From positions 682,001-746,000 of the forward strand of contig JAHLEZ010000001.1 of assembly GCA_020726505.1 (NCBI GenBank): 64,000 nt of DNA, written 5' to 3'. The notes beneath the pieces were generated by a model. The model saw only the letters and a list, made by a program, of their open reading frames with translations, did no database searches and was not told where the DNA came from. Below, piece by piece: positions 1 to 64,000 of this stretch (positions within the stretch are counted from its first letter, which is position 1; each line of letters starts with the position of its first letter). The translations under genes and the position numbers were made by a program. Source of the stretch: Leptodontidium sp. MPI-SDFR-AT-0119 (Eukaryota; Ascomycota; Leotiomycetes; Helotiales; Leptodontidiaceae).

Positions 1-442
1 GGTAAGTGGCGGATGGACGTTGGGCTGCGAATTTGCACTTTGCGGCTAAATCTGATACTGTAGGCGAAATATGTTGGAAATTGAACAGGTCTAGTCTCTT
101 TTATCCATTAGGACCTAGAGAATGACAGAAAATAATCAGGAAGGCCGATTCTCCGCAGTATCTTCTAGGATTCGACCGTCGCCACTCTGTATGGCTCGCC
201 TACTCGCTTGAGAAATTAATAGCAACAGGATGAAAATGACGAAAAAGAAGCCGTGAAAGAAGTCCAGTTCCTGTCTCAAAATACGGACAGAAGAGCCCTC
301 TCCAGGGTTTCGATTATATTTCGAGAACAATCAAGGTGTGTGAAGAAGGAAGCTAGGAGTATTCGCACATATTTATTTCCTTCACGAAAGACTAGTACTT
401 TCATCTCAACCGTTTTTCCTCCGGACGGCTTGAGTGCTCCAT

Positions 443-1361
443 CTATCGCCCTCCTTGAGGCTGAACCTCCAATAAGTTTCCATCAGGATCAGCAACGATC
501 GCAAACTCCAAAAAACCAGACAACAAAACACCTTTCAGGGCTTCAATTGCATCCTGGCTTTCGGGGTCCGTAATTCCAAAAGCGCCAGAGGTCGGATTTC
601 CAATGTCAGGTTTTTCTCCTGCGCGCTTGGGAATGGGGATGTTGTAAGAATCCAAACGTGCTTGAAGTGCTAAGACATCTGGGACGATGAGGCCGATGTG
701 GGAAAATGTGGCCCTGCGGATTGGTTCGTAAACACGACGTTCTTTCGAATACGTGTTGCCTAAAAGCATTATTAGCTCCGTACCTGGGCGTATGTTTGGA
801 TGGGAGAGAGCATTTCTCAGAAATGGAAAAGACTAGCTCGGAAAAGAAGAGAGGTAGCTTCCCCAGGCACCTACAAATGAATTCGATGAGACCTTCTGAG
901 TTGTTCTTCTCCCGTGTCAACTCCGCTCCAGTCTGGTACCCTGTACCATTCTTCCCCCCGTGCGCTAAGCTCATGTACCTAGAAAATATGTAAGCATTTG
1001 CTGTGAATGAAAATTATATCGAAGTGGACATTGTCTCGCACGGCAAATTATTTAAATGTTGAAATGATAGTGGTACTCACATGAATGAGAGATTCGCTGA
1101 TGCTTCATAAGTGAACATATGTCTCATCCCAAGAATTTCGCCGTAGAAGTAACGACTTTCTGCGAGATCATTGACTATGAGTGAAAAGTGATTGATAACA
1201 AAGCCTGCCGTCGCCGCATCTGCAGGTCCATCGTTGCCATTGATTACATTAGGATAAACCTCAGTCTGGTTCGCGATCTCGAAACTTGGTTGGCATGCAA
1301 AGACTGGCTGGCAAAGCAGGAGGGCGGCCGCCGTCATCAAGACACTCTGAGGGTTAACCAT
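443..1361 (-). CDS. Secreted VOC (glyoxalase/bleomycin-resistance fold) family protein
   Basis: Three exons (1361-1081, 978-875, 759-443) give a 233-aa protein, and the phases (2, then 1) close exactly. Intron 1 begins GTGAGT and ends TTTCTAG; intron 2 begins GTAGGT and ends TTTTAG. I chose the ATG at 1361 because it starts a typical signal peptide (MVNPQSVLMTAAALLLCQPV, then FAC); an upstream in-frame extension lacks one. The mature part has a VOC beta-alpha-beta half (FVINHFSLIVNDLAESRYFY), a middle block with GGKNGTGYQTG, and a second half (ATFSHIGLIVPDV, then VADPDGNLLEV), the usual two-module metal-binding fold. VOC proteins include glyoxalase I, extradiol dioxygenases and resistance proteins; the substrate cannot be told here. 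Secretion is inferred from the N-terminus. It diverges from the Zn2Cys6 regulator across 1.5 kb. Confidence 0.8.
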
Positions 1362-2843
1362 ACTCGAAAACTTGGTTGGGGGTCTGTCTTTCGGCGTATG
1401 TGTAAAATTGTGGATTGACTTTAATTTAAGAAACGCTCCAGTGGACATGGCAAGATACTTATACTTATTCAGAGGGGCCAAAGTGACGATTCCAACTTGA
1501 AGTTAGTGAACTGAACAGACGAGGTGATGAGCCAAATTCCAGTTCCCTTTCGGCCGATTCAAGAAGCATCATAAAAATAGGATGAGCCAAGATAGTTGTG
1601 TACATTCAACATCGGGACGATCTGCACTTGGCATTGAGGCGTGAAGCGGACCCTGGTTCCAGGATAGATTCCTCAAGCATGTCCCTGGCTCTTTTCCAAG
1701 ACGATGCGATCGAGAAAAGGAAAAGTAGAATAACACGTGCAGTAACAGCCGATGGCGACCTTTGCTAAGTACTCGTACCTAGGTTGAGCCTTTGGTAGAA
1801 GAAAATGTTGTTTGCCAGCGCTCCAAGCGACCAGCCTCAGTTGATTTGTTGATGACCGAGTCCAGGGTAGTCATTGGAGGCTGAGCAACCCAGCCCTAAA
1901 TCAACGCACAGGCTATCGGCCGAGACGTGAGAGAGAGGTGGGGGTAAGACAAGCTTATGCAGGAAGATGGGGAGAGCGCTGACGAAGACAGTGAGCATCT
2001 ATCACTACCTAGATTGGATGTGGTGGCTCGGCTCTGGTTAAGTCGGCTGTCAATTAACCACAAAGAAAGCTCAAAACTTGTCGCTAGTCGGCTTCATTTG
2101 ACCTCGTAAACTGTGCACTGGAGCTGGAGGGATGATTGGGGTGTAGGATTGAGTACAGGCGGACCTTGAAGTTGGCAGAGCGGTACTACTGTACTTATAC
2201 AATGGCGGTGTACAACGCAAGCTCACTCGCTAGATTGCCCCCTGGCTGTGATGTCTCGCTTCCTCTCGGTTGCTCCCAAAGCCCTTTTCTTTAGGCTGTA
2301 CCGCCGTCCACCAGGTCCATCCTTCCAATTCACGTCAGCATGACCCAACTGGTGAAGATACGTCGATCTTGGTAATGCAACTGGATTGAGGCACAGCGCT
2401 CATTCGTGTCACTTCATGTCCAGAAGTTATCATGTATGGGACCTGCCAAGCCGTCAGAAGGAGGGACTTTGGGCCGTCTACAGGTTATGGCTATGAGATG
2501 CTGGGAGCCATCCATTTTATACTTCCCAGGATGAGAGCGGCAGTGCTTCAGCCTTGTACAAACATTAACCGCGAGTTTGTGCCTCACACTCTTTCGTAAT
2601 TCGCTGCTTGTTGCTGCTCGGTGTGGCCTGAAGTCGCTGCCCTGCCAGACTGACGCCAACCCCTGATTATTACCGCGTGGCGCATAACACTGGTATAATG
2701 GGCTGCGTCTTCAAGAGAGGCACGTCTTCTATTTGGCCACATATCGTCGTTGTGACAGCAGCGTTTGTGGATCCATATAACTCTGGACACTGCTGACCGT
2801 GAGGAATCGGGAGGCCGAGCGAGAGATATATTGTAGCTTCGAT
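1362..2843. other. Divergent intergenic region
   Basis: About 1.5 kb separates the divergently transcribed VOC gene and Zn2Cys6 regulator. It presumably carries both promoters. I see no convincing coding region, tRNA or repeat; the open frames around 2414-2790 have no recognisable domain and no matching splice signals. Confidence 0.5.
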
Positions 2844-5220
2844 ATGCCAGCCGAGAACCTCCAGAGCAATGGGCGGACTCGCCAGCGGCGAACGAGGGCT
2901 GTCACTTGTTGCCTCGAGTGCAGACGGAGGAAAATCAAATGCGACAAATCCAATCCTTGCTCCCAGTGCTGTGCATACTCGCAGCCTTGCATCTTTCCTG
3001 AGTCGCCAAAACCACCAGTATCGAAGTCACGAGCAAAAGCTCGTCCGAAAGGGACTCCTTCCTCGGCCGAGAGCCTTTCCAAATTGGACCAGAACGTGGA
3101 AAGCGATATTGTCCAGTATGGAGAGAATGAGACTAATCATGGGGAATACGACCATCACACCGAAGATTCTGAGATGGATAGCTCCTTGCAGATCGGGAAA
3201 ATGAGCATTTCGGAGAGGATTGGTGGACTTTTCAGACCTTACTTACTCACAGCAGTAGGTCAGGCCTAAGCCAATTCATTATATGTGACAAGCACTGACA
3301 TCGTTACACAGTTGTCCAAAACCAGTGAAACTAGTCACAACAGTCAACGGTACTTGTCTCAGCCAGGGAGACTTTCATCTGTTAGCTGTGCCTGGCACAA
3401 GCCGAATAGCCTTTGCCCATCTTCCTCTTTTCTCTTCCTCGGCCACGAGACAGACCCAGGAGTTTATCGACTTACCAAACCTCAAGCTGAGCTACTCTAT
3501 TGCCGTAAGTGTTGAAAACCCCCGCTTCACGATTCAGGCACTTTTAGGGTCCACTTATAACACACTGTCCCCTGCGATACTTCAACGAGCGCTAATACTC
3601 TCGATGTTGTCCAGAATATTTTGAAGCCGTCGATGCAGTGGCACACATATTTCACAAACCCACATTCTACACCCCCGAGCAGTTTTTCAATGTGGTCCAG
3701 GCTGGTGATCGTGCATGGAGTACTGATGCAGCAATCGTGTCTTGTGTCTGCTTCGCGGCCGCCGTGAGCTTGGAGAACCTGCAAGTCCAGACTCATTTTC
3801 AGTTTGGAAAACAAATGCTTGTTGACAAGCTCATGAAGAATGCTGAAAAAGCTTTACAAGCAGCACAATTCATGACCACCTCGAAGATCAAGGTTTTGCA
3901 GGCATTCACAGTATATTTAGTAAGTTACCGTCTGCCTGAAATGTCCCAGGTCTGACTTTTGCCCAGATTCCTCAATGCCGTGGCGAGATATCCCGGTCCC
4001 ATTCCGTTCTTGTTGGGGCTTTGGTGAGACTTGCACAGTGTATCAATTGTCACAGGGCAGTCGCAGGGGCTCAGAGCCCACAATCACACACGCAGGCATT
4101 ACTTTGGCATCAAATTCTTTTTCTGGAAATTAGAACGGGGGGTACGCATATTCTTTCTTTGTCTACTCCATGACCTAATCTCCTTCCCACATTTGTGTCT
4201 CAGGATCAAAATCCCAATGTTCGGGATCTTAACGTGAAACCACACTGACATTTCGAATAGAAGCTCAGGGACCATTGCCAACCGAGAGAACCGACGACTT
4301 GCCTTTGCCGCTCAATATCGATGACCTAGGCCCTTTTGGCACTCTTACCTCGGTCCTATCCTGGACCGACAGCACTTTCTCGATAATCCGATACGAATGC
4401 TATGAGATCCATCGCTTTATTTTTCGGGGGCGAGTTGCTCTGGAGCATAACGAGATCACTATTTCCGATCTGCTACACGATGTTGACATGAGAAAGAACA
4501 AATTGTTGGCAAAGTACGATGGTATCCTAGACGACTACGTACCGATTCAACAGTGCGCGAAAACGGTCATGAAGCTTTTGCTTGCTAGATGCGACGGAAT
4601 GACTCTGACCGGTCACTTGCACCGCTTCGAAGATCCAAGCATTCAAGTCCAGATGAAAGCTAGGTAAGTTGCTTTCTGCTATTTTTTTAATCAGCACAAA
4701 ACATACTGACTTGACTTTCAGGTTGCTTAATGCATGCCTTGATGTCTGCGAATGTGGCGCACTGCTGGAACAATCACCAAGTCTCGCAAAGTGGGCATGG
4801 TACTCTGAGACATACCAGCAATATCACAGCGCCATCACGCTGCTGATGGAGATTTGGCACCACCCCAGCTTACCGCAAAGAGATCGAATCTGTTCGATGA
4901 TAGACCATGTATTCGGAGTTCAATATGGCTGGGCAGTCGAGGATCGAGTAATTGATATCCTGCAACTGTTGATGAAAAGCCTCGAAGCATACCTTGATCT
5001 CCGCAAAGTACGGAAACGACAGGCTACACCACCTCTTGCTCCGCCTCTTGGGTCGCAACATGTTTCAGAAGTTTCTGGATGGATGACGGATGAACCTGTC
5101 GCGTCTTGGCAGGATATGCCTCTAATGTCTGAAGAATGGAATTGGGCGTATGGGACTACCGATGATCTTTGGAATACCTCAGTGGTAGCTCTCCCCAACA
5201 TGCCAGCTATGAGTCTTTAA
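2844..5220 (+). CDS. Zn(II)2Cys6 fungal-specific transcription factor
   Basis: Six exons (2844-3254, 3312-3504, 3615-3919, 3967-4141, 4261-4663, 4722-5220) total 1,986 nt, a 661-aa protein with every phase closing. Residues about 22-48 form the binuclear zinc cluster: CLECRRRKIKC, then six-residue-spaced CSQC and a final PC, preceded by basic residues. The middle carries the fungal-specific regulatory domain (Fungal_trans type): HIFHKPTFY, then LVRLAQC, LLWHQILFLEIRT, and the family signature LPLNIDDL near 4310. Such proteins are nuclear and bind CGG half-sites. I chose the ATG at 2844, just upstream of the zinc cluster; an in-frame upstream stretch has no ATG of its own. The C-terminus is Trp/Met-rich and may be an activation region. 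The targets are unknown; the divergent VOC gene is the nearest candidate. Confidence 0.88.
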
Positions 5221-6225
5221 CTACATATATCGCCAACATGCTGTACACCCACTTGCATCAAGACCCCAGTGGAATTCAAGGCCTCCGTCGAATATTTTCA
5301 GCTAGGATTGTGACAGGATGAATTTATCACTGTGAAGCTGGTCAATTTGAGGAAGGGAAATTTTTCGAGAAACAAGTAGGGGATCTTACATCTGTAAGTC
5401 CATGGATTTAATTCGGGTTGCCAGGAGCCTTGGTAGCCGTGAGACGGCGAACGGCTTCTCTCGAAACCACGTCTGCATACGCTACGTAAACCGTTATGGC
5501 GATGCAATTGGGTATGAAGGTTTGTGCCTGCAGATGTGTCATTTTCCACGCAGCTGACAAAGATGCTGACTGCCAAAATGTATTTCTCAATTGGAAGTCA
5601 ATTGGCTTTTAAACCGAGCATGACTATTCTCATCTCTTCGTCGTTCGGGATTACTTGGAATGCTTCGTCACTCTGATTTTCTGTATAACCCTTCAAAGTC
5701 GCTGAGACGTAGGTAAGATATGCTAGGCTTGTACTTCGGAGAATGTACCAATCAACATCATTATTTACTTTTGGGGAAACGAGCTTAAATCCGGGAAAGT
5801 TACGAGCGTTGTTTAGGTCGATCACCAGTACCAATGGTATCGGCATTTGCAGGTAGGGCGGTAGAAACGCTTCGTTGCGACTCCAGCCTTCTTAGACAAA
5901 GCCGGAAGACCAAAGGAGGGAAAGTTTTGCGAGTAACCGAGACAATGCGTTGGTCTAACTATCGTGGGATCAAAAGAAAACTTTTGGACAAGCGTCGGTA
6001 TGCTTAATTAAGCACAACTGCCTCTAGCATTCCCTTCAAATCAGCTTACCTATTGCACTCACCTGCTTATATCGTCTCGTCTAAGATGTCGTAGATTCGC
6101 ACCCAGACTCAGCTAGTAAGTTCCCGGATCTTACGTACAATCAATCCAGTTATAAATTCCAATGGCACCTCCCAATCCAAGGAGAGCTCAGTCAACGCAT
6201 CAACTCTCAGATTCACCTTTCAAAC
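5221..6225. other. Intergenic region, GMC gene promoter
   Basis: One kb between two plus-strand genes. A TATA-like stretch (TATAAATTCC) lies near 6150, about 75 bp before the GMC start. An 82-codon minus-strand frame (5598-5846) begins with ATG but has no recognisable domain; I do not call it. Confidence 0.4.
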
Positions 6226-8378
6226 ATGGGCGACTCTACTTTTGACTATATTATAGTCGGTGGAGGAGTAGCTGGCTGTGTTTTGGCTAGTCGCCTCTCG
6301 TCCTCTTTACCCGACAAGTCGATACTTCTTATTGAAGCTGGCCCTGAAAACGCCGATGGCCGTGTTGCTCCCTCCATAGGAGTTGCGATTTCCGATACTA
6401 CCGATATTCAATGGAATCATAAATCTATTCCGCAGAAAGGACTGGATAATAATATTGTAGGGAGATTTTCCTTCGTGCTCATTATGGCACGATGCCTCTA
6501 ATCTAGTTCTTCAAGTTGCGGCCTTGGAAGCATATGTATATCTTTGTTCTCTGTTAACTTGAGTAGATCAACCAGACACAAGGTAAAGTTTTGGGAGGCT
6601 CCTCTGCGATCAATTATCAGGCATGGACTCGTGGCTCGGCCTCAGAATTGTGAGCTGCTCAATCGCCCAGCTATGTCCACAGCAGCTGACTTGAAAACAG
6701 TGATCGGTGGGCACAAGAAGTAGGCGATAAACGCTGGTCTTGGAATGGACTCTTGCCTTACTTCAAGAGAAGCGAGACTTTCATCCCAGGGAAAGACATG
6801 TCCCAAGAAAAATCCGAAGCTCATGGCTATTCCGGTCCCATCAAGGTGAGGTTGCCACTACCTGTCCAGATATTCGGAACTAATTCCAAGCAGGTGTCGC
6901 ACGTGTCGTCTTCAGGTGGGAATAGAAACTACCCTCTCAAGTCCATGATTGCCGATATCCACGAAGCTGCTGGGCAAAAGCGGAACTATGATATCAACTC
7001 TGGAGAGACCATTGGGTATTCAGAGTTTCCGAATGCTACTTTCAATGGTCGGAGACAATGGGCAGCCATTTATCCTCGTGGTGAGAACGTCACTCTGTGG
7101 GCTTCTACCCAAGCCACAAAGCTACTCTTCTCGAGCATAAAAGTCGCCGGGGTAGAAGTCTTGCGAGATGGTTCCACCACTACTGCCACAGCCCGAAAGG
7201 AAGTAATTGTATCCAGCGGTGCACAGAACTCTCCCAAGCTCCTCCTTCTCAGGCATGGCTCACAATATCCGTCAATCTGACGTCGCTGACAGATTTGCAG
7301 TGGTATCGGTCCTAAATCCGGGCTCCAGCAGCATCAAATCCAACAAATCGCAGAACTTCCAGTCGGGGAGAACTTCTCTGAACATCCCTTCCTTTGTACT
7401 TTCTGGAAAGTACGTGACCGGGGGCTAGCCATCGGTGATATGGAAATGATAACTCCTGAGTGCGACTGGACTGCAGGAACTGGTTGCGATTGGTATGTTC
7501 TCTGTGCCTTGAAAGCTTCAGCAATCTGGGATCTGGGATCTGGGATCTGGGATCGGATCCTATGTTCTGACCCCGATCAATCAAGAACCATCTTTACTGA
7601 TGTCCGTACTAGGTTCGCCTTTCATCGACACGAAGATGAGAGTGTGAAGAAACTAGCAAAGGAGACGCTGGGTAAGAAAGAATTAGAGCGGTTTGAACTT
7701 GCTGGAAGACCGCACACTGAGAGTTTCGCTATGTGGGTCACAAACTTCCATGTACAGAATCGCACTCACCACTTTACTGACATGGTAAATCTTGAATAGG
7801 CACGGCCACCTCGACTTCACGGGTAGAGTTGAAGCACCTCCAGCCGCCTCTTGCTTCTCATTCGCGAGCATCCTCGTAGCGCCAGAATCACGAGGTTCGA
7901 TTCGCCTTGCCTCCTCATCGCCGACTGACCCACCGCTCGTGGATCCTGGTTTATTCACAAACCCCGTGGATTTGAAGCTGATCTATGAGTGTTCCCGCAT
8001 GAGCATCACAGCTATCAAGAATTCATCTGCAGTATCCAAGTATGGCGCGGTGGAATACGGCATAGCTGAGGCAGACCGGGATGACCTCTCAGATGAAGCT
8101 CTCAGGAGGAGACTGGTACAGACGTGTTCGACAGTTTTTCATGGAAGTGGGACTTGTGCGATGGGGACTGTGGTCGATACCGAGTGTCGTGTCTTGGGAC
8201 TCCAAGGGCTAAGGGTTGTTGATGCCTCGATTTTCCCATTTCCTATTGGGTCACACTACCAGGCTGCTGTCTACGGTATCGCTGAGCAGGTACGTATCCA
8301 TATTCTACCCAGCATCCGGTATTAATGGACTAACTTGCGAAGATGTCGGATGTTATTGCGAAGGAAGCGACTTTGTGA
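6226..8378 (+). CDS. GMC-family FAD-dependent oxidoreductase (choline dehydrogenase/aryl-alcohol oxidase type)
   Basis: Eight exons (6226-6456, 6576-6649, 6701-6845, 6894-7252, 7301-7492, 7613-7732, 7800-8289, 8343-8378) sum to 1,647 nt, 548 aa, and all phases agree. The N-terminus has the ADP-binding motif IIVGGGVAGCVLASRL and LLIEAGP; the next exon has GKVLGGSSAINYQAWTRGS (GMC signature 1). Exons 4 and 5 join to make GAQNSPKLLLLSGIGP (signature 2). The C-terminal catalytic region has FHGSGTCAMG (first active-site His) and GSHYQAAVYGIAEQ (second His). GMC enzymes oxidise alcohols or sugars with flavin. There is no signal peptide, so it is probably intracellular. Odd points: the exon 4/5 intron (7253-7300) starts with GC, and the 48-nt intron 6846-6893 is a multiple of three and open, so it could be retained. 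Confidence 0.88.
7524..7554 (+). repeat. 7-bp tandem repeat inside a GMC intron
   Basis: ATCTGGG is repeated four times plus three bases, inside the intron 7493-7612. It is a simple short tandem repeat with no visible function. Confidence 0.9.
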
Positions 8379-8664
8379 ATCTGGGATACATAAAAAAGGT
8401 TCTCGCTTGAGGGCATGAGCTATTTATGAAAGTCAACACAGAAGATGGCCATCTTTAGATGAACATACAAATCAAGACTCATCTCCGCCAGATCACTCAA
8501 TCGTACCCATACAGTGAACCCATGACACCCATGCACTGGAGAAATGTCCCAACTCCAACTCGACTTCTTTCCCATTCTTTTTTCTCAAAATCTCGTCATT
8601 CCTTGTAAGGCGCTGTATATCTCGAACTCTCTTTCTTTCGTATTATCTAGGGCACGAAAGTCAA

Positions 8665-9474
8665 ATGGCTCTGTCTACAGTATTAGTAGGCAGTACACTT
8701 ACACTCTCATCGCCCGTCCCGTTAACGACGACGTTCATACCAGACGCGCCATGTCTTTCAGACGTCTACCAGTACCTCGCGGTCTCAGGAAACCCATTTG
8801 AATACTACCTCCAACTCGGACCACCAGAAACAACGACATGTCTCTCCTCAGGCTGGGGTGCCACATCACAATACTTCTCTCCTAGCGTCTGTCCGACGGG
8901 ATACTCACAAGCGTGTTGGGTGACTTCCTCGGCTGGAACCGAAATCGAAACGCTCGCGACGCGTTGTCCGTCGGGATATACGTGCGCATCGTTACCACCG
9001 GTTTCGTATGCGAACTGGCTGCCACCGCTGTATTCCTCGCTGGTGTGTGTTGGAACTGGAGGACGAGGAAGCTCGCTGGGAACGTTCGCTGTTACGGGAG
9101 TTACGGACGGGACGACGGTAGTGTTGAATACGGTGCTTGCGGGTGGTGTGAATGCGTATGGAGTTAGTATTCGGTTCAAGGCTGAGACGGTGGCGGTAAC
9201 TGGTGGTAAAAATGGTTCGGCGACAGGAAGTTCGTCGGCAACAACGACTTCAAGTTCTGGAAGTGCGAGTTCGACGAGTACTGTGACGCCAGATCCTGAA
9301 TCTGGACTCTCGACGGGAGCGAAAGCTGGGATTGGAGTTGCTTTGTCGGGCTTTCTGGCCTGGTGTATATTTAGACGGAGGAAGCATACTGCTGTGACTC
9401 AGCAATATCATAATGAGGTACCGATATTTGGGAAGCCGCCGACGTATGGAGGTGTCGCAAATTCGGAGTTGTAG
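8665..9474 (+). CDS. Fungal single-pass membrane/cell-wall protein, Ser/Thr-rich
   Basis: A single-exon frame of 269 aa. The N-terminus is mildly hydrophobic (ALSTVLVGSTLTLSSPVPL) and may be a weak signal sequence. Residues about 25-160 form a Cys-containing ectodomain with repeated CP-x-GY pieces (VCPTGYSQACW, RCPSGYTCASLP), a pattern common in ascomycete surface proteins of unknown function. A Ser/Thr/Gly-rich stalk follows (about residues 185-215), then STGAKAGIGVALSGFLAWCIF as the membrane segment and a basic stop-transfer RRRK. The cytoplasmic tail holds a Pro/Tyr motif (KPPTYGG). This is the mid2/WSC-like sensor layout, but no named domain is visible. The membrane segment is short (about 17-18 hydrophobic residues), possibly from a small deletion relative to relatives. 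Function unknown. Confidence 0.72.
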   Translation: MALSTVLVGSTLTLSSPVPLTTTFIPDAPCLSDVYQYLAVSGNPFEYYLQLGPPETTTCLSSGWGATSQYFSPSVCPTGYSQACWVTSSAGTEIETLATRCPSGYTCASLPPVSYANWLPPLYSSLVCVGTGGRGSSLGTFAVTGVTDGTTVVLNTVLAGGVNAYGVSIRFKAETVAVTGGKNGSATGSSSATTTSSSGSASSTSTVTPDPESGLSTGAKAGIGVALSGFLAWCIFRRRKHTAVTQQYHNEVPIFGKPPTYGGVANSEL

Positions 9475-12400
9475 GGCCGGAGATGGTCAAGACTGAGTTG
9501 AGTGGTGGGGGAGTTGCCTGGTCAGGGAGTGGCCTCGAAGAGACCTGGGAGAGGAGAGGTGCATGAGCTTGGGTAGTATGGCATCTTAATATTCGGCGCC
9601 GGCGGGTTACCAACTGTGTGCTGAAGTTGTTGTCTTCTAATTGTATATACCCCTTCTCGAAATGTCATTTTTTTGTTTTTGGCATAGCTGTATGGCGTTC
9701 CAGAGCGAGTGTCAAGATTTGATTTTCCCCTCCTCCTCCAAAGTTGCGAATATGGGGCACAGAGCTATCTGCAGAAGTATTCTCGATTTTCAAACTCTCT
9801 TGCAAAAATCTCTTTCGCCCGAACTGAAGTGGACTTTTCGCCTGAAGCGTGATTGTAGAATTTTGGATCTCAATGGATATCTTCTGTTTGGTCGGTGATC
9901 CTCGGAGGGGTAATGATACGTATCAAAAGCCAGCTTATCTTTGATATGAGGTCGTTCTTGTTGATCGTTATCTACTTTGCGGCATACTAAGGTTTCCTAG
10001 GAACTGGGATTCCAAGCCAACTCAGAGCCTACACCATTCGCTTCTGCTCAGCTAAGCGAATGAGGGTGTGCTGTTTACAGATGCCCGCAGTGACTGTGTC
10101 TATCAAACCAAGGTACCAAAGTTTATCTAGATACTGGGAAGTATATATTTCTTCGATTAAAATATTAGATTCCGTGGGTTTGGAGTTATCAACGACTACG
10201 TGACGAGTGGGGGCCCGCGAAGCAAATTCGATAACATCGCTTAGCAGGACTAAAAATCGAAGGAAACACGATAGAAGCTGGAATTCTACTGTAAATCGAT
10301 TGGACAAACCCGTGGTACTCGTAGTAAGAACTTCTAGAGCCCTGGTGGAAGTCTAATCATGGGCTGTAGATGCTCTAACTAGTTTGGCAATTTTACCACC
10401 ACAGCTGTCAGCAAGTGCTCCTGCTCTAAACGATGAAAACGAAGAGAATATTATAATTGAATGTCAATTGGAGCTCTTCCGACGCTTGTCTGAACTAGTG
10501 GCCTTATTTATATGCTGTCAGTTAAGACTCGCATTGTCCAAAATCGAAGAAAAAAAAGACTCATCCCTCATAATCGAACTGTTAATCGCTCGACATGCCG
10601 ATCGCTTTATTTCCTTCTCTCACGATTCCCCGGAAACCTTCAACTCAAGAATCTCACCACCGTCCAGAAATCCAAGCAAAGAAACACACCCCTCGCTGAA
10701 ATAGGAACGAGGAAGGTTATCATCCGTATACCCAAATTGAAACTTGCACTTCAGGATGCGTTCCGGATCTTGATTCTAGAAAGTTACAATAAAGCATGGG
10801 ACAGTGTTGTATCGGTATTAATCATGCGATATCTGAAGCTCTGTTGTTCTCAAACTCAACCAGCCCTTCCTTATCTTTAAGACTTTTTGAAACTCAAAAG
10901 CTGCCCTGCTCATCTGCTCTGCCCTGCTTTTGACAAAGTCTCACTTTGAGCCCTGCCGTTCACCTCGCTTGGCGAGCTACAAACGGCAAGTCGTTCCCTC
11001 CCGTGCGTGCGTGCGTGCGTGTGTGTCTGGTTTTAATCTCCGATTACCTTTTCTTGGATGTTGGCGTAGGTAAGGTTTCGTCGCGGGATTGACGAGGTAG
11101 CTTCCCCGGCGCGCCGCCGCTGATGAAAGAACGTGGAAAAGAGGTAGTCAAAGCGAGCAAACCGTTGCGATAAGGTTTGCTTACGGATGGCATGCCGGAG
11201 CGGAGGTCCATGCCATGTCTTTACCCGGGAGGAGGAGGAGGAGGAGGAGGGGGAAGGAAAGGGACTTGGAAAGAGGTCCTCGGTGTCTTGGTTTGATATT
11301 GACACTGATCTAACAGCGACCTGACGGAAGGAAGCTCGTATGTTCGGATTTGATAGCGAGGGACGGGATGTAAGGAGAGGCATAGACTCATTTCTCTTGG
11401 TTCATAGGTACGATATCATAACATAACATATTTATCATATCAGATAAATATAACTGCCGTTTTCAGAATCTGTGCAGTGCTGAATCAGCCCACGCCGGCA
11501 CTCTCGGATCATGGTGATGGCAATGTTCGAATCCAGTGCGCTGGTCCTCGATTCGATCCAAGGAGCGTGTCCCTTTTTCTTGAAGTTGGAGGTGGAGGTT
11601 CATTTCCAAGAGGCGTTTGAGACATCGACCCGAGGCTGTGGTTATGGTGATGCCAAGTGGAGTGAGGTGAGGTTGCGAGGCGCGGGTGAAGTGGGGGCAG
11701 GCAGATATGGATCCGGATAGGGGCTGAAGTGGACGCGATAAGAATATCAAAGGAAAGGATGGGATGAGAATCATGGATGAGATGGATTCCATTTAGGATG
11801 AGATGCGGCAACATGTCGGCGTCGTCCTTGGCTTTGAAAAAGAAAGAAAAAGAAACGAACAGGGACATGTTGTGTGAGTTGATTGGCGGTGTGTGATTAT
11901 GAAAACTGCACGACATGGGTAACTCTGTAACGAAAGACAGGCAGGAGAAGTACCGTACCAGCGCGTGAAGGGAGGAAGGGAATGGATGGCATGGGGTGGC
12001 GCAGACGTCGTTGAGCTGCTGGCTGATTTGCACCCTCACCGACTCGAGGTACTTCTGATCTGATATCGAATAAGACCGTGGGATGCTGGCGATGGTAAGG
12101 ATGATGATAGTAACTTTCTTCCTTTTCTTATTTCGAGTGGATGCTGATATCAGATTTCCTGCAGGACTTGACTTGTCTTGACTCTCGTATGCCATATTGG
12201 CTGCCTGCTTCTTAGTGGTGATCTTCGTCGTGCGTGTTACGGTGAGATGGAATGAATGGATGGTGATCCTGGTATTTCCTTTTGTGTTGTGTTTTATTTA
12301 TTGTGTCTGTCACCGCTCTGACCAGCTAGATATTTTCCCAGCTATCAAAATCCTGCAATCCTCGTCCCTGATTCAGCCAGAAGAAGAAGGAGGATCGGAA

Positions 12401-15400
12401 CCCAGGACCAGATTTCGCATCCCAGGCCAAGACAGAAACCAACGATAAGATTGTTTTTGTCGTATCCTACTGTACTGCAGGTATCGATCTAGTCATCTGG
12501 GAGTGACGGCATGGCGATTCTCACGATCCCATTCCCGTATGGTCGACGTGGCTGAGGTAGTGGGTGACTGGAGTCCAATAGCCACAGCACGCACGAGATG
12601 ACTGCATCTCGACGATATATGCCGAATGGCAGCAGAAGGAATAAAGTGCCATGCTCTCAAGCCGTTGATGTTACCTCGGCGGTTGGGGCTGAGACCTTTG
12701 TTCTCTTTTAAGGTGCTGATCATCTGCCATGTCTCGACCAACGCATCAATATTTGAGACCTGGAAATAGACAACGACAGGAACAAGGCCGGAGCCTGCCT
12801 GCACTGCGCTGCTCTCTTGGTGGTTGACTCTTGACTCTTCTAAATTTTGAAGACACATTTTGTAATCATATGACTCTATATTTATTTTCCTACCGGACTA
12901 TGGTATCCACCATGGATTCTCCAAGGATACGGTGTAGATCATCTGTACGGGCTTAGAACACAACAAGTCTGGGGTGGGGTTTCTAGGTGTCAAAAACATG
13001 GCAGCAAGTGATCTTTACCGCTCCCGCCTAAAGATTGCGCTACTCGCTTCCATTCCAACTTACTCACCCTCTCGCTCGACTCTTCAAAATACAAGCCAGG
13101 CCACGAGTTGAATAGCCACGTTCTGCCGCCTCGGTCTGGACAGAGATCGTAGGTAGATAGTGTAGATCCCCGTCTATATTAAATACATACCTAGCAATTC
13201 GCATCAAATCAGATCGGCCAGCCGGCCATGCTATGCTGTATTTGACCAAATTATCCTCGCGTCGTGCCGTCCCATTCGTCCCGAGTAGGATCGCGTGCGC
13301 ATTTTCCAGTGCCTTTCTTTCCTTTCCTTTCATCCCTGGGAGGGACAGGGCAGGAGGGCAGGTAGGTCGTGGTTGTACAGCAGGTTGGCCAGGGCATGGG
13401 CATGGCATCTCTCGTATGCTGGCCAAGGGAACTCTTAGATATGAGGCGTACGTACTGTACTGTACGGCAGGTCGCTCGAGGAGTGAGCGCAAGAACTTTA
13501 CTTTAGAACTACATCTATCTCTTGCGTACGAGAGGGGAGGTGCCATGTCGTAAGACTGAGTTTGTTGTGAGATTATCGGTCTCGTCTCTCTAGCTGGGCG
13601 TGTTTGACTGGCAAATAAATGTTCACTGCTGTTCTGGAGGTGCGGCGAAGTCGTCGTGCCCCGCCCAACGAAGATGAAGTGACTCAGAGATCGTCTTGTG
13701 ATATATCATTTATAGGCAGATTGGGCCAGACAACCATGAGATGAGACAAGTGATGGATGGATGGTCGGTTTGATAGAATAATAAGGGAAATGCCTCGGAA
13801 CGGAAGCAAAAGGGGAGAGGTAGGGGGGCGGAAGATCATGATCATTGTACCTTTATTACTTGCTTCATCGGATCGGGTGTTGATGCTGCCCAACTACAAC
13901 AAATTGGTAGGGTATGGCACCTAGGAAAACGTCAAGCTTCGATCTTCGAGGAGGAAGGAGGATGAACCCCCCGTCATACCATCGTACAAAGCTCTAACCC
14001 CGGCGCAGCAGCCCTCCGCCTGGTTATTCTCACGAGGAAGAAACGGGCCTTATCTTGACTTTCGGGAACTGGCTCCAGCTGGGACGGGATATGGGACCGA
14101 GGATATACTGTGTTTTTTTATTTCGGCTGGTCTGTTCACACCATGGATGCAACCGGAATCAAGACAGGAATGGGAGGGGGACAGTATATCTGGACTATTC
14201 CGAGGTCTTCAAGCACGGAAAGAGAGGTACTGGCGAGTAACACGCGGTCAGAGGTACTTGTAACTTGCCTTGTGGCCAGACGGTGTTCTGGATATATACT
14301 CGGTCGGGCCAAGTTGTGCACTCGGGACAGGAGGGGAAGGAACACCATCATCTATCTCATCGGCTTCATTGCACGGAAGAGAAGAGCGCAGACCTCATCA
14401 TTATGGTAGTGGATGTCACCGTCGTAATACTTCTATTGTCCACTCTCCCGATAGCCGGAACGGTACTGTAGGTATTTCGGTATCTAGGCATCTGTCTGTC
14501 TATCTCAATCCTCGGCCCGGGGACACTTGCAGTATGGCCTTGATATAAATGTGACGCTACAATCCATAAAAGAAAGCAGATGCAGATAGGCAATACAGAA
14601 GGCGCAGTATGTTGCATGTAGATATTTTATTATTATTAAGGAATATCTCTTAGTATATGTCCTAGGTGGTTGTATAGATCTAAACGGGCTTGCTGATGGC
14701 TGCTTTCGGACTAACTGTCAGCAAGCAGCAGCGCAACAGCACAGTCCAACCCATCCATCGTTGCCCTAATGCAGGGATCATGGTAGTGTCCTGTACTGCA
14801 GCGGACCAGACTGGGCTGGGCTGGGCTGGGCTGGGCTGGGCGGCCAACAAACGTGAGGCGATTGCCTACGGAGGCAGTGGCAGGGGGCAGGACAGGGTCC
14901 GCACATCGCTCTAGCAGTGGGGCCCACCAGGGGCCAGCCTTGCCACCAGAGTGTGTGCAGCCACCTACGGAGTACTTCAGCTGTCCAATGGAATGCGGTG
15001 GGATGAGCGCAGTGAAGCGCAAGTGCCAGTGCCATTGCCAGTGCCATTGCCGACCAGAGGAGAAGCGGTGCAGAGCAGACAGTGCAGCCATGGTGGAAAG
15101 TCGGTGTAGGCGGGACTAACGCTTCCAGGAGCAGTGCATGCAGTACGGGAGGAGACTTTTGGTGTGTCGGCGCCTCATATGCACCCACCACACCCACCTC
15201 ACCTCACTCCACTCTCCTCTCTTCCCGCTCATAACCCGAGCTTCGCCGGACGACTTAAACTTTTGCCTTGTTCTTGGTCTCTCTCTCTCAACAAACCCCC
15301 CCCCCCCCCACCATCCACCTCTCTGCTTCACTTCACTTCAACTCACCACCCTCACCGCACCTCGAACATCCATCTTACAAACATACCTCCCGGCCTCGAG

Positions 15401-15586
15401 CCCACCCACCTATCCATCCGTCGAATATTGGCTACACTTCACTATCTACCTCCGAGAAACTCTTTCCCATCCATCTTACGAATATATCAACCCGTCTCCA
15501 TCCCGCTCCCACATCCTGATCCTCCTCCCTGCCTGCCTGCTCCGTCTTCGCATCCACAGCAAAATACCACCCCTCTCTCGCGCGAC
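9475..15586. other. Long intergenic region upstream of the Lst4-like gene
   Basis: Six kb without a gene I can support. It holds simple repeats: GTGC/GT repeats at about 11004-11026, a (GGA)n tract near 11228-11250, and (GGGCT)n near 14813-14840. Open frames such as 11509-12195 (-) and 10384-10704 (+) show no domain, biased composition or partner exons and look like chance. The part 15190-15580 is strongly pyrimidine-rich (CCACC/CTCTC, with a C run near 15300), typical of promoters and leaders of constitutive filamentous-fungal genes. Confidence 0.5.
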
Positions 15587-15631
15587 ATGGCCACCACATA
15601 CCTGCAAAACGCTCGCCAGACGCGCTTTTAG
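15587..15631 (+). promoter_or_regulatory. Candidate 14-codon upstream ORF in the Lst4-like leader
   Basis: An ATG in good context (CGACATGG) opens a 14-codon frame ending TAG at 15631, 62 bp before the main ATG at 15694. If the transcript begins upstream, it could dampen translation of the main frame. The transcription start is not known. Confidence 0.4.
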
Positions 15632-15693
15632 CACATCCTCCATATCTGCCGCCTGCTGAGAAGGATCTCAGGAGGATCTTTGGTCATCACAGC

Positions 15694-18600
15694 ATGTCTT
15701 TGCTAGGAAGATTGCTTTCCGGCGCAGGCCCTTCGACGACGTCCGCGCCGCGAACCCCCCTCGATTCCCACCTCGAAGACCAATTCACCTACAACCTCCT
15801 CTTTCCGGATCCCGATGCCCTGTGTCATCATGACCAGGTCTTCCAGTTGTCGTCCGCGACAATTCTCGCCCCTGCCGCTCTGAGGGATGCAGACGTGAAT
15901 GGGGAGATAGATCTGGATGCGCGGGATGTGCGAGTAATCATCATGCAGGAAGCTACCCCTTCGTCTGGTTCCGCATATCTACTCTTCGACAGTCACGCCC
16001 CTCCACCGCCGTCGCCATCCTTGGACAGGCAAGCTTCTGGCAATGGTCCAGCATATCCATCACGGACAGAGGGTCGTCGTTCTATCAGTTCACCAAGGAA
16101 GTTGAGTGTCGGGCAGAATACAAGGCCGCTGATTATACAGGAACCGTCAACTCCTCGGGCGTTTGGTGCTTTTGGTGGAAGGACGCAACACAACAAGACT
16201 GCAAGCTACAATGAAACAGCAGGACAGCGCTCGGCCAGAGAGTACCGAGAAGAAGTATCCTGCTTTGCTAGCTACATGTTTGGAAATTCAGATGTCATGG
16301 CCTACAAAGGGTTTGGCACAAAGGTTCACCCACTCCCCTCGGAATCCAGACATCCCTTCACTTCGGGTTCGTACGTCGCAGATGGCTCGCTGGGGAGATC
16401 TAGTATGCGAAGCAGCAAGCTGGCTCAGTCCTTCACTTCCGACACGGTTCCTGGGCCGACATCGGCCGGTTTCACAAGCACAGCAAGGGCCGTGGATAGG
16501 AAGAAGGTTCTCATCACACGCATGTTTCCGGTGCCTCTACCCAATGACGAGACAGAAGATGCCGCTCAGAACACAACGCCTACACAGCAGAGTTCGAGTG
16601 GTGCTGCAGGCTATCCTTTTCCCAAGGTTGCAGCAAACGGGGCGCACTCGGCAGAGTTTAGGAAACCCCAGCCGAAGCAAAAGAGGACGCCGATGTACGC
16701 GGTCGGTGTGGTCGTAAATTGGCCACAATCGACAACTTTCCAGGGTCTTTCTGCACCGGCTTCCAGGTCAAGCTTTCGTGGGTCAGGCTCTTTCACAGAG
16801 CAGGATTCGCTTCCATCGTCTTTCAACTCGGGACGCCGTTCTGGCTGGACTGTACTTGGCCATGGCTTTGGAGTGGAGTCGCTGGATTCTTCTTTCTCAA
16901 GCGAACCTGACGATCGGATTGAGAACATCACTCAACACTGGGATATAATCATGCGGACCATGTCTCACCTGCAGGCTGTGGCGACCGCTTCACTGCTACC
17001 AATGCTCAAGCATGCAGATATCAACTCCCCCGATCCCCGGAGAGAATCAACACACGCTCGTGCCCCTTCTGCCAGTATTTCCATATCAGGCAAACGGGTG
17101 CAGGAAGACGTCAAGCCCTTCAAGATCCCGAAATCAAATGCGAAAATGGTTCAATTGACAGCAAACTGCCTTTCACAGGTGCAGAGGATTCACAGGGAAG
17201 CCGATGCAGCTCGGCAACGAATTGTCACGGGCCTGAAAGCCCACCAGGTTGTCACTGGGCAAGGCAGATGGGGTATCTGGCGAGAGGAGGCAAGGCTAGT
17301 TGGGAAATGGGCAGGGGGGAAGGATGAAGGGTTTTTCTTCTTCAACCTCCTGACCGGATTCCTCGGAAATCACACCGAATGGCTTCAAGCACTTGGCCCC
17401 AGTTGGTACCGTCGTCGCCATCACCAACAGCAGAGAGCCAACAAGGATGATGACATATCTCTTCCGGCGCGGACTATCATTCTTTCCGACAACAAGCTAA
17501 TGGCTCGTCGGTTGATCTTTCTCTTATCAGCTTTTCTACCTGCAAACCAGCAAGTAACCCTAGGTCGGATGCATCGTCCCAGTACATCGACATCGTTTGG
17601 AGGATATTCGCAATCGCCACCGAACGTCCCCATCTTGAGAGAGGAGTCTCTTCGTCGTCGGATCAACAAAAGGGGAAGTGTGGCCAGGGGATCTCATGCA
17701 CGTACCTCGAGCTTTCCGAATCCAGCCCTGTTGGGCCTCGGACCTGAGATTCATCACGATCGTCGAACTTCAGATGCTACGTCTATCAAGACGGCAAATC
17801 TTCCCATTCCAGGTAGTGACCTCAATACGAGGAAAAGCAGTGCCGCGACGACTTCGACGGCAACCCCAGTCACGACAATGCCTCACTTTTCAACTCGTCG
17901 ACCAATCAGAGGAACCGGCCCTGCTCCACGACCGGGAAGCAGTGGTAGTCTGGCGACTGATGATTTGCTCCGGTCCCTGAAGAGAGGAGAAAGCACTGGA
18001 CATTATAGCACTGCCAGCACCGATTCTCAAGGTCAAAACTCGCGATGGGGTAGCATGATCAGCGGGTTCTGGGGTTCCAAAAGACGAGACTCTACAGCAT
18101 CTACCAGTATCGAGCCCCCATCTCTCGAGGACCTCGATATCCATGATCCTCATTACAAGAGTGGATCACCATTGAAGAAGGGGAAGCTAGCGGAGATGGT
18201 TGACGAGGTTACTCAAGGTCCTGTTCAGAAGACGAAGGAGCAGCAAGAACGTGATATGAGAAAGTCCGAATCTGGAAGCGCGTCGACTGCCAAACCGGAA
18301 GACGAACCGGGCGAAGATATCCCTGAACAGATAATTCATGTTGCGGAACGAGTGGCAGACCCATCCGGTGCTTTCGAGTCACCAGTGAAGACTTCCATCA
18401 ACCATGACGACGGTGTTATTGATATCGACGTCCCTCTACCAGACTATTTGTCGTTCGAGACTGCTGTCAGTTCGCCCTCTAGCAGTGGATACCTATCGAC
18501 CCCAGGTCTCGGCAATGGAATGGACGGCTTTGAGAATTACTCTCGTTCCGGTCCTGATGTTGAAACGACAATGAATGTTGGTGGTTGGCTTCCACGTTAT

Positions 18601-19326
18601 CATCCAGACTTTGCTCTTCAAGCCATCCCAGTTCAGGGTGACATTCTAGAAGAGGTCAAGGCTTCCATGCGCGCCGAACCAATACCTCTTCTTACATCCA
18701 ACACACCTCTGCCTGAAGGCAGTCGTCTAGATAGATGGGTCGATATTAGCAGTGCCGTCATCGCCGACACCACCAATTTCACTATCAAACACATTCGGTA
18801 CAGACGACTCATCCGGCAGAGAAACGTATCCTCGGCAACACCTAGTATCCCTCACTCATTCGATTCTCGTTATGGCAACGTCTACGCAGCGTCCCAGCTT
18901 ACTCCCTCAACCGAGACTTACGACGGCTCCATCGAAGAGGAATTTATTGAAGAGCCAATTATCTCAATGGATGAGACCCTAATCGAAGCAGTCGAGCGCA
19001 TCATAGCGCAATCCGGCCGAGGTTCGAAGACCTCGTCTGCTTGCTCGTCTCGGTCTGCTTCGCGCCAAAGAGGTAGTCGGGAGCGATCAAATTCGGACGC
19101 AGGAATTCCAGAAATCCCAGAGCACAAGCTCGAGGTGCCAAGAAACGAATGCAAGAGGATGGTACTCGGTGCGCTTGAGGAGATCGTAAGGGAGGTTGCA
19201 GAGAGTAGGAGGGAGGGAGGTGACGCTGAAGCAGATATGGAGCGAGAGAGCTTCTTGAGGGAGGGGGTGAGAAGTTGGTTGTCAGATGTTGAGACGGGAG
19301 AGACTTCACATCAGAACCAGGGATGA
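15694..19326 (+). CDS. LST4: Folliculin-interacting-protein-like (Lst4/FNIP family) TORC1 regulator
   Basis: An uninterrupted 1,210-aa frame. The N-terminal 400 residues hold the FNIP_N/longin-like blocks: FTYNLLFPDPDALC, DVRVIIMQEA, ITRMFPVPLPNDE and TPMYAVGVVVNWP. The middle has the DENN-type helical part: HWDIIMRTMSHLQAVA, WGIWREEARLVGKWAGG, FLGNHTEWLQALGPSWYRRR and IILSDNKLMARRLIFLLSAF. The C-terminal domain includes GGWLPRYHPDFALQAIP. Long Ser/Pro-rich linkers separate them, as in other fungal Lst4 proteins. In yeast, Lst4 with Lst7 (folliculin) acts at the vacuole as GAP for Gtr2 and activates TORC1 in response to amino acids; the same role is inferred. The start fits a fungal context (CAGCATGTC) and opens the conserved MSLLGRLLSG. 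An upstream ORF may regulate it. Confidence 0.85.
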   Translation: MSLLGRLLSGAGPSTTSAPRTPLDSHLEDQFTYNLLFPDPDALCHHDQVFQLSSATILAPAALRDADVNGEIDLDARDVRVIIMQEATPSSGSAYLLFDSHAPPPPSPSLDRQASGNGPAYPSRTEGRRSISSPRKLSVGQNTRPLIIQEPSTPRAFGAFGGRTQHNKTASYNETAGQRSAREYREEVSCFASYMFGNSDVMAYKGFGTKVHPLPSESRHPFTSGSYVADGSLGRSSMRSSKLAQSFTSDTVPGPTSAGFTSTARAVDRKKVLITRMFPVPLPNDETEDAAQNTTPTQQSSSGAAGYPFPKVAANGAHSAEFRKPQPKQKRTPMYAVGVVVNWPQSTTFQGLSAPASRSSFRGSGSFTEQDSLPSSFNSGRRSGWTVLGHGFGVESLDSSFSSEPDDRIENITQHWDIIMRTMSHLQAVATASLLPMLKHADINSPDPRRESTHARAPSASISISGKRVQEDVKPFKIPKSNAKMVQLTANCLSQVQRIHREADAARQRIVTGLKAHQVVTGQGRWGIWREEARLVGKWAGGKDEGFFFFNLLTGFLGNHTEWLQALGPSWYRRRHHQQQRANKDDDISLPARTIILSDNKLMARRLIFLLSAFLPANQQVTLGRMHRPSTSTSFGGYSQSPPNVPILREESLRRRINKRGSVARGSHARTSSFPNPALLGLGPEIHHDRRTSDATSIKTANLPIPGSDLNTRKSSAATTSTATPVTTMPHFSTRRPIRGTGPAPRPGSSGSLATDDLLRSLKRGESTGHYSTASTDSQGQNSRWGSMISGFWGSKRRDSTASTSIEPPSLEDLDIHDPHYKSGSPLKKGKLAEMVDEVTQGPVQKTKEQQERDMRKSESGSASTAKPEDEPGEDIPEQIIHVAERVADPSGAFESPVKTSINHDDGVIDIDVPLPDYLSFETAVSSPSSSGYLSTPGLGNGMDGFENYSRSGPDVETTMNVGGWLPRYHPDFALQAIPVQGDILEEVKASMRAEPIPLLTSNTPLPEGSRLDRWVDISSAVIADTTNFTIKHIRYRRLIRQRNVSSATPSIPHSFDSRYGNVYAASQLTPSTETYDGSIEEEFIEEPIISMDETLIEAVERIIAQSGRGSKTSSACSSRSASRQRGSRERSNSDAGIPEIPEHKLEVPRNECKRMVLGALEEIVREVAESRREGGDAEADMERESFLREGVRSWLSDVETGETSHQNQG

Positions 19327-20474
19327 ATGGAAGGGAGGAGTTGAGAAATTTTCTTCTGTCTATTGTAACATATCACGGCCTTTCGAGACGACGATACCCA
19401 TGCAAGGCGATTGCACTTGCGAATTTTCCTAAGAGCATACTTTTTCCTGGCTCTTGTACCACCAGAAGAGAGGCGGGGGGGAATACGGACTGCAGATTCT
19501 TGCTCAGGCCTGGGCTTGAAGATGGCTCGAATCTTTTGTTTTGTTTTTCCACATCCTAGAATTTAGCGAGGTCGTTTGGGCGTTTTTGGGATTCATGGAT
19601 GATCCAATTCTGGAATCTTTTTTGTTCTTGCATTTTGGCGTATGGTATGGGGATGCATGCATAGCTAGAGCCTGACGTGCTCGCTAGTAATGAGTGTGCT
19701 GATTAGAGAGAGTTTAGAATGAATGCAAGATTTATAATCGAGATCTAAATCTCAGTGTATTGGAATGAGATGTGAAGTTCGGTGCGATCTAGTAGTTTTG
19801 TTGAGAGTGGAGAATGTGGTTCCCTAGTATGTGTGTTGTGCTGATCCGAAACTCGGTTAGCTGTGCCCCCTTTTTTTAGCCGAGGAGTGCCATTTGAGCT
19901 CCTCTTCTCGATTGACGTGGACATGATGCAGCGAGGACCGGATTTGCCACGTGTATCATTCATATAGCCGCAAAAGGTTTTTGAGTCTGCACTTCCTTGA
20001 ATGCCGGTAATCCTAATTTCGCAAATTTCAGTTGCACAAGAGCTATTTGCAATAATAATAGTGGAGTTTATAGGAGTACTGTATCCTCGAACAACAATTA
20101 TTAGGACTTCACCGGGCTATCTCGGAGCAATAGCTATATATCGCAATACTGACCACTAAAGAAAGTCGATAATTTAGTTTAAAATTCTATAGTTGGATTT
20201 TGGTACTGCTTTTGTTAAGTATTGCTGGTAGGGCCTTGAGACATAGACTGAAGGGGGTTAACTTGGATAGGACCATTGTCCCCTGACTTAGAATTATCAC
20301 AGCCTGATATTTAAGCAGAATTATGGTGATTTCTCTTACAATTCCCTTTAAGCAATATATCATTTACACAATTTCTAAGCTATCTTATCATACAAGTCGA
20401 GCCTCGGCCCCATCTTCAAATCTTTGCCAACCCCCAGCCTGACTGTGATCTCTCTCTCCTGGATTCGTCGAGAG
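19327..20474. other. Intergenic region between convergent genes
   Basis: Convergent 3' ends lie on either side (the Lst4-like gene on plus, the CFEM receptor on minus). The part 20000-20400 is AT-rich. I see no gene or element. Confidence 0.5.
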
Positions 20475-22273
20475 CTATAAAGTGGATATCTGAGGGGCTT
20501 TCGTTGCTACTCCTCTGCGGCGAAACCAGGAGACTCCGGTTGGGGCGCTTCGGATTTCACGGTTTGGTCGTGCCATGGCGCAAGAGCGAGGGAAGAGGTA
20601 GACCAACAAATGGCGTATTGTGGGCAGCGAGGCAGTAATAATGGCGGCGTATACCTCAAATATGCTCCAAGTAGTAATGATTATGTAGTTCCCTATCGTG
20701 AAGTCAACATCCAGTCACCTCACTGGTCCTGGAGTCCCAGAATTGCTGGTAACTTACAACTCGGATCGAGGGAGTTTCCAAAGCCAACAATGGATTGTAC
20801 CCGCAGGATGGAAATGACGACAGAACTGGAGCGAGTTAGCTAGCTGTCATATGAGCCTACTGGACCCAATTCTGTCACGGGCAAAACACATCATCTATCT
20901 GGGAGACTCACGAGCTTCCTACAGCAAACATGAAGAGCACCATGGCCTTTTCTCTCCTTGGTAGCCTCATGTCCTTCAAAACCGGCATCGGCAACGCAAT
21001 AATCACCAAGTCCTGCACGATGCTTAGACCTCCAACAGAGTACGCAACCGCGTTGATGTCGAGACAGTGTCCTTTAATATCTCTGTCCCAAAACGACGGA
21101 ATTGGGTGACATTCAACAACCGAAAGAGTGGAGAGAATTGTATTAGAGATGACGATGAGGCACATGGTTATGTAGACAGCTCGACGGAAGCCTTCGTTTG
21201 GAATTGAGTGGAGGTAGAATATGAGAATCGAGAGTTTGGGGATGGCTAGCTGAAAGATGTAGATGTTTTCTGCCACATAAACTATCCATGTTGGGAATTA
21301 GTAAGACGCTACGAAATAATCCGAAGCAGATGATATGAGAAGGTAGACTCGGCAGGAAGGGGATTAATAAATGAGGGCTTCTTACTCATCTTCAGAATCT
21401 CTTTTAACTGCCCATCTTGCAATTCCCAGAAGTGTTTTCCAAAACCGTTCCTAGAACCTGAACGGCGTATCAATATGTTAGTTTGGTATTCTTGGATGCA
21501 GGCTGGAATTACTTGCCTTTTATACAAAAGTAGAAATTGGGAATAGCGCAGAACTGTAGATGTATGTCAGTAGAAGTTATACCTCTGCTGAGACGATTGA
21601 AACTCACTACAGCGAAGAAAAGCAGCCAATCGCTCCAATCAACCCTGCATTTTGTTCCCTTCATTGCCTTTGTAATGAATCTCAAGGCTACGAACATTAC
21701 TGCAATCGAGTACACGAGAACAAGAATAACAAGGAATATATCCGAGCGTGATTGGCCGATAGGTTTTCGACATAGGCTAGCATTGACCTTGACCGCGACT
21801 ATATTCCACGTTAGAATTGCTCTGCAAATATCGCAGCAGTTCCAGAGGAGGACGGTAGCTTACCAAGTCCATCGTGCATAGTGCAGTTTGAATTGAGACA
21901 TGAGCTGGCGCTTTGAGCAAGCTGCTTACTGGCACACTGCTTTATGAATTAGACATCCAGACTCTAACATTCGGTCCCTAAATTACTTCTGCCAAAGAAG
22001 GATGATGGGGAAAGCGACGAACCTGGCAGAATGGATCATCGAGCCGACACCCAGATGCCTGGATGGCGGTTATTACACAGCCGAGCTAGCACCCCCCATA
22101 TCAGTCTGACATTGATTCATTTTTTGTGCAAAAGTCTACGGGCTAATGGAAATACTTACACCATAGGGTGTCAAGTCAGCCGCCGTCAAGTTCAAGTACT
22201 GCTGAGCATGTATGCCGGAAAGGTTCATCAGCCCAAACAAGAAGGCGCAGAACGTAACGAATCCCACACGCAT
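20475..22273 (-). CDS. CFEM-domain, seven-transmembrane receptor-like protein (Pth11/rhodopsin-like family)
   Basis: A multi-exon gene. Exon 1 starts with ATG at 22273 and encodes a signal peptide (MRVGFVTFCAFLFGLMNLSG, then IHA). Exons near 22085-22023 and 21936-21865 give the CFEM core: CVITAIQASGC, DDPFC, then QCASKQLAQSASSC and NCT. An exon near 21810-21620 has the first membrane helices (AILTWNIVAVKVNASLC; VFVALRFITKAMKGTKC). The exon at 21276-20908 carries NIYIFQLAIPKLSILIFYL, a core rhodopsin-like motif, and further helices. Later exons give VVISILRVQSIVGFGNSLDP and YIIITTWSIFEVYAAIITAS, ending SLPTIRHLL and a basic tail; stop TAG at 20477-20475. Pth11 in Magnaporthe senses surface cues for infection structures; many paralogues have unknown ligands. 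Some middle splice sites are approximate. I see no frameshift. Confidence 0.8.
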
Positions 22274-23052
22274 ACTAGGCTATTGACAATAGCTCAATCT
22301 TCGGCGAGACGCAAGCAGCTAGGAGCTCGAAATTATGTTTATTGTTGAATTGTATGAAAGTGAGGCTTCGACAGATGGCATAAATATCAGAAGCGAGGAG
22401 AGTGCAGAGAGTAGTAGTCAGTTCATCAAGTGGTTGGTTACCCTTTGTCGGCTATAAGTATAAGTCGACGATGCATATTCCCGAGGGTTTGCATGTTGTA
22501 GTGAGTGTTTGACGTAAGCCTGACTTCCCAGAGTCTGAGCTCAACCATGACTCAAGAACTGCACGCCCAATCCCGAGCCAAGTTCGAGGCACTGATTCCT
22601 CAACTGCCGAAGAAACATCAACGTGCTGCCAAAAGTCAAAAGCCGAAAGCCAGACCAACGAGTAGTCTGTTGCGTACATGATAACCTACCTGTGCTCACA
22701 CGGGCCGCATCAGGAGGAAAAGGGTAGTGCGCCGTCTTTTTAAACTCTCGCTAACTGTGATCTTTAGCTCGACTGATCAAGACTAAATAAAGTAATAAGT
22801 ATTTCGTCTTTTGTGTCTTGTTATGTATTAAATGGTATAAGGATATTGATTCGGTGATAAGGAAAAGGAGTAACTTGTTGTGGAGCACAATTAAGAGGAA
22901 CAAATAAGTCTAGAGAGGCCGGTGGCGAAGAAGAAATGAAAATCGAGGTATTTAGGCTAAATATTTTAATAGGGTTTGAATATAAAAGTATTATAAAGAA
23001 GAGATTATTATGTTACAGTGAAAGGCGAAATGGGTGTCGTCGTTGTTTTCTT
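22274..23052. other. Intergenic region
   Basis: Nothing convincing is seen. A 75-codon minus-strand frame at 22452-22679 has no domain. AT-rich DNA from 22780 leads into the transposon end. Confidence 0.4.
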
Positions 23053-23260
23053 AATTTTTTTTTTTTAGCGAGGTCCACTTCTGGGTGCTTGTGGCTGTGC
23101 ATTCCCACCGATGCCCGAGGTACCTCTACAAGGCAAAATTGGCGACCTCCTAAATTACCCCACCATTCTTTGCTGTCAGCACTTTCTTGTTAGCAATCAT
23201 GTCGCCACAAGATGCACAGCATATTTTCATCAACGCGTTACAACAGTACTTTTGCTACCA
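23053..23260 (+). mobile_element. 5' end fragment of a Tc1/mariner-like transposon
   Basis: The sequence TTTTTAGCGAGGTCCACTTC, continuing TGG, is shared exactly (23 nt) with the reverse complement of the transposon terminus near 52737-52759. About 100 bp inward, homology resumes at the transposase start: a GTTAGCAA..ATG..CCGCCACAA-like block, then ACAGCATATTTT and AACGC, encoding MSPQDAQHIFINAL against MPPQ..TQHILINAL in the other copy. Homology then ends, so this is a truncated copy of about 0.2 kb. Confidence 0.75.
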
Positions 23261-23559
23261 CTTATTCGATACTGCACATGCCAACGACAACAAATTATGT
23301 TCCAACCACGCATGAGAGTGGAGTGGCGAATAGAGCCAACATTCCTAGAGCTTAGCTGCTGCTGTTCGTAAGCCTCCGGCGACGAACAGCGACGAACAAC
23401 GATGTCACCATTGCTGCGAGGCTGCGTTCAGCTGAATCGCTTTGATCGACAGCATTCCATCCAACACCCTGTCCTAACCCGACAACAACATCCCCATTCT
23501 GCGACGTAAACCTCACCGATAATACTCTTCCCTTTCGACGCGCGAATCCAGGCTGAATA

Positions 23560-26500
23560 ATGCGTCTTTTGGAACGCAATAACGATGGCGAGTTCACCCT
23601 TACCAAAGATATCATCGATAACGTTCCCAACTATGCTATACTATCGCACACATGGGGCACGGATACAGAGGAGGTCACCTTCAGAGACTTAACGGATGGC
23701 ACGGGCAAGGACAAGACTGGCTATAGCAAGATCCGATTTTGCGGAGAACAAGCTAGGCTTGATGGCTTACAATACTTTTGGGTGGATACATGCTGTATCG
23801 ACAAGTCAAACAACACCGAGCTTGCAGAGGCTATCAACTCCATGTTCCGCTGGTATTGCCATGCGGCCAAATGCTATGTCTATCTATCAGATGTTCCAAG
23901 GGATACACCTGACGCTATCGAAACGTTCTGCCAGCTGCCCTGGGAATCGGCATTTCGTGAAAGCAGATGGTTCACTCGGGGCTGGACACTTCAAGAGCTC
24001 ATTGCTCCGAAATCAGTTGAGTTCTTCTCCAAATACTGGGAGCTACTAGGTAGCAAGTCATCGTTGGGAACTATTATCCACGAGATAACAGGAATTCCGG
24101 ACAAAGCACTTCGGGGAGTTTCGCTCTCGGATTTCAGCGTAGCCGAGCGAATGTCGTGGGCAGAACGACGTGTGACTACCCGCAAAGAAGACCAGGCGTA
24201 TTCATTACTCGGTATTTTTGATGTGTATATGCCACTGATCTATAGCGAAGGGAAAGAACATGCATTCAAACGACTTCGAGAGGTGATTGATGTGAATTCA
24301 AGGGGTAAATAGGCATTTCGTTTGAGGTTGTGTTTTCGTTTATAAATGCAGGTACTGATCGGCAAGCCAGGGCTCCATTCGGATGTATTTCAACGCCTGC
24401 CGTATGCGCTAGATGCACCATTTAATTCGTTTGCAAATGAAGAGTCATCGTCCACTTGCCTCCCTAATACCCGAAGTGGCCTTCTTGAGGAGATATACAA
24501 CTGGGTTGAAAGTGACGATAAGCGGTGCATCTTCTGGCTGAATGGCTTAGCTGGTACTGGGAAATCGACAATTGCTCGGACCGTCGCCCGCAGATACTTT
24601 GAACAAAAGCGCCTCGGCGCCAGCTTTTTCTTCTCAAGAGGAGGAGGAGATGTCGGTCATGCCGGTAAATTCTTCACGAGCTTTGCCGTGCAGCTTGCGT
24701 ATAATGTACCATCGTTGCGACGATATATTTCGGAGGCCGTGGAAGAACAGATTGATATTGCAAATCACTCCCTTCGCGACCAGTGGCAGCAGCTCGTCCT
24801 CCGTCCACTGTCGAAGCTAGACAGACGCTTTTCTCCGGCTTCCTATTTGCTTATTGTCGATGCCCTCGATGAGTGTGATAATAAAGGCCATATCCGCACA
24901 ATCCTGCAGCTTCTAGCTGAAGTTCGATCGTTGACGACAATACGACTTCGAGTCTTTTTGACGAGCAGACCTGAAATTCCAATTCGACACGGGATATGCG
25001 CCATCCCACAAGCCGAACACCAGGAATTCGTACTCCACAGGATACAACCAGCTGTTGTTAACCATGATATCTCTTTGTTCCTAGAATATAATCTAGGGAT
25101 GATCAGGCAGGAGTGGAGTCTTGGAGCAGACTGGCCAGGCGAAGTAGTTCTGAGACAGCTAGTTCTATACGCTTGTGGCCTCTTCATTTGGGCAGCGACT
25201 GCTTGTCGCTTTATTCGTGAGGGGAGGCGATTCGCAGGCAAGAGACTAGACAAAATTCTCAAGGGTAGTAGCAGCGCTATTACCGCACCAGAGAAGCACC
25301 TCAATGAGATCTACCTTGCTGTCCTCAAGCACTCGATCTCCTTAGACTATTCGGAGGAAGAGAAAGAAGAGGCATGCGATATGTTAAAGCATACGCTTGG
25401 AAGTATAGTAGTTTTGCTCTCACCTCTTTCAACCTCTTCCTTGAGCAGGCTATTACACCTCCAAAAGGAAGATGTCGACCGGACATTTGAAGACCTTTAT
25501 GCGATCCTTGATATTCCAGAGGACCCGACTCACTCGCTCCGCCTGCACCACCCTTCATTCCGCGACTTCTTCCTTAACAAAGATCGATGTGAGGATTTCT
25601 GGGTGGATGAGAAGGAGGCACACCAGATATTAGCTACTGGTTGCATACAATTAATGTCCCAGACACTTAAAAAGGACATTTGCGAAATGTATGCTTCTGG
25701 GAGTCAAGCTAACCAAGTTGAGCGTAGTAGGATTGACAAATGCCTTTCGCCCGAAGTTCAATATGCATGCCTTTACTGGGTTCAGCATCTGCAAAGGTGT
25801 GGTTCTCAGGTTTGTGATGGCAAAGAAACTCACCAGTTTCTACACACTCATTTACTCCACTGGCTTGAGGCGCTTGGCTGGATGAAGAAGGCTTCAGACG
25901 GGATTCAAGCAATATTGTCCTTAGAGGCTCTTGTTTCGGTAAGCTATCTGTCTATTATTTATGGAAGTTTAACTAACTTGTCTTTAGGTTAATAAAAGCC
26001 CTGATTTGTATGCATTCATCCTTGATATGAAGCGATTTGTCTTATGTAATCGATCAGTGATTGAACAAGCACCCCTTCGATTATATTGCTCTGCTCAAAG
26101 GAAGTTCAAGGGCTATATCCCAGATTGGATTCAGATAAAACCAAAAGTACAAGCATACTGGCGTACGGCGCTACAGACGCTCGAGGGCCATACTGGCTTG
26201 GTCAGTTCCGTTGCCTTCTCATCCGACGGTAAGCAGGTCGTCTCTGGCTCAGAGGATAAGACGGTACGGCTCTGGGACGTGGCTACGGGAGCACCGCTAC
26301 AGACGCTTGAGGGCCATACTGGCTGGGTCAGTTCCGTCGCCTTCTCACCCGACGGTAAGCAGGTCGTCTCTGGATCATGGGATAAGACGGTACGGCTCTG
26401 GGACGTAGCCACGGAAGCACTGCTACTGACGCTTGAGGGCCATACCGGCTGGGTTAGATCCGTCGCCTTCTCATCCGACGGTAAGCAGGTCGTATCTGGC

Positions 26501-27052
26501 TCAGACGATAAGACGGTACGGCTCTGGGACGTGGCTACGGGAGCACCGCTACAGACGCTTGAGGGCCATACTGGCTGGGTCGGTTCCGTCGCCTTCTCGC
26601 CCGATAGCAAGCAGGTCGTGTCTAGCGATGAGAAGGTACGACTCTGGGACGCGACCACGGGAGCACTGCTACAAACGCTCGAGGGCCATACTGGCTCGGT
26701 CAGATCCGTCGCTTTCTCACCCGATGGTAAGCAGGTCGTGTCTGGCTCAGAGGATAAGACGATACGGCTCTGGGACGTAACTACGGGAGCACCGCTACAG
26801 ACGCTCGACGGCCATACTGACTGGGTCAGTTCCGTCGCCTTCTCACCGGATAGTAAGCAAATCGTGTCTGGATCAGGCGATGAGACGGTACGGCTTTGGG
26901 ATGCGGTCACGAGAGCACCACTACAGACGCTTGAGGGCCATACTGACTGGGTCAGATCCGTCGCCTTCTCACCCGATAGCAAGCAAGTCGTGTCTGGCTC
27001 ATGGGATAAGACGGTACGGCTCTGGGACGTGGCTACGGGATCACCGCTATAG
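23560..27052 (+). CDS. HET-NACHT-WD40 NLR-like protein (heterokaryon incompatibility / STAND family)
   Basis: Three exons (23560-24304, 24371-25938, 25988-27052) give 1,125 aa with closing phases. Residues 1-245 form a HET effector domain: AILSHTWG, FWVDTCCIDK, RWFTRGWTLQELIAP, ERMSWAERRVTTRKEDQAYSLLG and YSEG. A NACHT NTPase follows with Walker A GLAGTGKST and Walker B LLIVDALDECD, then winged-helix-like and helical parts. The C-terminus has seven WD40 repeats of about 42 residues that are nearly identical. This is the layout of Podospora HET-D/HET-E and the hnwd family: the repeats recognise a partner, the NACHT module oligomerises and HET triggers cell death. Intron 1 can end at two AGs, but only the one at 24369-24370 keeps frame. 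Coding capacity stops at TAG 27050-27052, where an eighth repeat was mutated. Confidence 0.9.
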
Positions 27053-27100
27053 ACGCTCGAGGGCTATACTGGCTGAGTCAGATCCGTCGCCTTTTCACCT
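26173..27100 (+). repeat. Tandem WD40 repeat array (126-bp unit), 7 intact plus 1 degenerate
   Basis: Each unit reads about LxTLEGHTxxVxSVAFSxDxKQ then a short SGSxDxTVRLWD-type end. Units are highly similar at DNA level. Variation concentrates at a few sites: the two residues after GHT, the residue after V, the SS/SP site, and the residue before D in SGSxD. The fourth unit is two codons shorter (SSDEK). The eighth unit has TAG in place of the CAG of LQTLEG, CCA/CTA-type changes in GHT, and TGA in place of TGG. Confidence 0.9.
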
Positions 27101-28289
27101 GCGGTTTCCGGTGATCTAGCTTGGGGGCAGCAGGCATGGTACGAGCTGGCCTAGCCGCCGCTTAGCAGTGTGCTTAACGATCTCTAGCATGCAAGATTTT
27201 GGTAAATGCGAGACGATAAGAGTCGATGCTGGCTTGAATGCGACTTTGCCTTCGAAATGAGCTGAAAGATCAGAGGGAAGGTTCTTCGAAGAGAAAGAGA
27301 GAGAGAGAGCTTCTGTTATTTGCTAAGTAATATCTTAAAAATCTTCTGGCTTGTAAGCTGGTGGCTTGCCTTGCTGTTTCAGACGCTACTACTGTCCGTG
27401 TGCTGCACCGGAAACTTGTGTCGATTTCATCTATCTACTTAACACTTACTCACTGCTCATTTTAACGTTTCCTATTCCTGATTAAATTACAATACCCTGA
27501 CGTCCATCCCTGCCTAGCAGGCACCCACTCTTGATCCGGGAACCAACATTTTTTCGGCACACAGGGATGGACGTTAGATATCCACTCTGGAGGCAGGGCT
27601 GGACCTGTGCTGCAACTCCTGGTCTGGGTTTCACTTCGACGCTCCGAACCACACAGTCAGCGCCCATAACATCTCTAATGTCTTCGTGTATATTGTCGCC
27701 AATTTCTCGATAATCGGACTCGATAATAGCAATTGGCAGAAGATCGATGGCTTTTAGTAATGTTGTTCGAGCCGTCTTTCGATCTTCGTCGGTCCTCGAG
27801 AGTAGAATGTTTTACACGTTAGGACGATGGTACGATTCCCAATGGTCTCGTAAGAACAGTTCACCCATTTCGGAGGTCGTGCTGCGGTGAATATTGTTGC
27901 TGCTGGAGTGTGTTTGGAGTACCGTTGGCGTTGTGATTGATCTTGGTTGTGTTGAGAATAATTTGGTGATTTTGGCCACATCAGATGATTAGTAAGCAAA
28001 TACAGGACCCGCAGAAAACTCTCCGCACTCTTAAGGACTTGCCGTGGAATGACGTTCCAACTTTCCCCCCTTCAACCCCCACCAAAATTGCCAAGTCCTT
28101 ATTGCGTGCACGCTATCATAGAAAACAGGCCTTTCGATCGACTTAACAGTGATCATTCTTTAAACTGTAAAACCGCTATAATTCCGACATCTGGCGGCCC
28201 GAACGCTCGCTAAGCCAGCCCCGGAGCTGAACAAGCTAATCAGCCAAGCGGCGGACAAGCATTACCACTTCTCCGACTTAGTAAATGGG
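27053..28289. other. Intergenic region between NLR-like gene and transposon cluster
   Basis: No gene is supported. A perfect 13-nt inverted repeat (27500-27512 and 27562-27574) is present, with a 49-nt loop. From about 28100 the sequence passes into RIP-mutated DNA. Confidence 0.4.
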
Positions 28290-29640
28290 ACAGTGAGAAG
28301 TAATATGACAAGTACAACCCAGTGTGTATCTATTATGATTTTCAGTAGAAGATCTCTCAGCAGGAGAATATTAGAGCTAGGCGTGTCTTTTCAGACACAA
28401 ATACTAATCTCGTCTTGGCTCCGAGTAATTTTTAAAAGGTTAAGTTCTACCCCCGACTTGATAACTATCTTAAGGACGAGGACAAATTCCCAAAAGATAA
28501 ATATACGTGCGAAGAAACGATTATCGAAGTCTCCGTCGAGAAAAGCCATCGACGCGGCCTGACGAAACAATGTAAGAAGCTAGAGATTAATTAGCAGCAA
28601 GTTAACGAACACCTAAAAGGTCTAAGTGACTTGTTTAATATAAGAAGGAAGATAACCCTTAATATAGAGTTTGTTTACAAGGAAGTTACTTGTGATTTTA
28701 TAACGGCAAAGGGCAAGAAGAAGAAGAAAAGCGCGATAGAGGCTCAAAGGCTTTAGAGAGCCGCTGAAGCTGGTCTTTAGACTCGAGTCTACTAGCAGTA
28801 TTATTATAGAGCTAAATATTGTAAGCAAGGACCCTATTATTAGCCGAATAAGCGAGGGATTTACTAAAAGTTGCTACTAGGCCAGTTTAAAGAGATTGTC
28901 GGTTACATTAAAGAGACGATAAAGAAAGGGGAGACGAAGGAAAACGTCGATGTTCGCATTAAGATCCCACCTTATATAATCAAAAATATATTAGAAAACA
29001 ATCGTAAGCGGAAGGTAAATGATTTTATTAACTATCGTTAATATAAAGCACACGCCTCTTCTTATAATAAATGTTACGATATGGCCGATATGCCTACTAT
29101 TGAAAAACTAGGGGACGTGGAAGGCGATAAACAGGCCATGCTTGAGGACTACTACAACTAGAGCCTGGCACAAGTCGAGAGCGAAAGGTAGAGACAAGCA
29201 TTATAAATTGCAAATTAGGTTGCGATGAATCAGTTCCTAGAACTAAATACTATTTTACAATATCCAAAGGTAGTTGTGACGACTGACGCTGCCCAGAGCC
29301 TCATTTCCACCGGCTCCACTTAGTACTGCCCGATCGGGACGTACCGAGATTACTATGGTGCTAAGCATACCAACCTCTTGTATATAGACTTATTCTTTCC
29401 TTACCTTCTTTCCTCTGTAGTTGTAGATTCTAAGTTGATGCTTGGTATCGTCATATGTCTCTTGTGTTGATATGTGAGGCGTCAGTTACACGTGATTGCC
29501 GTCTTTCTAGGGCAAGCGTCACAGTAGTCGTTGAGCTTATAGTAAAGAATAAGGTAGTATTAGACATCGCTTTATAATTTGTGAGCAATATTAAAAAATT
29601 CTAGCGGGAGATAGGAAAGTCTTAAAGCACGAGGGAGGAT
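28290..29640 (+). pseudogene. RIP-degraded gene of unknown family, interrupted by a solo LTR
   Basis: One reading direction on the plus strand keeps long protein-like stretches broken only by TAG/TAA/TGA stops that fit CAG/CAA/TGG changed by RIP. Visible pieces are KDEDKFPKDKYTCEETIIEV, KKLEIN, AKGKKKKKSAIEAQRL, GQFKEIVGYIKETI, VRIKIPPYIIKNILENNRKR and NQFLELNTILQYPK. The frame is interrupted at 29275 by a solo LTR. Skipping it and one TSD copy, the frame continues as VELIVKNKVVLDIAL then FVSNIKKF. It resembles a nuclear, Lys-rich, multi-copy fungal protein, but I cannot name the family. It was presumably repeated in the genome, as RIP needs duplicates. Confidence 0.55.
29275..29523. mobile_element. 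Solo LTR, 249 bp, TSD GTAGT
   Basis: The segment begins TGTGACG and ends CGTCACA (perfect short inverted ends, TG..CA), flanked by GTAGT on both sides (29270-29274 and 29524-29528). It looks far less RIP-mutated than its surroundings. No internal retroelement sequence is present, so it arose by LTR-LTR recombination or as a small non-autonomous element. Confidence 0.75.
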
Positions 29641-29717
29641 ATTTTTAGGGTTTCTTTCTTATTTGTTCTTGATTTTTCTAAAGTACTACGTAATAGATAT
29701 TCCTGCGTGATGAAAGT
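29641..29717. mobile_element. Possible left remnant of the split Tc1-like transposon
   Basis: If the nested LTR insertion is removed at its AAAGT duplication, this 77-bp piece abuts the 3' end of the transposase at 51747. It contains a TTTTTAG..GGT..C.TTTCT stretch that could be a decayed copy of the TTTTTAGCGAGGTCCACTTC terminus. This match is weak. Confidence 0.3.
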
Positions 29718-29930
29718 TGTTACGACCTACGATGCGCCTCGCATTCTAACCGACACTGGCTCGTAGCATCGCTGGCTATGCGACGGCGCTAAGCCCGATA
29801 GGGAAGACTAGGTGGCGAGCCTGCGACATATTAACGTGAATGGCACTCGACTACGCTAGGCCTTATTAGGAGGGTCCTTTATATATATATACTCGAGCCC
29901 TCTCTTACGGAGAGCCCTCCTTTCCTCTTT
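29718..29930. mobile_element. Gypsy-family LTR, left part of a split solo LTR
   Basis: Starts TGTTACGACCTACGATGCGC and matches the first 213 bp of the gypsy LTRs at 32647 and 38940. The remaining 89 bp are at 51658-51746; 213 + 89 = 302 bp, the exact LTR length. The whole is flanked by AAAGT at 29713-29717 and 51747-51751. The interruption is the copia element with TSD TCTTT. Confidence 0.88.
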
Positions 29931-30186
29931 TGTCGGTGCAGTACCGGTTCATGTACCACGCCGCATGTGTGAATATATTCTAATGCGAGTATGGCGACAG
30001 AGTAATAAATATATGGTTCAAAATCTATGTATCTTCTAAGAGAGTACGAGGAGAGCCAGACTATATAATACGGAACCTCACCGAATCTCCACCGAAACTA
30101 GTCCGGCTAGGCTCTAACCCTTAAATTTAACCCGCACCTACTTTTCTAAACCGAAGTATACTTATACAGGGACCTGTGGACTAACA
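29931..30186 (-). repeat. 3' LTR of the old copia element
   Basis: 256 bp, TGTCGG..CTAACA. It differs from the LTR at 51397 mostly by C/T and G/A changes, for example TGTCGGTGCAGTACC against TGTTAATATAGTACC. Confidence 0.88.
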
Positions 30187-30639
30187 CAGGCAAAACTTCT
30201 TTTAGAAAAACCATTTCTAATACACGTAAAAGTAAACAACGAGTAATATAAGAAATAATAAATAAAATAACAAAGTATTTAACAACGTCTGACCCTAATC
30301 TAATAATGTCCCGAAAGTGCCCCGAAAGGGGCCCGAATCTAGCAAGACGTAATAGCGAAGCTAAGCGAGAACTAATAACAATAGGAACCCTTAGTATTAT
30401 ATAATATAATAAATATATATATGTCGCTTTCCCCTAAAGATTTAGAGTCTCCTTTAACTAACACACATATAACTACTATACGTATACTGCTTTCTGATCT
30501 CTCTAATTCGCCTAATATAGTTCAAAAACTAATATTTCTAAGAAGACTATATTAAATTAAATAAACAATCTAAAAGTAAATATACTCTTTAGAGATAATT
30601 CGGTAGGGAAACAGTATATTAACTAAAAATAATACTTGC

Positions 30640-31360
30640 ACTAATACTTACAAGAGCGCTTAACCTCGCTTATCACAAATACTACATTTAGTGCGTCCGC
30701 CTCTTCGCAAAGAATCCGTCCCACGAATATGCCTTTAATAATCTTAAGAGTAAGAAATGCGCGTATTATACAAAGAAGAAGTCTTAGTGTAACTTAATAA
30801 GTATTCCCATTTCTTTTCCTTATTTTAAATCGTATCTAAATCCTCGCCGAAACTACTTCAGATATACGGTTACTAACATATAATAGATTCCGTGGTTTAT
30901 TACTAAAGAGTACCTTTGTCTAATTACTACCCTCAAGGCGAAAGATAAAAAAGCTATCGTTACTACTGCTAAATCAATTAATTCGGTATTATTAGTCGCC
31001 GCTACTAGCGCACTAAAGACTACTAGGGAATTGTCACTAGCGTTATTAAAGGAAACGCGCGTTATACGCCGGGAAATCGCTAGCTTAACTAACTCGTAAG
31101 TAGTAAGTTAACCCCTTTATTCCTTTTTAATATTAAGGCTCTTAAGTATTAACGCTTTGTACTATAAGAGACGGTGTTAGTCTTAAACTAGCTCCTTACT
31201 ATCGTCTCCTTTGCCGCCACTAAGCGTAGTAAAGAGGACGGCGGTAAGGACGATGCTCCTATTAAGCGTCTCCGTCGAAGTCGCCGCTATAGCGCAAGGG
31301 AGGAGAAGAGGAAAGAGGAAGAACTTCTTCCTAATATATATACGTAGGGGATTTGGCCCT
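30640..31360 (+). pseudogene. Antisense Cys-motif accessory gene of the old copia element (RIP-decayed)
   Basis: This frame lies between the RNase H end and the 3' LTR, on the strand opposite to pol. Although stop-ridden, it shows CVRLFAKNPSHEYAFNN, KSKKCAYYTKKKS, a stop, then CNLISIP, followed by LKAKDKKAIVTTAKS, LSLALLKETRVIRREIASL and a basic KRLRRSRRYSAREEKRKEEE tail. Tyr codons sit where TGC/TGT changed by RIP (TpG to TpA) would give them, so the original pattern is read as C-x2-C-x21-C-x2-C-x6-C. The young copia element has C-x2-C-x22-C-x2-C-x6-C in the same relative place and orientation. The cysteines suggest zinc binding; the function is unknown. Confidence 0.55.
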
Positions 31361-31639
31361 ATTTTAGATTAACTTCGTAGTAGGTCCTTTGTAACGGCAC
31401 TTTTTTTATATTACTATACAGGAGTAGCCCCCTATAGTAAAACCAGCGGTTTGTTCCTATTAAAGTATCGTCGTAAGGCCGCCCGTTAGTGCTTTAAATT
31501 AAAGGGTATTTAGAACTAAATTAAGTGTGTTTTTAACTTCGCAAATTAACTAAATATAAAAATAATCACAAGTAATAAATTAACAAAATAAACGTTATAA
31601 AAAAATATATAAAAAAAAAAAATCAACGAGTATAAGAAA

Positions 31640-32646
31640 CCCCTCCGTTACTAGTCCGAATCAACTCCGGTTAACCGTTAAACCCAACCCTCCATTTTGA
31701 TAGTAAGAATATTAATATCAATAAAATCCCGAAGAGCCTTATTCGGAGCACTCTTCGTTATAGCGTCAACAGGATTATTAGCGCTATTAATCCATCGAAC
31801 CTCTGTCAGCTCTCTACGCTCGTATAATTAACGAATAACTATAATATCGATTATTAAGCGCTTCTCTTTCGTTGTACCAAGCTTAATAATACACTCATAA
31901 AGGGATAAAAAATCTATGTAAACAATAGTAGAAAAACGTAGGATACTAAGCTTATTAGTTACTATATTAATAATCGTACCTAGGGAAATTAATATATTAA
32001 TACTAATTACTATAATATATAACTCCAATGCGAGCACTACACGAGTTACTCTCTTGTATTTTATTAAGCTAGTATACATAATATTACTAGTCAAGGTAAA
32101 TTACGCATCCCCTATTATTTCGGCACCAATTACTAATATAAAACCTATTTATAAACTCAAGTCTTTATTATTAGTAAAAGAACTATTTACAAAAACATAA
32201 ACCTTCGTAAACTATAAGTCAACTAATACGTATTAAAGTCCTTTCTTTAGGTTATCTATTTATTATTTAAGGCGTAGGTTTAAAGCTTTAACGTCGTCTT
32301 CCGTCGGATCTTAATATTACGCTACGACCGAGAGGTCAAATATTACTTCCGGCTAACATATAGTAGTAAAATAAGCTACACAAGCTCGTTGTTTTCTATA
32401 GGCCTTCTTATAGTCCTCTTTCCTTGCGTTAACTAACTTTAGCCTTACTCCCTGACCCTTCTAAGACATATAAAGGTTATCCCCGTCTATAGTAATAATA
32501 CACTTATTAAACGTAATAGTTTTAGTAGGAAGTAGTACCTATATCGGCTTCGTTAAAAAACCGGCCTTAGTAATCTCATTTTACTCTCTTACTAAGAAGT
32601 CTTCATCTCTTAAAATCAACGTATTGTCTATTTACATTCCTACGAC
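31640..32646 (-). pseudogene. Copia pol C-terminus (RNase H) of the old element
   Basis: The minus strand gives SLYECIIKLGTTKEKRLIID, then YERRELTEVRWINSANNPVDAITKSAPNKALRDFID. This matches the end of copia RNase H (the ERR..EVRW..NPADAMTK block). TAG/TAA stops interrupt it. The next upstream pol sequence continues at 39247 after removal of the gypsy insertion. Confidence 0.75.
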
Positions 32647-32948
32647 TGTTACGACCTACGATGCGCCTCGCATTCTAACCGACACTGGCTCGTAGCATCG
32701 CTGGCTATGCGACGGCGCTAAGCCCGATAGGGAAGACTAGGTGGCGAGCCTGCGACATATTGACGTGAATAGCACTCGACTACACTAGGCCCTATTAGGA
32801 GGGTCCTTTATATATATATACTCGAGCCCTCCCTTACGGGGAGCTCTCCTTTTCTCTTTGTCTTTTCTTCTCGATTTTAAGCGTAGCCTTAGGTCTAAAT
32901 ATAAAGCTTAAGTCCACTCGTAGTAATAACCTTTAGTTAGCCGTAATA
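32647..32948 (+). repeat. 5' LTR of the gypsy element
   Basis: 302 bp, TGTTACGACCTACG..GCCGTAATA; the terminal CA has become TA. Confidence 0.9.
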
Positions 32949-33439
32949 TAAGAAAAGACTTATACCCCTTCGCTATAAAGCGTTATATCTCACTTAGTCT
33001 TGCGCCTTGTCGACTTGCCCTTATAGTAAGTTAATAACGAGCCTTAATACCTTAGCCTATTCGACAGATAAGTACCTCTCTGCCCTAATAGTAGACTGTC
33101 CTAAAGAAAGTTAGATATTCTCTCGCGATTAACTTACCTTGCCGTAGCCTAACACGCGTCGCTGTTTCGGAACGTATGTCTAATCAATAAATCGATCAAC
33201 AACCTTAAACACCCCTTAATCCCACCTTACTACCTTTACTAGTTTCTCCCCCTTGTCGGCGAAGCTCTAGAGAAAGGAGCGCCCCTATACAACTAGGCTT
33301 TACTAACACTACCCTTATCCCTTCGGTCGAGACTCTTTCAGAAGAACTAGAGAGCTTTAATAGATTCGACTTAGACTTAGAGGACAAACCCTAACGTTTC
33401 TTCGACGCCTCGCCAGAGCCTACTGATATAGAGGGCCTT

Positions 33440-34700
33440 ACCCCCGCTTAACAAGCTAGAGTGGATCAGTTAATTAAAGACTCCGTGAGCTCTACTGTCG
33501 CCGTTGCCGTCACATAGGCCCTCGCCTAATATACTACCGACAACCTACGTCAAGAAACTCGTACTTCTTCTCCTCCTTACGACTAGTTAACTTGTACTCT
33601 TACGGCGGACCTCTAACCTACCGCCGACTACTACCTCCCTAAGCTGAACCTTACTATCCCTACTATTAAGCCTAATAAGGTCAAGTACCCTCGTACCCCC
33701 TTTAGCGATTATAAGGGCGAAATTAAATACGACGCCTAAAAGATAAATATAAAGCTCTTTATTTAAAAGTACTTAAGTAACTTCCTTATCGGCGAATCGT
33801 AGGTTTATACTTACTTTAAGTGTATAAAGGGAGAGGCTAAGACTATTATCCTTTAACGAATAGACCCCGACTTCGCTAAAGACTTTAACAGAGCCGCCGA
33901 CGTCTTAAAGGCTTTAGACTAGCGTTTCTTTAATTATAACTGAGTGTAGGCAGCTAAGCTTAATTATAACTAACTATAAATAAGTAATATGACGTATAAT
34001 AAGTTCCGTATAAAGTTTACGATATATGTGGTTATTAGAAAAATCTCACTAGACTGCTAGTTCGACGACGTATACGAGAAAGTCTTAAATGAGCTTAAGT
34101 ATAATATTTAAATTAAGAAATATAAATTCGCCGGAGATTATATAACTCTTAATAAGTTCTTAGCTGTCTTAGATCGCGAGCTGCGGAATATCGCCGCTAG
34201 ACGAGTTAATAGACGTACTACTACTACTATCCGCGAAGCCCCTCGAGTCTCCTTTAATAATACTAATACTAGCGACTCGCGCGGCATCTTAAAGAAGGAC
34301 AACTAGTGTTCGACTTCACTTACCCCTACTACTTACGTATAGAGACTACCGACTCTAAGATAGTCGTTAGATATCCGCTAGTGTACGCCTTCCTCTTTGC
34401 CCGTCTTGCGCCGACCTGAGTCCCCTGTACCTCCTCTTGTACTTAGGGATATCTCTTCTGACACTTGTCTCTATTATAATAAGACTAGCCATTAGGCCAG
34501 CGACTATCTTAAGCGCCGTAGAGACTAGGCTCTCGATAAGTCAATTTCCGAGTTAGTCGTCGGCGAGGATCTAGAGACTAACGAGTTATTAAAAAACTCT
34601 TAGGCTATAGTAAAGACTCATACCTCGGCATAAGCCACAACTTATAAAAGGATTTAGTATTTAATTTCCGCGCTCTTATTAGAAGGCGACAATTCTTAAT
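33440..34700 (+). pseudogene. gag remnant of the gypsy element
   Basis: A plus-strand frame broken by stops contains a zinc-knuckle-like C-x2-[Y from C]-x4-H-x4-[Y from C] near 34455-34510 (TCLYYNKTSH, stop, ASDY). Long acidic/Ser-rich stretches precede it. Confidence 0.6.
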
Positions 34701-34859
34701 TAGTATTAAACTAAGAAGAAATAGATTCTTTACTAAGACACTTATATATATTAATAATAAAGCTAATATTTTTAGTACTATTAAAACCTCTTTCGTATAT
34801 TAACTCGTTAAGTAATTTGATATTTCCTTTATATCCCTCCCTTAATTAATCGTCTTAAT

Positions 34860-37800
34860 TAGTTACAATAATAAGAAAAGCAAGCTAATCGACACGGCCG
34901 TCTTACTTACTTTAACAATCGACCGCCGGCGAATTAACTTCCCCTTTCTAGTGACTGACCTAAGAAACGCCGACGTCTTAATTAGTCAGAAGTTCCTCGA
35001 GTATTACGACTTAAAGTAGTCGTACACTAAGAACTATAATTGACTAAAATAGCTATTAGATATATTAGTCTAGTCGTACTTTGACTAGCGAGTCTTCGTC
35101 GACATCAATTGTTCCGACAAGCCAATCGTCAAGTCTCACTAACTCGATATAGAACGAAGAGATGCCCTCCTAGACTTAGATAACTACCGCCGGAGATAAG
35201 TTAGGCTTGCGGCGCTCGACGGTTCCCTTAAGACAAAGGCCCCCGTCCGACTTACTACTAACGTCTCGCTAACTCGACCCTCGAGCTTTATTAGAGAAGT
35301 CAAAGAGCGCCTACGTATTATAGAAGAATAATTAAACCCTTTAATATCCCGTGATCCGGGATTACTACTTAAGGACAAAAGAGCCCGTAAAGTCTCCCCG
35401 GCGAATTACTAGTTAAAGGCGCTTACTATAGAGATTTTCCTTATATTGGCAGCAGCGATGTTTACGACGTACTTCCGACCTAAGAAATCTAAAAGGAGTA
35501 AGGTAAAAACCTTTGTGATATTAATATATAAGATCGACTAAGAGTTAACTCGTCGCCGGCGAGAGGCCTTAGACTAGTTAAGTGTCGAACTCGCATCAAT
35601 AAATAGAGACTTAACTCTAGAGGAAGCCTTAGAGGCTAAATACGCGTAAGATAACGAATTAGTAAGTAAGAAACTCCTTATAAAGTATTAAGAGTATACT
35701 CCTCTTTTTTCCCGGCGGGCCTCTAACGAGCTACTAGCGTATTACTAAGGCGTAAATTACTAAATCAAGCTTACTAAGGAGAACGACTTATCCTTTAAAC
35801 CTCTCTAGTGTATAACTAAAGAGTAATTATCGGAGACTAAGCGGTATATTATCGACAACTTATATAAAGGTTTTATTAAACCCTTTAGCGCACTATATAC
35901 GGCCCCTATTCTCTTCGCCAAGAAAGCCGATAGCAGTCTCTAGCTATACGTCGACTACTAGAAGCTGAATACCCTATTAAAGAAGGATCTGTACTATCCC
36001 TCTAATTAATAAAATAATAGCACGTATTTATAAGGCAAAGGTCTTTATAAAGCTTAATATTTAGTAAGCTTTCTACTATATTCGCATGTCCCCTGAGAGT
36101 GAGGACTATATGACTTTCTACACTTAGTATAACACGTATAAGTATAAGGTCCTTCCCTTTAGCCTTACAAATAGCCCGGCAACCTTCTAGTGATTTATTA
36201 ATAATATCTTTATAAAGTACCTCGACGACTTTTGCGCGGCTTATATAGACGATATCTTTATATATTCGTCTACTCTAAAGGAGTATAAGGTCTATGTCAA
36301 GAAAGTCATAATAATACTACAGGTACACGGACTTTAGGCCGACATTAAGAAGTCCGAGTTTAACGTGTAAAAGACAAGGTTTTTAGGATTTATTATTAAC
36401 GTCGATAGCGTAGAGGTAAACCTAAAGAAGATTAGTATAATTAAAGACTAATAGTACGTTAATAATATATAGGGTATATAAAGCTACCTTAGTTTCTGTA
36501 ACTTCTACCGCCGGTTTATTAAGGACTACAATCGTATTACACGACCCCTTACAATACTCACTAGAAAAGACGTTCCTTTCAAATTCGATAGCGCCTATAA
36601 AGACGCTTAAGAAACTCTCTAGGAAGCCCTCTAATCTGCGCCGGTTCTTTACTACTACGACCTTACTAAACAAACACGGCTAGAGACCGACTCTTTTAAC
36701 GGAGTCGTCACTAAGATTTTATTTTAACTTTAAGAGGACGGCACTTTTTACCCCATAAGATACTTCTTTAAGACTATAACGGACCTTAAGCTCAATTACT
36801 TAATCCACGACAAAGAGATACTAGCGATTTTCTAGTCATTTAAGTAATACCGCCTGGAGCTCTTAAGTACTTAGAGAAATGTTTTTATTTACACGGACTA
36901 CTAGGCCCTAAAGTACTTTATAACTACTAAGGACCTCACGGCTAGGCAGGCTCAATAGGCTAAGTTCTTTGCAAACTTTTACTTCACGATTATATATCGT
37001 ACTAAGACGACTAATACGTTAGCTAACACCTTATCTCAACAGGATTAAGACCTTATAGTTACAAAAGCACGCAAGCGGGCCATCCGCAGTTAATAACTAA
37101 TTCCTACTAACAAGATTAACTCGCGAGTCGCTAGCGACTTTCAGCTCTCCGCCGTCGATCTTATAGACGCCTATATCGAAGTCGTAGAGACGATACCCCT
37201 AGCACCTATAGACGCCACGACCCTAAGTCGCGATACTAAGACACGTGACGAGCTAAAGCCAGAGCTAGAGTCGAATACAGAAGTACTAATCGACCCGGAG
37301 ACGCCTACCGCGGAGGAGCTAGACCTTAACTCTATAATAGTATATAATATCGCAAAATACGACGTTATTGACTAAGTGCTCTTAGCTAATAAGACCTCGC
37401 CTTTATTAAAGCCTCTTTAACAAAAAGCTAAGGAGTAGTCGTTAAATTATGAGCTAGTAAGCGATTAGTTACTTTTCTAAGGCCGCCTAAAAGTGCCTTT
37501 AAAACTACTAGAGCTTCGTATAATACTTATTCACTATATATATTCCTAACCTTCGGTAGTATATACAGGGATCAGAAAGATAAAGGCATTACTAAGTCGC
37601 AAATATCACTAGAACGGCCTCTCTACGGACATAACTTAATACGTAATAAACTGTAATTACTCTCGACAAAAGGCCCGTAAGGATAAGACCCTTAGCTTCT
37701 TATACCCCCTACTAATCCCTGCTCGGCTGTATTAATACCTCACGATAGACTTTACGAAGTTACTACTAAACAAGCACGGCTATAACTTCGCTATAGTTAT

Positions 37801-38935
37801 TATTAACCGCTTGTCTAAGAAACTAGTCTTAATACCTTATAATAATACAATTACGGCTAAAGGTATAATTATTCTCTTCCTTGTCTATTAAACTCGACAC
37901 TTTAGTATACTAGACTCTATTATCTCAGACCGAAGACCTCAGTTCGTTTCCTCCTTTTAAAAAGAGTACTGTCGTATCCTCGAGACTAAAGTAAAACTAA
38001 CGACGGCGTATAACCTAAACGTCGACAGTTAAACAGAAGTGACGAACTAATATATTAAGTAGTAGCTCCGTCCTTTTTACTACTATTACTAAGACAATTA
38101 AAGCGACCTCTTATTAATTATAAACATCGCTTAATTAACGTTATTACACGAGTCCTTAGGCCGCTTGTCCCCTTTCTAGTTACTTAACGGCGTTAAACTA
38201 AGGACTTCTTAGGACCTAGTTAACTTAAAGCCGCCGGCTATAGTAATAAAAAAACTCAACCGCGAGGAAGCTCTATAAGTAGCCTTGCGAATAAAGGAGG
38301 TTATAGAAGTCGCCTAATTGTCCCTAAAAGACTAGTAAAAGAAAATAAAACGATTAGTGAACCGTGGGCGACGCGCCGTTAATTAGGACGTTAGTGACTT
38401 AGTACTAGTCGACACTTAGAACTAGAATGTCGACTAACCCTTAAGGAAGCTCTCTAATAAGTAGTACGGCCCGGTTAAAGTAATCGCTAAGGAAGGAGAG
38501 AGTTAAAGAGTTAAGTTACTAGAGGACTAGTTAATTCACCCTGTTTTCTACTCGCACTCGCTCCGTAAGTACGTCGACAACCCCTTGCCGGGACAAGCTA
38601 GAACTACGCCGGCACTTATTTAGCTACTGCCTAAGTAAAATAAGTGGGAAATTAAAGGCATCCTTGGCTCTAAGGTCATGCGGAATAAGTTATTCTATTG
38701 TATTAAGTGGCTAGGCGCCGACGAAGACTTAAAGTAATACCTATACTTAGACGTTATAATAGCTCCGCATATAATTAAGAGGTTCTATTTAAAGTATCCG
38801 AATACTAAAGGCCCGCCAAGAGCTCTCCTAAAGTAACTAGAGGCTTATAACGCTAGTATCGACGACTATAACGACCTCGAGGACGACACGGTTATAACTA
38901 TAACTACGCGAACGTAGTTTTTTCGGAGGGGGGGG
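34860..38935 (+). pseudogene. gypsy pol remnant: protease, RT, RNase H, integrase, chromodomain
   Basis: RT: YIIDNLYKGFIKPFSALYTA, PILFAKKADSSL then LYVDY and KLN; MSPESEDYMTFYT; AAYIDDIFIYS (the YIDDI catalytic motif); [31 protein letters not shown]. RNase H: LETDSFNGVV and LIHDKEILAI. Integrase: ARLYxYLTIDF, FAIVIINRLSKKLVLIP, ISDRRPQFVSSF and TTAYNLNVDS. A chromodomain-like block (about 38650-38800) reads KWEIKGILGSKV, KLFYCIKWLGADEDLK, ending IIKRFYLKYP. Roughly every tenth to twentieth codon is a stop, mostly at expected Trp or Gln. Chromodomains of this class are known to direct insertion to H3K9-methylated chromatin. Confidence 0.88.
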
Positions 38936-38939
38936 GTAA

Positions 38940-39241
38940 TATTACGACTTACGATACGCCTCGTATTCTAACCGACACTAGCTCGTAGCATCGCTAGCTA
39001 TACGACGGCGCTAAGCCCGATAGGGAAGACTAAGTGGCGAGCCTGCGACATATTAACGTGAATGGCACTCGACTACGCTAGGCCCTATTAGGAGGGTCCT
39101 TCATGTATATATACTCGAGCCCTCCCTTACGGGGAGCTCTCTTTTTCTCCTTGTCTTTTCTTCTTGATTCTGAGCGTAGCCTTAGGTCCAAATACAAAGC
39201 TTGAGTCCACTCGCAGTAACAACCTTTGGCCAGCCGTAACA
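38940..39241 (+). repeat. 3' LTR of the gypsy element
   Basis: 302 bp, TATTACGACTTACGATACGC..GCCGTAACA. Its 5' part is more RIP-mutated than that of the 5' LTR. Confidence 0.9.
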
Positions 39242-39246
39242 ACGAC

Positions 39247-42200
39247 TTTAAAGTCATAGCTTTCCTTAGTACTAATTAATAAGCATAAATTATACGTTAA
39301 TATCTCTATTTATAAGTTCTTCACATAATATTTGTAGTATATATTAAACTAATAGTTTCTGAACTTAAGTATATCGTATAATAATAATACTACTATAAAT
39401 ATTATACTAAGAGGAAAATCTCTTACGATCTCTTCCAATAGCTATATAAAAATGTCCCAGAGAAGCCTTGTCTCTACTTAGACGTAAGCTTAAGTAATGT
39501 CCCTAATAGATAAATAAGATTCGGACTAGTTTCGGAGGCGATTTAAGTACTTAATAGTAGCGGCTAAAAATATAAGTAACCGTTAATTAAATCGTTAAAT
39601 TATCGGAGACTAAGTTAAAATCTCTCTTTTCCCTTTGTCATTAAAGTATTAAATTACTAGCCTTAACTTCTTATATGAAGCTAACATCTCCTTACCTTTA
39701 ACCTCGTTTATTATTCTTAACTTAAAAATGCGGTGGCCTCTTACTTTAGGGTCGTCCTTATAAATAAGCACAAAAACACCTCTTTTAATAAGTGCTTCGT
39801 ATTCCGTCCTTCGGGATTACTAAAATAGTAATCTAAGCACTATAATCTTCCCTTTAGCGCGAAGTCTAATAAATAGCTCCCAGTCCCTCGTCTCTTTCTT
39901 AGTTAAAAATACTTTAGTATCGTAATCGTCATCGATAATTAGCAAATCTAGTAGGTATTTCGTAAATAAAATTTAAACAGTGATTCGGGGTAAATTCGGT
40001 ACTATTTTAGTAGTGTTTTTAATTAGGGATCCTAGATATTACTTATAAATATCCTCTAGTAAGTTTTCTTTTTATCGTTTAATACTAAAGGTGTCTATCT
40101 TAAAGAAACGAATTATAATCGATTAGAACGTATATATTCTCTTATTTCTTATATTAATCCTATATAATTCTCCCTTTATACCTAAGAAATCGTAAGATCC
40201 TATTTATCTTTTACCCTCCCGATATACTAAAACTTAATTATTAAGGTAAAGATCGTAAATATAAGTGATTCTAGGGCCGTTTTATATAACTAACGTATTA
40301 TTAACTTTGCGCGTAATATAGATTTTCTATACCTCTTTTATAGCTTTCTTAATCGTAGCCGCACGTTTCTCGACTAACGGATTTAGGGGGTTTAACTCCG
40401 TCATTTTAAGGTATGCGCCAAAAACAAGTAGTATAAGAATAAGCCTATTAAGTCCAGCTATATTATTTACTACTTTTATTACCATTTATAATCAGTCTTC
40501 GTCGCTTAACTTAAGGTGCTCTTCTATAACGATTTCATAAGCACGACATAGTAAGCGATAGTATCGCTTAACTTTACTAATTAAATAATGTGCCTTCACA
40601 AGTACTAGCTTAAAAGTACTACTTACGGACCTAAGTATACTCCTAAACTCCTCAAAGTTGAAATTAGTGCCGTAATTGTATACCACGAAATCCGAGGGTC
40701 TAAGGTAAGTATTAATCTATACTAACTTAAATGCGTTAAAGGTAACCCGAGCCGTAGCGGAACTAAGGGCCTTTCGGAGTAGTTTCGCCGCACTAAAACC
40801 CGTTGCCTTATCTATTATATAGAGGGCATATCGTTCTTTAAACATTACGATATTAATATAAACTATATAATTAAAGTCGACGTCGTCTTATAACTTAAAA
40901 TAGAACCTATGTAAAGTATTTACGTGTTTCTAGTAATACTTATATATCTCTTTAACCCTCAATATAACTTCTGAGTCATGCTCATGGCCAGCTTAATCTA
41001 GCAAGTGTTATAGACGTCTTACTAAAGAGTATCCGAAACGCCTATGAAGCCGACGTATTTCTGGTTCGGTCAGGTGGCATGTATTTATTATTCCGATAAA
41101 AGTGTCCAGCAATTAACGATATTAATCTAAAAGTAACTATAAATGCCTATACTTCTATATAATTAAGTACTTCTTATCGCCCTAAATCAAGACGTTACAC
41201 AAGTTATTATATTACGCATTTAGCGCATCTAACTATTATAAACAAACCAGAAATAAGATATTTACGTCCACGATTTAAAAGTCTATTTCTCTAGCCGAAG
41301 TATTAATTATAGTAACCCCCAGAAACAGTCGCGAACCGGCACCGAATGTAATCTGGCTCTAGCCCGCCTAGCTAGTGTCAAACTTAACATCTTGAATTCG
41401 CTATAATACCCGTAGTTAGTTAATCCCTCCCGTGTTTTTATTAAATACCCTTATATTAATTAATAAACCTTAAAAGAATTTGTCTATTTATTACGTTATA
41501 TAAGCCTCGCTTAAAGTAGGTCTCTTGATTTTGCTTTCTAAGATGTAAGTAGCCTTCCTCTCCTTAAGTTAGCCTATAACTTCTCGTGCGTCATATTATA
41601 CCTCACTTACTATAAATATAATCGTAAAGTTTGCGGTGTTATTACTATTATCGTCGTTAGAACTCTTTAAAGAATCGTTAATATCTATTAAAGTATCTAA
41701 ATCCGCATCTTAGTAACTGCCTAAATAGTGTCCGAATGTAGTCCAGTTCTAGTTCAAATTAGGGTCGATCCCCTTAATATAAGCTAAGTAGTTCCTAAAG
41801 GTCTTGTCTATAGCCTTTACTCCTTCGGCCTTGCGCGCCACAAAGTATTATACCCTTAACGCTACCTACTCTTCGTTAGAGTAGCGACTACTATAATAAT
41901 CTATCTTCTTATAAATAATATAACCTATATAACTTAACATAAGCTAAAACTTGTCTCCGCGTTTATTTCTACTTGAAAATTTCATCCTACAATTAAAGTA
42001 ATAAGCCGTCTTATCTACGACATAAGATCAGTAGCGATTCGTATATAATCTATAGTACTTACCTACCCTCGATCCCGAGTTATAAGTCACCTCAACGCCG
42101 ACGGCGGAGCGAAGACTATTTATTAATATAAAGAAGGTAAAAGGTGCCTAAAATAAGGCTATCTTAAAGAGGGGGTTCCCTAATACTCCTTACATAAGCT

Positions 42201-42257
42201 TATTGCGGAGTGTCTTATTATTCCGCATATTATTGTCTTTTAGGCCAAGTTAAATAC
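39247..42257 (-). pseudogene. Copia protease/integrase remnant of the old element
   Basis: The minus strand gives MVYNYGTNFNFEEFRSILRS, LVLVKAHYLISKVKRYYRLL and CRAYEIVIEEHLKLSDED, followed by NNIAGLNRLILILLVFGAYL, MTELNPLNPLVEKRAATIKK and AIKEV, then LVYREGK. This is the integrase catalytic core of fungal copia elements (D..GTNF, S-x-G-x-x-E-like KVxRY). Stops are frequent. The frame continues into the gag-side sequence at 49815 once the young copia element is removed. Confidence 0.72.
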
Positions 42258-42455
42258 TGTCGTGCAGGTTATGGTAGGCCGGCTAAGCGAGCCCAATCAA
42301 AGGCACCATGGCCAAAGCGCCCGCGACCTCCATATTCAGGGAGCTCGAATAGACTATACGTAGACTAATACAACGATCAATTACAGTACTGCGCATACCT
42401 CAATAATACGTTAAATACGCCTCTGTGGAGCCTCTAGGCGTGCTCTTGCACGACA
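42258..42455 (+). repeat. 5' LTR of the young copia element
   Basis: 198 bp, TG..CA ends, identical to the 3' LTR at all but one position. Confidence 0.93.
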
Positions 42456-42467
42456 GTTATGAGCCCC
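42456..42467 (+). promoter_or_regulatory. Primer-binding site, half-tRNA (initiator Met) type
   Basis: GTTATGAGCCC directly after the LTR is the exact complement of GGGCTCATAAC, the anticodon arm of eukaryotic initiator tRNA-Met. This matches the known copia use of a 5' half-tRNA primer rather than the tRNA 3' end. Confidence 0.7.
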
Positions 42468-42507
42468 GTAAGCTATCAAAGCTTCCCAGTCGCATGCACG
42501 CGCCGAC

Positions 42508-44090
42508 GTGGCTCCACAGAGGCATGTAAAGGCTTTCTCACCGCTGCCTCTCACACGTACTAGTAGTATTCAAAAGCCCGTCAACAACCCTCAAACCACC
42601 AAAACCTCTTCGAAATCATCATTTGTATACCCAAAACCGACAATGTTACTTCCAAAGTTACCTGCGGACTGTAATTTGAAGGCGCGGAAGGATTGGGCGA
42701 CATGGCACTTGCGCTTGACATTCCATGCTGGCTTTATAGGTGCACCAAATATAGTAGACCCCAGCGCTCCTGCGACAGGCCATATCCTAAACCACTGACC
42801 TAAGGCTCCAACGCTTGAAAGCACTACGCAAGAGGTTGCAAAGACTCAGTTGAGCTAGTATTACGCTAATGTTACAGCTTAGAAAGCAGCAAACCCACAA
42901 CCGTCTTCAACGCCTGAGTCGTCCGACAACGCGTGGGCTACACCTACCCCAGCCATATCGACAGATGCCCCAATGGGAGGGACAAGTCCAGAAGAAGCTG
43001 GTCCACCTCCATACCCGACGATTGCAGAGGTGCAGCAGATCTACGCAGCACAAGCCAGGGAGTACCAGTACACGCTTGCTGAATAGACGAGCCAAAACAA
43101 CAAGTATATGGCTCTATATAACTGGCTCTCTGAAACGGTGGACGATTCGCTTTTGGACTCTGCGATTAGGGAACTGGCCGGCAAGAGCGACCTGAGCTTA
43201 CAAACGTTGGTTAGTACACTTTAGCGCGACATAGTACCATCAGAATCGTCGGTCCTTACAACGGTGGTCACGGAATACGACAAAGTTTTGAAGGAGGCAC
43301 ATGAGGGAAAAGTCAACGTCAACTAGTGGATGAAGGACTTCTTGAAGGCTTACAGGAATGCTAAAGCGTACGACATACCTGAAGTCAAGGGTACTGTGGC
43401 TCTAAAGAAGTGGTTACGTGCTATGGGAGCTTACATGTACCCTGATTGGGCAAATCCTATCCTCAGCACAGTTATACGCGACGACCAACTTGGAAAAGAG
43501 CATGGTTTTACTCTTGACGACTACATTTAGGTGCTCCCTGGCATAGACCAAGAGCACACCATGTTCAGGAAGCCCAGGCGTCAAGGAGGGGGTGGTGGTC
43601 AATACTCAACCCTTAGAGGAATGGACGATGGTGCGTCGGGCGCAAGCTCCAGCAGATCTCGCTCTCGCGGCCAAGGTAACTTATGCCCATGCGGCATGAA
43701 CAGCAAGCACTTCTTTGAGCCGCTCAAGTGCTGGAGACTACGTTATGTAATTGATGGAACGACCACCGAAGGCATGAAGCATGTGCCAAACGCTGACGAG
43801 GTAACTACAACCCGCAAGAAGTTAGAGACTGTAGACTTCAGGGAGCTCAAGGCCGCTATAGCCAAAGAAGGTTGGAAGTACGTTGCAATAGCCAAAATTA
43901 CTGGAGCCAACAGCACCAGCACCTCTAAACCTACCACTAACGCCAAAACAGCCGATGCCACTGCACTTGCAGGAAACAAAGACAAAGGCAAAGCTACGTG
44001 GGAAGGGACAGGGAGCATTAACGCAGCTATACTTGACCCAAACCTTCTTGACGACATAATCTAGGACGACACTCTTAACGCTGGCATCTA
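42508..44090 (+). pseudogene. copia gag region of the young element
   Basis: One frame is readable with occasional stops (mostly TAG). It includes KDWATWHLRLTFHAGFIGAP near the start, then PTPAISTDAPMGGTSP, WLSETVDDSLLDSAIRELAG, KSDLSLQTLV and KKWLRAMGAYMYPDWANPIL. A region with Arg/Gly (RRQGGGGGQYS) and a cysteine pair (CPCGMNSKHFF..CW) follows near 43690 and may act as the nucleic-acid-binding knuckle. Stops sit where Gln or Trp is expected. Confidence 0.75.
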
Positions 44091-47000
44091 CAGTACCATG
44101 GAGTTCCAACGCCACCCTCTGTCAGACAGCACTCTAGTTGACAACTGCGGCGCAACTCACTTAGTCAACAGCATTAATAAACTAGTCCCCGGCAGCTTCA
44201 AACGCACCACAGGAGAATCAGTTGACGCGGGCACCTCAAACTTACTAATCATTGGGAGAGGTACACGCATCTTTGAAAACGCTATGCATGGACCTGCCGG
44301 ACCGTACACTAGGGACCTGACGCTGTCTAATGTGGCTATTATAGAGGGGTTTAATGTTAACATTATCTCAGAGAGCCTCCTCGCACAGTCGGGGGTGTGG
44401 TATAATGGTGCTGACACGTCTTTGCGCGTAGGTAATGTTGAAGAGAGCCATGTAGTGAGAAACCTACAACGCAGGTGGAACCTTATAGTATTTGAATACA
44501 AGCCAGTTAACAACTGCTCGCGCTCTCCACAACTGCGTGCATTTATGAAGACTCGTAGATCTCCTGCTGTAATGATGTACCCGACAATCAGTAGACGACT
44601 GTACCCTCTCAAAAAGTATACCTTTCAATCATCTTGCCGGTTCTTACGACCCCGGAGCGACACAGTACAGATGTGGCACTTACGGGCTAGTCACCTCGGC
44701 AAAATGGCCCTGGAAGCTCTTGTGAAGCATGCCCGCAATGTCCAAATCGATGGAATCACTGGCATACAATGCGAAAGCTGTGCTGCGACACACTCAAATC
44801 AACGACCATCGCGCAGAGAGTCAGACAACAAGTCCCCGAGACCTTTCTTCAGAGTCGCATGGGACCTGTTTGACTACCCTGTAGGCTACAATGGCACATG
44901 CTGGCTATTGTTGATTAAGGACGAATACAGTGGAAAGCTTTTCGCATTCACACTCACGAGCAAAGCCAACGAGTCAATTATGGGAGTGCTTGAAGCATTT
45001 GAGGCATGGACTAGACGCCAATACGGTCTGGCCATATGCAAAGTCAGGTCCGACAACGACACGTCTGTAATTAACACAAGATACTGGACCCAGTACGACT
45101 AATGGGCGTTAGACAATGGCATCGACCTAGAGCCTACTCCTGTCTACACGCATGAGCCAAATGGAGGCGCAGAAAGAGCTAGTGGGGAGCTAATTGCTAA
45201 GGCCTTGAAAATGATGACAGGCGCCAATCTACCATCCAAGCTGTGGCCGGAGGCTGTTTTGACAGCTGCACACCTTTACAATATGTTGCCACTGGCCAGG
45301 AGAGCCATGCGATCGCCAAACGAAGTGCTAGAGGCATGGTTCAGGCAGTATTTTCGGTGGTACGATCCACACATGGTGAAGAGGTTGTTAGTCGATTTGA
45401 GACCTAACTGGAGTAACATTTTTGCGTATGGCGCCAAAGCCTACGCGATAATCAAAGACCGACAAGCTCTCCGTGACAAGAGAGGCTTTAAGGTCAACCC
45501 AAGGGGGCACGTCGGTTACCTGGTTGGCTACTGTGCAACCAACATATACAGGATCTGGATACCCCTGCTGAAGCGTGTAATACGTACCCGAAACGTTGTT
45601 TTTAATGAGGCACAGTTCTACAGCAAGCAAGCAGTGGTCGGCCAACCACTGCCGATACTCAAACAGGTCGTTGATATGCTTGCGGAGCCTGAGGCCGCTT
45701 GGGACGCCGAGTTAGCCATCGAACACGTAGGGGACGAGCATACGGAGGCGAAAAACAGTGCTAAATTGGACAAGCTACTGTCTGACCCAATAGAAGTCGA
45801 CGAAGTTTCTACGGAGGTAGTCCTGCACGCAACTACTGAGGCGGGACTGCCTGTTCTACGAGAGCACTAGAATGAGATGGTACCGTTAGATTCACGAATT
45901 GACACGTCGGAGGACGACATGGAGCTTGACGAGGACGACACAGCAATTCTGGCAACAACAAAAAGCCTAAGCACACTAAGACAGACTCGAAGCCAGACAT
46001 AACGAAACGAACATATCGAGCCTGGGAGGAGTGCCCCAAGTGCGAAACTACCACGCCAGATTGAGGGTGCGCGCAAATCAATACCTTAAGTTGTAATTTG
46101 GAGTGGAGCACGAGACAGCCAGAGTCAACTACTGCGCCAAACTGAAGCAACCAGTGCAGGCCCAGGAAGTGCACTGCAGCACGAAAACACCTCGTCCGAG
46201 GAGGATTACGACGACGAGCCAGAGGGAGAACAACAACTACTCCTAGAAAACACACCGTTAGAGACAATAACACAACCCCTGTTGAAAGAAACCATGTCTC
46301 AAGAGACCTTAGACGAAGTGTTACAGGCACCTAACCAAAGTCAACTGCACCTTGTCACTCGAGCTCAGCGGAGAAGGCGAGCTAGAGAGACAATACAGTT
46401 GAATAGACGGTCAAAGATTAGGCCGGGAGTATACTCCTTCACGACAAGGGAGCTCCTAAGCGCCGAGTCCATGGACCAAAAAGACAAGAACTATACGCAA
46501 ATCGCATCCTTTACCACGACGTTCTGGAATGAAGACGTGACGCGACAAGATGGTAAAGACCATAGAACTGTGTATGCTGTCTTTGTAGCTGTAGTCAGTG
46601 GCGAAACGATCAGAGCACAGGAAACTGCAAGCTCTGAAACAACACAACTACATTAGGCAAAGCTTCCGACAGCACTAAAGTACTGGCAGAACCTAGACTA
46701 GTACTCGTGGGGAGAACGCTTCCGAGAGGACGCACGCAAGGAGATAGAGAACCTCTAGGCTAGGAAATGCTGGCATATCGTGCCTAGGGCAGACGCTAAA
46801 ACGACGCCTATACCACTGAAATGGGTGTTTACCTATAAAGTTAACTCAGTTGGACAGCTTGTACGCACCAAATCGCGTATCGTTGCTAGGGGTGACCTGC
46901 AGGAGGATGCCACTATATTCTCCACGTACGCCTCCACACTAGCGGCGAGGTCTTTTCGTGTTGCGATGGCCCTGGCAGCCTAATTTGACCTGGAAGTTAA

Positions 47001-48250
47001 GCAGTACGACGTCGTGAACGCTTTTGTTAATGCAGAACGAGACGAACGAAGTGCACCCGTCTACTGTTACCTTCCTGACGGTTTTAAGTAGCCCGGCATA
47101 GTTGTAGAGATCGACAGAGCCCTGTATGGCCTACGCGACTCCCCAGCCCTATGGTATGGCGACTTCTCAGCTACACTCAAAAGCCTCGGCCTAGAGCCAC
47201 TTGCAGAAGAGCCCTGCATATTTACAAACAACAAGCGCACAGTGTTTGTGGCCTTCTACGTGGACGACATATAAGTGCTGTACCACAAGTTAAACCTCGC
47301 TGTAGCGGCCAAAATCACCGATGGCCTTAATAAAGCTTACGAGCTGACTGTAATGGGTGACGTGGAGTGGTTTTTAGGGGTGCGAATTGTACGGGACAGA
47401 CATGCGAAAACAGTCACGTTAGTCCACGACACGTATATAGAGAAGGTGGCCCGGAAATTCAGCTTAGTAGATGGCAACTGCCCGAGCACCCCTCTACCGT
47501 ACTACGACCTAGTCAAAAACACCGGCAAAGCGACGAAGGCACAAATCAAGGAGTACTAAGAAAAGGTCGGATCCGTCCTGTACACGGCTGTCATGATCAG
47601 ACCGGACGTAGCTTTTGCAGCTTCACAGCTGTCGCAATTTTTGACGAACCCAAGCCAGAAGCACCTACAGGCTGTCGATTGGACGATACGTTACCTGTTT
47701 GGTACACGCTTCTTAGGGATCGTTTACAGCTGTCAACAGCGCGAAACGCAGCTTGTAATAGCGTCTAATGCCTCTTTCGCAGATAATTTGGAAACTAGGC
47801 GTTCTTCACAAGGGCTCATCATTCTTTTGTTCGGGGGGTGCTATACTGTGGAAAGCATCTAGGCAGGACACAGTCACCACCTCGACTACAGAAGCCGAGC
47901 TCTTGGGGGTAGAGCGAACTGCAAAGGAGGTTATGGCACTATAGAGGCTCTTTAGAGAAATGCACCTTAATGTGGGGTGCCCCTGGAACATCTTCTGTGA
48001 CAACTAATAGACGATTAGGCTCATAGTTGGAGAGAACCAGCGTATATCGACTAAGCTTAGGCACGTTGATATTCAGAATATGTGGCTACGCCAGGAGCAC
48101 TAAAAGGGCAGTTTTGAGGTTATATACTTGCCCACAAGTGAGATGTACGCTGATGGCCTCACTAAAAACCTCCCACGCTAGAAGTTTGAGACCTTCTTAG
48201 CACTACTTAACCTACAAGATGCTAGGGCGTCGGTAGAAGAGCTCAATTAA
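44091..48250 (+). pseudogene. copia pol region: protease, integrase, RT, RNase H (young element)
   Basis: Protease: STLVDNCGATHLVNS (D-x-C-G-A-T-H in place of DSGA). Integrase: LRASHLGKMALEALVKHA, CESCAATHSN (zinc HHCC part), WDLFDYPVGYNG and EPNGGAERASGELIA (catalytic E); then GHVGYLVGYCATNIYRIWIP, typical of copia. RT: PLKWVFTYKVNSVGQLVRTK, SRIVARGDLQED, DVVNAFVNAERDE, ALYGLRDSPALWY and VAFYVDDI (catalytic YVDD). RNase H: TVTTSTTEAELLGVERTAKE and LPTSEMYADGLTK. About twenty stops interrupt it, mostly TAG, and a one-base shift occurs in a G run near 47830, so this copy cannot make an intact Pol. Confidence 0.88.
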
Positions 48251-48526
48251 AGCTTGCACTTTACTGCAAAACACACTCTTTTGTTTTCCTTTGTAATTTT
48301 CAAGGTGGCACAGTCACTTCAAGCATAATCTTTTCAAGATGTCAGGGGCAGGAATTCTATTCCGGCCGAAGCCACAATCAAACTAACCTAAACTAAACCA
48401 AATAGACCCGAACCACAACCAGACCAACGCAAAAACAAGTACATGAGGGCCCGTTCCCAAGCTGCTTATAAGGTCGCAAACCATACTCTGAAGGGCCACG
48501 TTCCCAAGCCGCTATCAAGTCGCGAA

Positions 48527-49378
48527 CTAAACTACTAACAAGTCCACCAGCTCCACCAGCAACTCCTTGATACGGCGGCGGCGGGCAGCCACATCACCAG
48601 CGACAGCACCAGCACCAACACCACGCACAGGTGGGAGGATTAGGCGGGGGGTGGCTGGGGCTAGGGTGGCGGCGGCGGCTAAGCCAAAGTCAGTACGTTT
48701 AAAGCCTGTTTGCAAAGACAAGGTGAACATACTGGGTGGTGCAGCAGCTAGAGCGGCAGCTGGGGCGGCGGCTGAGCCTGTCAGTACACTTGAAGTATGT
48801 TTTTGCAAAGGCAAAGTGAATATACCGGGGGCAGCAATTGCTTCTCGGACCGAAGCCCGGAGACGTCTCAACTGCTATTTAGAGTTAGCTAGCTTCAAAA
48901 ACACAAGAGCTAAAGTGAAACTTACACGAGTGCGGTTGGAACCGCGCTTCTCCTCCACAAAGGCCGCAAAGGCGACCGCAACACTAGGCCCAACAGGACC
49001 GGCACAACTATGATTCTGACCGTGGCACCACAGGCACCGCACCGAGCCAACTGCGCTTTGGTAGATGCTAACAAGGAGATCACCCTTCAAGGCAGCTTTT
49101 ACGCATGCCAGGCAGGGAACCTCCCTATCAGCACCTGCCTCAGCGCGACGGCGAGGGGTGGCTGGGGCGGGGGCGGGGGCGGGGGCGGGGGCGGGGGCGG
49201 GGGCGGGGGCGGGCGAGGGGGTGCGGGGGCGAGCCGCAAGCTATTACAACATGTTAAAACCATTCTCAAAAGAACAAAGAGTACAAGGGAAACTTACACT
49301 TCTTGCTGCACGAGCAGCGGCGGCGTTGGCAGCGCGGGCGGCTTTGGTGGCCTTTCGGCGGGACGAAACACGAGCCAT
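48527..49378 (-). CDS. Intron-containing antisense accessory gene of the young copia element (novel Cys-motif protein)
   Basis: This gene lies between pol and the 3' LTR, on the opposite strand to pol. Exons 49378-49298, 49240-48926, 48874-48826, 48777-48733 and 48678-48527 join to 642 nt (213 aa). All four introns (57, 51, 48 and 54 nt) have GT-AG ends with strong donors (GTAAGT, GTAAGT, GTATAT, GTATGT), and phases match. Without introns 1 and 2 the frame would meet stops. The N-terminus is basic/Ala-rich (MARVSSRRKATKAARAANAA). A Pro-Ala tract follows, then C-L-A-C, 22 residues, C-L-W-C, HGQNHS and a final C: C-x2-C-x22-C-x2-C-x6-C, a likely zinc site. An Ala-rich part and a charged end (RRRRIKELLVELVDLL) close it. 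No stops interrupt it, unlike pol. Role unknown; nucleic-acid binding is a guess. Confidence 0.68.
49155..49214 (+). repeat. GGGGGC tandem repeat (Pro-Ala coding on the minus strand)
   Basis: About nine copies of GGGGGC in exon 2 of the antisense gene, where the minus strand encodes a (Pro-Ala)n tract. On the pol-sense strand it is G-rich and could fold as a G-quadruplex in the 3' region of the retroelement RNA. Confidence 0.85.
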
Positions 49379-49611
49379 TTTGAAGTATAGTACGCTTGAA
49401 GAGGGAAGTTACGATGGGGGGGCACCTGCCTATATACTCACGCCTACTTGTTTGGCATGTTTGCTTTGGCTACTGCTTATCATTTTTCCTTACTGTCTGT
49501 CGCTTTCATATTGTCAGTTATATATTATATGTCGATTTCCTATTGTCTATCATGTTTGTTAAGCACTTGTTTGCTTCGCTAAAGCTTAGTATTGTCCTTG
49601 GCGAGGGGGTG

Positions 49612-49809
49612 TGTCGTGCAGGTTATGGTAGGCCGGCTAAGCGAGCCCAATCAAAGGCACCATGGCCAAAGCGCCCGCGACCTCCATATTCAGGGAGCTC
49701 GAATAGACTATACGTAGACTAATACAACGATCAATTACAGTACTGCGCATACCTCAATAATACGTCAAATACGCCTCTGTGGAGCCTCTAGGCGTGCTCT
49801 TGCACGACA
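49612..49809 (+). repeat. 3' LTR of the young copia element
   Basis: 198 bp; differs from the 5' LTR at a single base. Confidence 0.93.
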
Positions 49810-49814
49810 AATAC

Positions 49815-51396
49815 TCTACAATTCCTTAGCGAAGTTCTCTAATTAAGTTAGCACTAGTTTTCCCGTCTAGTAAGGCTCCTCTTAAAATAACGAGAAAGTC
49901 AGACTAAACCACTGGCTAAAGAACTTATTAGCTCTCTCCTCCGTCTTAAAGTGTTCGCGAGTCGTCCTAATAAGCTCATTAAATAAGTACCCCCTTATTC
50001 TAAAGGTACCAGTAATAGTACAAACTAGCTCTGTCTCGTAATATCGACGAAAAGGCTCAATTCTAAACCTTAGTCTCAACTAATACTCTCTAATATAAGT
50101 CGGCGAAGATATAAAGCTTTTTATTTAAGTAGTCTTTATCTCCACTATATTAAAGCTCCTTAGTGTACATCTTAGTAAAGTTTACTAACGATTTTGCCTA
50201 GTCTAAGGTCAATAAATCTATGACATACTATAATAACCAAATCGGCTCTGTATATAATCCGGTAATCCTAAGAACCTTAAATAATAGTAATAACCCGTCC
50301 CGTAAGTGTATTACTAACGTTAATGTAAGATTCGGCAACACGTGGTCATTTAATCTCCACGGGTAGAGATTACTTAGGGAATCCCTCTTAAGAGTAAATA
50401 AGAACTCCTTCTTTAGGACTATAAGTAAAGGAATTACACTATATAAATCCTCGACCTTATCTCCTTTAATAAGGGAAATCTTAAGTAATCTTAATAACTA
50501 AATCATCTTCGTAAGCTTCACTCCTAACCCTTCCGAAGAAGTGTCTTCCTCTACGAAATAAATAACCACCTTTAATTAGTATTATAAAAACATCAGGGAT
50601 TAATTTTGTTAAAGTATTATTAAAATGGCGGGTAGTAGTCGAGAAAGTAATTCCTAAATATAATTCGATACTAATTCGGGGTAGTTCCGAATTTGTATCT
50701 CTATTTAGTCTTTAGCCACAAATTTTCTTTAGCTTACACTACCTCTACTAAAGCCTCTACTATCCTCGTCCCCCTTTATCGTTATACAAATATACTAAAG
50801 GCTCGTAGGTCGTCCCTAAGGTATATACGTTCCGTAACCTTAATTAATCTAAACTCCTTTACCGTCTAACCCTCAAAATACTCCTAAAAGTCCTAAAAAA
50901 GGAACTCTCCCTTAATACGACCGTTACAAAAAGACTCACGGAACTTCCGCGAGTATACTATTACATTTCTTATAAAAGCTAAACTAGGATTTAGCGTTTC
51001 TCCTAATATAGCCGTATTATTAAATATTTCCGAAGTCAACTCTAACTCCGGCGTACGGTCTAAAGTATCCGCCATTATGTCGGATACGATTTATAAGTGA
51101 TCCGATAGGTTCCCGAATAGGTTTCTTAATAATCCAAAGTTCTAGATTCAAGGATATTAAATTAATAGTCTTCGTAAAGTAACTATCGTATTATAATAGC
51201 TCTTCTCCGACGTATAATCGTCTTAATCGAGTCTCAAGAGAGAAGTTGCTTTCCCTCTACGATCTAGAAAAGGTAAAATGCTATTTAAGGAAAATACAAT
51301 AAAGTACTCCTTAAGTTAAAGCCCAAAATCCGCTCTATAACCTAAGACCTTTTTTGTCTATAGTAAAGTTAACAATACAAGCTTGCCACTAATCAG
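49815..51396 (-). pseudogene. gag-side remnant of the old copia element
   Basis: The minus-strand frame starting near 51075 reads MADTLDRTPELELTSEIFNN, TAILGETLNPSLAFIRNVIV and YSRKFRESF, then breaks at TAG/TAA. This is a gag-like N-terminus with the usual RIP-style damage. The sequence continues downstream to the young copia insertion. Confidence 0.55.
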
Positions 51397-51652
51397 TGTT
51401 AATATAGTACCGGTTCATGTACTACGCCGTATATATAAATATATTCTAATGCGAGTATAGCGACAAAGTAATAAATATATGGTTCAAAATCTGTGTATCT
51501 TCTAAGAGAGTGCGAGGAGAGCCAGACTATATAATACGAAACCCCACCGAATCTCCACCGAAACTAGTCCGGCTAGGCTCTAACCCTTGAATTTGACCTG
51601 CACCCACTTTTCCAAACCGAAGTATGCTCATGCAGGGACCTGTAGACCAACA
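51397..51652 (-). repeat. 5' LTR of the old copia element
   Basis: 256 bp, TGTTAATATAGTACC..GACCAACA; pairs with 29931-30186. Confidence 0.88.
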
Positions 51653-51657
51653 TCTTT

Positions 51658-51746
51658 GTCTTTTCTTCTCGATTCTGAGCGTAGCTAGAGGCCCCAATAC
51701 AAAGTTAAAGTCAACTCGCCGTATCAACCTCCTGCCAGCCGTAACA
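51658..51746. mobile_element. Gypsy-family LTR, right part of the split solo LTR
   Basis: Continues the gypsy LTR (GTCTTTTCTTCTCGATTCTG..CAGCCGTAACA) exactly where the left part at 29930 stops, after the TCTTT duplication. It is followed by the second AAAGT. Confidence 0.85.
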
Positions 51747-52765
51747 AAAGTGATTATTTATATATGTTTATCGTTACCTATCACGTTAACGCATTACTTT
51801 AAAAACGTCTTAAACTCCCTTATAATAAAGTCTTTGTTCTCGTGCTACTTTTTCTTAATAAACTTCTTTAGTACGCCAAAAAACTCCTTAATAGGATTAA
51901 AGTCAGGCGAGTACGATAGAAGGAACTCTAATACTACTCCTGCGTCTTAACACATTTGCTCGATATTTTTTAAATAGTACTAAGACGTGTTATCTATTAC
52001 GATAACAAATTTTGGCTCTAGGTATCTGCCGCAATAATGTAGTAACTAGGTAATAAAGCCCTTAAACAAACTATAGTTTATTAATCCCTGGTATACTCGC
52101 CTTAGCATGATACTATCTTGCGCGTATACTAGAAGAATGTGCCATCTTTTCCCGCAACCGAACTTTGTAATATAAATTAGAAATAAACCCTTTCGAGACC
52201 ACCCCCAACGCCAATGTCTAGCCCTCCCATCGCAGCCAGACTTATCCACAAAGACAAGCTGCTCGGGCTTGTACCTCGATATCCTATATAAGTAGTGGTC
52301 TCGAAGGTCGTTATCCCGTTGTTATGCGATGCGTCGGATCGTTTTTCGTGTCTAGCCTATTGACCTCAGAGTTCGACCGATTGATCTCTCCGATATCCTT
52401 TTACGAAACCTGCGATAGAGGACGTCTGCCATTTCGCATCGATATAAGTAAGGCTGTTTGATGAGTACATCGCAGGGAGCTTCTTATATAGGTGGTGTAA
52501 TGCGGCTACGACGGCCGACGGTTTTTGTTCTTTGAGGGTTAGGCATTTCGAACAGCTGTCTCTTCAAACGGATTCTCTGGACGGCGCGCACGCTGCATGA
52601 TGCCTCTGTGGCTATTAGCTTGGTATCGAACCCTTCTCTTAGCAAGGCGTTAATTAAAATATGCTGTGTAGTATTCAATTGTGGCGGCATGTTTGCTGAC
52701 AAAAATGGATGACAAGAAAGAAGAGAAGGAGAGGAGTCCAGAAGTGGACCTCGCTAAAAAGAATT
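51747..52765 (-). pseudogene. Tc1/mariner (DD34E-type) transposase and right terminus
   Basis: The minus strand opens with MPPQLNTTQHILINALLREG then FDTKLIATEASCSVRAVQRI (helix-turn-helix). After a disrupted middle it has FVDKSGCDGRARHWRWGWSR (first catalytic Asp), VIVIDNTS, stop, YYL (second Asp), and EFLLSYSPDFNPIKEFFGVL (final Glu). This is the DDE_3 family layout. A frame break and several stops show that it is inactive. The right terminus, with CCAGAAGTGGACCTCGCTAA near 52738, matches the fragment at 23053. The left end was separated by the LTR/copia insertions. Confidence 0.82.
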
Positions 52766-53380
52766 AACTAAAAAATTGGCGACACCAATTTCGCCTTCTA
52801 CTGTATACGACCTTACCTTTGAAAGATAATAACTCTTGTTTATCTCCTTACGTAAGAATTGCTTAAATAGGAAATAATTGCGATTCGTCGCTGTGTTGCG
52901 AGTATCTACACGAATCCGAAACTTCCATCTTTTCGCTGTAGAGGCTATACTAATACGTTAGGGGAAAAAACGAGTCGGGGTTGCAGCACGGCATGTGCTC
53001 GAGCTCTAAGAGCGATTAGCCTTTTGCTTTGCGGATCGGCCACGAGGTGGTTACCCCAGATGCAAGTTCCACCCTCCATATCAGTCTCCCAAGCACTAAA
53101 TCTGACACCGTGTTAGGAGTTGCAAGCACCATCCTCGCATGAAAGCTTCTGTAGCTGGGACCTTGAGAAGTCAGCTCTAGTTATTACGCTATGGTACGAA
53201 TGCGAAGGAGACCCAGACCCACGATTCTCTTTTACGCAGCTTGGTCTAGAGGCTCAACGGAATTGACACTGAAACCCAACCAAATTTAGTGAAACATAGT
53301 GATAGATAACATCAGATTTAATCGAGTTCGCCTAGTCAGCACTGAGTTTATGGATTTTGAGATTAGAAAACTGAGGGGAC
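52766..53380. other. Intergenic region
   Basis: No gene or element recognised. Base composition returns to that of the host from about 52900. Confidence 0.4.
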
Positions 53381-53980
53381 TGGCGGTCTCTAAACCAACA
53401 ACGCATGGGGCCCAGCCTGTAAGTGAGAGACTTCTGTCTCGCTGTTGACTGCATCTCCATCTACAAAGTACATGATGTACATGATGGAAAGATCCAAGAC
53501 TTGGCATCTGTGCGTAGTACTAGAAGATTTTACTTTACTAGGGATATTAACCAATGAGCCAATCCACTTGCTTTGTCTCCTCCTGGAGATAGTAAAATCT
53601 GGGGCATTTAGCACAGACCAGAAATGTTAGATTATTACCCATGATACGAAGTACGAAGTACGAAGTGCTACTATGAAGCGTCAGCCGATTCAAATGGAAG
53701 ATTAAACTTTCACTTACAACCGTAAATCCACTAGTATCAAACCGGTAGTCAAAAACCTTGGCTTCCGAGCACATGCTTTGAATTTTGCTCAGCTTACGTA
53801 CTGCCAACAACATGGGAATCGGTGGAAATCATTGACCTACCTTCCAACGCCCCAGAATTGCTTGTACCCCTTGTCATTCAAATGATTATGGCCCAGCTGC
53901 TGAATATCGAAGTCGTGAACTTGAAATGCAGCGCGCACCACAGCGGATTTCTGTTCCGGCTTCACTTCCTCGAAGAAGAA
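53380..53980 (-). pseudogene. VOC extradiol-dioxygenase-like protein, C-terminal half, broken
   Basis: The minus strand gives EEVKPEQKSAVVRAAFQVHD, FDIQQLGHNHLNDKGYKQFW and GVGR, an interruption, then KVFDYRFDTSGFTV, an intron-like break, and YFVDGDAVNSETEVSHLQAG then PHALLV. Fungal relatives of biphenyl-2,3-diol dioxygenase have this order (H..D.D..QLGH..L, then FDYWWDTSGF and E-Y-DGD). A TAG stands where the expected W follows PHALLV. The N-terminal half is not found in the region upstream, which holds a long G run. Extradiol dioxygenases cleave catechols; this copy is not functional. Confidence 0.65.
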
Positions 53981-54002
53981 TGCATAGAAGAATGCTTAAG
54001 GG

Positions 54003-54015
<13 letters not shown>

Positions 54016-54044
<29 letters not shown>
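54016..54044. repeat. Poly-G run of about 29 nt, preceded by a T run
   Basis: An unbroken G homopolymer following TTTTTTTTT. The exact length in such runs is unreliable in sequencing. Confidence 0.9.
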
Positions 54045-54045
<1 letters not shown>

Positions 54046-54834
54046 GGTTAGGTGGGGACATATCTAAGGAAGCCCAAAGTTCCCGAATTAACCCCTTGAA
54101 GGGGAAACAGATCTAATAGAGCATCTACCAAATTCTACTCCAGGAAGAAGAAACCATACCAAGGCGTAAACAGTGTAGGAAACGACCACCCATTGCAGAA
54201 CAGCCAATTTCTCCAATAACAAAGCATCTTTGAAAAATGAGATCATTGCCATCCTTACCACAACTTGTGAATCTTGATGTTATGGTGAAGCGTCGGAGGG
54301 TATCCGTTCAACACCGCCCACAGGAACGTTTATTTATTCCATGGCTATTTGAAAGAGCTGCGGCCATAGTGTTAGTGACCACAGTTACGTACTATTGTGT
54401 GCCAACTAGATTCCTCACTCATACGCGTTCAGTACCCGAGGTTCGCTTGCTTGTTGCAACAGGTGAGGTGATCCCCCCGCAGCTGGCGAGCAAAGAGGCC
54501 GTAATGTAACGAATAATGTGGCATCGGCGGGGGCGGGCTTGGGGTTAGGACTAACTGGTGATCCCTTCAGTCCTACAGTAGCAAGCTTCAGACATACCTA
54601 GGTATATTACTTCGCTACGCTACTGTAAGTCGGATGGCTTCCGCATTTTATGATTGAGCTGGTGGCTGGTGGCGGCAACGACATATCTTGATTGTGTTTT
54701 GTTGTGCTCGTTAAACAGCTTCTGTCCTCGTCGCATGGAAGTTGTTCGTTGGCACCTAGGCATCACCCACCAAGGCCTAAGACATTTGCGTTCTTATTAT
54801 CCAATCTAGATCTGTATCCTATCTCGTATCCACA

Positions 54835-55580
54835 ATGATATCGTTAGGAATGGATTTCCTGATCCTGATCCTGATCATTGGATCAGGTCCATCAGAAGCA
54901 ACGACTGCATTGCACCTTGCACGTCACGGCATCAAAGCACTTGTAATGTCGCGACATCGAAGACCTGCCAACACCCCCCGTGCACACATATTTAACCAAA
55001 GAGCTATGAAGGTTCTTCGTGATGCCGGTCTGTATACTCGACTGGCAACAGTAGCTAGTTCTGCTTGCGGTGAGTTCTCTTCCCCTCCAAATCTCTCTGA
55101 GCAATTCGATAATGGCACGGACGAATCCGTCATTAGATTTGCAGCATACTTGCTGGCTCCATTCACTTGCTGGTGAGGAGTATGGCGGGCTTTGGGCATG
55201 GGGAAACAAACCTGTTCGGAACGGTGACTACGAGATAGCCAGCCCATGTGTCATGCCAGATCTACCACAGTCTGTCCTTGAGCCAATTCTAGTGGAAGAA
55301 GTTTCTAAGCTCGGGGTCGAATTTAGGTTCTCAACTGAGCTCGTGAGCTTCGAGGAGACAGGAGATAGCGTGCAACCGAATTTGAGGGACAGGAATACTA
55401 GAGAGACTTATGGGGTCAGGGCAAGCTTCCTGGTGGGTGCTGATGGAGCAAGAAGCACTGTGAGTGATTGATTTACTCGGGATTCCAATTGTTGGAAAGC
55501 AGCTGAATACGGCTTTCAATGTTCATGTCAAATGTGAGCCTAGCAAGTACTTCGCTCACTGACCTGGAAGTCTATATCCG
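54835..55580 (+). pseudogene. FAD-dependent aromatic monooxygenase (phenol/2,4-dichlorophenol type), truncated
   Basis: The ATG at 54835 opens ILIIGSGPSEATTALHLARH (FAD-binding fold), then TPRAHIFNQRAMKVLRDAGL. An intron at about 55070-55138 (GTGAGT..CATTAG) joins to LQHTCWLHSLAGEEYGGLWA, PQSVLEPILVEEVSKLGVEF and FLVGADGARSTVSD (the DG motif). A 4-bp TGAT duplication near 55465 then shifts the frame; the old frame continues as LLGIPIVGKQLNTAFNVHVK and stops. The remaining two thirds of a roughly 600-residue enzyme are missing, and the sequence passes straight into a reductase fragment. Confidence 0.75.
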
Positions 55581-56168
55581 ACGAATCAAGCATCTTTGGA
55601 GGCTATGATGATATCTCGGATTCCCGACTTATTGCTGATCTTACAATATACGCCTCCACGCTTTCAAATTTCTCGAATCAGACATTCAATGTTACAAACG
55701 GAGGTTATTCTCCTGGCGGTACATGTGGCCCAGACTCGCAAATTATTTCGGCGCGAGAGCGGCATCGGCTCAAAGATTCGAGAATTCGAGACCCCAGGAA
55801 GGTTCTGTTGAGCTCGAGGTCAGCCTGGAAGAGTGGTCGAAGGATAAGCGTCGGATTTGGGATCGTGTCTGCGACAAGTCCGGAGTTCCAGAAGCCAAGA
55901 AGACTTGGGATGCAGGAACTTGGTGCATGGATTTTCAATTGCACGCCAGTCAGTGTTACACATGCCGAGATAATATATACTAATTTCTTGTAAAAGCAAT
56001 ACCAAGACTGGGATTTTAGAAGGACTTGGTCTGCTATGCTTAGTATCAGTAAGGCAAGAGAATACGGGTGGGCTGGGTACATTGATTCGTCAAATCACTC
56101 ACGGACGCCTTGGAGAAGTTCAAGGAGTTGAAACAGATTCCGGATGTGAAGACATGGGAGATTCGGTG
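55581..56168 (+). pseudogene. PRISE/SirQ-like NAD(P)-dependent reductase, C-terminal fragment
   Basis: After FNVTNGGYS and a one-base shift, the frame reads YMWPRLANYFGARAASAQRF, ENSRPQEGSVELEVSLEEWS and KDKRRIWDRVCDKSGVPEAK. An intron-like gap follows near 55945-56000, then QDWDF, RTWSAMLSISKAREYGWAGY and, in a shifted frame, the KFKELKQIPDVKTWEIR end (stop near 56168). This is the C-terminal half of fungal PRISE-type short-chain reductases. Only relics remain. Confidence 0.65.
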
Positions 56169-56747
56169 AGAAAGGGATTTATCTTATATAACAACAGCAA
56201 CCGCATAGTCTTTGAATTTTCCATTTAGATAGGTCATTGTTTATTTACTCGCGGTGCTGTGCTCTCGCTTGATTAACCTGCCCCTGCACACCTTTCCTGC
56301 AGACCCCTGTGTCAATCTTCGTAAGCGAGTGCCCCACCAAAGCACGCCCACCAAGCGAGGAAGCATGCCACACGTCACACAACCCTCAAACACAACACAT
56401 TGTTCCAGCGCGGCTGAAAGCCGAAGTTGCGTCAACTCAACCCACACCTGCCAAAGGAACAAGAAGCTGCTCACAACCCATCCGCTCTGACATACCCGAG
56501 TTCATAGATGTCCGGCTGTTTCAAATCCATGAGCCAGCCGGGATAGCTCTAAGGCATCCAACCCTCCTGCTAGTTGTCTGACAAATAGTGCAATAGCAAT
56601 GCAGACTGCAGGCGCCGCTTTCGGAGTCACAGATGCGCTGTCCATGCCGCTTCACCGATTCAACAAAAGTCATATCATATCATCCGACCTCCATTCACTG
56701 CGACGCTCGTGGTCCGAGTAACCAAGGAGGCTTCCAGCGTGATCAGT

Positions 56748-57668
56748 ATGGCCACCCATCCTGAGCCATACGTCAAATTGCCCACTGCAGGTCACAAAAC
56801 CACACTCATTCTTCTCCACGGCACCTCCCAAACCGGCCCTCTATTCGCCCAGTCATTTCTCGCAACCCGGTTCTCGCCACCATGCCCCTGTCTCGCAAAT
56901 TCCTCCACAGCCCAGGTAGTCCGCGAGAAAGTCACCTTTCCAGAATATTTTCCCTGCTGTAAATTCGTATTTCCTACTGGCGCACCGAGAAAGACAACTG
57001 TGTTTGACGGAAGGGAGACGAACGCTTGGTTCGATATTACCGATTTTGGAGACCGGACTAAGGGCGAAACGGAGATGATTGAGGGTATGCGAGAGAGCTC
57101 TTTGTATCTTGCGAATTTGATCTGGAACGAGATCAGACTCATCAATGGAGACAAGGCAAGAGATGGGGAGGTGTTTCTTGCGGGGTTTAGCCAGGGTTCT
57201 GCCATTGGCCTTATGCTCCTCCTCAGTGGAGAATTGCACCGTCGGGGGGTTGAGCGTGGTTTTGGTGGGTTCATTGGACTGAGTGGATGGTTGCCATTCC
57301 GACGTCAGATAGAAGAGGTCATTTGGAGAGATCATGATAGTAACCTAGAGGGGCGTTCCGCTTGCGATGATATTATTACCAGGCGGAAAGATACCACGAC
57401 CTACATTCGGAAGCTCCTTGGGCTTGGGACCGCCGACGGCCAGTGGAGTCCTGGTCCCAACTCCTGGGACGTACCACTCTTACTTGGCCACGGCAAATTG
57501 GATGTCAAAGTGAAGTTGGAGTGGGGATTGCAATTGAAAGATACTCTGGGAGAGCTTGAAATGGACGTTGAATTCAAATCTTATGTGGGTCTTGAACACT
57601 GGTGGAATGAAGAAGAGATGAAAGATGTTGCGGATTTCTTAGGTTTAAAATGGCACAATAATAAGTAG
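56748..57668 (+). CDS. Acyl-protein thioesterase / carboxylesterase family alpha/beta-hydrolase
   Basis: A single exon of 306 aa. Motifs in order: TLILLHGTSQTG (oxyanion HG), KFVFPTGAPRKTTVF, NAWFDITDF, then the nucleophile elbow GEVFLAGFSQGSAIGLML (Ser in GFSQG), GGFIGLSGWLPFR, LLLGHGKLDVKV (Asp) and YVGLEHWWNEEE (His). This matches the PF02230 family, whose members hydrolyse thioesters or short carboxylic esters in the cytosol. I chose the ATG at 56748; an upstream in-frame stretch has no ATG. Fungal members of this divergent subgroup are usually about 250-310 aa, so the gene appears complete, unlike its neighbours on the left. Confidence 0.83.
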   Translation: MATHPEPYVKLPTAGHKTTLILLHGTSQTGPLFAQSFLATRFSPPCPCLANSSTAQVVREKVTFPEYFPCCKFVFPTGAPRKTTVFDGRETNAWFDITDFGDRTKGETEMIEGMRESSLYLANLIWNEIRLINGDKARDGEVFLAGFSQGSAIGLMLLLSGELHRRGVERGFGGFIGLSGWLPFRRQIEEVIWRDHDSNLEGRSACDDIITRRKDTTTYIRKLLGLGTADGQWSPGPNSWDVPLLLGHGKLDVKVKLEWGLQLKDTLGELEMDVEFKSYVGLEHWWNEEEMKDVADFLGLKWHNNK

Positions 57669-58415
57669 AAAGCTAAGAGTAACGTATAAGGCGGTTGAAC
57701 AGCAACTCAGCTACACATTTATAGCTTGAAACGTCTCTCGGCAGTTCTCATATCCATTTCACTAGGGCAAGAAGCTCTTCCACTATCACATGCGTATATG
57801 ACTATCGACTCACATGTTACAGCGCCAGGGGGTTTCGGGGGGTTTTAGTTAATTTTAGCTAAGACTACTTTCAGTAGGGTTTCGGAGGCAATTCGTATAG
57901 GAAAATCTTCTCTTAAACTCTTTAAGTTTTTAAATTTCTTTATTTCTTTTGTATTATGAAGTCCTCGAGTAGTTATTACTTATACACAAGGTAAGTCCGA
58001 GTCGAAGACATTTGGATTTGACACGAGATTAATCTGAGTCGAGTCAAGACTTGACTCGATGCTCAATCCTGATCGGGAAGGAGGGGCGGAAAGTTAAAAC
58101 CGAAGTAGCTCTGCCCAATACGATGAGATAACGATATTTAGCTTTATGTAGAACATACAAAACAGCATTACTCCGCCTCCCCTTTCGTTCCTTCGGAATT
58201 CGGTTCTTCTTCTTAATGCCGATATATCCATTATTTACTTCGGTAAGTCAATAGCAAAAGAGCATAAATGCCCCCCATTGCCCCCAATTTCAATAACTCG
58301 TCATCTCATCATCCTCTAGCACTTACTCTTCTTGCCTGCACATTTCAACTATATACCAAACTCGACCTAACACCCATCTATCACCCAATTCCCCCAACTC
58401 AACCCTAGCTCCAAA
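57669..58415. other. Intergenic region, promoter of the SDR gene
   Basis: AT-rich, RIP-like sequence at about 57840-57990 suggests a small transposon relic, not identified. The last 100 bp (58290-58415) is CA/CT-rich and forms a typical fungal leader. Confidence 0.45.
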
Positions 58416-59579
58416 ATGACTCTCCCCTTCCCCTACGAAACCGTCCTCGTCCTCGGAGCAACCTCCGGAATCGGGCTCGCCCTCGCCGAGAAACTGGTCT
58501 CGAACGGCTCACACGTGATAGCCGTCGGACGACGACAAGAGAACTTGCATAAACTACAGGAGAAACACGGGAAAGAGAAGGTGTCGATCTACCAATTTGA
58601 TGTCAATGAGTTAGAGAAGATTCCGGGATTTGTGTACAAGTATATAACCCAACTTCTTGTCTGGCACTGAAAATTCAAGTCTGAAATTGTATACTTGGAT
58701 ACCTGAACCTGCTCCTTTAACTTATTTTTATTTTATTTTTTGACTTACTTACTCGCTCACTCTTTACAGAATCACAACCACCCACCCCACTCTCTCCAGC
58801 ATAATCCTCAATTCGGGTATCCAGCGACGTCTCGATTTCACCTCCCCTTCAGCCATCGACCTGGTCTCTGTATCCACAGAACTAACAACCAACTACATCT
58901 CCCCCATCCACTTCGTCACCGCACTCCTGCCGCACTTGCAGCAGCTATCCAAGGAAAGTGGCAAACCTACCTCTTTGATATTCACGACATCTGCATTGGC
59001 ACTTGTTCCGATTGTGAGATGCCCAGGCTATTGTGCGAGTAAGGCGGCGGTGCATCATTTGATTTTGTGTCTGTAAGTTGGCTTGGAGTGCCTTTCTTTA
59101 CCTTTTCACTTGTTCTGCTGGTGTTCCTGTGTTCCTGTGTTCCTGTGTTCCTCTTAGCTCGCCTTGTTGGAATAGAGCGATATAGTACCACGTCCTGCAT
59201 GTCTCGATAGATTGGCTCTTCGTTCCCAGACATTCAAACACATTCTTCAAATAGAAATCGCAGCAAGAAACCCGACAGCTAACCCCCTCCACTCAGGCGC
59301 GAACAACTCAAAACCACAGACGGCGACGTCCGCGTGATCGAGCTCCTCCCACCAGCCGTGCAAACTGAGTTGCACCACAGCAAGAACCAACCAGACATAA
59401 AACACGGTGAGAGCTTCGGTATGCCGCTGGACGAGTTTACCGAGGAAGCTTGGAAAGGGTTGTGTGCTGGGGAGACTGATGTGCCGGTCGGGGTAGCGAA
59501 GATGAGTTATCAGGGGTGGGAGAGGGAGAGGCAGGGTATTTTTAAAGGGATGGTAGAGAAGAGTATGGGTACGCTTTAA
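58416..59579 (+). CDS. Short-chain dehydrogenase/reductase (DltE-like)
   Basis: Three exons (58416-58639, 58770-59072, 59297-59579) give 269 aa; the phases close. The nucleotide-binding motif VLVLGATSGIGLALAEKL and VIAVGRR lie at the N-terminus. SSIILNSGIQRRLDF has the structural Asn-Ser-Gly, FTTSALALVPIV the catalytic Ser, and GYCASKAAVHHLIL the YxxxK pair. The exon 3 part reads REQLKTTDGDVRVIELLPPA then VQTELHHS, the DltE-type arrangement. SDRs of this group reduce or oxidise small carbonyl compounds with NAD(P)H; the substrate is unknown. Intron 2 holds an 8-bp repeat. Confidence 0.88.
59121..59152 (+). repeat. 8-bp tandem repeat in an SDR intron
   Basis: GTGTTCCT repeated four times without change, within intron 59073-59296. 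Confidence 0.9.
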
Positions 59580-59609
59580 ATGGGGGGTTGGGGGTGCTGG
59601 AGGGCGTTA

Positions 59610-59880
59610 CGAACTAGGGTTCAAAAGTCCGTACGTTTAGGCTACTTTGCTTTGGTGAACACCACTATTTCGGTAGAAATTTTTGGAAACTCCCTTTTTT
59701 TAATTAACTCTCTACTCACAACTAATTTTTTAAATTCTTTAAAACTTCAAATTATTTAAGTGAATAACAATTCAAATGATTCCATTACTAAATAAATGTA
59801 TATTTCAAGATAAATTATGTGTAATTTGTGTTTGAGTTCATTTCAAAGCCTAAACGCACGGACTTTTGAAACCTAGTTCG
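59610..59880. mobile_element. MITE with long terminal inverted repeats, TSD TTA
   Basis: 271 bp. The ends CGAACTAGGGTTCAAAAGTC and the following CGTACGTTTAGGCT are mirrored by AGCCTAAACGCACGG then ACTTTTGAAACCTAGTTCG, about 34 nt with two mismatches. TTA flanks both sides (59607-59609 and 59881-59883). The core is AT-rich with no coding capacity. A 3-bp TTA duplication fits PIF/Harbinger-type MITEs; a TA-inserting family cannot be ruled out. Confidence 0.8.
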
Positions 59881-59883
59881 TTA

Positions 59884-61373
59884 GCTAGCTGTAGGAGTGA
59901 TAGGAGCTTTGGGATCAGTGTGGGGTGCTAGAAGGGAGAATGAACGTATCAAGGTCGACAAGGAAATCTTACGATTTCGGAACATCTGAAGAGTGTCAAG
60001 AGTACCGGCACACTGTACAAGGCCAAGATCACGCAGAAACAAGCAGACCAGTTTCTTATATCCAACTACGCTGGCAAATAATCTAACATCCAATAAAAAG
60101 TCAAATCGCCTAGGATCTTCTCCTCTGGGTCAATGAGATCATCGTCATCACCTACAGCAATGTTAGTTCAAAATCTTGAGAGGATGATGTTGCTAGGCTG
60201 AAGAAGGTTCGCTTCCGGATCACAGTCTGTGGTAGCGCCACGGATTTAAGTTCCCTTCAAATTTAAATTTTCAGGCTTGACAACCGCGAGGGAACGGTTC
60301 TAACTGGACATTGTTCTCAATAAGGTAAGGCTTCCGCAACCTTATTTATCAAGTAGGTAAGGATTGGATGGAGTGCGCACTTGACGTCACCGGAACTCTT
60401 TCTCCTTTGGGACTGGGCCACTTCGTGTATTACATTGTTTCGCTTCAATTTCTAGCTTTACGTCCGACCCCTCTACACCACTCTTCATTGCTTCCTTCTG
60501 CGAATACGATAGATAAGCATAGGTGACAGGATGATACATTAGGGCTCTGAGATGTGGGACGTGAGAACTCACATACACAATAAACCGGACAACGGACATC
60601 ACTCGGATAGCGAGCAAGCGAACATGCAATGAAAGTCACCCGCCTCCAGTTTCTTTTTTTTTTTATCCGGAAATTACCTGCCGTCTAACTAAATCGAGGT
60701 ATTTTTAAGAAGGGCTAGCTCTTGCCAATCCCCTGTCTCAGTAAGCCATGGTGTCTTGGGGAAAGCCCTCAAACAATTGCCTTCCATGAAGAAAGTGGAA
60801 GCGCTGTGTAGGTTAGATATAGAGCCGATCAACTTGTTAGTAAAATTGATATTGGATTCAGTGTGACCTGGGTCGTAGTAGCTATGGCCAGTATAAGAGA
60901 GCAAAGCTCTTTTGCTATGGATACCGTAACTCTAACGGACTAATTATCCGCGATGAGACCGTTCCCTTCTCATCCTGGCCACTGCCCCTTACTCGAGGCT
61001 ATACGTGCAAGCTGCGACTAACATTCGTAGAAGTTTCCGCACATATCTTCAAGCACTACTCTACGCTCTCCTTCTAGTTCTATAGCCGTTCGCGCTCTTT
61101 GTGGTTATTGACGTCGTTGTAACTGCTTAAGATTTTGACTCGTTACAAGAGGTTCCGTAAATTACTATCGATTTCTTAGAGGGGCTTTCAAAGTAGGAGG
61201 TTGTATTAACAATCCTGGCCATATGTTCCTTGACAGCTGTCATTGCGATATGTTGATCGTTAGAGAATAATACAGGATACTCACAAATCGAAGCAGTAAT
61301 ACGTCGATTTCTATCATCCCTTATATCTCGCAAATCACCCACCTACCGACATGAACTAAAATATCTACGATCA
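59884..61373. other. Intergenic region with no supported gene
   Basis: Short minus-strand frames (59884-60093, 60689-60904, 61127-61342) contain no family motif and no evident splice partners. They may be fragments of decayed genes like those on either side. Confidence 0.35.
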
Positions 61374-61945
61374 CTAACGTGGAAGCAGATTTGCTAGGTG
61401 TTCGTAGCTGAAGAGTACATAAGGAAAGGTCATATCCCAAGCATGTCCCAACAAATCGAACCCAATAGCACCTTCCCGGTTGCACAATCCAGAACACGAA
61501 TCTTGTTTACGGAGTTTTGCAAAGCTATACTCTCTATCTGTTGACCCCCGTTGCCCAATTCGCCAAATTGGCCAATTTTGGAAATCGGTACCCATATCAA
61601 AGCACCAGTTCCCTAACAGACATACGGAACAGAAGATATCATATCCAGACGAACCGTTGCAGTTTCCTGTCCTGTCAGATATTTCCATCAAAGGAGGAAG
61701 TTTAAGTACCTCTGGGGGATATTCACTCTCCAAGGCATACAACAACAGACTCGTGCCCTGTACAAGTATTAATCCGATAGTTGTAAATACCGGCATGGAA
61801 ACTAGAGCAAGGGAGGCTCTGGACTCCATTTCAAGGGATCATTTGGTGACAGAGATGGAATAGGCACTCGCAAGATCTCTCCACCGGAGGTTATGAGATA
61901 GACGCTGCCTTGCTTGCCATATTCGATGTTGGATGTCTTAGACAT
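61374..61945 (-). pseudogene. MFS transporter, N-terminal part, frameshifted
   Basis: The minus strand starts MSKTSNIEYGKQGSVYLITS, GGEILRVPIPSLSPNDPLKW, a pre-membrane segment typical of fungal MFS drug/anion transporters (P-x-NW-like). A one-base shift then moves to ALVSMPVFTTIGLILVQGTS then LLLYALESEY (first helix), and another to GALIWVPISKIG (the G-x-LW-P-x-S-K block of helix 2). The rest is missing or out of frame. Confidence 0.6.
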
Positions 61946-62867
61946 GATGCTGACGGTGAAGAGGCAGATCTATAGATTTGATGGTCTTAGTTCGCAAGAT
62001 ATAGAGAGCTGCTGAGACGTATAGCTCGTGACTGCTAATCTAGAACACACTTTCGAAAAATTATAATGAACTTTATGTCTTGAAACTTCTGTGTAACTTG
62101 ATATATGTAAGGTTCACCACTGCATCGGGACAGAGATACTAAACTTGAGACAAACGTCTCAACGTCCCCGTAGTTTGAGTGGAGGAGTGGATATAAGCTT
62201 TTTGTGTTACTAAAATGGGCTACAAGTGCCATCTCTCTACGCATTTTTGAGAGATATTGTATATCTGAAGCTCTGCATCGATTGCTTGAAGAGTTTGGTA
62301 AATCTCAGATCCTCCATCCCTGGCATTCAATCATCCAGCCCTAAAACTAAAGTCACATATCGAACCTGAACATATTTTTGTCATTTATTACTCTCATACC
62401 AAGAATCCTGTTTCTCAAACGCGGCTTCGCGTGAATTCCTGGAGCTTCGTGGCTACGTCGTTTGCGGCTGGTCTATTTGGACGAGACGACGAGAATCACA
62501 AGTGTTCCCTGTCTTACCGCCAAACTTGAAATTGATTCTGATGGACTTTCCGACCTCGCTGCTATCAAAAATCCGTTTAGAGTTCCATAGAGGCTTTACG
62601 ATATCTGTAGAAAAGCTTCGCTTAATGAATTGTGTAAATAACTTATGTCAGAGCTTTCCTTACGAATCTCTTTCTCTCCCTGTAAACAATCAATTTATCT
62701 AAATTGCGCCCAACCTTGTTCGTGCCCTTGTACTGTCACAGTAATCGCGAATCACACAGACTAACTGTTTAGATGGACTAGTAGTGTTTACCTTCTGATT
62801 AGATCGGATTTTTACCACGCTTCTCAAAATTCAAAAGGCGACACCGGCTTATAAGCCCTATACGTAT
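61946..62867. other. Intergenic region
   Basis: Nothing recognisable; no tRNA or repeat seen. Confidence 0.35.
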
Positions 62868-63560
62868 TCATTGTATCGCTTTCATCATCCGAGGAGTGGT
62901 ATCTTCATCAAGTAACCTTAAGTATCGTTCTGTTTTTGTTTAGTAGTGAACAGCAAAAGTTGGCTGTGGAAATCTTGCTGTGTGCAAGCGATCTTTGACT
63001 TAATAGTTCCAAAACCTTCTAAGCACTTTCAAGGCATTAAAATTCGGTAGAGATTCCTCGCTAATGCGGAGCCTTTCATTCACAATGGCTGCACATTTGT
63101 ATACCAGGTATACCATGAATGGTGGAAGAATCTTGAAATCAATCGTTTCGTTTCCCTCCAGGTACGGTTGTATCAATTCCAAATTGACTTCGAGGAAACT
63201 ATCCAAGGCACTCCGTGCTCCTGCTCGACAGCATGCTCGATCAACTTCGTTGGGATCTGTTTTGCAACCATTATCATACGCATAAACTAGCCCACAAGGA
63301 ACTGTTAGCACCACGACGAAAAAGAAAGGAGAAAGCTCACATTCTACATACGACAAGAGCGCTAGAGTAGAGTTTTAATCTCTCTGGTATCTCCTGCTGT
63401 AGAACAGCCTCAAAGGATTTGAGTGTTTGCACGATGACTGCCAACTCCTCAACATTAAACGATTGGTATCTCGTCGGCTCGTTTAGGGTGGTACGGTATA
63501 TCGGTCTCTATCCCATGGTGTGGCAGTACGGCTTTTAGCGCCGTTTTCAAAAGAGACCTC
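62868..63560 (-). pseudogene. Fungal-specific transcription factor, C-terminal remnant
   Basis: The minus strand shows VQTLKSFEAVLQQEIPERLK, a GTGAGC..AACAG intron near 63310-63345, then ACCRAGARSALDSFLEVNLE, PFMVYLVYKCAAIVNERLRI, SEESLPNFNALKVLRRF, a break, and ERYLRLLDEDTTPRMMKAIQ with a stop at 62868. This is the C-terminal half of fungal-specific regulators (A..S..L, P-F-x-VY-V..A, then LDEDTTPRMMKA). A TAA follows LRRFWNY, so the frame is broken or an intron is poorly placed. The zinc cluster would lie beyond 63560 and is not seen. Confidence 0.55.
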
Positions 63561-64000
63561 TCAGCTCCAGCCGCACAACTCACCACCACCCTTTGCTTTA
63601 AAAGACTAATTTACATAAGAGCTATTATTATTTCGAAGTAGAGTTATCATTTTATCTAATTCTTTTTGTTCTACTAGTTTATTTGCGCTCAATGCACTCA
63701 TTTCAGGTTTTCAAGCTAAAAGCCGTAAGCGAACTGCCACACTATGGGATACATTAACCATGTTTGCGGCCTCGCTTACCCCTTCGCCGTCCAATAACAT
63801 CCGTCGTAGGGTTCTTCGTCAGTAGGGGTGAAATTGAAATTGAAGTTTACGCAGCACAAATAGGAAATTTGTTTCTACGTTTTCGGCATACTATAAGTTT
63901 GAAATTTATTATATAACATGTTCTTCGTACCCTTTAAAGTTATTTTCAGATTTTTTTTATGTACTTGACGTGTAAAATACGTTCTTAAAGATGTAAACAT
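63561..64000. other. Terminal AT-rich region
   Basis: AT-rich with a RIP-like TA content. No feature is supported before the window ends. Confidence 0.35.

Follow-up and report, generated by a model that had tools for sequence, protein, structure and literature searches.

A probable intron-bearing antisense accessory gene in a fungal copia retrotransposon

A copia retrotransposon in the genome of Leptodontidium sp. MPI-SDFR-AT-0119 very probably carries, opposite gag-pol, a real antisense accessory gene that is spliced and maintained by selection. The window analyzed here is a 64,000-nucleotide stretch of contig JAHLEZ010000001.1, taken from a 77-Mb assembly of 69 contigs. Exons on its minus strand (49378-48527), located between pol and the 3' LTR, together form an open frame. 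An earlier note, made from the sequence of the window, had read this frame as a real accessory gene of the element, possibly nucleic-acid binding, or as an antisense regulator of copy number; our comparison of genomic copies favors the gene, in that the frame appears protein coding and intron bearing, homologues lie antisense to pol, and the core bears the marks of selection. Antisense genes between pol and the 3' LTR are already known from plant Ty3/gypsy elements and from the fungal Boty gene brtn. What appears to be new is the copia host, the presence of several conserved introns, and the protein itself.

RESULTS

The host element

The element in the window is a Ty1/copia LTR retrotransposon with the following parts.

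42258..49809, plus strand: whole copia element, 7,552 bp (7.55 kb), delimited by the LTR pair and TSD and containing RVT_2 pieces
AATAC: TSD, flanking both ends of the copia element at 42258..49809
42258..42455, plus strand: 5' LTR, 198 bp, TGTCGTGCA...TGCACGACA
42457..48250, plus strand: gag-pol, broken, ends approximate
49600..49611, plus strand: purine-rich tract adjoining the 3' LTR, seen in the sequence and similar in copies, which we take to be the probable PPT
49612..49809, plus strand: 3' LTR, 198 bp, recognized from the LTR pair and LTR ends

The two LTRs show one difference across 198 bp. The plus-strand frame matches RVT_2 in three separate pieces (one above the cutoff and two below) and, upstream of RVT_2, gives weak matches to gag_pre-integrs and rve; the element is therefore a copia element, with integrase before RT. 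Its gag-pol contains 21 in-frame stops between 42457 and 47846, with a frame change near 47846. At the stop positions, CAA, CAG, or TGG is read in 18 of 21 cases in the related copy L023 and in 15 of 21 in L021, and this pairing, Trp included, is a signature of RIP. An alternative genetic code (TAR as Gln) was rejected as the source of the stops, since they face CAA, CAG, and TGG as RIP predicts; in a check of the genetic code, five of seven tubulin rows of the genome had no internal stop, one had TAG, and one had TGA. Across pol (window 42456-48279), the window copy and L021 differ at 166 sites, all transitions, with C-to-T changes at CA mostly in the window and G-to-A changes at TG mostly in L021, as if RIP had hit opposite strands in the two copies.

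Elsewhere in the window, adjacent open frames with nearly identical WD40 repeats (23560-27052) presumably represent a HET-NACHT-WD40 (NOD-like receptor) gene. Two frames at 6753-8325, which we take to resemble pieces of a GMC oxidoreductase, are either a broken gene or one with introns.

Model of the antisense gene

The gene model for the window copy is as follows, in the direction of antisense reading.

49431..49436, minus strand: TATATA, probable antisense promoter box, present in 34/34 copies with letters there
49298..49378, minus strand: exon 1, ATG at 49378, basic and Ala rich
49241..49297, minus strand: intron 1, 57 nt, in-frame stops
48926..49240, minus strand: exon 2, Pro/Ala repeat followed by the conserved core
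49004..49114, minus strand: cysteine motif, five cysteines in the window and six in intact copies
48872..48925, minus strand: intron 2, 54 nt (51 also possible), CTAAC branch-like site, in-frame stop
48826..48871, minus strand: exon 3
48772..48825, minus strand: intron 3, 54 nt in the revised reading
48733..48771, minus strand: exon 4
48679..48732, minus strand: intron 4, 54 nt, similar to intron 3
48527..48678, minus strand: exon 5, stop at 48529-48527, C terminus VAARRRRIKELLVELVDLLVV

The coordinates, the minus strand, the four GT-AG introns with matching phases, and the in-frame stops of introns 1 and 2 given by the earlier note are all present in the sequence. Its third intron (48778-48825, 48 nt, giving a range of 48 to 57 nt) was wrong in detail. 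Intron 3 more likely ends at 48772 and spans 54 nt, because a branch-like CTGAC lies only 2 nt ahead of the AG chosen earlier and because the alignment column of that AG reads CG or CA in 17 of 35 copies (AG or AA in the other 18); the 17 belong mostly to subfamily C, with a modeled acceptor further on. The frame had been given as 213 amino acids; the earlier junctions yield 212 amino acids plus the stop, i.e., 213 codons, and the revised intron 3 would yield a protein of 210 amino acids.

Copies in the genome

A genome search with 1,101 bases returned 79 matching rows at about 40 places, a lower bound, as 40 of 54 candidates were scored. Forty sequences were extracted, including the window, and 35 were aligned; L033, L035, L039, L053, and L056, being truncated or interrupted, were left out, and L059 coincides with the second copy in L029. 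The aligned copies fall into subfamilies A (including the window), B, and C, in which intron 1 measures 57, 57, and 105 nt, respectively. By the models made here, subfamily A has four introns and subfamilies B and C have three; L040 fits all three subfamily gene models poorly.

The antisense gene is intact (start, splice sites, phase, and no stop) in 6 of 35 copies, namely, the window, L021, L023, L032, L041, and L042, while the remaining 29 have acquired stops or have lost the start, splice sites, or the frame. The window, L021, L023, L041, L042, and L045 have low RIP indices, L031 and L032 intermediate ones, and the others higher ones. The contrast drawn earlier between a stop-free antisense frame and a broken pol thus holds for the window copy but not for the family, since only those six alignable copies are fully intact: most copies are broken by RIP in the antisense gene too, and the lack of stops is particular to the window copy. 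Random frame damage in homologues had been named as evidence against a gene. Most homologues are indeed broken, but mainly by G-to-A and C-to-T changes, and the spliced length stays divisible by three in 31 of 35 copies (the exceptions being L045, L047, L051, and L057).

Homologues antisense to pol in other copies of the element, another check suggested at the outset, were found in 19 of 20 long loci, 15 of which cover at least 99% of the 5,824-bp pol query; two of the 19 include short stretches of pol (54 bases in L036, at a contig end, and 506 bases in L039). L033 contains a second element that confuses the strand call of pol. In the five short loci whose ends were inspected, the antisense gene adjoins an LTR. 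Most copies of the family therefore have an additional ORF that is placed between pol and the 3' LTR and oriented antisense.

Several loci have histories of their own. L041 and L042 are identical across 1,274 bases of the antisense region but have different flanks and diverge at three LTR sites and, beyond that region, in the direction of pol; they are therefore separate insertions, and the identical region amid a differing LTR and pol side could reflect gene conversion or recombination. L045 is not RIPed, yet its antisense gene has a frameshift and is missing part of the core; its sequence towards pol departs from the family, and it is possibly a nonautonomous derivative. L029 holds two antisense-region copies (591-1899 and 4493-5778, subfamilies A and C) in the same orientation with starts 3.9 kb apart, which suggests nested or clustered insertions.

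A second, distant copia family

Five further places in the genome match the core at 28 to 37% (HMMER E values of 4e-6, 5e-5, 2e-4, 0.23, and 0.39). A tblastn search with the core found one of the five; the others rest on HMMER and mutual likeness, with L063 to L066 being 84 to 88% alike in DNA to L062. Between L062 and the window DNA, a 17-base LTR junction is the sole match at E below 1e-3. On the other strand of L062, the RNase H end is 61% identical over 77 residues to that of the window element. By eye, L062 shows the TATATATA stretch, an Ala-rich exon 1, GTAAGT, and CTAAC/AG signals, and its core has Cys or Tyr at matching places. The copies of this second family look RIPed. Judged from these likenesses, a distant copia family has a related predicted antisense gene. 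As a separate observation, the stretch separating the antisense stop from pol (window 48443-48526) contains two occurrences of a motif like CTTGGGAACGTGGCC, and a related motif (CTTAAGAACGT..CC) occurs three times in L062 (1394-1552); found in both, the motif is therefore conserved across the families.

These distributions bear on whether a host gene was captured by one element lineage and is carried as a passenger. A captured genomic gene would be expected to bring introns and a TATA-like box, as seen here. Such a gene would hardly be expected in three subfamilies and also in a copia family distant from them, nor lying opposite pol in 19 of the 20 long loci and adjoining an LTR in five short ones, and we regard capture as unlikely; this comparison covers the places inspected, with 12 of 61 HMMER rows falling outside them and L063 to L066 being too short for LTR or pol.

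Introns, splicing signals, and promoter box

Splice dinucleotides are kept, among 35 copies, in 33 at donor 1, 29 at acceptor 1, 31 at donor 2, 26 at acceptor 2, and 28 at donor 3, and every loss at these five sites is G to A, as RIP makes. The fourth acceptor of L023 reads CG in the column model owing to a 3-base insertion; its own TTAG is present. Intron lengths are 57/54/54/54 in the window, 57/55/52/54 in L023, and 105/54/55 in L041. Although the lengths of 55 and 52 (L023) and 55 (L041) are not divisible by three, after splicing the copies still end, in frame, in an identical run of 21 residues. When the window, L021, L023, and L041 are compared, indels in exons come in multiples of three, whereas most of those in introns do not, a pattern broken by L045 with a 13-base difference; however, the exon indels lie largely within 3- and 6-base repeats, so that divisibility by three follows partly from the repeat unit and the point is weakened. 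Introns 1 to 3 differ between L023 and L041 at 40 of 155 aligned sites (~26%).

Aligned with each other, introns 3 and 4 of the window score 64, against a best of 29 among 1,000 shuffles; one is therefore probably a copy of the other, and intron gain by tandem duplication inside the retroelement (window 48679-48825) is possible. The TATATA box lies ~52 nt before the ATG. As it contains no target for RIP, finding it unchanged in RIPed copies means less than it might seem to and is supportive rather than proof. The data fit the earlier argument that introns on the antisense strand outlast passage through RNA: as reverse complements in the sense genomic RNA, they would not be spliced and would therefore pass through reverse transcription intact.

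Coding constraint

The core of exon 2 (76 codons) was tested for dN/dS. Against L041, the ratio was 0.20 for L023 (Fisher P = 4.5e-5), 0.19 for L021 (P = 8.4e-6), and 0.23 for the window (P = 4.6e-5), the three pairs having L041 in common and thus not being independent. In the two remaining antisense frames, the ratio was 1.1 to 1.7. One sense frame gave 0.25 to 0.37 yet has three to four stop codons, its low ratio arising because its wobble positions coincide with those of the antisense frame. Comparing L023 with RIPed L031 gave a ratio of 1.78 for the correct frame but 0.16 for a different one, from which it follows that RIP bias alone can yield a low dN/dS.

Because RIP bias can mislead dN/dS, we employed a matched simulation on the core, in which the observed changes were placed randomly on matching bases and contexts (5,000 draws). 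Fewer codons were changed than expected for L023-L041 (8 observed versus 16.3 expected; P = 0.0002), L021-L041 (10 versus 20.8; 0 of 5,000 draws), window-L041 (13 versus 22.6; P = 0.0002), and L041-L045 (0 versus 3.7; P = 0.0016). RIPed controls gave 18 versus 21.5 for L023-L028 (P = 0.08), 23 versus 24.7 for L041-L048 (P = 0.28), and 27 versus 26.5 for L041-L055 (P = 0.67). Exon 1 shows only weak constraint between subfamilies in the matched simulation (P = 0.025 to 0.062), and the C terminus hardly varies, leaving too few changes for a test in two of three pairs. Whole-frame dN/dS was 0.35 to 0.51 between subfamily C and the others and 0.19 to 0.73 across all 21 pairs. By the same method, clean-versus-RIPed comparisons gave 0.52 (8 copies, subfamily A) and 0.73 (11 copies, subfamily C; L043, 0.17), so the whole-frame ratio alone is unconvincing, and the matched core simulation took its place. 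Analysis of dN/dS among copies, as the earlier note had proposed, thus gave 0.19 to 0.23 in the core, and the simulation agrees. On these comparisons, the protein core is under purifying selection, and the antisense frame is more than chance.

The same results weigh on a reading in which the antisense RNA, not a protein, matters, pairing with the genomic RNA and limiting copy number as in Ty1, with the frame incidental. Passages of PMC12786077 describe Ty1 antisense RNAs that reduce transposition, and a TATA-like box is present here. Against this, constraint follows codons: introns 1 to 3 differ at 40 of 155 sites, and the core changes half the expected codons. We consider this reading marginally less probable than capture of a host gene. 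A chance open frame in GC-rich repeats opposite an untranslated region is highly improbable, for although the Pro/Ala repeats are open in several frames and the core can be read through in sense frame 0 as well, the idea is contradicted by the matched simulation with its RIPed controls and by the conservation of splice signals and the branch site.

The predicted protein

The predicted protein has a basic, Ala-rich N terminus, a Pro/Ala stretch, a cysteine core, and the C terminus VAARRRRIKELLVELVDLLVV. Un-RIPed copies of subfamilies A and C are ~81% identical; relative to L021, identity is 96% for L023, 94% for the window, and 81% for L041. In intact copies, the core reads RRRAEAGADREVPCxACVKAALKGDLPVSICQ...RCLRCHxQNHGC. 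The motif first described, C-x2-C-x22-C-x2-C-x6-C, is present in the window as a degraded form, with Tyr at the third cysteine position, of the six-cysteine motif C-x2-C-x13-C-x8-C-x2-C-x6-C seen in the four other intact copies compared, L021, L023, L041, and L042.

A Pfam search of the predicted protein gave no family above the cutoff. Fungal Zn(2)-Cys(6) clusters have the spacing C-x2-C-x6-C-x5-12-C-x2-C-x6-8-C. The present motif shares their six cysteines and agrees in spacing after the third; its first loop has 13 residues rather than 6, and two of the proteins gave no PF00172 match at E up to 10 (HMMER filters drop most weak matches). The motif is reminiscent of this class but does not match it. 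Among solved structures there was no convincing match, the best (E = 0.13) being a cytochrome c that we take as chance. A search of viral contigs gave 116 pattern matches, of which none was confirmed.

DISCUSSION

HTLV-1 HBZ, which has a spliced form and encodes a bZIP protein, resembles the present gene in being an antisense accessory gene and differs in belonging to a retrovirus, in its 3' LTR promoter, and in its type of protein. Passages of PMC11963269 describe the HBZ protein as nuclear and important to the virus cycle, and those of PMC7264820 place the HTLV antisense promoter in the 3' LTR. Among retrotransposons, the Boty-like elements of Botrytis cinerea are described, in passages of PMC7264820, PMC8365987, and PMC4227169, as gypsy elements with a chromodomain and an antisense gene, brtn. 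Like the present element, Boty comes from a filamentous ascomycete and carries an extra antisense gene in the interval from pol to the 3' LTR; the present element is copia (RVT_2), and the two are likened by position. Grande gene23, RIRE2, and Retand TRP28 likewise lie antisense between pol and the 3' LTR, but in gypsy elements of plants rather than a copia element of a fungus; according to passages of PMC7264820 and PMC11963269, the Grande gene has its own promoter and a nuclear protein, and DNA binding is predicted for Retand. The word "intron" is absent from the main texts of these two papers, which is no proof that those genes are intronless. Bdelloid rotifer ORF3 genes, separate transcription units expressed from spliced messages in passages of PMC5408684, share with the present gene an extra ORF with introns; in those passages they are not placed antisense to pol, and the proteins are different. 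Among the matches listed from the open-licence literature, titles and abstract starts gave no copia element with an antisense gene and no antisense retrotransposon gene with introns. A 2020 review (PMC7264820) states that the function of antisense genes at this position is unknown and that spliced antisense transcripts should be sought.

For the gene described here, we propose that it would be read from its own promoter, with an mRNA starting just upstream of the ATG and running towards pol, and be spliced by the host. The product would be a basic, Ala/Pro-rich protein of ~200 to 210 amino acids, its six-cysteine core probably binding zinc and its C terminus forming a basic, leucine-rich helix. 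It would act in the nucleus on element DNA or chromatin, as a regulator or as a helper of import or integration; from its composition and the plant parallels, we lean slightly towards a nuclear protein that works on nucleic acid. A fuller account is offered tentatively, at a little below even confidence: a multi-exon antisense gene predating the split of two distant copia families would encode a new six-cysteine nuclear protein needed by the element, its introns would be sheltered by their strand, and subfamily A would have gained an intron by tandem duplication.

A retroelement would be expected to lose its introns through reverse transcription; here, three or four persist on the other strand, their number differs between subfamilies, and the protein core is under selection. 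The family, whose copies range widely in their state of decay, provides a fungal test case for antisense genes.
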